Program-made: the position numbers and the translations under genes | Assembly: GCA_025351825.1 (NCBI GenBank) | Contig: JANXVE010000180.1 | Coordinates: 1-40,045 of the forward strand | Direction: 5' to 3' | Source: Chamaesiphon sp. 341R_metabat_111 | GTDB taxonomy: Bacteria > Cyanobacteriota > Cyanobacteriia > Cyanobacteriales > Chamaesiphonaceae | Length of the DNA stretch: 40,045 nt | In this document: one piece after another, positions 1-40,045 of the stretch | How positions within the stretch are numbered: the first letter of the stretch is position 1 | How the letters are laid out: each line of letters starts with the position of its first letter | Notes under the pieces: model-generated | Seen by the model: only the letters and a program-made list of their open reading frames with translations | Told to the model about the DNA's origin: nothing | The model's database searches: none

Positions 1-674
1 TTGCCCTTGGGCGTTTTGGGCTGAGGGCGGAAGGGCACCATTACTCCATCTGCGGCGATAGCTAACTGGAGGGCGGCAGTTACTTCATCGAGGCTTTCGG
101 TGGGCATTGATTCGCCTTGGAGATATTGTTCTAATTGTTCGTCTAATCTTGACTTAGCTTTGGCTCCATATCTCTCTACCCAGTTCCACAAGGTGCTGGC
201 ACTGACGGTAATGCCTGTACATTGATGCAACATCCAACTGGATAGCTCATAAGGCATCACAATACTGAGCAAGCATCCTAGTCGAATTAGTTCTTCGCTA
301 CTAGATTGATAGGGCGTAATCCCTAATGCTCGATCTAACGGCACACTCAAACTGACTTTACAGGTTTTAGTCGTGCATTTTCCTACTCTTCGCTTTCATT
401 TGATGCACCCAATTAACGTGGACATTTGGCGCGGGCGGAATCCTTTCGACCGAATCTGTTTTTGACAGCCAGTACATTTATGCCAATTAGTTGGTTCTAT
501 GGCTCGGTTGTTGAGTTCTTGTTCTACTGCCAACCGTGCAAATAGCAATCCCAGCTGTAATCCGAGCCAAATCAATTCCGGTAATGTGATGGCTTGACGC
601 AACTGTTCGCAGTTAGATGTCCATTCGGCTAAATCTGGATATAAGCTCTCTAGATGTTGTACAGTCATAGTCAA
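1..674 (-). pseudogene. ISKra4-family transposase with an in-frame stop, 3' end outside the window
   Basis: The reading frame opens at the ATG at 674 and meets TGA at 396-398. Translation then continues in the same frame to position 1 without another stop (KRRVGKCTTKTCKVSL, later ASTLWNWVERYGAKAK and MVPFRPQPKTPKG). In this family the Cys-rich part (CTGCQKQIRSKGFRPRQ) is followed by a stretch of the type LIGxIKWKRRVGKC. Here the Trp position is TGA, so a single TGG-to-TGA change explains the break. No frameshift is needed. The two halves together look like an otherwise well preserved transposase, suggesting recent inactivation. Family assignment is by motif recognition. Confidence 0.75.
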
Positions 675-736
675 TTTGTTTTTTGTTGCGGATGGAGTAA
701 TTCTCTCATCCTTTTTTACTTTTTGACCCCTCCCAC
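1..736 (-). mobile_element. ISKra4-family insertion sequence, cut by the left window edge
   Basis: The stretch carries an ISKra4-type transposase reading leftward and runs off the window. The right-hand terminus is probably near 727-736, where the minus strand starts GGGAGGGGTCAAAAAG, a G-rich start plausible for an IS end. Just beyond it the ISAzo13-type transposase frame begins abruptly in mid-protein, so the element appears to have inserted into that older IS. The exact terminal repeat cannot be proven because the other end lies outside the window. Confidence 0.6.
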
Positions 737-741
737 AACCA

Positions 742-1592
742 CTAGATGCGCCCTTTTCGATGTTTTAACCACCAATCCTCTAACACATCAACCATGAAGT
801 CACTGGTCACTTTTGATGTGGTGAAATAGTAAAATAACTCATCTAATTCTGGCAAGAAAAGACCATATGGAGTAACTTTTCCCTTTGAATTAAAGTCGTG
901 GTCGTTCCCTTCTGCCTCTGCACGAGTCTTTCCTCCTCTAGAAAAATTACCAACTTTTACCGTCGCTTTCGCATCTAATGATAGTCTTAATATTGTTGGA
1001 TCATCTTTTGCTTGTTTGTTCACGATCGTTAGTTGACCGAAAATTGGATCGGTCATTTCAACTTTGCTTGGGTCGGTTGCATGGTCGGGAAACCCGACCG
1101 CACCGACTCCGCTTTTAAAGGTTTTGTTTTCCCCACTTTACTTGGATAGTATCCCAACTGATTCATTCGAGTCCGAATTGTTTCTTCGCTGGGCAATTCT
1201 TCTGTGCTGTATCCTTTTTGGGCGATCGATTGACGGCGAACTTCTGCCGTACTGATTCGAGTGTATAAACGATTTGTCTTAAACTTTGGATCTGTTTGAC
1301 TTTGACTATCTACTATGTTTTTAATGTCAACTAGTAAGTTTGGTAAACGATCTTCTGTTAGCCTTCTTCCTCGTAAATCAAATGCGTCCACACACACGAT
1401 TCCACTCTCTACTTCTCGCTTTCCTTTCCGAATTAGGTCTCGGTGCCAACCCAGTTCTCTTTCTGCTAATCTCTGCCCTCCTATTCCTAATTCCTCCACC
1501 GTTTGCGCCATGAACCGACGACGTTCATGACCTTTCAATCGTTCGGCTGCCTCTTTAAATAATGTTTTGAGTCCGTCTGTGAGTTCCAACAT
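742..1592 (-). pseudogene. ISAzo13-family transposase, broken in the middle and truncated at the 3' end
   Basis: Two frames make up one protein. 1592-1053 encodes the N-terminal half (LKTLFKEAAERLKGHERRRF ... TRISTAEVRRQSIAQKGYS ... MNQLGYYPSKVGKTKPLK). 1056-742 continues with DPIFGQLTIVNKQAKDDPTI and FSRGGKTRAEAEGNDHDF ... TSDFMVDVLEDWW. The break lies at a palindromic insert of about 47 nt between KTKPLK and KVEMTDPIF; 47 is not a multiple of three, so the insert shifts the frame. The C-terminal part after DVLEDWWLKHRKG is missing because the ISKra4-type element starts there. The gene is dead twice over. Confidence 0.75.
1072..1107. repeat. Palindromic element (copy 1) inserted in the ISAzo13 transposase gene
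   Basis: On the plus strand there is an inner stem GGTCGGG-AAA-CCCGACC at 1083-1099. An outer stem GTCGGT (1072-1077) pairs with ACCGAC (1102-1107), with linkers of 5 and 2 nt. The same inner core GTCGGGAAACCCGAC with the same outer-stem architecture recurs inside mutS at 32993-33032. In copy 1 the insert shifts the frame of the transposase. Confidence 0.75.
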
Positions 1593-1595
1593 TGC

Positions 1596-1647
1596 TAGGA
1601 TCTTCTCGCTGTATAGATTCTTAATCTATCTTACTACAGCGATCCTA
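1596..1647. repeat. Imperfect 52-bp palindrome at the 5' side of the ISAzo13 gene
   Basis: Three nested arms can be paired: TAGGATC (1596-1602) with GATCCTA (1641-1647), CGCTGTA (1607-1613) with TACAGCG (1635-1641), and TAGATT (1614-1619) with AATCTA (1623-1628). It starts 4 bp upstream of the transposase start codon, so it may be a terminal or subterminal structure of that IS or a transcription terminator shielding it. Which of these applies is not resolved. Confidence 0.45.
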
Positions 1648-1753
1648 TTTGAGTTACTGAGTTTTACCTCGCTCAAATCCCTTCCCAGACTGGAGCTAGT
1701 GATCGCAACTGATTTAGGATTGCTATGTCCTGGAACTATTTATTTGTTGGAAG

Positions 1754-2044
1754 TCCCTTAGTCTAGAGAGTGATGTCCACAAATTTGCCGCCGCTGTCAG
1801 AAGTCACTGGAGTATTGAGAATCAACTCCACTGGATTTTGGATGTAGGTTTTGGTGAAGATGCTGCTCAGAGCTGCTCTGGATACAGTGCTGAAAATCTT
1901 GCAGTCATCCGTCATATTGGCATCAATTTACTTTCAAGAGACAAAAAAAGTCGGGTAGGTGTTAAAACTAGACGACTCCAAGCAGGATGGGATGACAACT
2001 ATCTCCAAACCGTACTTAGTGCCTTAAACATTGTCACTTCCTAG
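1754..2044 (+). pseudogene. ISAs1-family transposase, C-terminal fragment
   Basis: The frame reads DVHKFAAAVRSHWSIENQLH, WILDVGFGEDAAQ, AENLAVIRHIGINLL and ends RRLQAGWDDNYLQTVLSA before TAG at 2042-2044. These are the C-terminal signature blocks of ISAs1 (H-repeat associated) transposases: RSHWxIEN, LDVxFxED, AENxAVxRxIxxNLL and KRLxAGWDxxYL. The N-terminal two thirds are absent. The sequence upstream (about 1650-1753) is in disrupted frames and then gives way to the ISAzo13 element. There is no plausible start codon before the conserved part, so this is a remnant. Confidence 0.75.
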
Positions 2045-2220
2045 CTTTTAGGAATTGTTACAAAACGTGTGCGTTTGCCCTGATCGGCAATGCCTCCAGA
2101 TTGATCGTTCAAAAGCAAATATTTCAAAATCTCGCGATTGTCGTAGACATAGGCATAATTAGGATTGATTTGAATGGCGCGGTTGTGAGTTTGACCATAA
2201 GCTACTGTTGATACCTTGTA
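2042..2220 (-). pseudogene. Remnant of a TPR-repeat protein
   Basis: On the minus strand the open frame reads NRAIQINPNYAYVYDNREIL and KYLLLNDQSGGIAD, then a tail ending at TAG 2042-2044. AIQINPNYAxxYxNRxxLxxxLxD is the usual cyanobacterial TPR unit followed by GxIADxxxA. Only one repeat is left, there is no start, and its stop codon overlaps the stop of the ISAs1 remnant on the other strand. It probably belonged to a chromosomal TPR gene destroyed by IS traffic. Confidence 0.4.
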
Positions 2221-2288
2221 TCACAATTTTGATACTCAATTGGGAAAAGACATTGCTGAAACTCTATCAGGACAAAGGTCGTAAGGTA

Positions 2289-2743
2289 GTATACAACTTT
2301 ATTATCTCTGTCTGGATGGACAGCACAGTAAAAGTATACAACTTTATTTTCAGAAAACCGAGAAAATGCAATGACAAATCAGTTCTTCCAGGCTCTAAAA
2401 GTATACAACTTTATTATGTTTTACACAAAATTGTAAAAATACAATAAAATCGCGTAATAATTAATAAAGTTACATGCCAGATTCCGTAAGTGTACAGCAT
2501 TTACGGAACTTTCATATAAAAGCATGAAAATAAAATATATATCTGTGGTGTCGCAGATCGAGGAGTCTCAGTAGCAATTTGGAGATACGATCGTCAAAAC
2601 TGAAGCTCGACATGTGGCTGATGGATTTCTGCGAATGCTGGCGGTTTTTGCTCAGTTGTCTAAAGAGCAAATGGGTCAGCGCGACTGTGCGATCTGTCAG
2701 TTGTTGTGAGACAATGGTTTGAGAAGAGGTAAAGTTGTATAAC
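2289..2743. repeat. Three direct copies and one inverted near-copy of GTATACAACTTTATT
   Basis: Exact 15-bp copies lie at 2289-2303, 2334-2348 and 2401-2415. The last two are extended leftward by TAAAA. A related copy in opposite orientation (GTAAAGTTGTATAAC) lies at 2729-2743. Spacing is 45 and 67 bp, so this is not a regular array. No intact gene lies between them. Possible readings are binding sites for a lost transposase or regulator, or iteron-like sites. Confidence 0.7.
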
Positions 2744-2969
2744 TCGAAGCTTGCGCGTCGATATTCGACGATCGATTTAATTCCCTACCTCAAGAAGGTA
2801 GATTAATGATTCTAGGTAAAGGGACATCAGAATTTGAGTACATTGATGATTTATGATGATAATCGCCATCAATTGCAAGGTAAGGCTAGTGAATAGTTGG
2901 GTGAGCTATTAGATTAATTAAGTTGAGTCATAATATTGCTATTTTAGCTAGACACCGTAAAATAATCTA
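2416..2969. other. Gene-free stretch with coding remnants
   Basis: No intact gene is visible. On the plus strand an open frame without a start (2575-2709) contains EARHVADGFLRMLAVFAQLS and SKEQMGQRDCAICQLL before TGA. A second one (2743-2856) contains FDDRFNSLPQEGRLMILGKG before TGA. Both look protein-like in composition but I do not recognise a family. They are probably remnants of one or two degraded genes. The last 60 bp are likely the promoter region of the small gene at 2970. Confidence 0.35.
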
Positions 2970-3281
2970 ATGATTAATTCTCCTTCAACTAACGAAGAAC
3001 CTTCGATCCAGGAAAGCTTACTTCAACTTTCTATTCAGTTAGAACATCCTCTAGACTTAGCATCAGCAGAGCAAATTTACCAAAATGCGCTGGGTTTACT
3101 CCAGCACATTTCTCCCGCACATGTGACGTTAGCTCGTGTCGCAGCCACACTATTGGTTTACCATGTCCTAGATCCAAATACTGAAGAGCTGCAATGGTTT
3201 AAGAATCAAATTGAGCAATGTCTAGATGAAGAAGAGGTGGAGGAATTAATTGAATCTATTCATCGCACGGATGCTTTGTAA
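2970..3281 (+). CDS. Small acidic hypothetical protein (103 aa)
   Basis: I do not recognise this protein. It starts at ATG 2970 (MINSPSTNEEPSIQESLLQL) and ends at TAA. It is predicted helical and acidic, especially at the C-terminus (CLDEEEVEELIESIHRTD). It has no membrane segment, no Cys pairs and no nucleotide-binding motif. The base composition of the gene is similar to the neighbouring core genes, unlike the degraded region upstream. It is convergent with the methyltransferase gene, with 59 bp between the stop codons, so the two are not co-transcribed. It could be a small regulatory or adaptor protein; function is unknown. Confidence 0.6.
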   Translation: MINSPSTNEEPSIQESLLQLSIQLEHPLDLASAEQIYQNALGLLQHISPAHVTLARVAATLLVYHVLDPNTEELQWFKNQIEQCLDEEEVEELIESIHRTDAL

Positions 3282-3340
3282 TGTGATTAGTCATTGAGGT
3301 GTCTGAATCTCCCCGCACACTTTTCGCATCTGTAAGCTTT

Positions 3341-4660
3341 TCAATATAGGGCATAAACTTCTTCCTTAGATTTTTCTGGTGAAATTTCTTCCGTCACCAA
3401 TATTTTACGTGTTCTCTGTGCGATGGTATCTCGTGGCACACTGAAGTATGTAGCTGCATTACTCATATCCAAAGATAATAAACGAGCTTCACCCAGATCG
3501 AGGACTTTTTTAGGCTTTGAAGGTTTTATTGCTTGTGCTTTGATAATTTCACTAGCAACAGCCCTGGCTAGTAGTGGAGGTACACTATTACCAATTTGAC
3601 GACATCCATGCCATTTTGTTGAATGAAGACGGAACCAGTCTGGATAAGAATGCAACCGAGCCGCTTCCCTGACTGTAATTACTCTTGCAAAAAAGGGATG
3701 AATCGGACGGGGTGATGTATGCGCTCCTTTGGCACTATCAGTACCAGCCCGCAATGTATTGCAAATACCGTTAGGTTCTAACTTCCGAAATCGACTAATT
3801 GATTCGGTTTTACCTGGGAGCGTGGCTTCAAATCGACTGCGAGAGGAGTCGGCATGTTCAGTACGTGAACTACAGGTAAGAAGATCGACCGAAAACTTAC
3901 GTAGATAGCTATAATCATCAGGATCCCGATCGAAACCCCTTAATTTTCTTGCATAAAGGCTAGTTGTCTCCCATTCACAGGAGACGCTATCTGTATGGTT
4001 GAGTAGATCGAAATTATCAGCGTTTGGTAAATCGCCAATCGCATCCTGAACCGTAATTCTATTATTCTGTGGTTCTGGATAGTTGGGTGATTTCAAACCT
4101 TTGCGAGTACCTACTAAAAATAGCCGCCGCCGATCCTGGGGTACGCCATAATCGGCGGCATTCAATACTTGATATGGTGTCAAAACATCATAACCAGCAG
4201 CCCCTAATGCTGCGATTAACTCATCGAGAAACTGAGCGTGTTTACCAAGAGTTAAACCTTTAACATTTTCAAACACACAATATTTAGGGTTCAATTCTTG
4301 AACGATTCGCACGTAATGAAATACTAGCTGATTCCGTGGATCGTCAAAAACTCGTTTGCCCATTAGGGAAAACCCTTGACATGGCGCACCACCAAACACC
4401 ACATCAACATCTTTATTCCCTAAATTTGCTCGACGACGGATTTCATTACCAGAGAGATCGATAACACTAGCGCAAATAGTGGCAGCATCAGGAAAGTTGT
4501 ACTCATGCGTCGCACAATGAATCGGATCGATTTCTACTGCTGCAACAATGTCAAACCCAGCCTGCTCAAAACCCAGAGACATCCCCCCAGCACCAGCAAA
4601 AAGGTCAATTCCGATCGGTCTGTTCATATGATTGGGACTTTTAACGATGGGATCGAGCAC
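3341..4660 (-). CDS. DNA (cytosine-5)-methyltransferase, apparently orphan
   Basis: A C5-cytosine methyltransferase of 439 aa that would transfer a methyl group from SAM to cytosine in a target site. Visible motifs in order are motif I DLFAGAGGMSLGF (about residue 19), motif IV GGAPCQGFS with catalytic Cys94, motif VI ENV (131-133), motif VIII QDRRR (175-179), a target-recognition stretch at about 230-300, motif IX region NTLRAGTDSAKGAHTSPRP, and motif X GNSVPP (357-362). A 60-aa tail follows. The listed start is GTG; ATG at 4627 (MNRPIGIDLFAGAGG) places motif I nearer the N-terminus, as usual for the family, and may be the real start. No restriction endonuclease lies nearby. Given the density of CGATCG in the window, a HIP1-type specificity is possible but not proven. 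Confidence 0.9.
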   Translation of the reverse strand: MLDPIVKSPNHMNRPIGIDLFAGAGGMSLGFEQAGFDIVAAVEIDPIHCATHEYNFPDAATICASVIDLSGNEIRRRANLGNKDVDVVFGGAPCQGFSLMGKRVFDDPRNQLVFHYVRIVQELNPKYCVFENVKGLTLGKHAQFLDELIAALGAAGYDVLTPYQVLNAADYGVPQDRRRLFLVGTRKGLKSPNYPEPQNNRITVQDAIGDLPNADNFDLLNHTDSVSCEWETTSLYARKLRGFDRDPDDYSYLRKFSVDLLTCSSRTEHADSSRSRFEATLPGKTESISRFRKLEPNGICNTLRAGTDSAKGAHTSPRPIHPFFARVITVREAARLHSYPDWFRLHSTKWHGCRQIGNSVPPLLARAVASEIIKAQAIKPSKPKKVLDLGEARLLSLDMSNAATYFSVPRDTIAQRTRKILVTEEISPEKSKEEVYALY

Positions 4661-4674
4661 TGTACCCTATTATC

Positions 4675-5067
4675 TTACCAGTAGTTAAATAGATCGCTCC
4701 TGCCAACCCCTCGATCGCCCAAACAGGGTTTCAAAATTCGATCGATCCCTCCAGGTGCCGATAACTTTTTGAGATCGTTCGTTAAGATCTGTTGAATCGA
4801 TCGGGGATTACTAGTAAAGATGATGTTGTTTAAAGTACCAGGTAGACCGATCGCAAAAGTATCACCACGCCCTCGATCCCACCGATCTAAATATTCGAGT
4901 GGGTTGATACCAAATTAAATTGGAGAACTGACAGATTGGCTCCTCCCCTTTCCAAGGGGAGGTTGGGTGGGGTAAACATCTGTCGCTTTAATTCTTTAAA
5001 TTGGTATGAGAATCCATTCAGATAATTGTAAAAACGGAGGTGCAGAGTAGCGAGGGATTGTATTCAC
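4675..5067 (-). pseudogene. Cytochrome P450 (CYP110-like) N-terminal remnant split by a MITE
   Basis: Minus-strand frames on either side of the MITE join into a P450 N-terminus. Upstream: GTG at 5067, TIPRYSAPPFLQLSEWIL. Downstream: NPLEYLDRWDRGRGDTFAIG, LNNIIFTSNPRSIQQIL, then APGGIDRILKPCLGD. This matches the start of cyanobacterial CYP110-type P450s (PPxLQxxxWIxNPLxYxDxxxxRYGDTF, FVSNPxAIQxxL, ILxPxLGD). Removing the MITE plus one copy of its 3-bp duplication restores the frame as WILNPLEYL. After LGD the similarity ends and a TAA follows at 4675-4677, so the haem-binding C-terminal three quarters are gone. The gene is dead independently of the MITE. Confidence 0.65.
4907..5007. mobile_element. 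MITE of about 0.1 kb with terminal inverted repeats
   Basis: The ends are ATACCAAATTAAA... on the left and the complement of ATACCAATTTAAAG... on the right. The terminal repeats are imperfect and extend about 30 bp to a shared GACAGAT. TGA flanks both sides, consistent with a 3-bp target duplication. The interior contains a GC-rich hairpin (CTCCCC TTTCC AAGGGGAG type, 4942-4961) followed by GTTGGGTGGGG. It has no coding capacity. It sits inside the P450 remnant. Confidence 0.7.
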
Positions 5068-5095
5068 AAAAAAACGAATTTCAGATTAATAACTG

Positions 5096-6484
5096 TTAAC
5101 CTGTCACAATTTTCTTGATTTGTGCCAGCCCTTGAGCCGTGTAAGGGGCATAACGCCAGCCCAAATCCAGCCAAAATTCACGCCTGAGCACACTTTTGAA
5201 GTGGGAAAAAGTGTTGAAACTTGCTTTGCCGTGATAAGAACCCATACCACTTTCCCCGACACCACCAAAAGGTAAGGCATTAACGCCAACTTGCATCACG
5301 GTATCGTTGATACAGACTCCGCCAGATGAAGTTGTCCGCAAAATCTGTTCTTGTCGATCGCGATCCTGGCTAAAAAAGTACAGGGCTAGGGGTTTTGGGC
5401 GCGCATTGACTTGAGAGATCGCATCTTCGAGGGTGTCATAAGTCAGAATTGGCAAAATTGGTCCAAATATCTCCTCCTGCATCACTGGATCGTCCCAAGT
5501 GACTCCATCGATCAGAGTGGGAGCCAGATAGCGATCGGCAGGATTATATTCACCACCGAGGACAATTTCCCCTCGATCCAAACAGGCAATCAGCCGATCG
5601 AAATGTTGGCGGTGAATAATTCGCCCATAGTCGGGACTTTTGGCTGGATCTGCGCCGTAGAATTCTTTGATGTGGTACTTAATTCGATCGACCAGATCGG
5701 GCTTGATTTGACGCTGTACCAGCAGGTAATCCGGTGCAATGCAAGTTTGACCAGTATTGATAAACTTGCCCCAGGCAATCCGTTTAGCCGCTCGATCGAG
5801 GTGAATATTACCGTCCACGATACAGGGACTTTTGCCGCCCAACTCCAGGGTTACGGGAGTGAGATGTTGAGCCGCTGCTGCCATCACAATCCGCCCGACT
5901 GCCGTTCCGCCTGTAAAGAAAATATGGTCGAATTTTTCGGCAAGGAGTTGTTGACTGACATTGACATCCCCTTCGGCAACGGCAACATAGTCAGGATCGA
6001 AGGTAGCGGCAATTAGTTCGGCTACTACCCGCGATGTCTCAGGGGCATGTTCGGAAGGTTTGAGAATGGCACAGTTTCCGGCGGCGATCGCACCCACTAG
6101 CGGCGATATAATTAGCTGAAATGGATAGTTCCACGGGCCAATAATCAGCACCACACCCAGCGGATCGGGCTGAATCCATGCCGCAGCGGGAAATTGATCG
6201 ATCGGACTTTTGACTCGTTGTGGCTTGACCCAATTTTTGAGCTGTTTGAGGGCGAGATTAATTTCGCCGAGGGTCGCAATCTCAAAGTAGGCTTCAAAAG
6301 CAGGACGACCGAGATCGGCTTTAGCTGCCCGAACAATTGCCTCTTGACGATCGACGATCGCCTGTTTGAGTTTGGTAAGCTGTTCTAGGCGAAAGGAGAG
6401 CGATTGAGTCTGTTCTGTCCGAAAAAACTCTCGTTGTTGCTTGACTAGCTGAGGAATCGGTGAGGTAATTAATTTTTGGTTCAC
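5096..6484 (-). CDS. Aldehyde dehydrogenase (class 3 / fatty-aldehyde type)
   Basis: A 462-aa NAD(P)-dependent aldehyde dehydrogenase that oxidises aldehydes to carboxylic acids. Visible are the cofactor-binding GPWNYP (116-121), KPSE (142-145), the nucleotide turn FFTGGTAVG (189-197), the general-base Glu214 in LELGGKSP, and the catalytic Cys248 in NTGQTCIAPD. The late motif EEIFGPILPI and the conserved PFGGVGESGMGSYHGKASF follow. The length and the SYHGKxSFxTFSH ending fit the short class-3-like enzymes that in cyanobacteria act on fatty aldehydes, for example those from membrane lipid turnover. The start codon is GTG at 6484. The gene is intact, and the nearest upstream gene on this strand is a separate unit. 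Confidence 0.93.
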   Translation of the reverse strand: MNQKLITSPIPQLVKQQREFFRTEQTQSLSFRLEQLTKLKQAIVDRQEAIVRAAKADLGRPAFEAYFEIATLGEINLALKQLKNWVKPQRVKSPIDQFPAAAWIQPDPLGVVLIIGPWNYPFQLIISPLVGAIAAGNCAILKPSEHAPETSRVVAELIAATFDPDYVAVAEGDVNVSQQLLAEKFDHIFFTGGTAVGRIVMAAAAQHLTPVTLELGGKSPCIVDGNIHLDRAAKRIAWGKFINTGQTCIAPDYLLVQRQIKPDLVDRIKYHIKEFYGADPAKSPDYGRIIHRQHFDRLIACLDRGEIVLGGEYNPADRYLAPTLIDGVTWDDPVMQEEIFGPILPILTYDTLEDAISQVNARPKPLALYFFSQDRDRQEQILRTTSSGGVCINDTVMQVGVNALPFGGVGESGMGSYHGKASFNTFSHFKSVLRREFWLDLGWRYAPYTAQGLAQIKKIVTG

Positions 6485-6534
6485 GATTAGCTATTTAAAA
6501 TCTTCTAGACGATTAGATTTTAACGAATCAGCTA

Positions 6535-6654
6535 ATGACTGTGCTACTGCTAGTGATTTTAATCTTTGCCAGGAATCACTCGATCTTCGATCTGGCAAAG
6601 ATCCCAGCAACCGCGACCCGATTGCCAGAAGTCAAGCACAGTAAAACGAATTAA
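6535..6654 (+). CDS. Candidate 39-aa membrane microprotein
   Basis: ATG 6535 to TAA 6652-6654 encodes a peptide starting MTVLLLVILIFARNHSIFDL and ending KHSKTN. The first 11 residues after Met are strongly hydrophobic and could form a short membrane anchor or signal. Support comes from the neighbourhood: 10 bp after the stop lies a strong hairpin with a U-rich tail on the same strand, and nothing else on the plus strand would need that terminator. No clear ribosome-binding site is seen. It could instead be a small non-coding RNA. I do not recognise a family. Confidence 0.3.
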   Translation: MTVLLLVILIFARNHSIFDLAKIPATATRLPEVKHSKTN

Positions 6655-6664
6655 ACCTCGATCG

Positions 6665-6718
6665 AAATAGCCGCAACCAGATCGCATCGGTTACGGCTAT
6701 TTTAATTTTAGTTATTTT
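6665..6718 (+). terminator. Rho-independent terminator
   Basis: The stem AAATAGCCGCAACC (6665-6678) pairs with GGTTACGGCTATTT (6689-6702) with one mismatch, around a 10-nt loop. On the plus strand it is followed by TTAATTTTAGTTATTTTTT. On the minus strand no T-run follows, so it ends a rightward transcript originating between 6485 and 6660. Confidence 0.7.
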
Positions 6719-7255
6719 TTAGACATGTTCTGAAGTAGATCGATCGACTAAGAATAATAACATCCCCACAATCGCTAATTTACTTGCTTCTAAGACCCAG
6801 TAGATCGAATGCATCCGATCCATTTCTGCTGGCAAAGATTGTGTCGTTGTGAATATGTCTGCATCAAAACCTAAGCCACTCATGTAAGGAGTGAGAATAA
6901 AAGCATAGGTGAGGGCGATCGCCATCAGCATCACTGCACCTGCAAACATTTTCCGGTTTTTATCGACACTGGCTAGATTGACCTGACTCAAGGCCCAAAT
7001 TGTACTCAGCGCAGCCGCCGCACAGACTAATTCGACCCGATTGAAAATCCAAAAAATACTATAGCTGGCCGAGGCAAAGCCACTGCTCTCCATCATCCCA
7101 GTCGCCCACATGGTTGGCATGACTACGAAGTCTAACATCAAACTACCGCTCAACCAGAAACCCAGACTCCCAATGGCGATGTTCTGCCATAGTTTTGACG
7201 GAGCCGAGCTTTCAGAGAATCTGCTATTGTCTCCACCATTAAACGCCTGTGTCAT
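6719..7255 (-). CDS. DUF4149-like integral membrane protein (178 aa)
   Basis: A small cyanobacterial membrane protein with about four predicted transmembrane helices: residues about 25-50 (LGFWLSGSLMLDFVVMPTMW), 65-90, 105-125 and 155-172. The pattern of a first helix ending in FVVMPTMW and a later FILTPYMSGLG resembles the DUF4149/TMEM205-like family, whose function is unknown. The N-terminal 20 residues are polar and Ser-rich. The start ATG at 7255 gives MTQAFNGGDNSRF. There is no obvious operon partner; sipA lies 86 bp upstream on the same strand. Confidence 0.65.
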   Translation of the reverse strand: MTQAFNGGDNSRFSESSAPSKLWQNIAIGSLGFWLSGSLMLDFVVMPTMWATGMMESSGFASASYSIFWIFNRVELVCAAAALSTIWALSQVNLASVDKNRKMFAGAVMLMAIALTYAFILTPYMSGLGFDADIFTTTQSLPAEMDRMHSIYWVLEASKLAIVGMLLFLVDRSTSEHV

Positions 7256-7341
7256 CTCGATTTACCTTCGTAATTCTATTGCTTATATCTTCAGAATAAC
7301 TGATGAAATCGATAAGCAACGCTAATTTTTGTATCGCAATC

Positions 7342-7572
7342 TCAGGTTGATTCCGACGAAACCAGATCCAAGTAACGATCTTCTAGTAAAAAAGCACCTT
7401 GACTGAATTTTACAGCCCAATAATTGCCAGGTTGGCGATCGATAATCACGCCGATCGATCCTAGCTCAAGTACACTGGGAGAGCGCAACATCGGCATCGG
7501 ATCGGCTGTTTTTAGATACGTTGGTAGCGCAATTATCTGCACATTAGTGCCAATGTTAAATTTTTGAGACAT
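7342..7572 (-). CDS. sipA: SipA (NblS-interacting protein A, DUF3148)
   Basis: A 76-aa SH3-like small protein. The sequence IGTNVQIIALPTYLKTADPM-PMLR, then LGSIGVIIDRQPGNYWAVKF and GAFLLEDRYLDLV, is the full pattern of the DUF3148/SipA family. In cyanobacteria SipA binds the histidine kinase NblS (Hik33) and stimulates signalling to RpaB/SrrA in high-light and stress responses; this is family knowledge. Its length is normal. It lies 24 bp downstream of the beta-phosphoglucomutase gene on the same strand, so the two may be co-transcribed. Confidence 0.9.
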   Translation of the reverse strand: MSQKFNIGTNVQIIALPTYLKTADPMPMLRSPSVLELGSIGVIIDRQPGNYWAVKFSQGAFLLEDRYLDLVSSEST

Positions 7573-7596
7573 AAGTTATTAAGGATCGATTATTTG

Positions 7597-8313
7597 TTAA
7601 CTAACGCAATATTTCAGCTTCGCCAGAATGTCTGTCCAGCCAACTCCGGCTAAGGTTGGTAAGACTAGATCTGCTTGTGCCAATCGATCGAACGGGCCGA
7701 CACCGAGCACCCACATCCCCGCCGCCAGCCCTGCGGCGACACCTGCGGGGGCATCTTCGATTACCAGACACCGACGCGGCTCAATAGCGATTGAGGTAGC
7801 CGCGTAGAGAAAAATATCTGGAGCGGGCTTGAGATGTGGGACACTGTGACCGTCAGCCATGAAATTGAAAAAGTGCTCGATTCCCAGTCTTTTCAATACT
7901 AATTCGGCATTTTTACTCGAAGAGCCGAGGGCAATCTTCACACCAGCAGCATGAAGTTGGACTAATAGATTGCCGATGCCTGGAAGTAGATGATCGTTAT
8001 TAAGTTTATCGATCGATTCTAGATAGTAATCGTTTTTCCGCTTTAATAATACTTGTTGCTGGATCGAATCGATCTGACGATCTCCGAGCAGATAGCACAG
8101 CGCGTCCTCCCGATTTAAGCCCAACATCCCGCCATCGTGAGTCAGTTTGTCAAACGGAATCTGCTCCTCATCGGCCAATCGTTGCCATGAGAGATAATGG
8201 AAGTAAACCGTATCAGTAATTACACCATCAAGGTCGAAGATGACTGCTGCGATCTGTGGATCGCGCTCCAGGATAACCATAGCTATTTGATGTCGATCGC
8301 CTATTTTGACCAT
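7597..8313 (-). CDS. pgmB: Beta-phosphoglucomutase (HAD superfamily)
   Basis: A HAD-type enzyme interconverting beta-glucose 1-phosphate and glucose 6-phosphate. Visible are the nucleophile motif VIFDLDGVITDT (Asp nucleophile, second Asp two residues later), cap-domain sequence LGLNREDALCYLL, motif II GSSSKNAELVL, Lys in HLKPAPDIFL, and motif IV VIEDAPAGVAAG. The frame is open up to 8415, but ATG 8313 is preceded by AGAGG at a good distance and gives MVKIGDRHQIAMVIL. The longer N-terminus is derived from intergenic sequence next to a heptamer repeat. Another possible start is ATG 8280. It precedes sipA by 24 bp. Confidence 0.88.
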   Translation of the reverse strand: MVKIGDRHQIAMVILERDPQIAAVIFDLDGVITDTVYFHYLSWQRLADEEQIPFDKLTHDGGMLGLNREDALCYLLGDRQIDSIQQQVLLKRKNDYYLESIDKLNNDHLLPGIGNLLVQLHAAGVKIALGSSSKNAELVLKRLGIEHFFNFMADGHSVPHLKPAPDIFLYAATSIAIEPRRCLVIEDAPAGVAAGLAAGMWVLGVGPFDRLAQADLVLPTLAGVGWTDILAKLKYCVS

Positions 8314-8400
8314 AATAACCTCTAGTTGACTTTCTCTCCCACAAAGGTTAGCTCCAATCCTCTCAGGAGAGTTGAAATCATAATCTAGAATAGACTCAAT

Positions 8401-8430
8401 ACTCCCAACTCCCAACTCCTAACCCCCAAC
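8401..8430. repeat. Heptanucleotide array (ACTCCCA)n
   Basis: About four units of ACTCCCA, some degenerate, end 4 bp before the ATG of the DUF1517 gene at 8435. In the mRNA sense of that gene the array has no G. It occupies the place where a Shine-Dalgarno would be. Confidence 0.8.
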
Positions 8431-8434
8431 TTTT

Positions 8435-9037
8435 ATGAGCCTACGCGACAAATTTAATCAACTTACAGGCAAAACCCAATTTGTCGTCGCCCGTATTTTC
8501 CTGCATCTGGGCGGCGAAGAAGTGTCCCCACTATTGGGGATCTTAAACCAAGCAGCCAGACAAGCGATCGAAGCCGATGGCGATTTGACGATTGTCGGCG
8601 AAGGACTGGTGGAAATTTGTCAAAATCTATTGCAGTATGATACCTATTGGCGATCGGCTGCCAACGAAGGTGATGTATTCTGGGATGAAGGTGGCGCAGG
8701 TGACTATGCCAATGAATTATTTACCGACTCCGCTGGACGCTATCTGAGCGAACCAGATCTGAGTGAAACTAACCCCAATCCGAATGAGAAGTTGACACTC
8801 ACTCCCACCCGAAACTTAATTCTGATGTTGACTGTAGCAATAGAAGGTGAAGAGCTGAATATTGAAGCAGATTTATCAGATATGACTGCAATGAAAACTG
8901 CCTTGAAATCATTGATTAATCTGCACTATCAAGAACGTTTACGGGCAATTTACGTGCATTTTTCTCCGGCTCGTTTTGGAGATGAACTTACTGACGATCA
9001 AGTGCTTCAGAATTTCCCTGAGTTAATTCCATTGTAA
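8435..9037 (+). CDS. DUF1517 family protein (200 aa)
   Basis: A cyanobacterial/plastid-type protein. The C-terminal half carries the DUF1517 pattern: LILMLTVAIEGEELNIEADL, then MTAMKTALKSLINLHYQERL, AIYVHFSP and DELTDDQVLQNFPEL. No membrane segment or signal is seen, so it is probably soluble. Family members in photosynthetic organisms are of unknown function. The start ATG at 8435 follows a heptamer repeat instead of a Shine-Dalgarno. The gene is divergent from pgmB-sipA, with about 120 bp between the start codons. Confidence 0.8.
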   Translation: MSLRDKFNQLTGKTQFVVARIFLHLGGEEVSPLLGILNQAARQAIEADGDLTIVGEGLVEICQNLLQYDTYWRSAANEGDVFWDEGGAGDYANELFTDSAGRYLSEPDLSETNPNPNEKLTLTPTRNLILMLTVAIEGEELNIEADLSDMTAMKTALKSLINLHYQERLRAIYVHFSPARFGDELTDDQVLQNFPELIPL

Positions 9038-9259
9038 GCAGGCGGTTAACCAGATCGTTAAGATCGGTTTACTAGGTATTTGGGTAATTCAGTTATCGGT
9101 TAAAATGAGTGTTAAAGGTGAAGAGAACTGTTCGGTTTAATATCCTCGATCGAATCAAATCCTCGATCGCCTTTTGCCCTGAGATTCTAAATTGTCGATT
9201 ACCTACGGTAGGCTACGCCAACGACCTAAGAATTAGCTAAAATAAAGAACATAACAGTC

Positions 9260-10186
9260 ATGAAATCAGCTTATATGTTACGTCGATTAATGATAATTTT
9301 CATGGCTTTGACCTTATCATTCACTTCAGTAGCCTGCGGTGGAAATGAAAGTCGGTCAAATCAGGGGCAAGATCGATCTGGCTCCAGCTCAGTCCAAAAA
9401 CCGAGCGTTAGCAACAATACTAACCAGGCACCAATCGCCGATGGCAAGTATCCCGTCCAGCAAGCTACCTATAATGATGCTGATGGCGAATACACACTGA
9501 TGCTGCTAAATACACCTGCTGGCACGCCACCTGTATACCGCAGCACCAAGCTTCAGATGGCTAGATTGACAGATGAGGAAATCAAAGCAGGTGAAAAGAC
9601 TTATTTCAAGTCTGAAAAAGGGGAAGTCTCCCTCCACATGCCAGAGGATTTCAAAGTTGAGTATGTCCACAACGTCACTCAAGCTCAAACCAATGCCCAA
9701 ACCGGACAAAAAGAAAATGTAGTCGTCCGTCAAGAATCTAGTTTCTGGAAGCCATTTGCTGGAGCTGTTGCCGGACAAGTTGCCGGACAGGTCATCAGCA
9801 ACATGTTCTTCCGACCACAGTACTATATGCCGCCCCAGTACAATTCCGGTGGGATGCAGGGCTATGGTGGCTATGGCAATAACTATGGGCAAGCCGTCCA
9901 AAGTTATCAGACTCGCTACCAAACTCCACCGCCAGCCGTCGTCAATCGCACGACACTCCGCACCACTGGACGGCTGAATAATAATGATAATTTCAATCGC
10001 AATAATAACAATACTAATCGATCGGTCGAACGCACTCGATCGACAGGATCTGGCTTTGGTAGTAGTACCCTACGCCAATCTGACCGATCTCGCTCTACCG
10101 TTCGTCCATCTGGTGGCTCCAATCGTAGTTTTGGCAGTGGCGGTCGCAGTCGATCTGGTTCTGGATTTGGTAGCCGAAGACGCTAA
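9260..10186 (+). CDS. Putative lipoprotein with Tyr/Gly/Gln- and Ser/Arg/Asn-rich tail (308 aa)
   Basis: The N-terminus MLRRLMIIFMALTLSFTSVA followed by Cys looks like a lipoprotein signal (hydrophobic core, then SVA-C), although position -3 is Ser and not Leu. A folded-looking part (about 60-165) follows, with APIADGKYPVQQATYNDADG and LHMPEDFKVEYVHNVTQAQT. Then comes a Gly-rich stretch, PFAGAVAGQVAGQVISNMFF. The tail from about residue 190 is low complexity: MPPQYNSGGMQGYGGYGNNY, NNNDNFNRNNNNTNRS, then Arg/Ser/Gly. The tail ends in GSGFGSRRR. Such proteins are common in cyanobacteria and are likely exported, with an unknown role. Nothing resembling a catalytic motif is seen. Confidence 0.7.
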   Translation: MKSAYMLRRLMIIFMALTLSFTSVACGGNESRSNQGQDRSGSSSVQKPSVSNNTNQAPIADGKYPVQQATYNDADGEYTLMLLNTPAGTPPVYRSTKLQMARLTDEEIKAGEKTYFKSEKGEVSLHMPEDFKVEYVHNVTQAQTNAQTGQKENVVVRQESSFWKPFAGAVAGQVAGQVISNMFFRPQYYMPPQYNSGGMQGYGGYGNNYGQAVQSYQTRYQTPPPAVVNRTTLRTTGRLNNNDNFNRNNNNTNRSVERTRSTGSGFGSSTLRQSDRSRSTVRPSGGSNRSFGSGGRSRSGSGFGSRRR

Positions 10187-10300
10187 ACTAGAGGTTAGGC
10201 TTTAGCTCTTGGGCTTTAGGGTTAGATCGTTAGTTTAAGCTCTAGCTGAATGAGCATACAGCCTATTCGGTAGATAGCTCCGCTATATCGGGAGTTTCTC

Positions 10301-10351
10301 TAAAGCCTAAAGCCTAATCTCTAAAGCCTAAAGCCTAACTTCTAAAGCCTA
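10301..10351. repeat. Heptanucleotide array (AAAGCCT)n upstream of ndhO
   Basis: Units of AAAGCCT with short interruptions run from 10301 to 10351, and degenerate units continue to the ATG of ndhO at 10371. The same heptamer recurs at 39641-39670 and in inverse orientation at 39245-39278. Confidence 0.8.
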
Positions 10352-10370
10352 AAAAACTAACACCTAAATT

Positions 10371-10583
10371 ATGGCAGTCAAAAAAGGAGATTCAGTTCGA
10401 GCGATCGCAAGTACCCTAGCAAATAGTCTAGAGGCAAAAGCTAGTGATGCGAGATTCCCCAAATATTTATTTGAAACGAAGGGTGAAGTACTAGAGTTGC
10501 GCGGTGATTACGCTCTAATCAAATTCGGACAAGTGCCAACCCCAAATATTTGGTTACGACAAGATCAAGTCGAGACTTTTTAG
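10371..10583 (+). CDS. ndhO: NAD(P)H-quinone oxidoreductase subunit O (NdhO)
   Basis: A 70-aa subunit of the photosynthetic NDH-1 complex in the thylakoid membrane, which carries cyclic electron flow and respiration. The sequence [13 protein letters not shown], then [36 protein letters not shown] and [13 protein letters not shown] is the complete NdhO signature, and the length is normal. The start ATG is preceded by the heptamer array and has no recognisable Shine-Dalgarno. The last 40 bp of the gene are partly duplicated just downstream. Confidence 0.95.
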
Positions 10584-10637
10584 CTAATCGATTAGGTGCC
10601 AACTCCAAATATTTGATGGCGACAAGATCGGGTAGAG
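10531..10637. repeat. Partial duplication of the ndhO 3' end
   Basis: 10531-10574 (inside ndhO, GTGCCAACCCCAAATATTTG) and 10594-10637 (downstream, GTGCCAACTCCAAATATTTG) are two 44-nt copies offset by 63 bp and alike at about 36 of 44 positions. The second copy is not in an open frame linked to ndhO. It looks like an old tandem duplication now decaying. Confidence 0.65.
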
Positions 10638-10674
10638 GCAGCTCACTGAGACACTCCTACCTGATTCTGGTGGA

Positions 10675-10800
10675 TTATTCTTTACCATCCATAAATACTT
10701 TGAGTTGTCTCAGAGCTGCTGGCAGAATATTGAATACAGCCCAGCCTGCTGCTGCGGCAAGAGGTGCAAGGACAATTAGGAGGCGAAAATCGAAGTCCAT
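10675..10800 (-). CDS. psbY: Photosystem II protein Y (PsbY)
   Basis: A 41-aa single-pass thylakoid protein at the edge of photosystem II near cytochrome b559. ATG at 10800 gives MDFDFRLLIVLAPLAAAAGW followed by AVFNILPAALRQLKVF and a short polar tail, ending at TAA 10675-10677. The pattern MDxxxRxxIVLxPxxxAxxWAxFNIxxxALxQ is that of cyanobacterial PsbY. A good ribosome-binding site (AGGAA) precedes the ATG. The gene is convergent with ndhO, 91 bp apart. Confidence 0.88.
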   Translation of the reverse strand: MDFDFRLLIVLAPLAAAAGWAVFNILPAALRQLKVFMDGKE

Positions 10801-10952
10801 AGTTAGTTCCTGGATGAGAGTTAAAAGTTTTTCTAATCATTTAGATATCGTTCATTCACTGTAGCAGAATTAGGGGCTTCATTTGCTGCTGATTTCCTGA
10901 CGGAGGCTAGGAAAATTGGCACCCCGCCGACTCAAATTCGATTAGGCTGTGC

Positions 10953-11615
10953 CTACGCTCCGCGAACGACTAAAATCGATCCCCTACCCCGCAGTAATCC
11001 CGTATTGGCACCCGGACAGATGTGAGTGAGCGGATATTGGGACGGAAACTGCGCCCAGATTGCCTCAACGCTGCGAAGTTGGCGGTTCCAGTGAAAAGTT
11101 TTGGCAGTGCGAAGCGGTACGGCTGCGCCAAATTGGTTGGGTAATAAATGTCTACCTGTAAATAGTACTCCACCGCTACCAGCGTAATAAATACAAGCAG
11201 ATCCAGGTGAGTGTCCAGAAGTCCAAATTGCATGTATGCTATCGTTAATGTCAAATTTATTCTGAAAAGTAGTGACTTTAAGTTGCGGCAACAGGTACGC
11301 TTCTTGTTCTTGAATAATCACCTCGCAGCTTAATGCCGCAGCTATAGTGGCAGTTGCACCAATGCCACCACGATGGGTAATTGCCAAAAATTTCACGCCG
11401 CCTAGATCGGTGATAAACTGCTGATTAACATCGTTCCATGCTGGACTATCAATTAGGATATTGCCAGACGGAGAGCGGATCGCGTAGGCTGTACCACCTA
11501 ATGTATCGCGGTTGGGAGGAAAGGCAAAAATACCTGGCAATATCTCTATTGGTGGCTTAGTTGCTGGAGATTTAATAGGGAACGATGGAACGGGCAAATT
11601 TGATTCTGGCTGCAT
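10953..11615 (-). CDS. MBL-fold protein with an altered metal-binding motif (220 aa)
   Basis: The protein has the layout of a small metallo-beta-lactamase-fold hydrolase: LGGTAYAIRSPSGNILIDSP, then KFLAITHRGGIGATATIAAA, IQEQEAYLLP, IWTSGHSPGSACIYY and GVLFTGRHLLP. The canonical HxHxDH is here THRGGIG, so only the first His remains. The later His in GHSPGS is kept, while the Asp usually found in GDxL is replaced (GRHL). The active site is therefore incomplete, and hydrolase activity is doubtful or uses another arrangement. The last codons (VVRGA-stop) are supplied by a dispersed repeat of the form GTTCGCGGAGCGTAGGCAC, which may have replaced the original C-terminus. Confidence 0.75.
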   Translation of the reverse strand: MQPESNLPVPSFPIKSPATKPPIEILPGIFAFPPNRDTLGGTAYAIRSPSGNILIDSPAWNDVNQQFITDLGGVKFLAITHRGGIGATATIAAALSCEVIIQEQEAYLLPQLKVTTFQNKFDINDSIHAIWTSGHSPGSACIYYAGSGGVLFTGRHLLPNQFGAAVPLRTAKTFHWNRQLRSVEAIWAQFPSQYPLTHICPGANTGLLRGRGSILVVRGA

Positions 11616-11784
11616 CAGCGCATCTACATTAACTAGGATTCATATTCTACCGGAAAATTCGATTTAGAACTGCCGTCCTGCGAGGATGAATTCGATCTGA
11701 GGCTTTAGTTCCTCGTTAATTCACCTAGTAGTTCGAGTCTCCAAAGGAGAGGCTCAACGCCAACGATTATTACTAATTTTATCC

Positions 11785-13308
11785 ATGTGGTTGTCTTTAC
11801 TATTTATCTTAATTTTATCGGGTATTTTGACATATATTATCCTCCAGCGCACCGTTAGTCGGATGACTCAGGTGCCGCTGTGGATATTGTGGGCAATCCT
11901 GATGACCCCGCCGATATTGACTGGGGCGACGGTGACTTTGAGCAAGCAAATTCCAGTCTTCCCTGTGGCGATTGGAGTTTGTGCGATCTGTTGGTCGATC
12001 TATTGGCGACTACTGGACTGGGGTGGGCACAGAGGTAGAGCGACAGATCCGATCCTACCACCTGCCGAACCTGACACCGATCGATCCATTCCAGAGATTG
12101 TACCGCCAGTAGCCGTAGAATCGATCGCAGAACCACCAATGGTTAGACCGATAGAACCAGAAGAAGAGGCGACTTTAAGGACTTGTTTTGCCTGGAATGT
12201 GTTCTTCCTCGACAAGATTGAATATCGTCCTCAGGCGGTATTGTGTCGGGGTAAGTTGCGGACAGAAGCGGACAATGCTTATGCCACAGTCAAGCAAAAT
12301 ATTGAAGAGTTATTTGGCGATCGATTCTTTATCTTATTTCAATATAGTTTATCTACAGGCAAACCATTTTTTGCACTGGTACCACGCCCTCAGTTTACCA
12401 AGATTACTCAATCGCGTCGCTGGTTGGAATATGCGACTGCGGGATTATTATTACTACTCACTCTGGCTAGCACTACCTATTTTGGTGCGGTATTAGCTGG
12501 CTCTCCCAAAGACGATCTAAGTCGGATTATTACGGCTGGATGGCCTTATGCAGTTAGCATTATTTCGATCTTAGGACTACGCGATCTCGGACGCTATTTT
12601 GTAGCTAAATTTTATAAGATCGATACCAATCTACCCTACCTGATTCCGCTGCCATTTCCGCCTGGTACCTATGGATCTCTGGTGCAAATGCGATCGCCAA
12701 TACCCGATCGTAAAGCCATTTTTGATTTGGGCTTTATCGCTGCATCATTGGGATTGCTAATGGCGATTCCGCTGCTGATTTGGGGGCTGTCACAGTCTAC
12801 GATCGTCCCGATCGATCTCAAGTCTACACTGTTTAGTTTCCAAGCCTTTAACCCCCGTTTTTCACTGCTATTGACGCTATTTTGTAAGTTAGCATTGGGT
12901 AGCCAATTTGTAGCCGATCGTGCCATCAACTTGCAAAATGTGGCGATCGCTGCCTATATTAGCTTATTGATTATCACGATCAATCTGATGCCACTCAGGA
13001 GACTCGATGGCGGCTATATCGTTCATGCCATGTTCGGGCAGAAACCAAGTGCAATTGTCAGTCAATTGAGCAAGATTATCTTAGTCATTCTGGGAGTGAT
13101 TCGGTTTAGATCTTCAGGTTTTGGCAATACCGATCTGCTGTTTCTAGCGATCGTGATTTCCCTGATTCCAGCAATTGATGAACCCGCGCTCAATGATGTT
13201 TCTGAACTTAATAACTGGCGGGATGCTCTGGGTGTGATTATTCTGGCAGTTTTAGTTCTGGCTTTGATTCCGGTACCAGCAGTGTTGATGCAATTGTTAG
13301 GGGTTTGA
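11785..13308 (+). CDS. Site-2-protease (M50) homologue lacking HExxH, likely a pseudoprotease (507 aa)
   Basis: A polytopic membrane protein with N-terminal helices (2-24, 32-52, 58-76), a Pro/Glu-rich linker (about 88-125), a soluble domain (130-205) and a C-terminal M50-type core from about 215. The core contains GLRDLGRYFVAKFYKIDTNL where active relatives have HELGHYxxAxxxxI. Residues 266-270 are RDLGR, so both zinc His and the catalytic Glu are absent. The second active-site block is kept (INLMPLRRLDGGYIVHAMFG, with LDGG). The overall order (soluble domain plus S2P core, PFxPPGTYGSLVQMRSPIPD) matches the cyanobacterial/plastid EGY-type S2P family. Plant EGY3 likewise lacks HExxH. It probably binds substrates without cleaving them. 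Confidence 0.85.
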   Translation: MWLSLLFILILSGILTYIILQRTVSRMTQVPLWILWAILMTPPILTGATVTLSKQIPVFPVAIGVCAICWSIYWRLLDWGGHRGRATDPILPPAEPDTDRSIPEIVPPVAVESIAEPPMVRPIEPEEEATLRTCFAWNVFFLDKIEYRPQAVLCRGKLRTEADNAYATVKQNIEELFGDRFFILFQYSLSTGKPFFALVPRPQFTKITQSRRWLEYATAGLLLLLTLASTTYFGAVLAGSPKDDLSRIITAGWPYAVSIISILGLRDLGRYFVAKFYKIDTNLPYLIPLPFPPGTYGSLVQMRSPIPDRKAIFDLGFIAASLGLLMAIPLLIWGLSQSTIVPIDLKSTLFSFQAFNPRFSLLLTLFCKLALGSQFVADRAINLQNVAIAAYISLLIITINLMPLRRLDGGYIVHAMFGQKPSAIVSQLSKIILVILGVIRFRSSGFGNTDLLFLAIVISLIPAIDEPALNDVSELNNWRDALGVIILAVLVLALIPVPAVLMQLLGV

Positions 13309-13339
13309 TAGATTTAGTTGAGTTCCTGAATGTAAAGTC

Positions 13340-13425
13340 AACCTGTAGGGGCGGTGCTGTCTTGGGACTAAGCTTTAGTAATAGCATAGATCTTTGGGTA
13401 CCCATTAAGGGCACCCCTACAGGTT
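13340..13425. repeat. Inverted repeat between convergent genes
   Basis: AACCTGTAGGGGCGGTGC starting at 13340 pairs with GGCACCCCTACAGGTT (13410-13425), flanking about 55 bp. It lies between the S2P homologue and the convergent arsC-like gene. It may be a MITE-like repeat or act as a bidirectional terminator. A partial further copy, GTGTAGGGTAC, follows at 13431. Confidence 0.6.
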
Positions 13426-13460
13426 ATTTGTGTAGGGTACACAGATATTTTGACCGAAGA

Positions 13461-13817
13461 CTATGATTCTAAATCTGCTTTGATTTTGGCGACATCGCGG
13501 AAACCGACAGCGATAGCAACACCATCTTTGACAAATATTGGTCGTTTCAATAGCATCACATCATCGCTAAATGCCGTCACCCATTCTGCTTCACTCCAGG
13601 TATCTTTGATCTCATCAAGTGCGCGATAGGATTGTCCTGAAGTATTTCGCATCGGTTTGTTACCCAAAGTCTTGGCCCAATTGGCAATTTGTTCGGTACT
13701 GGGGGGCTGTTCTTTAGTATTAATAAACTCATAGCTAATTTGCTGTACATCTAGCCATTGCAGAGCCTTTTTACAAGTACCACAGGTGGGAATACCATAA
13801 ACTTGAATTGATGTCAT
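13461..13817 (-). CDS. ArsC/Spx/MgsR family protein (118 aa)
   Basis: A thioredoxin-fold protein with the N-terminal redox motif GIPTCGTCKKALQWL (Cys residues in CGTC), followed by the ArsC-family pattern ANWAKTLGNKPMRNTSGQSY and, late, LLKRPIFVKDG. The double-Cys CxxC near the N-terminus is the arrangement of Spx/MgsR-type proteins; true glutaredoxin-dependent arsenate reductases usually have one Cys followed by RN. An arsenate reductase annotation is therefore less likely than a redox regulator or Spx-like role. It lies 21 bp downstream of the GGDEF-EAL gene on the same strand, so the two may be co-transcribed. Confidence 0.88.
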   Translation of the reverse strand: MTSIQVYGIPTCGTCKKALQWLDVQQISYEFINTKEQPPSTEQIANWAKTLGNKPMRNTSGQSYRALDEIKDTWSEAEWVTAFSDDVMLLKRPIFVKDGVAIAVGFRDVAKIKADLES

Positions 13818-13838
13818 ATATTGGATAGAATCTTTGGG

Positions 13839-15734
13839 TCAGTGTGAGCGCAAATTATGAGGATGAGAGCGGTTGTGATGCCAATAACTACCTGTAGTAA
13901 TCATGGCTTCAAGATCGGTGGCAGGAAGTGGACGACTAAAGAAGAAACCCTGAACGGCATCGCAATTAATCGATCGCAATAGCTCAAATTGTTCGATCGT
14001 TTCCACTCCTTCTGCCACAACATTGAGATTCAATTCGTGTCCCAAATTAACAATGGTACTAACGATCGATGCATCGATGGTATTTGCCTTGAGTTCGCGA
14101 ATAAAGGATCGATCGATTTTGAGTCGATCTAGGGGTAAATACTTAAGCACAGCTAGAGATGAGTAGCCCGTACCGAAATCATCAAGAGAGATCTTAACAC
14201 CTATTTCTCTGAGAGATTCCAAAATAGAGATTGTCAGATCTAAATCTTTGATGGCAATACTTTCAGTGATTTCTACTTCTAGCATCGTAGGTGATACTTT
14301 AGTTTCAGCTAAAATAGCAGAAATAGTATCGATCGAGCTACGATCTTGAAGCTGTTTGACTGAAAAATTAACCGCGACTGGAAAATTGCCCAAGCCCATC
14401 TCTTGCCATAATTTGCTCTGTTGGCAAGCAGCTCTAATTACCCACTCACCTAATTGAACGATCGATCCAGTTTCTTCAGCAATTGGAATAAAGTCAGCCG
14501 GATTGATGGTTTTGGCGTGAGTATCTTGACAACGTAATAATGCTTCAACGCCGACGATCGTTCCAGTTTGAATATCGATTTGGGGCTGATAATGTAGAAA
14601 CAACTTCCGATCGATAACCGCTCGATCGAGTAATTGTTCTAATCTCAATCGATTTAACTGAGAAGATGCCGCACTAGTGGCTGCCTCATCGATCGGATCG
14701 TAGATTTTATAGCTATTTCTACCATTATTTTTAGCTCGATCGAGCGCAATATTTGCCTGGTGAAGTAGTGTTTCTCGATCGAGATTCGCCTCGGTGGCAA
14801 TGGCAATCCCCATGCCGATTTTGATATAGAGTGAGTTAGTCTTTAAGACCTGAAAATCTCGTTCAAATACAAATGGTGAATCGAAACATCTTAATACTCG
14901 ATCGGCAACTGATTTAACAGCATTAATATCCCTAAGTTCGGGAATAAACAGAGCAAATTCATCTCCACTCCAGCGTCCGACAATTGCACTGGAGCTATTC
15001 GCGGTAGCAGAGCGTTTGCCATAGCAGAGAGTATCTTTGAGCCGTGCCGCGATCGATTGTAACAATCGATCGCCACAGCGATGACCGAGACTATCATTGA
15101 TATTTTTAAATCGATCTAAATCGATTAAAATAATTGCCAAAACTTGACCCGTTGGGAGCATTTTTGCTAGTGTCATGCTCAACCATCGATCTAGCAACAC
15201 TCGATGGGGCAAACCAGTTAAGACATCGCGATAGGCTCGATCTTGAAACATTTGCTCGACTTGTTGCTGAACCACTGCCAAGTATAAATCGACTGCCAAT
15301 CGTCGCGCTGATTTTAGCTCTGCGTCAGTCCATCGCAAACTAGAGCTACGAAATAAAGTCAGACAGCCGATACACTGTTGATGGTGACGGAGCGGCAAAA
15401 TTAGCAGCGATTGAATTCCCGCATCCTCGAAGGAAACCGACAATGGGGCTAAGATCGGGTGCTGGCAAATTCTGTCGATTGGATAGACTTCAGCTTCTAA
15501 TGTTTCGGCGGTCGTGGTAGTCTGAGAATTGAGAATACTCTGCCACAGTGGATTTTTTTCGAGCGGCGTAGAGCTGCGCGGTTGCAACCCAAAACTAAAG
15601 ATCTGAGCGCGTCGTGCTGGCGGTTTGGCGACAAGTAGCAGTCTGCATCCATCCGCAGCGAGAGCCTGAACGATCTCTGCCAGTATTTCTGGTTTAATTT
15701 GAGGCAAAGATGGCGACAAGCAAGACAGCTTCAT
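13839..15734 (-). CDS. GAF-GGDEF-EAL protein, cyclic-di-GMP turnover (631 aa)
   Basis: A cytosolic signalling protein: a GAF-like sensor domain (about 15-155, ending LLILPLRHHQQCIGCLTLF), then a diguanylate cyclase domain (about 165-345) and an EAL phosphodiesterase domain (about 365-620). The cyclase signature is WSGDEF (255-260), a conservative variant of GGDEF that can be active. The EAL domain looks intact: EALLR (397-401), EITES, DDFGTGYSSL, KIDRSFI, VVAEGVET and QGFFFSRPLP. Net activity may therefore be c-di-GMP hydrolysis, with the GGDEF domain either making c-di-GMP or binding GTP as an activator. No transmembrane segment is seen. It is divergent from glcE by 48 bp, so the two share a promoter region. 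Confidence 0.93.
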   Translation of the reverse strand: MKLSCLSPSLPQIKPEILAEIVQALAADGCRLLLVAKPPARRAQIFSFGLQPRSSTPLEKNPLWQSILNSQTTTTAETLEAEVYPIDRICQHPILAPLSVSFEDAGIQSLLILPLRHHQQCIGCLTLFRSSSLRWTDAELKSARRLAVDLYLAVVQQQVEQMFQDRAYRDVLTGLPHRVLLDRWLSMTLAKMLPTGQVLAIILIDLDRFKNINDSLGHRCGDRLLQSIAARLKDTLCYGKRSATANSSSAIVGRWSGDEFALFIPELRDINAVKSVADRVLRCFDSPFVFERDFQVLKTNSLYIKIGMGIAIATEANLDRETLLHQANIALDRAKNNGRNSYKIYDPIDEAATSAASSQLNRLRLEQLLDRAVIDRKLFLHYQPQIDIQTGTIVGVEALLRCQDTHAKTINPADFIPIAEETGSIVQLGEWVIRAACQQSKLWQEMGLGNFPVAVNFSVKQLQDRSSIDTISAILAETKVSPTMLEVEITESIAIKDLDLTISILESLREIGVKISLDDFGTGYSSLAVLKYLPLDRLKIDRSFIRELKANTIDASIVSTIVNLGHELNLNVVAEGVETIEQFELLRSINCDAVQGFFFSRPLPATDLEAMITTGSYWHHNRSHPHNLRSH

Positions 15735-15782
15735 AATTGGCTACACTAGTTTTTCCGAGCTGAATCAAAAAAATTAGATCCT

Positions 15783-16973
15783 ATGGGCGACAGTACCAAT
15801 GATATCCCCTTGCCAATCAGTGTGCCGATCGACACAAGAGAACTAGCCGAACTAGTCACGATCGCCAACCGCTCTAAATCACCGCTAATAGTTGCTGGAA
15901 ATAGTAGTAAACTCGACTGGGGCGGGATGGTTCGGGATGCGCGCTCGATTATCAGTACTCAAAAGCTCGATCGATTAATCGCTCATGCGGTGGGAGATCT
16001 GACAGTCACCGTCGAAGCGGGGATGAAGTTCGCCAAATTGCAGGAGATCCTGGCAACTGCCGGACAATTTTTGCCTCTAGATCCAGCTTATCCCAACACA
16101 TCGACAATTGGGGGAATTATTGCCACAGCAGCGACTGGTTCGCTCCGCCATCGCTACGGGGGCGTTCGAGATCTACTCTTGGGAATTAGCTTCGTTCGGG
16201 CTGATGGCAAAATCGCCAAAGCGGGTGGACGAGTAGTAAAGAATGTCGCAGGCTATGACATGATGAAGCTGTTTACTGGCTCCTATGGCACCCTGGGGAT
16301 TCTCACCGAAGTAACTTTGCGAGTATATCCACTGCCCGCCAATTCCGGCACCGTCATCCTCACAGGAGCCATTGAGGGACTCAGGAACGCCGCTAAAATC
16401 TTACTGGCGAGTACTTTAACCCCGATCGCGGTAGATGTGCTTTCCACGGCATTTAGCCAGCATCTGGAGATTAGTAATACTCCTAGCCTGGTAGTGAAAT
16501 TCGCCACGATTCCCGCAAGCATTGCCGAGCAGTCAGAGCAGCTACTCGCAATCGGCAAAGGATTGGGTTTAAAGGGTGGTACTTGGCAAGGAGAGCAGGA
16601 GCAGCAACTCTGGAGCGGTATTCAAACAGGTATTTGGGGATCCACACCAGTTGGCTGTAAATTAGGGGTACGATCGACAGCAGCAGTTGACACGATCGAA
16701 TTACTCGATCGATCTACAGCCAATACCGCCAAAGGTGTAATTCACCTCAGCAGTGGGATCGGCGCATTTGCCCTACCAGATGCCAGCCAGATTCAATCCC
16801 TTCGCAGTCATTGTGAAGCCGCTGGTGGCTTTCTATCCATGCTGCAAGCACCTGTAGACATCAAGGGAAAAATAGACGTGTGGGGTTATCGGGGCAATGC
16901 CGTACCACTGATGCGGGAAATCAAACAGCAATTCGATCCGGTAGGAATTCTCAATCCAGGAAAGTGTTTGTAG
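15783..16973 (+). CDS. glcE: Glycolate oxidase/dehydrogenase FAD-binding subunit GlcE
   Basis: A 396-aa FAD-linked oxidoreductase subunit for photorespiratory glycolate oxidation. An N-terminal PCMH-type FAD-binding domain is visible: PLIVAGNSSKLDWGG, LTVTVEAGMKFAKLQEIL, PLDPAYPNTSTIGGIIATA, then GGRVVKNVAGYDMMKLFTGS YGTLGILTEVTLRVYP. The C-terminus ends FDPVGILNPGKCL, the usual FAD-oxidase ending. The length fits GlcE and not GlcD (about 490 aa). The partners glcD and glcF are not in the window. The stop codon lies in the first bases of a dispersed 31-bp hairpin repeat. Confidence 0.9.
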   Translation: MGDSTNDIPLPISVPIDTRELAELVTIANRSKSPLIVAGNSSKLDWGGMVRDARSIISTQKLDRLIAHAVGDLTVTVEAGMKFAKLQEILATAGQFLPLDPAYPNTSTIGGIIATAATGSLRHRYGGVRDLLLGISFVRADGKIAKAGGRVVKNVAGYDMMKLFTGSYGTLGILTEVTLRVYPLPANSGTVILTGAIEGLRNAAKILLASTLTPIAVDVLSTAFSQHLEISNTPSLVVKFATIPASIAEQSEQLLAIGKGLGLKGGTWQGEQEQQLWSGIQTGIWGSTPVGCKLGVRSTAAVDTIELLDRSTANTAKGVIHLSSGIGAFALPDASQIQSLRSHCEAAGGFLSMLQAPVDIKGKIDVWGYRGNAVPLMREIKQQFDPVGILNPGKCL

Positions 16974-17000
16974 GTTGGGTTGAAGAATGAAACCCAACAC
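16970..17000. repeat. 31-bp dispersed hairpin repeat, copy A
   Basis: GTAGGTTGGGTTGAAGAATG followed by AAACCCAACAC; GTTGGGTT can pair with AACCCAAC. It overlaps the glcE stop. Copies in the opposite orientation lie at 19987-20017 and 39534-39564. Placed at gene ends, these could serve as terminators. Confidence 0.8.
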
Positions 17001-17269
17001 TTAGGGTTTCGGCAGAATTAACTAATCGATCTCAAGTAATGACGTAATAAAAATCAATTTTCACGTTGGCGGAGTTGCTCGGAACGAGAATCGCCCCTGA
17101 GGCTGGTTTTTAAAAATAAAACTGCTGCAATCCGCATTCTTTCGTTAATTATCTACACATGTCAGCATTGCAATAGCGTATTCTAGTTCAGTCATCACAA
17201 GACTTTCAATATCGTCAGATGTTATAACTAGAAGTCACATCCATTTATTCCGGCGAGAAAAGACAACTG

Positions 17270-18490
17270 GTGTTGAATCCATTAATTATCCAATTTATCT
17301 TAGGACTAATCTCGATCCTGTTCGCTGAAGTCGTGCGAGATTTCTACCACATCGCCGGACATTATTGGCAACCGATCAAGCAAAATCACCTGCTCCATCA
17401 TAAAGCCTATCGACCGGATTTCTCGATCGCCAATATGGAGCTATACAAAAAATCTCAACTCTATAACGATGTGCCCGAAGCCTTATGCATGGTAGGGTTA
17501 GGCGCAGTCTTAGCCCTAGTAACTCAGAGTCCAGGGATGTGGCTGGGTTGTATTTATTCAATTGCCTTCTTAGTACCTGCATTTCTACGTTCCCAGGGAA
17601 TGCTCCTCGCCACGGATCTGAGCCACAAACCTGGCGATCTCGTCGGCATTCCAGCTCAGTGGCGCGTCAATCGCACCTATCACTGGCGGCACCACTTCGA
17701 TGAGAAAAATGCCTATTATGCCGGACATTTTACATCAGTCGATCGACTCATCGGCACCAGTCTCTCGCTCAAAGGCAAAGTCGTCGCCGTAACTGGTGCT
17801 TCAGGTACGTTAGGGCAAGCATTAATCGACGAACTGTCTAGTCAAGGCGCGAAGGTAGTCGCAATTACTACCAATCCCACCAGTATTTTCGAGCCAGAAG
17901 TCAAAGTAATATCCTGGAAGTTGGGAGCTGAAATAGAGTTATTGCCTCAGCTCCAAGATGTAGATATTTTGATCGTCAATCATGGTGTCAACGTCTATGG
18001 CGATCGATCTCACGCCGCAATTTATGAGTCTTATGAAGTAAACACTTTTTCCACACTTAGACTCGCCGAACTGTTTTTTCAGACAGTTACCAAATCTTCC
18101 GATACAGCAACTAAAGAACTGTGGATTAATACCTCTGAAGCCGAAGTCAATCCAGCATTTAGTCCGTTGTATGAGCTATCCAAACGCACGCTAGGCGATC
18201 TGATTACCCTGCGTCGATTGAATGCACCTTGCATCGTTCGCAAATTAGTACTAGGGCCATTTAAAAGCCAGCTCAATCCGGCGGGAATTATGTCAGCGCG
18301 GTGGATTGCCTGGGCAACGATCGCGTTAGCCAAGCGAGATTTTAGAGATATTATTGTGACAATTAACCCGTTGACTTATCTAATCTTCCCCGTCAAAGAG
18401 TTTTGTCAATCGTGGTACTTTAAACTATTTACCAAGGGGATGAAAAAGGTCGATCGAGTAAATATCAATGCCGAGAAATCAATTAGCTAA
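17270..18490 (+). CDS. Fusion of a sterol-desaturase-like membrane domain and a short-chain dehydrogenase (406 aa)
   Basis: The N-terminal half (1-165) is a fatty-acid-hydroxylase/sterol-desaturase-like membrane domain with His clusters of the di-iron type: HIAGHYW, HLLHH, and YHWRHHFDEKNAYY. The C-terminal half (about 168-390) is an SDR: VVAVTGASGTLGQALIDELS (NAD(P)-binding), VNHG (NNAG equivalent), Ser in INTSEAEV, and YELSK (catalytic Tyr and Lys). This two-domain protein is known as a family in cyanobacteria, but its substrate is not established. The start is GTG at 17270. The cobQ start lies 11 bp downstream, so the two are probably in one transcript. Confidence 0.85.
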   Translation: MLNPLIIQFILGLISILFAEVVRDFYHIAGHYWQPIKQNHLLHHKAYRPDFSIANMELYKKSQLYNDVPEALCMVGLGAVLALVTQSPGMWLGCIYSIAFLVPAFLRSQGMLLATDLSHKPGDLVGIPAQWRVNRTYHWRHHFDEKNAYYAGHFTSVDRLIGTSLSLKGKVVAVTGASGTLGQALIDELSSQGAKVVAITTNPTSIFEPEVKVISWKLGAEIELLPQLQDVDILIVNHGVNVYGDRSHAAIYESYEVNTFSTLRLAELFFQTVTKSSDTATKELWINTSEAEVNPAFSPLYELSKRTLGDLITLRRLNAPCIVRKLVLGPFKSQLNPAGIMSARWIAWATIALAKRDFRDIIVTINPLTYLIFPVKEFCQSWYFKLFTKGMKKVDRVNINAEKSIS

Positions 18491-18501
18491 GACTAAAACA
18501 A

Positions 18502-19980
18502 TTGACTAAATCGATCATGGTAGTAGGAACTACCTCCCACGCAGGCAAATCATTGATGACGGCGGCAATCTGTCGATTGCTAGTGCGTCAGGGTTTCAAA
18601 GTTACCCCCTTCAAGGGGCAGAATATGGCTCTGAATGCCTATATCACCGCCGATGGCCAGGAAATGGGTCACGCTCAGGCTGTCCAGGCGTGGGCGGCGA
18701 AAATTGAGCCACGGATTGAGATGAATCCGATCTTGCTCAAGCCTCAAGGGGATATGACTTCTCAGGTGATTTTGATGGGATCTGCGGTGGGCAGAGTTCA
18801 GGCGGTGGATTATTATCGAGATTATTTCGATCGAGGGTGGGCGGCAATTACTGATTGTTTAGACAAATTAGCAACTGAATTTGATTATATTGTCTGCGAA
18901 GGTGCGGGCAGTCCGGCAGAGATCAATCTCAAACATCGCGACTTGACTAATATGCGAGTGGCGAGTTATTTGCAGGCAAATACCGTATTGGTTGCTGATA
19001 TCGATCGAGGTGGAGTATTCGCTCACATTGTCGGTACCTTGGAATTATTAGAACCGGAAGAACGTGCTTTAATCAAGGGATTTGTCATCAATAAATTTCG
19101 GGGACAACGATCGCTATTAGAATCAGGAATTACTTGGTTGGAAGAGCGAACGGGGATTCCAGTAATCGGAGTAATTCCAATGCTAGACCAAGTATTTCCC
19201 GCCGAAGATTCATTAGATTTATTAGAACGTCGATCGCGTAAACCGAATGCAGATTTAACAATTGGAGTAGTGAGATTTCCCCGAATTTCTAACTTTACCG
19301 ACTTCGATCCGATCGATGCCGAACCCACTGTCAATCTTAAATATATTACGACCAAAGATGAACTAAATAACTGCGACGCAGTAATTTTACCTGGTTCCAA
19401 AACCACCATCGCCGATCTCAATTGGCTCCGTCAATCGGGTATTGCTGAAAGTATCCCAAATTACCTCACCAACGGTGGCACAATTATGGGCATCTGCGGC
19501 GGTTTCCAGATGCTTGGTAACACCCTCGCCGATCCCACAGGTATCGAAGGCATCCCTGGCGAGTACCCAGGCTTGAACCTGTTTCCACTCGCAACAACTA
19601 TCTCTGAAACCAAAACCACTAAACAATCTACCAGCACTACCAACTATCCCGCTCCAGGCATCTCAATCTCTGGCTACGAAATCCATCAGGGCACAACCGA
19701 GTGGCAGCCAGAGGAGGCGAACAGAGCTGAGTATGAGCAATTATTCACTGATGAAACCTTGGGTATTGTCGATCGAGAACTCACGATCTGGGGCACATAT
19801 CTGCACGGTATTTTCGATAATGGGAAATGGCGTAGAAACTGGCTCAACCAAATTCGCTCTCGCCGGAATTTAGCCCCGATTACAAATAACGTGCCAGATT
19901 ATTCCACCCAACGTGAAGAGATTTTTGATAAATTAGCTGACTCAATTTCTGAGTATTTAGATCTAAGTAAATTACAATAA
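18502..19980 (+). CDS. cobQ: Cobyric acid synthase CobQ
   Basis: A 492-aa glutamine-dependent amidotransferase that amidates four carboxylates of adenosylcobyrinic acid a,c-diamide in cobalamin synthesis. The N-terminal dethiobiotin-synthetase-like domain has IMVVGTTSHAGKSLMTAAIC, KGQNMALNAY, and VCEGAGSPAEINL with DIDRGGVFAHIVGTLELL. The C-terminal class I glutaminase-like domain has PGSKTTIADLNWL, the nucleophile Cys in IMGICGGFQMLG, and His in GTYLHGIFDN. The length is standard. The start is TTG at 18502; an alternative ATG is at 18517. It is probably translated from the same mRNA as the desaturase-SDR gene. Confidence 0.95.
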   Translation: MTKSIMVVGTTSHAGKSLMTAAICRLLVRQGFKVTPFKGQNMALNAYITADGQEMGHAQAVQAWAAKIEPRIEMNPILLKPQGDMTSQVILMGSAVGRVQAVDYYRDYFDRGWAAITDCLDKLATEFDYIVCEGAGSPAEINLKHRDLTNMRVASYLQANTVLVADIDRGGVFAHIVGTLELLEPEERALIKGFVINKFRGQRSLLESGITWLEERTGIPVIGVIPMLDQVFPAEDSLDLLERRSRKPNADLTIGVVRFPRISNFTDFDPIDAEPTVNLKYITTKDELNNCDAVILPGSKTTIADLNWLRQSGIAESIPNYLTNGGTIMGICGGFQMLGNTLADPTGIEGIPGEYPGLNLFPLATTISETKTTKQSTSTTNYPAPGISISGYEIHQGTTEWQPEEANRAEYEQLFTDETLGIVDRELTIWGTYLHGIFDNGKWRRNWLNQIRSRRNLAPITNNVPDYSTQREEIFDKLADSISEYLDLSKLQ

Positions 19981-20059
19981 TTGGGTGTGTTGGGTTTCAT
20001 TCTTTAACCCAACCTACAGATCCTACTAACTTAGTATTTAGATCTAAGTAAATTACAAT
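19952..20059. repeat. 27-bp direct repeat of the cobQ 3' end flanking hairpin repeat copy B
   Basis: AGTATTTAGATCTAAGTAAA... occurs at 19952-19978 (last codons of cobQ) and identically over 27 bp at 20033-20059, offset by 81 bp. The 31-bp dispersed hairpin (19987-20017, opposite orientation to copy A) lies between the two. This looks like a duplication associated with acquisition of the hairpin element. Confidence 0.8.
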
Positions 20060-20063
20060 TGAT

Positions 20064-20099
20064 AGCAACTATCAACTGTCAATTATCAACTATCAACTT
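20064..20099. repeat. Heptanucleotide array (ATCAACT)n upstream of the alkB-like gene
   Basis: Units ATCAACT, GTCAATT, ATCAACT and ATCAACT end 5 bp before the ATG at 20105. The sense strand has almost no G and there is no Shine-Dalgarno. Confidence 0.75.
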
Positions 20100-20104
20100 A
20101 TTCA

Positions 20105-20653
20105 ATGATCGAGCCAGAAGTTACAATTTGTCCGAGCTATCTTTCACCCACAGCAGCAACTGAACTGTACGATCGATTACGAGATTGCCTTGACTGGGAT
20201 CTCCGCATCAGTGCGCGAAAAACTGCTTGCTATGGGCTACCTTACAATTACTCTGGCTTGACTTATGAATACCAGCCAATGCACTCGCTGCTGCTGCCTG
20301 TATGTGCGCGGTTGCAAGAAACTTTAGGATTTGAGCCAAATAGTTGTTTGGTCAACTATTACAAGGATGGTCGCGATAAGATGGGCTTTCACTCAGATGA
20401 AATCGATAATCTGGAAGCTGGGACGCAGATTATTATTATTTCCCTGGGTGTCGATCGGAAATTGTCATTTCGATCGACAACTGACTACTCCCAACGACTA
20501 CAATATCTCTTAACTCACGGATCGCTACTCTACATGAGTCAACGTACTCAAGAATTTTGGAGCCATGCGATCAAAAGAGCTAATGTGCTCGAAGGTCGGA
20601 TCAGTCTTACCTTCCGGCGAATCGATCCATTATTTGTTCGAGTATCGAACTGA
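20105..20653 (+). CDS. AlkB-like 2-oxoglutarate/Fe(II) dioxygenase (182 aa)
   Basis: An alkylation-damage dioxygenase that removes alkyl groups from DNA or RNA bases with 2-oxoglutarate and iron. Visible are the iron ligands H96 and D98 in MGFHSDEIDNLE, H154 in FWSHAIKRA, and the 2-oxoglutarate-binding arginines R165 and R171 in GRISLTFRRI. The NYYKDGRDKMGFHSD stretch and ISLG strand match ALKBH2/3-like and bacterial AlkB homologues. There are no membrane or extra domains. It is convergent with the photolyase-like gene, 21 bp apart, so two repair-type genes face each other. Confidence 0.9.
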   Translation: MIEPEVTICPSYLSPTAATELYDRLRDCLDWDLRISARKTACYGLPYNYSGLTYEYQPMHSLLLPVCARLQETLGFEPNSCLVNYYKDGRDKMGFHSDEIDNLEAGTQIIIISLGVDRKLSFRSTTDYSQRLQYLLTHGSLLYMSQRTQEFWSHAIKRANVLEGRISLTFRRIDPLFVRVSN

Positions 20654-20674
20654 CATTGTGATAATAATAATTTG

Positions 20675-22204
20675 CTAATTACCCTTGTACTTGGAATATT
20701 CTCGATCCTTATATTTCCAGTACTTATCCACAGTTTCTTTTGCCGCAACCGCACTGTCATACTCACTCCCACCCTCAGCAACCAATCGCGCTCTAACTTG
20801 TTTGCGAAGATCTGAGACAATCTTCCCATTCACCTTGCGCGTCTGTGCCCAATCGAGGATTGGCTGTGGGTAGTAGCTATCAGCGTATTTACCTTGACTA
20901 ACTTCATCGAGGCTATATCCCTGTAACTCTTCGATCCAATGGTGAATAAACTTCAAATCGGGGTCTTTCTCGGCGATATTCTTGTTCGGGTTGTAGATCC
21001 GAAACGTTTCGCTTAAAGGATTGGTAACACCAGACTGCATCTGCCACTGCCAGTTATCAATTGCCAGATCTCCATCGACTAAATAGTTCATAAAGTGTTT
21101 GGCTCCATGATGCCAAGACACACCACAATTGATGGTTAAAAAGGTGGCGCACATCGCCCGCATCCGAAAGTTCATCCAGCCCATCGTCTGAAGCTGCCGC
21201 ATACTCGCATCAACTAGCGGAAACCCCGTCATCCCCTCCTGCCAAGCTTGGAATAGTTCGAGCCGCTCTGAGCTGAGTTCGTCTGATTTATACCAATCAT
21301 CGAATTCAGGGTAGCGATTTTGGTAGGCAACTTCGGGGTAGAAGTACAGCCGCTGGGTAAAACTATCATGCCACCGCAGCCTGTCGCGAAAAGCTTTGAG
21401 CGAAAATTCAGCTTTTGGTTGACTTGCGAGGGCAGCGACTCTATCCTTAGTTGCTTGGTAAACAGTTCGCGTCGAAATCGTCCCAAACGTCAGATGTGGT
21501 GAGAGGTGAGAAGTTGACCCAATTTGCGCCAACCACGGACGTGATAGCTTCCAATGATAGCCGTGAAATCTGCTGGTGAGAAATGAGTCTAATGTAGTGT
21601 GAGCATCTGTTTCTCCGCCTGGAAAATAGACTTTTTCGACATCCCAAAACTGTGAGTATTTGTGGGTGAGTTCTGGGAACGTCAGTTGGGGGATGTCAAT
21701 CGATAGCGTCGGCAAATCGAGCTTGAATGGCGGCTGATATTGAGGTTGACGTTGATAGGTATAGTATGTCTGAAACCACTCCTGGCGGTCATCTGACGCT
21801 TGCAGAAAGTTATTTAATCCCAGGTGACAATCGAGGTTTAAATCCCGATAGAAGTCTAAAATCGATCGATCTCGACTAATCCCATACTCGACTTGGACAT
21901 CGCGGTTGAAGAACAGCTTAGGGCGTTCTCCTTGAGCGATGAGCTGGGTGGTGAGGTCTTGAATAATCGTAGTAGAGTTGCCTTCAAATATGAATAAACG
22001 ACTACCTAACTCTTGGAGTTGACGATCCAAGTCTGCTAATGATTCAAACAAAAATCTGACTCTAGCTTTCCCAATATCCGCCCAGGTATAAAACCACGGA
22101 TCGATGATGAAGAATGGTAAAACAGGTGCGTTGTCAGTAGAGGCTAAAGTGACAATCTCATTGTCAGTCAATCGCAAGTCGCGGCGAAACCATAGCAGGT
22201 GCAT
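20675..22204 (-). CDS. Cryptochrome/photolyase family flavoprotein (509 aa)
   Basis: The N-terminal photolyase alpha/beta domain begins MHLLWFRRDLRLTDNEIVTL; the FAD-binding helical domain includes LAQIGSTSHLSPHLTFGTIS, FRDRLRWHDSFTQRL, GFPLVDASMRQLQTMGWMNF and YNPNKNIAEKDPDLKFI. The block after DGDL, which in CPD photolyases reads ANNGGWQW, is here AIDNWQWQMQSG: shorter by two residues, with Asp at the first Asn position. This differs from classical class I CPD photolyases, so the protein may be a divergent photolyase or a cryptochrome. The substrate or lesion is not assigned. Confidence 0.85.
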   Translation of the reverse strand: MHLLWFRRDLRLTDNEIVTLASTDNAPVLPFFIIDPWFYTWADIGKARVRFLFESLADLDRQLQELGSRLFIFEGNSTTIIQDLTTQLIAQGERPKLFFNRDVQVEYGISRDRSILDFYRDLNLDCHLGLNNFLQASDDRQEWFQTYYTYQRQPQYQPPFKLDLPTLSIDIPQLTFPELTHKYSQFWDVEKVYFPGGETDAHTTLDSFLTSRFHGYHWKLSRPWLAQIGSTSHLSPHLTFGTISTRTVYQATKDRVAALASQPKAEFSLKAFRDRLRWHDSFTQRLYFYPEVAYQNRYPEFDDWYKSDELSSERLELFQAWQEGMTGFPLVDASMRQLQTMGWMNFRMRAMCATFLTINCGVSWHHGAKHFMNYLVDGDLAIDNWQWQMQSGVTNPLSETFRIYNPNKNIAEKDPDLKFIHHWIEELQGYSLDEVSQGKYADSYYPQPILDWAQTRKVNGKIVSDLRKQVRARLVAEGGSEYDSAVAAKETVDKYWKYKDREYSKYKGN

Positions 22205-22717
22205 ACTTTAGAGATTTAGATCGATGCTTTCTAGTTTAACGTTTAGACATCTCCAGTACACACTTACTGACTAAATGCGATCGAACGCCCAGTGCTGATA
22301 TTTATCTCCCTCTGTGTCTAGATTTGGGTTTTTGCCATAACGTCTCAATCATCCCCCAGAGCGAATCCACTCTGCGGCTCGACTTTGATGCCAAGGGTAA
22401 GCATTTCAAATCACTACCTCAAGGCTATTTTGAGAATGGCACACACACCAAAGTAACTGCAACCGTGTTGCCTGATTTCACCGTTAGCGTGGACATGTAT
22501 TAGAATAGCTGTCTAAAAGATAGCCTAAAACTCGAAAAGTAACGTGTAGCGTAAGTTTCTGCGTGTCATCGACAAGTATATATTTTTTATGCCATGATTA
22601 AAATGTTTCTTCTGGTGGGTATAATTACAGAGTAGCTAGTTCATAGATACTTTTACATCTCAACCAACTACACAACTTCTTTTTGGTAGCAATTCCTCTA
22701 AATACTGGGATATTTCA
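22205..22717. other. Gene-free 0.5 kb with one coding remnant
   Basis: A plus-strand open frame without a proper start (about 22276-22503) reads RTPSADIYLPLCLDLGFCHN, then STLRLDFDAKGKHFKSLP and ATVLPDFTVSVDMY before TAG 22501-22503. I do not recognise it with confidence; a Uma2-type or similar remnant is only a guess. From 22510 the sequence is AT-rich and probably contains the promoter of the gene at 22718. Nothing else was seen. Confidence 0.3.
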
Positions 22718-23443
22718 ATGGCAGTTCTAGAGCAAAATCAATTAACTAATAATCTCCTCAACAGCATTCCAGACTCACTTCAGAGAGAGTATGCTAATAT
22801 TGTCAAACTTTTAGAAAGAAGTTACTCAGAGGATTGTGAAAAGGCTGCGATCACTGAGGAAACGTCAGAAATTAAAGTCATTGTAGAACGAGCAAAAGAG
22901 TTTGCAGAAAAAAGGCAATTCTACAAGCTTCGTAATGCTATCGGCCACGCTCTTGAAAAAATTAAAATTTTCAACAATTCTCGAAAAGAAGGTGGTTATT
23001 ACTTGCCTAATTCTATTGGCAAATTGCTAAAGGAATGTATTTCAGCTCACAAAAAAAGCTTACAGACTATATCAGATAGTGGCAGAGCATTGTCAGGCAT
23101 AAATAAATACAATGAAAATAGTAGCAAAAAAGATTTGATAAGATGGGCTGATGCTCTTGAAAAATTAGGTGATGCTATAGAAGATAATATTGATTTTTTT
23201 AATGTAGAATTTCTCGAACAGATTCAAGTTTCATTTACTTATATAATTCAGGTGTCTAGACAAAAGACATACAGTTCTCAGATCAGAGTAAGTACAAAAG
23301 AATCTTATCGAATTAGAATTCGCAATGCTGCGGGGTTTATATCCAGACTCATCGATAGTGTCGTGGAAGAATCAGATGCAGAGGATCGCGAAATTCTAAC
23401 GGCTATTGCTACGGCTAATCACCCTGTTTTTTTTGAAGACTAA
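22718..23443 (+). CDS. Hypothetical helical protein upstream of a PemK/MazF-like toxin (241 aa)
   Basis: I do not recognise the family. The protein is polar, rich in Lys/Glu/Ser/Ile and mostly helical, for example RSYSEDCEKAAITEETSEIK, VIVERAKEFAEKRQ and the acidic C-terminus ESDAEDREILTAIATANHPV. There is no membrane segment and no HTH or AbrB-type motif. Codon use is AT-richer than in neighbouring core genes, suggesting acquisition. The stop lies 14-23 bp before the toxin-like gene, so both are probably in one operon. By position it could be the antitoxin or a neutralising or sensing partner. At 241 aa it is much longer than a usual MazE antitoxin. Confidence 0.6.
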   Translation: MAVLEQNQLTNNLLNSIPDSLQREYANIVKLLERSYSEDCEKAAITEETSEIKVIVERAKEFAEKRQFYKLRNAIGHALEKIKIFNNSRKEGGYYLPNSIGKLLKECISAHKKSLQTISDSGRALSGINKYNENSSKKDLIRWADALEKLGDAIEDNIDFFNVEFLEQIQVSFTYIIQVSRQKTYSSQIRVSTKESYRIRIRNAAGFISRLIDSVVEESDAEDREILTAIATANHPVFFED

Positions 23444-23457
23444 TTTGGTCGGAAGGA

Positions 23458-23868
23458 TTGCTAATTTTGACCAAATCTAATGCTTCTTATCAAAAGGGTG
23501 ATGTTGTTGATGCCCCATTTCCTTATCAGAGCGATTCAGAAGAGGAAAAGTACAGACCCGTACTCGTTCTTGCGTCAACCTCAACGGGAGGGTTGCTTTG
23601 TGCTTATATAACTACTAAATCTCATCGAGATGGAGTAATTCCAATTCTCGCTAAGGATTTTAAGGAAGGTATGTTAGGCTATGATGCCTCATATATTCAA
23701 CCGTCTACAGTTTATACTCTCAATGCCGATCTAGTTAGAACGAAATATGGAACTTTGAAGGATGACAAAGTTGATGAAGTAGTTAAAGCTTTGGTAGAGC
23801 TGTTACAAAAGCCACCTGAATCTCCACCAACTGCCAAGGCTTGGGAACGACCTAAAAAACCATTCTAA
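23458..23868 (+). CDS. PemK/MazF-like toxin family protein (about 133-136 aa)
   Basis: The N-terminal pattern YQKGDVVDAPFPYQSDSEEE followed by KYRPVLVLAS is that of PemK/MazF-type mRNA interferases (GDVVxxxFP...RPxLVL), which are SH3-like barrels. A middle part, LLCAYITTKSHRDGVIPI, and a later LNADLVRTKYGTL fit the family core. The C-terminus is Pro/Lys-rich (PPESPPTAKAWERPKKPF). Two TTG starts are possible: 23458 and 23467. GGAAGG at 23451-23456 is well placed for 23467 and too close for 23458. The gene follows the 241-aa gene directly. Cleavage activity is inferred from the family only. Confidence 0.72.
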   Translation: MLILTKSNASYQKGDVVDAPFPYQSDSEEEKYRPVLVLASTSTGGLLCAYITTKSHRDGVIPILAKDFKEGMLGYDASYIQPSTVYTLNADLVRTKYGTLKDDKVDEVVKALVELLQKPPESPPTAKAWERPKKPF

Positions 23869-23951
23869 TTGACTCTCTATTCTCCCGAAGTCAAAGTCCA
23901 GTACTATCCGCTGTTTGTCTCGATCTCCAATAAATGATTGCTGTAAACTCG

Positions 23952-23976
23952 AAAACCCCGCTAGTAGCGAGGTTTT
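23952..23976. terminator. Terminator hairpin downstream of tRNA-Phe
   Basis: AAAACC-CCGCTA and TAGCG-A-GGTTTT form a compact stem between the toxin-like gene and tRNA-Phe. On the minus strand the second arm ends GGGGTTTT, on the plus strand GAGGTTTT, so it can act in both directions. Confidence 0.65.
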
Positions 23977-23982
23977 GATATA

Positions 23983-24055
<73 letters not shown>

Positions 24056-24201
24056 GCGTCGCTTCATTAAAATTTGGCAACTTGACTAATATAGCAAAGA
24101 TTCGTCGATTATGCAATAGGTAAGAGGAAAATTGATTCTCCCCGATTTCCGCTTTTGTTTGGTACGATCGATGAAGACAATTAGCCACCGTCAGAAGAAT
24201 A

Positions 24202-25074
24202 TTGTTAAACTTTTTCCAGCAGCTTATCACCCCAACCAATCCACGCTCCAATCGCAAGTATGATGGTTGGTCATTAGACGATCGCGATCCACGGGTAATT
24301 CGGGAAGTATTCATGCCGATGTGGGAGTGGCTATATCGGTACTACTTCAGAGCCAGTACGGACGGCTGGGAACATATTCCCGATCGAGGCAGAATGTTGG
24401 TCGTCGGGTCGCACAATGGCGGCTTGGCGGCTCCTGACATGTTCATGCTGATGTATGACTGGTTTGCTCGGTATGGTACCGAACGCCCTGCCTACGGGCT
24501 GGCACACCCTACTGTGTGGAGATATTTTGGAATGACCGCCCAGCTAGCAGGTCAGTTTGGCGCAATTATTGCCCATCCAAAGATGGCGATCTCTGCCCTT
24601 CAGAGCGAGGCCGCACTCTTGGTCTATCCTGGCGGTGCTGAGGATATATTTCGCCCCCATAGCCAAAGACACAAAATTCAATTAGCCGGACGCAAGGGGT
24701 TTATTAAAGTCGCCCTGAGAGAACACGCGCCGATTATCCCTGTGGTGTCGATCGGTGCCCATGATAGTTTGATTGTGCTAGCCGATTTTTACCATCTGCT
24801 AGCACAACTTCACGATCGAGGGATGCCCTGGTTTTTAGGCATCGATCCCGTTGTTTTTCCCGTCTATCTCGGCTTACCTTGGGGTATTGCTTTTGGGCCA
24901 TTACCCAATCTTCCGTTGCCCACACAGGTACATATTCGCGTTTGCAAACCGATCGAGTTCAGTCGTTATGGGCGCGATGCCGCCAGCGATCGAGACTACG
25001 TTGATGCTTGCTATACTCTCGTCGAGCAGCAGATGCAATTAGAATTAGATTGGTTAGTAAAAGACAAGGGATAA
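24202..25074 (+). CDS. Lysophospholipid/glycerol acyltransferase family protein (290 aa)
   Basis: A PlsC-superfamily acyltransferase. The catalytic His-Asp block reads VVGSHNGGLAAPDMF, followed by the glycerophosphate-binding-type block LLVYPGGAEDIFRP (equivalent of FPEGTRS) and APIIPVVSIGAHDSLIVL. The HNGGLAAPD form with a longer His-Asp spacing is typical of the DGAT/MGAT-like branch found in cyanobacteria and actinobacteria. It probably transfers acyl chains to glycerol- or sterol-type acceptors at the membrane. The start is TTG at 24202 (LNFFQQLITPTNPRSNRKYD); no better start lies upstream. It is followed on the same strand, 159 bp away, by a CMAS-like methyltransferase. Confidence 0.85.
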   Translation: MLNFFQQLITPTNPRSNRKYDGWSLDDRDPRVIREVFMPMWEWLYRYYFRASTDGWEHIPDRGRMLVVGSHNGGLAAPDMFMLMYDWFARYGTERPAYGLAHPTVWRYFGMTAQLAGQFGAIIAHPKMAISALQSEAALLVYPGGAEDIFRPHSQRHKIQLAGRKGFIKVALREHAPIIPVVSIGAHDSLIVLADFYHLLAQLHDRGMPWFLGIDPVVFPVYLGLPWGIAFGPLPNLPLPTQVHIRVCKPIEFSRYGRDAASDRDYVDACYTLVEQQMQLELDWLVKDKG

Positions 25075-25233
25075 ACTCACAAGTTCCTCACATTGATTTG
25101 CTTTAATAGAGGTGAAGAAAATATCAACTTGCAGCAAATAATTAATAGTGATGTTGCAGGCTAGGGCAAGGGAAAAAGACTGACTATTACATTCATTTAT
25201 CCCTACCCTAATTAACTATGGAGGGAAATTAAT

Positions 25234-26367
25234 ATGACTGTAGAAAATGTCCTGCCAGTAGCCTCGCGATATGTGCCCCACACGGGTAATGTTGCCGCCC
25301 AAAGTCCGATCGCTTACAAAACAACGCGATTGATGGCTGGAGCTGTTAATGTGGCTCAAATGGCGTTGGCGGAAGCTTATATTAATGGCTTAGAAATACC
25401 CGATCCGCTGTTTCGACAGGTCATGGATACGTCGATGTCGATGCTGTTTCAACATGCACCAGCATTACTTGCGCCCTACGAATGGGTATTGCAAGAGTCC
25501 GATCGATTAGCCGAATCTTCCCGCGCATTAATGCAGGTACAGTACGATTTACCGCAAGCAATGCTCAATCAAATGTTGGGTGATTGGCCGCTAATTTATC
25601 CCAAATATAGTATGGGATTGTGGGAAAATGGGGCGACAGATTTAGAACAGTCTCAAATTCAGATGATCGATCGGGTAATTGAACGACTAGAAATAGTTGA
25701 TGGCGATCGGATCTTGGATTTTGGTTGTGGTTGGGGCTGTGTGCCCAATTATATTATGTCCAAGTTTCCCAATGTCCGATTTACTGGACTGAACTTGAGT
25801 CATCACCAGTGCGAATACATTCGCGATAAAATGCAGAATCCAGATAGCTATCTCAGTTCGGGACGATTTACGCTCCATGAAGGTGACTTAAACGAAGCCC
25901 AATTTGACGAAAAGTTCGATAAAATTCTCTCGATTGGCGTGTTTTGTCACGTTGGCAATCTCACAAATGCCTTTCAAAAATTAGCCTCGCTACTCACTAG
26001 TGATGGTAAAGTATTTATCCATCTAATTACCGCCCGTATCCCGAATAATATGTCATCGGGGTTTACCCATAAATATATTTTCCCCCACGGGCGTTACTGG
26101 AACTATGATGCGATTCCCAGTCACGATCGCGATCTGAAAACTGTCAGTCAATGGTATGTAAATGGTATTAACTACCACAAAACATTTGCGGCATGGTTGC
26201 AACGATTTGATGATAGTCAGGCAACTGTTAAATCCCTTGACTATGGGATGGACTATGCCAAATTTCGGCGAATTTGGCGGTTCTACTTACTACTGATGGG
26301 AACAGCTTTTGCTACCTGCGATGGTGAATACAACGGCAATGGTCAATATCTTTTGACTCATGCATAA
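25234..26367 (+). CDS. SAM-dependent methyltransferase, cyclopropane-fatty-acid-synthase-like (377 aa)
   Basis: A class I methyltransferase related to the CMAS branch. The N-terminal helical segment (1-100) precedes YPKYSMGLWENGATDLEQSQ, the SAM-binding motif I RILDFGCGWGCVPNYI, LNLSHHQCEYIRDKM (motif II region), and the post-motif KILSIGVFCHVGNLTNAFQK. FIHLITARIPNNMSSGFTHK and YIFPHGRYWNYDAIP match the CMAS C-terminal core. Instead of the usual YPxYSCAYF the protein has YPKYSMGLWE, so product specificity may differ. A strong ribosome-binding site GGAGGG lies 8 bp before the ATG. A lipid role with the acyltransferase upstream is inferred from adjacency only. Confidence 0.85.
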   Translation: MTVENVLPVASRYVPHTGNVAAQSPIAYKTTRLMAGAVNVAQMALAEAYINGLEIPDPLFRQVMDTSMSMLFQHAPALLAPYEWVLQESDRLAESSRALMQVQYDLPQAMLNQMLGDWPLIYPKYSMGLWENGATDLEQSQIQMIDRVIERLEIVDGDRILDFGCGWGCVPNYIMSKFPNVRFTGLNLSHHQCEYIRDKMQNPDSYLSSGRFTLHEGDLNEAQFDEKFDKILSIGVFCHVGNLTNAFQKLASLLTSDGKVFIHLITARIPNNMSSGFTHKYIFPHGRYWNYDAIPSHDRDLKTVSQWYVNGINYHKTFAAWLQRFDDSQATVKSLDYGMDYAKFRRIWRFYLLLMGTAFATCDGEYNGNGQYLLTHA

Positions 26368-26544
26368 TTAATTGAGAATTGAGAATTGAGAATTAGGCTG
26401 GAGATTTAGGGGATGCATTTACCGCATGAGTTCCCCGTCAGTAAAAATGCACCAAGCAGACCCCATCCTAATAAAAATCCACCTAAAGGTGGGGCATTTA
26501 AACCCCTAATCTTGGTTAATTCTCAATTCTCAATTCTCAATTAT
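26366..26544. repeat. 179-bp foldback element built from TTGAGAA heptamers
   Basis: The left arm (26366-26412) has three GAGAATT units followed by a stretch ending TTTAGGGG. The right arm (26503-26544) is its complement: CCCCTAATCTTGG, then three AATTCTC units. The centre contains CCACCTAAAGGTGG at 26480-26493. It fills the whole gap between two convergent genes, so it may serve as bidirectional terminator or be a MITE-like element. Confidence 0.75.
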
Positions 26545-28065
26545 CTAACCAGTTACCGTATGTAAATGCTGACCACAATAGCCGATCGAGATCTTCCGAT
26601 CTTCGTTATCGACATCAAAATAAATCCGAATTTTGCGACCAATTTTCAGGTGCATATCCATGCGCTGAGTTTTCTTGCCAGCATAGGGAAAATCTCGCTC
26701 ATAACCATATTTTCCCATCGTGCTCATTGATTCGCGGCTACAGGGCACACCCCTTTGCCTGAGCAATTCGGGAATACTATTGCCGATCGATCCTTGAAAA
26801 TAGAGATCGCCAACTTCAGCCAGGATTTCTAGGACTGTATACACCTTCTTTGGCAGATATCGATCGATCGTCGCCGCTGTAGTAAAGGCGTTGTTCCAAA
26901 TATTTAGAATCATAAAATTTGTCCGCGCAAACATCAGAGCATCACAGACGGTTAGGCATTGAATGCTTGTATTTTCAGCAATAGTATTGTCATCAAGCTC
27001 TAATTTTTCCAGCTCATCGATCGTAAGTTTAAGCTCAGTATTTTCGCGCTGGAGTTTTTCATAACTAATATATTCAATATCGATCGATTGACACAGATCT
27101 TCAATGTTCTTCTCCGCTTCACATTTTTCTTGGGTTGTTGCCGCTAATTTTTGAGTAATTTCAGTTACCTTAGCTTGAGCGGACAAAGCTACCGTTTGAG
27201 CTTCATTCTTCTCATGAGTTGTCGCGACTAATCGTTGAACAGTCTCAGCAACCTTTGCTTGAGCCAGCCGAACATCTTCCTCCGCTTTAAGCTTCTCTTG
27301 AATTTTCGCAGCTAATCTATAGGAAATATCAGTAGCCTTAGCTTGAGCAAGCCGAATATCTTCCTCTGCTCTGAGCTTTTCTCGATCGGTTTCAGCCACC
27401 TTAGCTTGAGCTAGCCGCGCCTCTTCCTCAGCTTTGAGCTTTTCTTGAATTGTCTCCGCCAGTTGGTGAGCAATCTCATCTACTCTCGCTTGAGCGAACC
27501 TGGTATTTTCCTCAGCTTTGAGTTTTTCTTGAATTGTCTCTGCCAATCTTCGATCGATTTCCACCGCTTTCGATCGAGCCAGATCGGCATTTTTCTGAGC
27601 TTCAATTAGTTCTTGAGTCGCGGTATTTAGTCTCGCGTTCGTCTGGGCTAATTCCCTGCGAGTGGAGCTAACTAATGACTCAATCTGGATGTTGTCCAAC
27701 TGCGCTCGATCGATCTGCGCCTGCGCCTGCTGGATTTCGCGTTCAAATTTAATTTTTAGTCCAGCGGTTTCAGTCTGTGTCAGCTCTAGCTCCCACGATC
27801 TAGTATCAAAAATTTCTGATAATATGCCCGCAAAAACACCATTCAGCACTGCGATACTAGCTATTAAGCCATAACCCGCCCAAGGATGAACATCGTAACA
27901 GAAAATTATGCCTGTACTGGCGATCGCCGATAAAGCAACGACAGCAAGTGCCACAACCAGGGCGTTTTTGGCGAAAGGATCTTTAGAAAGTGCCAAGCTA
28001 GAATTAGATAGCTTGTTCATGGCTTGTATATTACCTATTTGTCTATAGATACTATTTACAAGCAA
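26545..28065 (-). CDS. Membrane-anchored coiled-coil protein with a conserved-looking C-terminal domain (506 aa)
   Basis: Two hydrophobic segments near the N-terminus (about 33-57, ALVVALAVVALSAIASTGII, and 64-85, GYGLIASIAVLNGVFAGILS) anchor it. Residues about 95-340 form a long coiled coil with near-identical 28-residue (four-heptad) repeats: LAETIQEKLKAEE...RxAQAKVxE occurs about five times. The C-terminal domain (about 360-506) is globular: CDALMFARTNFMILNIWNNA, MGKYGYERDFPYAGKKTQRM, MHLKIGRKIRIYFDVDNEDR, and YCGQHLHTVTG at the end. I have a sense that this last part is a conserved bacterial domain, but I cannot name it. The gene is divergent from a HigA-like regulator. A chemoreceptor-like or effector role is open. 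Confidence 0.65.
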   Translation of the reverse strand: MLVNSIYRQIGNIQAMNKLSNSSLALSKDPFAKNALVVALAVVALSAIASTGIIFCYDVHPWAGYGLIASIAVLNGVFAGILSEIFDTRSWELELTQTETAGLKIKFEREIQQAQAQIDRAQLDNIQIESLVSSTRRELAQTNARLNTATQELIEAQKNADLARSKAVEIDRRLAETIQEKLKAEENTRFAQARVDEIAHQLAETIQEKLKAEEEARLAQAKVAETDREKLRAEEDIRLAQAKATDISYRLAAKIQEKLKAEEDVRLAQAKVAETVQRLVATTHEKNEAQTVALSAQAKVTEITQKLAATTQEKCEAEKNIEDLCQSIDIEYISYEKLQRENTELKLTIDELEKLELDDNTIAENTSIQCLTVCDALMFARTNFMILNIWNNAFTTAATIDRYLPKKVYTVLEILAEVGDLYFQGSIGNSIPELLRQRGVPCSRESMSTMGKYGYERDFPYAGKKTQRMDMHLKIGRKIRIYFDVDNEDRKISIGYCGQHLHTVTG

Positions 28066-28113
28066 GTTGCTTGTAAATCAGGATGATTTTCGATATTAGC
28101 CCCATGAAAATTT

Positions 28114-28521
28114 ATGAAGCACGATATGTATTACGGTTTTTTCGATCGGCATCAACCAAAAGCGATTACAACTGAAGCTGAAAATGAAGCGGCGATTGTT
28201 CTAGCAGAATCATTAGAGCATCGTCAACGTACGTCAGAAGAAGACGCTCTGCTAGAACTTTTAATTATCTTAATTGAGAAGTTTGAAGAAACTAGCTATC
28301 CATTACCGAATCTCGAATCCGTTTGCGGAGCGTCTCCTCTGGAGAATCGAATGCTACTGCATTTGATGGAAGCACGGAATATGAAACAAGAGGAATTAGT
28401 GGGAGTGATTGGATCTAGAGGGGTAGTGTCAGAGATAGTGAATGGTAAGAGATCGATCGGCAAGGCTCAAGCTAAGGTATTGGGAGAATTATTTCATGTT
28501 TCTCCCAGTCTATTTATCTAA
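28114..28521 (+). CDS. HigA-like XRE-family antitoxin/regulator (135 aa)
   Basis: The C-terminal HTH reads MKQEELVGVIGSRGVVSEIV followed by NGKRSIGKAQAKVLGELFHV, the HTH_3 pattern of HigA antitoxins. The N-terminal part ITTEAENEAAIVLAESLEHR and TSEEDALLELLIILIEKFEE is the helical segment usual in HigA proteins paired with HigB_toxin-type interferases. No HigB-like gene lies directly upstream (only 48 bp to the divergent gene) or downstream. It is therefore either an orphan antitoxin or works with the divergent coiled-coil protein. The ATG at 28114 is chosen; the ATG at 28104 is in another frame and short. Confidence 0.82.
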   Translation: MKHDMYYGFFDRHQPKAITTEAENEAAIVLAESLEHRQRTSEEDALLELLIILIEKFEETSYPLPNLESVCGASPLENRMLLHLMEARNMKQEELVGVIGSRGVVSEIVNGKRSIGKAQAKVLGELFHVSPSLFI

Positions 28522-28696
28522 TCATGGTTAGAGATCGATCTTGAATATCAGTGGGTTCTATTTTTTGATTGCCTCATTGAATGAGATGCTAAAATTAAAT
28601 ATAGACTACCAGCATAGTGAAAACACCTGACCTTGTATATTTTAGATACAGACTATTTCCCCAGTACTAGTTCCTATCACAGCAGATCATCATCAA

Positions 28697-29317
28697 TCAA
28701 TTATCAGTCAAAACAACTAAATTCACAATTTCTTCTCCACACCTATCGAGAAAATCTGTTATCTGCTGACAGTCATCCTTATCAATTAAGTATTTTTTAT
28801 TTGTCGAAGGGTCAATGTCAGCTTCATGAACAATTAAATTTCTTCGGTCTACTATTAACTTTAGTGTCGTTTTAGCTGTCTTATCATCCATTCCAATTTT
28901 ACTAGCAATTTTTTGCCATTTTTGACCTTCATCCCATATATAACTTAATCCTTCAGCTACTTTTATCGGATCTTGATAAGAAACGATTTTAAGTTTTTTG
29001 ACAATAGCTTGCTCGAAAATATACTCTTTCGGCGGGAATTCTGCAAAATTCAAATCGTTGTAAACTGATATTGATATTGTTTCCGACAAGTATTTTGGTG
29101 TTGGCTGTCTGCTGCCAGTAAAAATCTCCATTATACCTATACGAATAATGTCATGTATGAGTTTGTCAAAAGCACTTACTGAGTATACTATTTGAGATCG
29201 TAGTATATCATCAAAGGAAAGTGGTGATTTTATTTGACTTTCCACATATTCATGAATTGCTGATAAATTACGTGCATCTTGTATATTCCTCTTGAAAAGT
29301 TGCAACGAATTATACAT
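28697..29317 (-). CDS. HEPN-domain protein, putative RNase (206 aa)
   Basis: The protein has the two HEPN landmarks: a first helix pair with SQIVYSVSAFDKLIHDIIRI (41-60) and the RX4H motif RNLIVH (R159, N160, H164) in IVDRRNLIVHEADIDP. HEPN proteins with this motif are metal-independent RNases in toxin-antitoxin and phage-defence systems (family knowledge). The layout resembles the RiboL-PSP-HEPN type. The N-terminus (1-35) is helical and the C-terminus (DKDDCQQITDFLDRCGEEIV) is acidic. The gene overlaps the ParA-like gene by 8 bp, so translation is coupled. The AT-rich codon use suggests acquisition. Confidence 0.78.
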   Translation of the reverse strand: MYNSLQLFKRNIQDARNLSAIHEYVESQIKSPLSFDDILRSQIVYSVSAFDKLIHDIIRIGIMEIFTGSRQPTPKYLSETISISVYNDLNFAEFPPKEYIFEQAIVKKLKIVSYQDPIKVAEGLSYIWDEGQKWQKIASKIGMDDKTAKTTLKLIVDRRNLIVHEADIDPSTNKKYLIDKDDCQQITDFLDRCGEEIVNLVVLTDN

Positions 29318-30341
29318 GATTTAGTAGATCGATCAATTTGCCATTTAATAATTGGAACTTGCTTTTGAAGTTATCTCTGCGCTCTACCATTCCCTGAAAG
29401 ATAGGTCCAGTCGCCTCTAGCTCACTATCTAATAAATCAAAAACTGGCACACCTGCTTGATATGATTTTGGTAATAAACCTTGGAAATCCGGTATTTCAT
29501 CAAGACAGTAACCTCCGTCAATGAAATCTTGTGTATACTCGCCAGTCTTTAACGTCATTCCTACCGTGGAAATAGCAGCGAAAAATTCACTACTTATTTT
29601 GTTTTTTATTTCAGTAATATTATCTCTGTATGGTCTTGCCGCACGTCCGTTGCGAACGTTGAATCTCTGAATTAGACTTCCAATAAATTTAGGCTCTCCT
29701 TCTATTAATGGATATGCAGAATCAGAGAATAGCTGAACAGCATTCTTCTTCCATGAAACCCATTTAGGTAAAATATTTTTTAGTGTATCTATTGCCATCA
29801 ACGAAAATGGATCTGGATTAGTCGGGACAATAAATGCATGAGATGATAAAAACAGATTTTGATTTATTGCACTCAATCCTGGATTTAAATCTATAAAAGT
29901 ATAATCAATAGAATATTTTTCTTCAGTAAGTTTAATTAATTCAGAGAAAGCTCCAGGCAGATTCTGTAATGTAGTTATAGCGTTATTAGATGTTTGTGCA
30001 AATGTTAGTGCTGCGTCATACTCTGACAAATTAGCATGTCCTGCGAGTAAGTATAAAGATGAAGATCTAGCTGGAGAGAAACAATCTACAGCTTTGATGG
30101 GAACGGGTTTACCGCTAAAGGCAGCATGAACTCCATCCTTGATATTTTGATGCTTCGTAGAATCTTCAAGGTAATATCTTTCAAAATCATCGCCTAATAT
30201 CAGGCTAGATAGATTACATTGTGGGTCAGCATCTACAACCAAAACATTATATTGCTTTGACAGCATCCATCCAATATTGTAAACAGAGGTAGTTTTACTC
30301 ACTCCACCCTTGTGATTAAAAATAGCTACTCGCTTAGACAT
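29310..30341 (-). CDS. ParA/MinD-like ATPase paired with the HEPN gene (343 aa)
   Basis: A deviant Walker A ATPase. FNHKGGVSKTTSVYNIGWML has KGGVSKT at 11-17 with the signature Lys11; VVDADPQCNLSSLILG is the Walker A' region; YTFIDLNPGLSAINQNLFLS carries the hydrophobic strand and switch. The last 110 aa (ISSEFFAAISTVGMTLKTGE, EIPDFQGLLPKSYQAGVPVF) extend beyond the usual ParA core. No ParB, replication or partition site accompanies it; the only partner is the HEPN gene overlapping its 3' end. Upstream there is about 100 bp to the mutS stop, containing its promoter. This is probably a chromosomal accessory operon, not a plasmid partition module. Confidence 0.88.
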   Translation of the reverse strand: MSKRVAIFNHKGGVSKTTSVYNIGWMLSKQYNVLVVDADPQCNLSSLILGDDFERYYLEDSTKHQNIKDGVHAAFSGKPVPIKAVDCFSPARSSSLYLLAGHANLSEYDAALTFAQTSNNAITTLQNLPGAFSELIKLTEEKYSIDYTFIDLNPGLSAINQNLFLSSHAFIVPTNPDPFSLMAIDTLKNILPKWVSWKKNAVQLFSDSAYPLIEGEPKFIGSLIQRFNVRNGRAARPYRDNITEIKNKISSEFFAAISTVGMTLKTGEYTQDFIDGGYCLDEIPDFQGLLPKSYQAGVPVFDLLDSELEATGPIFQGMVERRDNFKSKFQLLNGKLIDLLNHV

Positions 30342-30441
30342 TTTTTAAATTCCATTAAGTTTTGTATCGAAACTATTACTGTACGCTAGCAAAGCATGGT
30401 CTTTTGTCTCCAGTTTACATGAAATCAAATATGTGTCAACT

Positions 30442-33078
30442 TCATGACATCGATTCCCGTAGTCCCAAGGCAATTTTACTATGCTCCTCAATTTGCGACA
30501 TCACCTGTCGAGCGCGACTAATTACTGTCGGTGGTAAACCTGCTAATCGTCCCGCTTCAATCCCGTAGGATTTACTTGCTCCGCCTGGTTGAACTTGATG
30601 GAGGAAGATGATTTGGTCGGGGAGTTCTTTGACTGTGACTTGATAATTTGCGACGTTAGATAGGATCGAAGCTAGTTCATTTAGTTCGTGATAATGGGTG
30701 GCAAAAATCGTGCGTGAACCGATTTCTGATGCTAGATATTCGGCGACTGCCCAGGCGATCGATAGTCCGTCAAATGTCGCTGTTCCTCGTCCAATTTCAT
30801 CTAATAAAACGAGAGAATTTGCAGTGGCGTGATTGAGAATATTGGCGGTTTCATTCATTTCTACCATAAAGGTAGACTGTCCGGTAGCGAGATCGTCTAC
30901 TGCACCGACGCGGGTAAATATCCGATCGCATATTCCCAGTGTGGCATTAGTTGCGGGGATGAAACTACCGATTTGCGCCATGATTTGGATCAGTCCTAAT
31001 TGGCGGAGATAACAACTTTTACCGCTGGCATTTGGCCCTGTGAGGATGATTAAATCGGGTGATTCGACGCTGGGGGTGATGTGTTCTGGTTGTCCGATTT
31101 GAGTGGAATTGGGGACGAAAAATCCAGCTAGTAGGGCTTTTTCAACGACTGGATGACGACCATCGGTGATGTGGATTTCGCGGCTTGGCACCATATTGGG
31201 GCGACAATAGCCCTGAGTGACAGCGATTTCAGCTAAACCGCAGAGGACATCGATCGCGGAGATACTGCGAGCTACCGTGCGGATTTGCTCGGTGTGAGTA
31301 GCGACGATCGTGCGGAGTTCGATGAAGATTTCGTGTTCGATCCGGTTGAGATCTTCTTGGGCAGTGAGGATGCGGACTTCCCGTTCTTTGAGTTCGGGGG
31401 TGATGTAGCGTTCTTCGTTGGTGAGGGTTTGTTTGCGGATGTAGTCGGCGGGTACTTGGTCGGCTTTGAGGCGGGAGAGGCTGATATAGTAGCCGAAGGT
31501 TTTATTAAATCCGACTTTGAGATTGGCAATGCCCGTGCGTTCCCGTTCGATCGATTCCAGATTTGCAATCCATTGCAGATCGCCACTGGCGGATTGACGC
31601 ATTTCGTCGAGCTGGGTGTTGATGCCAGGGCGAATAATCCCGCCTTCTTTGAGGTGAAGTGGGGGATGTTCGACGAGGTGGGCGGCGATATCTTGTCCCA
31701 AGGTTTCCAGTTCGGTGGGGACATAGTGGAGAGTTTTGAGAAATGGGGACTTGCCCTGGTTGGCAATGGTGGCGAGTTCGGGGAGTTTGAGGAAGGAGTC
31801 GGCGAGGGCGACTAGATCGCGGGCGTTGGCGCGTCCTGATGCGGCTTTTCCCGTCAGGCGTTCGATGTCGTAGATGCGTTTGAGCAGTTGTTGAAGATCT
31901 TGGAGCAGGAAGGTATTTTCGACCAGTTCTTGGATCGTTTCCTGGCGTTTATTGATGCTCTGAATATCGAGTAGGGGTTGTAAAATCCAGCGACGGAGGG
32001 CGCGTCCACCCATTGCGGTGCAGGTTTTGTCTAATGCCCAGAGTAATGAGCCTTGAAAGTTGCCGTCTCGCACGGTTTGAGTGATTTCTAGGTTACGGCG
32101 AGACTGATGATCTAAGACGAGATAATCACCGAGAGAATAGGTGCGGAGCGGTTGGAGCGCGACGGGATTACTTTTTTGGGTGGCTTCGAGATATTCTAAT
32201 AAGCCGCCAGCAGCTCGTACAGCGAGGGGAAACGGCGCACACCCCAAAGATTCTAGCGATCGCATTTTAAACGTATCCATCAGCCTTTGCTTGGCTTCTG
32301 GCAGCGTAAATGGTGCTAGAGGACGCATGGCGTAGCAGAAGCAATTGGGGAGACTGGTGGGGAGTAAATCGGAGGTTTCACCAGGGCGCAGTAGGCGGTT
32401 GAGGTCTGGCGCGGCGATCGGAATGAGGATTTCCGGCGGTTGGAGCCGCATCAGCTCCTGGGTGAGGACTTCTAAATCGTTGCTCTGGGTGGTGAGAAAT
32501 TCACCTGTAGAAATATCGGTATAGGCTAATCCCCAATTGTCGCCGACGAGGACGATCGCAGCGAGAAAGTTATTCCGCCGCGATTGGAGCATTTCTTCTT
32601 CCTGAATCGTGCCTGGAGTCAGTACCCGCACGACTTCTCGCCTAACTAAATTACCTGCGGCTTCAGCGGCGGTTTCCATTTGATCGCACATCGCGATCGC
32701 GTAGCCTTTTTCGACTAACATGGCACAATAGCGATCGACTGCATGATGCGGTACGCCCGTCATCGGTACCCGTCCGATTTCTTTCCCGCCTTCCTTGCTG
32801 GTGAGTACCAATTCTAGTTCCCGCGCGATCGTAATTGCATCCTGAAAGAACGTCTCAAAGAAATCCCCACAACGGTATAACAGCAAAGCGTGAGGATACT
32901 GCTCCTTCACCTCGACATAGTGTTGGTACATCGGCGAGAGCTTGGATTTGTCGAGCAACCGATAATCACCGTTGCGAATTTGGCTCTGTCTTGACTCACT
33001 TTTCGCGTCGGGAAACCCGACGGGCGTGAGTCGCTGGCTCGTGCGAATACCAGTCAAGTCAGGGATGTTGTCAGACAT
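30442..33078 (-). CDS. mutS: DNA mismatch repair protein MutS
   Basis: An 878-aa MutS that recognises mismatches. The N-terminal mismatch-binding domain has [20 protein letters not shown] followed by [14 protein letters not shown], where the Phe of the GDFFE(T)F type contacts DNA. Connector, lever and clamp domains follow. The C-terminal ATPase has Walker [31 protein letters not shown], Walker [21 protein letters not shown], and [14 protein letters not shown]. The N-terminal 40 residues before LSPMYQHY are variable in the family. Here they include [13 protein letters not shown], encoded by a palindromic repeat element (32993-33032). No mutL lies in the window. It is downstream of no other gene on its strand and followed by the ParA-HEPN operon. 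Confidence 0.96.
32993..33032. repeat. Palindromic element (copy 2) inside the mutS coding sequence
   Basis: The outer stem GACTCAC (32993-32999) pairs with GTGAGTC (33026-33032). The inner stem is GTCGGG-AAA-CCCGAC (33007-33021), with linkers of 7 and 4 nt. The inner core is identical to copy 1 at 1072-1107. Here it is read in frame and adds residues around VGFPDAK near the mutS N-terminus. Confidence 0.75.
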
Positions 33079-33503
33079 GGAGAAGGTGAAAGGGTTTCTT
33101 GCAGTAATAGCTATTTTACTATTTGCTGTTCGTTGCTAGGAGATCGATTATCTCCGATAGGCTTCGCAAACGTTAAAATGGCTGATGTTTTACTTGTTAG
33201 AATCGATCGTTCAGCAGTCAAACGCCTTCAGGGAGAGCAAGTTTGGAATGGATTGGGATCTCATAAGCCAACAATTAAAGATCTGTTTAGATCTTTATGG
33301 TAGTAAAATCGAAGCGGCGGCTTGCTAAAAATTTTTAGGTGTACGATTAATCTCAATCGAGATGTCGATCCTTTACCAAATACTGGAGTCTCGATCGTTT
33401 CAACAGAATTTCAGCCATTGAGGATAGGTTTTCTCAGTTCTGTATTTGGGATTGGGGATATCGAACTTTCTCAAGAAGCCAATATCCTCAACCCGAAATA
33501 ACA
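33079..33503. other. 0.4 kb with degraded coding sequence
   Basis: A plus-strand frame from ATG 33178 (MADVLLVRIDRSAVKRLQGE, then VWNGLGSHKPTIKDLFRSLW) stops at TAG 33301-33303. A second plus-strand frame further on reads TINLNRDVDPLPNTGVSIVS and QPLRIGFLSSVFGIGDIELS before TAA near 33500. Both look like protein pieces, possibly of one broken gene, but neither is recognised. The mutS promoter must lie in the left 80 bp. Confidence 0.3.
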
Positions 33504-34310
33504 TTAATCAGTTGGCTCCGTTTTCTCACCCAAAATCGCATCAGGATCGATACCCATTTCCCGCAGCCGATCCATCAGCAGATTAGTTTTTTGCTCCGCA
33601 GCTATCCGCGCCGACATCTCAGCATCAGCCTTTTCGGTAGGAGTTGGATATCTGACGCTGTTTTCGTCATACCAGTACAGCCATTCCCGCTGTCTGTTGC
33701 CATAGCTGCCTGGTTCTACGCCAATTCCCAGACCAATTTCTGGCATCCAATAGGGTTTTTCACCCTCACTTTGGATCGCGTATTCACCATCAATCATCTT
33801 GTATAGCTGAAACCGCGCCTTTTTTTTACGCAATGGGGCATAGACGACGTAGTAGAGAATACCGATTGACTGATAAATCGTTAACTTTTTAGAATGCTCT
33901 TGGCGATAAGCTTTGGAAACGACTTCAATCGCGAGGAGTGGAATAACTTGCTCATCCCAGAGGACATAGCTAGGGCGCAGGTTTTCATCAACATCATCTT
34001 TCACGCCCAGACTCAAGAAGCCATCAGGAGCTACACAAGGCAGATCGGGGTCATAGTACAAGCCCAGATCGATCCCAAACAGCCAGTCAGTGCGATTCGG
34101 CCACAGATAAAAGAGAATTGCTTTGAGCAATCCTGGAATTAATTCTTGTAGCTCACTATCCACAGGCTTATCATCTGAATCTGGTAGTTCTACAGCAGTG
34201 GGCAAACCCGCTCGAAAGTTAAAGTCTTCGATGCTGGGATTGCGTTTTTTGATGGTTGGGGTTGTTGCCACGCCAAGATTGGAGCTTTTGAGCAGGGGTG
34301 AAATTGACAT
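33504..34310 (-). CDS. Uma2 family (DUF820) putative nuclease (268 aa)
   Basis: A PD-(D/E)XK-type family greatly expanded in cyanobacteria. The conserved pieces are APDGFLSLGV (catalytic Asp region), PLLAIEVVSKAYRQEHSKKL (Glu-x-Val with Lys, ExK-type site) and IYQSIGILYYVVYAPLRKKK. The N-terminal LPTAVELPDSDDKPVDSELQ and LLKAILFYLWPNRTDWLFG match the family start, and the C-terminal helix SARIAAEQKTNLLMDRLREM GIDPDAI is the usual coiled tail. The length is normal for this subgroup. Function in the cell is unknown; members are often multi-copy. It is divergent from yjbQ. Confidence 0.88.
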   Translation of the reverse strand: MSISPLLKSSNLGVATTPTIKKRNPSIEDFNFRAGLPTAVELPDSDDKPVDSELQELIPGLLKAILFYLWPNRTDWLFGIDLGLYYDPDLPCVAPDGFLSLGVKDDVDENLRPSYVLWDEQVIPLLAIEVVSKAYRQEHSKKLTIYQSIGILYYVVYAPLRKKKARFQLYKMIDGEYAIQSEGEKPYWMPEIGLGIGVEPGSYGNRQREWLYWYDENSVRYPTPTEKADAEMSARIAAEQKTNLLMDRLREMGIDPDAILGEKTEPTD

Positions 34311-34406
34311 AGTACTTAGCCAAGCTAACTCTCTATTGTAGTTTAGCTTATTGTCAAGCTATCCTAATTTGAGCATGAGAAACCAGATCGAGCAACCAAA
34401 TTAATT

Positions 34407-34823
34407 ATGGCTCATTATCAAAAACTGCTGACTATTCCGAGTACTCCAAAATCCTTCGTGAGAATTACCTCGCAAATTACGAATATAGTTGCAGAATCAG
34501 GAATTCAAACTGGACTATGCACATTATTTTTGAGACATACATCTGCTAGTTTAGTGATTCAAGAAAATGCCGATCCTGATGTCTTAATCGATCTGGCAAA
34601 CTTTCTAGCCAAACTCGTTCCTGAAGACGGCAAGTACATTCACTCAGCCGAAGGCACGGATGATATGCCCGCACACATCCGCACGGTACTCACCCACACC
34701 TCCGAACAAATTCCGATCGTGCGCGGTAATTTAGCATTAGGAACATGGCAAGGAATCTATCTGTGGGAGCACCGCCAACAACGCTATCAGCGGGAATTGG
34801 TGGTGCATATTAGTGGAGATTAA
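34407..34823 (+). CDS. yjbQ: YjbQ/UPF0047 family protein
   Basis: A 138-aa conserved protein. ITNIVAESGIQTGLCTLFLR and HTSASLVIQENADPDVLIDL, then HSAEGTDDMPAHIRTVLTHT, PIVRGNLALGTWQGIYLWEH and ELVVHISG cover the whole UPF0047/YjbQ signature. Members are homotrimers or hexamers with a conserved Cys/His/Asp metal-like pocket. E. coli YjbQ has weak thiamine-phosphate synthase activity, but the physiological role is unsettled. The start ATG at 34407 is the only reasonable one. It lies between divergent Uma2 and convergent leuS. Confidence 0.93.
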   Translation: MAHYQKLLTIPSTPKSFVRITSQITNIVAESGIQTGLCTLFLRHTSASLVIQENADPDVLIDLANFLAKLVPEDGKYIHSAEGTDDMPAHIRTVLTHTSEQIPIVRGNLALGTWQGIYLWEHRQQRYQRELVVHISGD

Positions 34824-34925
34824 GTTCCTGGTAAAGCGCGTAGTCGATCGATCTAAAAATAGCTTAGATTGGGCAGCTCAAATGACAAATATTGAGTTAA
34901 AGAAGTCAGATATCTGCCACCCTAG

Positions 34926-37502
34926 CTAACCGATGATAAAATTAACTAATTTCCCAGGCACAACAATTACTTTCTTAATCTCTTTCCCGTCGGTAAACTT
35001 CTTGACGATCTCCGACTCCCGCGCATGAGCTTCTAAAGTTGCGGCATCCTTAGTTGCAGGGATTTGAATTGTGCCGCGAGTTTTGCCCATGATTTGAATT
35101 ACTAGGGTGATTTCATCGGCGATTAAAGCTGCTGGATCGAATTCACACCAGGGCTGTTCGTGGATGGAGCCAGTATGTCCGGTTAGTTGCCACAATTCCT
35201 CTGCCATGTGGGGAGCAAATGGTGCCGATAAAATCAATAAGGTTTCGATCCCTTCCGCATATACAGGTGAATCTTTGCAATCGGCATCGGTGATGGCGTT
35301 GCTGAGTTTCATTAGTTCGGATACCGCAGTATTAAACTGATAATTACCATCCAAATCTTCGGTAATTGCTTGGATCGCATGGTGAACGAAGCGACGCAAA
35401 TCTTTCTCAGATTTAGATAATGTGTCGCTAGTTTTTTTAGCAACAGGCTTGTAACTCATCACCAATCGCCAGAGCCGATTGAGAAAGCGAAATTGTCCTT
35501 CGACATCTGCATCATCCCATTCAAGATCTTTTTCCGGTGGTGCTTTGAATAAAATAAACATGCGGGCGGTATCCGCACCGTATTTGCCTAAAACTTCTGC
35601 TGGATCTACGCCGTTGTATTTTGACTTGGACATCTTATCAAAGGAGATTTCCAGCGGATCGCCAGTGGTAGGATCGATCGGATTATTTAGATCGCCGACT
35701 GTATTTGGGGCGATATATTTGCCTGTCTTGGGATTCTTATAAGTGGTAGCTTGCACCATCCCTTGAGTCAGCAGTTGTTTGAATGGTTCGTCAAAATTGA
35801 GCAGCTTGGTTTTGCCACCATCACCCGCTCCAAAATCACGGACAATTTTAGTAAAGAAACGGGCATATAACAGATGCAAGACGGCATGTTCGACACCGCC
35901 CACATATTGATCTACAGGTAGCCAATCATTGGTAATATTCGGGTCAAATATTTGCTTATCATTACCTGCATCTGGATAGCGCAGAAAATACCAGGAGGAA
36001 TCGACAAATGTGTCCATCGTATCGGTTTCCCGTTTGGCTGGGGTACCGCAAGTTGGACAGGGGACATTTACCCAAGATTCCAGACTGGCGAGAGGATTAC
36101 CACCTTTGCCTGTGAACTCGACATCTTCAGGCAATTTCACTGGTAAATCGGCTTCGGGTACGGGTACCGCGCCACAGCTTGGACAGTGAATCATCGGGAT
36201 CGGCGCACCCCAATAGCGTTGGCGGGAAATCAGCCAATCACGCAGCTTGTATTGAATCTTGGCTTTGCCACAGCCTTGCTGTTTGGCATAGTCGATGATT
36301 GCTTGCTTTGCAGCAACAGAATCTAGCCCATTAAACTGACTAGAATTAATCATTACGCCAGCATCTGTATAAGCGGCGGTAAGCGAGTCGCTGGAATGTT
36401 CAACAGTTGGCGCAATTACCTGAGTAATTGGTAACTGATATTGCGTCGCAAATTTGAAATCGCGGACATCGTGAGCCGGAACACCCATGACTGCACCTGT
36501 GCCGTATTCATACAAAACATAATCAGCAATCCAGATTGGGACTTCGGTGCCAGTGAAGGGATTAATCGCCATCGCTCCGGTAAATACGCCCCGCTTGGGC
36601 TTATCTTCGGCAGTTCGATCGATCTCGCTTTGACTTTTAATTTCCTCGACGAAGGTATCTACAGTCGCCTTTTGGTCTGGAGTGGTGACTCGATCGGTTA
36701 AGGGATGCTCTGGAGCCAGCACGATGTAGCTCACGCCATAAACGGTATCGGGACGAGTTGTAAAAACAGTAATTTTCTCACTGCTACCAACAATCGCAAA
36801 TTCTAGATTCGCCCCGATCGATTTACCGATCCAATTTGCCTGCATTAACCGGACTTTTTCCGGCCATCCGGTTAATGTATCCAGATCGGTCAATAATTGG
36901 TCGGCATAGTCGGTAATTTTAAAGTACCACTGCTTGAGTGATTTCTTCTCAACGATCGCCCCAGACCGCCAGGAACGTCCATCTCCATCGACTTGTTCGT
37001 TGGCGAGGACGGTTCGATCGATCGGATCCCAATTTACAAAGCCTTCTTTTTGATAAGCCAGTCCACCCTCGTAGAATTTCAAGAAAATCCACTGCGTCCA
37101 GCGATAATATTCTGGTGAACAGGTGGCGATTTCTCGATCCCAATCGATCGACAATCCCAATTTCTGCAACTGTCCCCGCATGTGAGCGATATTTTGATAA
37201 GTCCAAGTTGCCGGATGGATTCCCCGCTCAATCGCTGCATTTTCAGCAGGCAGTCCAAACGCATCCCAACCCATCGGATGCAACACCCGATACCCCTGCA
37301 TCCGCTTTTGTCTGGCTACTACGTCGGTAATCACATAGTTCCGCACATGTCCCATGTGCAGATTTCCCGATGGATAGGGAAACATCGACAAGGCATAGAA
37401 TTTGGGCTTGTCACTGGTGGTATCAGTTTTGTATAAGTTTGCCGCCGTCCAGGATTGTTGCCATTTAGACTCGATCTCGGCGGGGGTGTAGGTGTTTTCC
37501 AT
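34926..37502 (-). CDS. leuS: Leucyl-tRNA synthetase
   Basis: An 858-aa class I synthetase charging tRNA-Leu. The HIGH motif is in [20 protein letters not shown]; the CP1 editing domain has [20 protein letters not shown] and [19 protein letters not shown]; a zinc-type [15 protein letters not shown] and [20 protein letters not shown] follow; KMSKS is in [14 protein letters not shown]. The frame is open to 37673, but the extra 57 residues are encoded by a heptamer repeat array ([20 protein letters not shown]) and do not belong to the family. ATG 37502 ([18 protein letters not shown]) is the start. No Shine-Dalgarno is seen; the repeat ends a few bases before the ATG. Confidence 0.95.
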
Positions 37503-37504
37503 GA

Positions 37505-37562
37505 TGGGTTGGGAGTTGGGAGTTGGGAGTTGGGGAGACTGGGGGACTGGGGGACTGGGAGG
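37505..37562. repeat. Heptanucleotide array upstream of leuS
   Basis: Units of TGGGAGT (three clear copies), then GACTGGGG-type units of 8 bp, run on the plus strand. In the sense of leuS this is a C/A/T-rich leader (CCCAACT units) that begins about 3 bp before the ATG at 37502. A smaller cluster of the same unit in the other orientation lies at about 37660-37690. Confidence 0.85.
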
Positions 37563-37801
37563 CGGGCTTCGATACGCTAATCCATTTGTCATCATTTTAA
37601 CCCGAACCTCTCTCTCCATAACTTTCCATTCTTTACTTCTCACTTCCCACTTTTCCGAACCCCGAACTCCCAACTACCAACTCTCCCCCAACATTAAGAA
37701 TCTAAACTTTTATGAACTCGATCGATGGTGGTTCTCAGCTAAGTGGTTTAAATTAGACGAAGCAGCGGCAATCGCGGACTTATTTTTATATTTAAAATTT
37801 T

Positions 37802-39235
37802 ATGACTACTGGCGATTTATCTGGGGCGGGAATGAATCGAGACTATGTTGAACACAAGACTATCCCCAAGGTGAAGCTGCCAACGATGATCCGGTTGGGA
37901 TTATTTCAGATGGGCTTGGGGATGATGTCGGTGATGGTATTTGGGGTGCTAAATCGAATTTTGATTCGAGAATTGGCAGTACCAAGTACGATCGCGACTG
38001 TGATTTTAGCATTGACTTTATTTGTTGCTCCAGCCCGAATTATTTTCGGTCAATTGTCTGATACCAAACCACTTTTTGGTTATTATCGGACGGGTTATGT
38101 TTGGTTGGGTGCGGCAGGACTAGTGACGAATGCGATTATTGCCGTACAGGTAATGTGGCAACTGGGCGCGAGTCTCAAGCTGGAAGGTTGGACGACGACA
38201 ACCTATGGCTGGGCTGGATTGCTGGGATTTGTTTTTGCGCTGTATGGCTTGTCGGTAAGCATGTGTTCGACTCCTTTTGCGACGTTACTGGTTGATATTA
38301 CCGATGAGGACGATCGATCGCGAGTAGTTGCAGTCGATTGGTCGATGTTAATTGGCGGTACGATCGTTGGGGCAATTACGATCGGCATCTTGCTCAAGTC
38401 GCTCACAATTGATGCCACAATTATTGAAGTTCAAGCCCAAATTAATCGCTTATTTTTGATTATTCCAGGAATTGTTTGTATTTTCACAGTGGTGGCGACT
38501 TGGGGTGTGGAAAAGAAGTATTCACGGTTCGCCAGTCGGGTTGGTAAGCAGCAAGTCGGATCCCATTTATCACTAGGGCGGGCAATTGGCATTTTGACAG
38601 CCAGTCGTCAAACACAGGTATTTTTTACCTTTCTCGTGGTGATGACTTTGGGCTTATTTATTCAGGATCCGATCCTAGAAACCTATGGTGGGGAAGTATT
38701 TGGACTGACGGTGGGTGAAACGGCTCAGTTGAATGCCTTTTGGGGCGGAGGCACGCTCTTAGGTTTGAGTGCGGCAGGATTTTGGTTCATTCCCAAGTTG
38801 GGTAAGCAGAAGACAGCGCGGCTGGGCTGTATGCTAGTTGCGGCATCAATGCTGTGGATAGTAGCGGCGGGATTTGACCACAATCCGATGTTTCTCAAGC
38901 TAGCATTGTTATTATTTGGGATCTGTTCGGGCTTGGTGACGACTGGTGCGATTACGATGATGTTGGATCTGACGGTACCAGAAACGGCGGGGACATTCAT
39001 CGGCGCATGGGGTTTGTCTCAAGCATTAGCCAAGGGTTTGGCGACGGTATTTGGTGGTGCGGCTCTGGAGCTGGGTAGATCTTTCGCGCCCAATCTCACG
39101 CTTGCTTATGGATTTGTGTTTAGTCTCCAAGCTCTAGCAATGATCATTGCGGTTAAGCTACTCGATCGAGTAAATGTTCGCGAGTTTCAGACGACAGCGA
39201 AAGATGCTGTTAAAGCAGTGATTGCAGCGGATTAG
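37802..39235 (+). CDS. PucC-family (BCD) major facilitator protein (477 aa)
   Basis: A 12-helix membrane protein of the PucC/LhaA family, which in photosynthetic bacteria helps assemble light-harvesting complexes and in cyanobacteria may handle chlorophyll or Hli proteins (family knowledge). Visible landmarks are MIRLGLFQMGLGMMSVMVFG, LNRILIRELAVPSTIATVIL, ARIIFGQLSDTKPLFGYYRT, TPFATLLVDITDEDDRSRVV and GTFIGAWGLSQALAKGLATV. The family pattern RxxxGxxSDxxxxxGYRRTxY is present with YYRTGYVW. The start ATG 37802 gives MTTGDLSGAG; ATG 37832 is also possible. Upstream (37503-37801) is mostly repeat sequence. Confidence 0.9.
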   Translation: MTTGDLSGAGMNRDYVEHKTIPKVKLPTMIRLGLFQMGLGMMSVMVFGVLNRILIRELAVPSTIATVILALTLFVAPARIIFGQLSDTKPLFGYYRTGYVWLGAAGLVTNAIIAVQVMWQLGASLKLEGWTTTTYGWAGLLGFVFALYGLSVSMCSTPFATLLVDITDEDDRSRVVAVDWSMLIGGTIVGAITIGILLKSLTIDATIIEVQAQINRLFLIIPGIVCIFTVVATWGVEKKYSRFASRVGKQQVGSHLSLGRAIGILTASRQTQVFFTFLVVMTLGLFIQDPILETYGGEVFGLTVGETAQLNAFWGGGTLLGLSAAGFWFIPKLGKQKTARLGCMLVAASMLWIVAAGFDHNPMFLKLALLLFGICSGLVTTGAITMMLDLTVPETAGTFIGAWGLSQALAKGLATVFGGAALELGRSFAPNLTLAYGFVFSLQALAMIIAVKLLDRVNVREFQTTAKDAVKAVIAAD

Positions 39236-39244
39236 GCGTTAAGT

Positions 39245-39278
39245 TTTAGGCTTTGGACTTTAGGCTTTGGGCTTTAGG
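39245..39278. repeat. Heptanucleotide array (AGGCTTT/TGGACTT)n
   Basis: The complement of the AAAGCCT heptamer, with five to six degenerate units, lies directly after the PucC-family gene. It is in opposite orientation to 10301-10351 and 39641-39670. Confidence 0.8.
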
Positions 39279-39363
39279 GAATGCCTAATCGAAATTAGTG
39301 AATATGTTAGGATACATGTATGGGATTTCTATGCTTGTGTCCTTTTTTATGTGCCTGTAAGTT

Positions 39364-39507
39364 ATGTCGATCGAAACCGATACCAATACTCAATCATCTA
39401 ATACCGAAGAAGTGAAAACAGAACCGATTCTCTGTCCTCACTGTCTGCGAACGAAGAGTAATGGGATTAAATGTAAGGGTATTTGTGTCGCTGAGAGTGA
39501 CTATTAG
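39364..39507 (+). CDS. Small Cys-rich protein, probable zinc ribbon (47 aa)
   Basis: ATG 39364 to TAG 39505-39507. The N-terminal half is polar and unstructured (SIETDTNTQSSNTEEVKTEP). The C-terminal half reads ILCPHCLRTKSNGIKC-KGIC-VAESDY, with CxxC and CxxxC pairs suited to one zinc ion. The compact motif and the VAESDY ending look like a conserved cyanobacterial small-protein family, which I cannot name. A -10-like TAGGATACAT lies about 50 bp upstream. An inverted repeat begins immediately after the stop and could terminate it. Confidence 0.7.
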   Translation: MSIETDTNTQSSNTEEVKTEPILCPHCLRTKSNGIKCKGICVAESDY

Positions 39508-39590
39508 CTGATTGGCGGACAAAACTCCTAGAAATGTTGGATTTCATTCTTCAACCCAACCTACCGAAAAAAGATTTGTCCGTCAATCAG
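39508..39590. repeat. Inverted repeat enclosing hairpin repeat copy C
   Basis: CTGATTGGCGGACAAA (39508-39523) pairs with TTTGTCCGTCAATCAG (39575-39590), 15 of 16 positions. Inside it lies copy C of the 31-bp hairpin (39534-39564). It abuts the stop codon of the 47-aa gene. It could be a composite repeat or a terminator. Confidence 0.75.
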
Positions 39591-39640
39591 GACTATTAGA
39601 CTAGTGTCTTATGCTAGCTCGGTATACACCATACAATCGA

Positions 39641-39670
39641 GAGCCTAAAGCCTAAAGCCCAAAGCCTAAC
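39641..39670. repeat. Heptanucleotide array (AAAGCCT)n
   Basis: Four units AGCCTAAAGCCTAAAGCCCA... run into the 3' end of the leftward gene at 39670. Same heptamer as upstream of ndhO. Confidence 0.8.
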
Positions 39671-40045
39671 TAAATCGTTTCTGCTGTCTGATCTTGAATC
39701 ACGGCACTCCAATTATCTTCCGTCATCGCAGCGGCGAACTGCTCGCGTTTTTGTTCGTCACTAATTGCCGCAGCATCTAGTTCTCGGCTCAAGGCACTAT
39801 CCGCCATTGCTCGACGCAGTTTGAGCTTCTTCTCTTCGTATGCTGCTTGCTCCTGTTCAGACATCGCTGCTTTGGCAATTTCGCCGACAGTGGTTGCCCA
39901 GACTCCGCCAGCACCCGTATTTCCAGGTGGGATTGTGTCTAGCTCGGCAATCCAGGTATCCCGTAAATTTTCCATTTCTTCCCGCTTGGGAAACTTAAAT
40001 GCTTGTACTCGCACATAGGCACAAACACTATCACCATGCTCTGCA
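39670..40045 (-). CDS. Hypothetical protein, 5' end outside the window (at least 124 aa)
   Basis: The leftward frame is open from the right edge (AEHGDSVCAYVRVQAFKFPK) to the stop at 39670-39672. The GTG at 40014 is internal to the frame and probably not the start, because coding-like sequence continues to 40045. The visible part is helical and charged: REEMENLRDTWIAELDTIPP, GAGGVWATTVGEIAKAAMSE, then a long helix QEQAAYEEKKLKLRRAMADS. It has no membrane segment or known motif. I do not recognise the family. Confidence 0.65.
   Translation of the reverse strand, partial: AEHGDSVCAYVRVQAFKFPKREEMENLRDTWIAELDTIPPGNTGAGGVWATTVGEIAKAAMSEQEQAAYEEKKLKLRRAMADSALSRELDAAAISDEQKREQFAAAMTEDNWSAVIQDQTAETI

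Follow-up and report, generated by a model that had tools for sequence, protein, structure and literature searches.

The pairing of a ParA/Soj-like ATPase with a HEPN protein was proposed in 2013, without experiments, as a toxin-antitoxin dyad for the MAE_18760 family of HEPN proteins (Anantharaman et al. 2013, PMC3710099). In that proposal the two genes are adjacent, with the HEPN protein as the RNase toxin and the ATPase as the antitoxin. Two further ParA-like proteins have been described in prophages. The first gene of remAIN, in the immunity region of the Salmonella prophage Gifsy-1, encodes a ParA-like ATPase without ParB; the remAIN region is needed for the RNA-repair signal of a strain in which cleaved tRNA builds up, and phage titres rise when this region is deleted (PMC9879122). 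GiPD474, a ParA/MinD/Soj-like ATPase encoded next to a prophage repressor, blocks the phages T4, Alf5 and FO1, and the resistance to T4 amounts to approximately 5 logs (PMC12724215). Here, we compare these systems with a ParA-HEPN gene pair found in a cyanobacterium, Chamaesiphon sp. 341R_metabat_111.

Organization of the ParA-HEPN pair

The window, by which we mean the whole analysed stretch of 40,045 nucleotides (contig JANXVE010000180.1), carries both genes of the pair on its minus strand. A ParA/Soj-type ATPase gene (29310-30341, 343 aa) comes first and is followed by a HEPN gene for a predicted RNase effector (28697-29317, 206 aa), the 3' end of the former overlapping the start of the latter by 8 bp (29310-29317, minus strand), as read directly from the sequence. 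Both open reading frames, the overlap and the motifs KGGVSKT and RNLIVH lie exactly where a first-pass annotation, made from the DNA letters, had placed them. That annotation had also described the pair as AT-rich and inserted between a HigA-like gene and mutS, which is borne out by a GC content of 34.6%, compared to 45.1% in the remaining window, and by the flanking genes, an HTH_3/HigA-like gene at 28114-28521 and mutS at 30442-33078. The HigA-like antitoxin is an orphan, with no HigB in the window. The promoter of the pair is presumed to lie in the intergenic stretch upstream of it (30342-30441, minus strand). Elsewhere in the window, positions 26545-28065 encode a long coiled-coil protein with repeated segments, the last 120 residues of which match the PADLOC model NsnC (E 1.3e-23).

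Protein families and active sites

The HEPN protein matches the Pfam family HEPN_RiboL-PSP (PF18735) with 52 bits (E 1e-13; gathering cut-off 28.4), its relatives score 31-59 bits against the same profile, and it also matches phrog_13503 (E 3e-64). The RX4H catalytic motif, RNLIVH (R159-H164; 28826-28843, minus strand), is intact, and across 41 pairs the residues R40, D51, H55, Q115, W134, R158, R159, I162, H164 and D167 are invariant. We modelled both proteins with AlphaFold (AF2), using input alignments of 25 rows for the HEPN protein and 27 rows for ParA. For the HEPN model (pLDDT 93.6), Foldseek alone returned no match at E < 0.001. In the VIA re-alignment, structural ranks 1-14 were all HEPN or HEPN-like, including MNT-HEPN toxins and AF0298, and formed a single block above the unrelated rows, with Z-scores of 8.0-9.1, a modest value for a helical bundle. 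The profile and fold searches thus uphold the HEPN assignment made in the first-pass annotation, and the protein is predicted from its sequence to be an endoribonuclease.

The ATPase matches Pfam AAA_31 (PF13614, E 1e-23) and phrog_164 (E 2e-39), and carries the deviant Walker A motif KGGVSKT at residues 11-17 (30291-30311, minus strand). K11 and K16 are invariant among the 27 ParA relatives aligned, so that the protein has both the signature lysine and the KGGxxKT loop by which ParA/MinD proteins are recognized. Its model is confident (pLDDT 94.3), and the best structural matches are Soj (Z 27.1) and the orphan DIP2308 (3pg5, Z 26.5), the latter extending over the C-terminal part of the protein as well. 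The ParB gene that stands beside parA in ParABS systems is missing at the pair; there is no ParB in the vicinity, and the sole ParB_N domain of the genome is found on a different contig. Comparison of the upstream regions of 17 relatives revealed no common inverted repeat, although short or distant sites could escape such a comparison. These observations agree with the earlier statement that no ParB/parS system is located nearby.

Comparison with described systems

The HEPN protein of the 2013 dyad belongs to the MAE_18760 family (PF18737, which covers the MAE_28990/MAE_18760 kind), whereas that of the window scores for PF18735 and has no PF18737 match. The relatives of the window protein score 13-28 bits against PF18737 (cut-off 26.8), and since these values are near the cut-off, the 2013 set and the present family may overlap. 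Among the cyanobacterial PF18737 loci for which flanking sequence was available, the only one adjoined by a ParA of the kind in the window belongs to the present family, with the proviso that more distant ParAs might escape the profile used.

HEPN/MNT toxin-antitoxin systems, such as SO_3166-SO_3165, have in common with the window pair the HEPN fold and a directly adjacent partner, there the antitoxin, and they are among the best structural matches. Their partner, however, is a nucleotidyltransferase rather than a ParA ATPase, and sequence identity is 6-16%. PrrC, which occurs with the PrrI type I restriction-modification (R-M) system, resembles the proposed pair in placing a HEPN RNase under the control of an NTPase, but does so in one polypeptide with an ABC-type NTPase, where the window has two genes and a ParA-type NTPase.

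RemAIN and GiPD474 are closer to the ATPase side of the pair. RemAIN consists of three genes, two of them without an assigned domain in PMC9879122, whereas the window system has two, and the likeness is one of description. GiPD474 is a single gene without a HEPN partner and has GGVGKT at residues 29-34, in contrast to the HEPN-paired window protein with KGGVSKT at 11-17. We rejected an identity of the two, since look-alikes of GiPD474 are only 22-24% identical to the window ParA, a superfamily-level relation; the value is 21.8% (E 5e-10) for an E. coli protein that matches GiPD474 in length and in where the motif is placed. In our analysis these ParA-like anti-phage precedents count in favour of a defence reading of the pair, with the sequence relation of GiPD474-like proteins being a remote one. 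In E. coli prophages, lone KGGVSKT ParAs and GiPD474-like ParAs alternate beside the repressor (L211:4001-5077, L214:2950-4035, L016:5001-6074), and the lone ParA of the Salmonella P22-like phage ST160 occupies a similar repressor-proximal place. At another locus (L207:741-2647), a ParA-like gene overlaps a gene with a RelA/SpoT domain, possibly forming a ParA-alarmone-synthetase toxin pair.

PADLOC contains no model for a ParA-HEPN pair, and a match to one of its listed systems was discarded because hits were short or weak, none of them covering most of a model's length. Our literature search on defence by ParA-like or MinD-like proteins together with HEPN proteins found no report, nor an experiment on any member of the family.

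The two genes form one unit

Among 386 cyanobacterial genomes searched, 30 had a match to the HEPN protein, and in 28 of these a ParA relative is located directly upstream; of the two loci without ParA, one is only a fragment of HEPN and the other a weak outlier. In the reciprocal search of 244 genomes, all strong ParA matches (21/21) adjoin a HEPN gene, and below them there is a gap in score followed by unrelated ParAs. Viral contigs contributed 20 loci with both genes, in the same order as in the window. The two genes proposed as a module in the first-pass annotation thus do recur together in unrelated genomes, and the alternative that they are rarely adjacent is excluded.

The phylogenies point the same way. 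The ParA and HEPN trees are congruent (distance-matrix Mantel r 0.903 for 41 pairs, 0 of 2000 permutations). ParAs with a HEPN partner fall into a single clade, with a support of 0.977. Their sister clade (L144, L147) has another gene downstream, and lone phage ParAs fall outside. The 8-bp overlap is kept throughout the clade of the window, that is, in other cyanobacteria, Pseudomonas, Pf1 and WX-TY, while a second cyanobacterial clade usually has an overlap of 17 bp and mostly a HEPN protein with an insertion of approximately 50 aa. Such a recurrence of gene order and overlap, from cyanobacteria to Pseudomonas and Pf1, is far beyond chance. Sequence comparison thereby shows ParA and HEPN to be obligately linked and to evolve together as one unit, in which the active site of HEPN and the nucleotide site of ParA are both intact.

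In the sister clade (L144:6004-7958, L147:1021-2593), the protein following ParA is unrelated to HEPN. The one in L144 contains the string RNDAIH close to the C-terminus, and we considered it as a HEPN candidate, but profile comparison with the HEPN family did not support this. Separately, an intact pair in L231 is followed, after approximately 2 kb, by a second and partial copy of ParA (L231:5788-6330).

Decay of the pair is asymmetric

In 11 genomes the HEPN gene is broken while ParA is open and of full length, and the reverse is seen in one (G727, a nonsense mutation in ParA). The HEPN lesions comprise an interruption with the rest of the gene 1 kb away (G912), frameshifts (G801, G795, G245), nonsense mutations (G854, G084), deletions (G928, G906, G929), a truncation (G205) and a split gene (G010); because the lesions differ, most of them should be independent events. 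Both genes are broken in a further four genomes (G892, G938, G799, G395). Under a gene-length-weighted null that ignores kinship, at least 11 of 12 in this direction has a probability of P = 0.00045, with pseudogenes counted at the species level and some of the assemblies being drafts.

This polarity of 11:1 favours a role for ParA as the restrainer and for HEPN as the costly effector, and judged from these lesions it fits better with ParA restraining HEPN than with ParA as a mere activator. The first-pass annotation had the ATPase sense or localize. One could accordingly envisage that ParA is a sensor and that the HEPN RNase stays idle until, upon infection, ParA recruits or activates it, in the way that ATPases work in several Abi systems. 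ATPase-nuclease pairs are common in defence, and other ParA-like proteins work in anti-phage elements, both of which speak for such an arrangement. A HEPN protein that is harmless without ParA, however, predicts equal decay in both directions rather than the 1 versus 11 seen, and we therefore consider an activating ParA unlikely. That ParA is kept where HEPN is lost could mean that it has a function of its own; lone relatives exist in prophages.

Distribution and mobility

The presence of the pair in cyanobacteria is patchy (30/386 genomes), and no match was found in the eight other genomes of the window's own genus. Between the window and a Pseudomonas locus (L005), ParA is 69% and HEPN 64% identical, close to the values within the clade for other cyanobacteria (ParA 74-79%, HEPN 65-74%). 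The pair is present in the filamentous phages Pf1 and WX-TY, and plasmids of Burkholderia glumae, mostly conjugative, carry it as well. Other pair-bearing contigs appear prophage-like, with genes for phage repressors, integrases and structural proteins close to the pair. The pair is thus shown, by sequence comparison, to be horizontally mobile and to travel on phages and plasmids. The annotation of Pf1 names the ParA and lacks the HEPN open reading frame, which we locate at L012:4001-4528 (AY324828, complement 408-935); it keeps the RX4H motif, and its C-terminus falls approximately 27 residues short of that of its relatives.

Carriage by the episomal phage Pf1 and by conjugative plasmids, together with the ParA fold, would be compatible with a maintenance cassette, in which an orphan ParA stabilizes a phage episome or plasmid, HEPN acts as an addiction toxin and the chromosomal copies are leftovers. 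Many copies, however, are chromosomal and intact, located in unrelated places among ordinary genes, and the window has neither ParB nor upstream repeats shared with relatives, which makes such a cassette quite improbable.

Nearby defence genes, named as support in the first-pass annotation, occur at one proteobacterial locus. In this gammaproteobacterial type I R-M cluster (L232:5546-14002), the pair is placed between hsdS and hsdM, in the order hsdS, pair, hsdM, hsdS, a position inside a type I R-M operon that is known for PrrC (PMC3710099), and the corresponding slot in sister species of the window holds toxin-antitoxin genes. On the other hand, most neighbours of the cyanobacterial copies are ordinary genes, and no enrichment of defence islands was evident around them when these loci were inspected by themselves.

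A probable turnover site beside mutS

Sister species keep mutS on one side of the slot and do not have the ParA-HEPN pair. Two of them (L250 and L252) also keep the coiled-coil gene on the other side, at approximately 85% DNA identity, and in three (L248, L249 and L251) synteny is on the mutS side alone. The L252 slot contains HigB-HigA and BrnT-BrnA, the intact HigB-HigA (L252:5339-6017) being in the place of the orphan HigA of the window. In L250 the slot holds a remnant resembling BrnA together with further genes, in L249 a GmrSD_N protein with HigB-HigA, in L251 MazF-like and PIN genes, and in L248 a NucS-like nuclease. Since toxin-antitoxin and restriction genes occupy the slot in the sister species, the pair appears, from synteny at this particular locus, to sit in a turnover site for such genes.

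These data also bear on whether the pair takes part in conflict at all. Some HEPN proteins are non-catalytic and some orphan ParA proteins position cargo, and the pair could by analogy be a regulator of host RNA metabolism, with HEPN binding RNA and ParA positioning it. The catalytic residues, however, are invariant in 41 pairs, the distribution is patchy (30/386, and 0/8 within the genus), phages and plasmids carry the pair, and toxin-antitoxin genes take its place in sister species, so that we regard a housekeeping role of this kind as very unlikely.

Discussion

ParA-HEPN is probably a variant of the HEPN toxin-antitoxin/Abi systems which was foreseen in outline in 2013 and is absent from PADLOC. 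The first-pass annotation had called it an undescribed conflict module. Its reading as a conflict module is backed by the obligate linkage and common phylogeny of the two genes, by their mobile contexts, by the slot and by the polarity of decay, while "undescribed" was too strong a word, given the earlier proposal (PMC3710099).

We think it probable that the pair is a mobile two-gene conflict module of the toxin-antitoxin or abortive-infection type, in which a ParA-restrained HEPN RNase is directed against phage or rival mobile DNA. HEPN would be the effector, a metal-independent endoribonuclease, kept inactive by the co-translated ParA-type ATPase. The trigger would most likely be replication or takeover by a phage or rival prophage that shifts the nucleotide-bound or DNA-bound state of ParA, and the freed HEPN protein would then cleave RNA of the cell, with tRNA or mRNA as plausible substrates, and thereby stop the infection. 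That HEPN acts as an RNase and that ParA restrains it are what we infer from the genomic record, as are the trigger, the target RNA and a benefit against phages.

More tentatively, one could speculate that the pair represents a distinct and widespread class of systems, as yet unlisted, that act against phages or between prophages, and that is carried on chromosomes as a cassette and by Pf-type filamentous phages as cargo. Here, a ParA-type nucleoid- and nucleotide-cycling ATPase would be the switch that restrains a HEPN RNase, and phage takeover of the nucleoid or the nucleotide pool the trigger; the lone or otherwise partnered ParAs might then belong to a larger ParA-based defence superfamily.

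ParA ATPases are almost automatically read as partition genes, including in the annotation of Pf1 and P22-like phages, and the monophyletic branch described here is tied to a predicted HEPN RNase and not to ParB. If the pair is a defence system or an inter-prophage weapon, the 2013 prediction becomes a testable system and the accessory genes of Pf1 gain a function. The single-gene GiPD474, the three-gene RemAIN and the two-gene pair might then follow one principle, in which ParA is the switch and phage takeover is what it reads.
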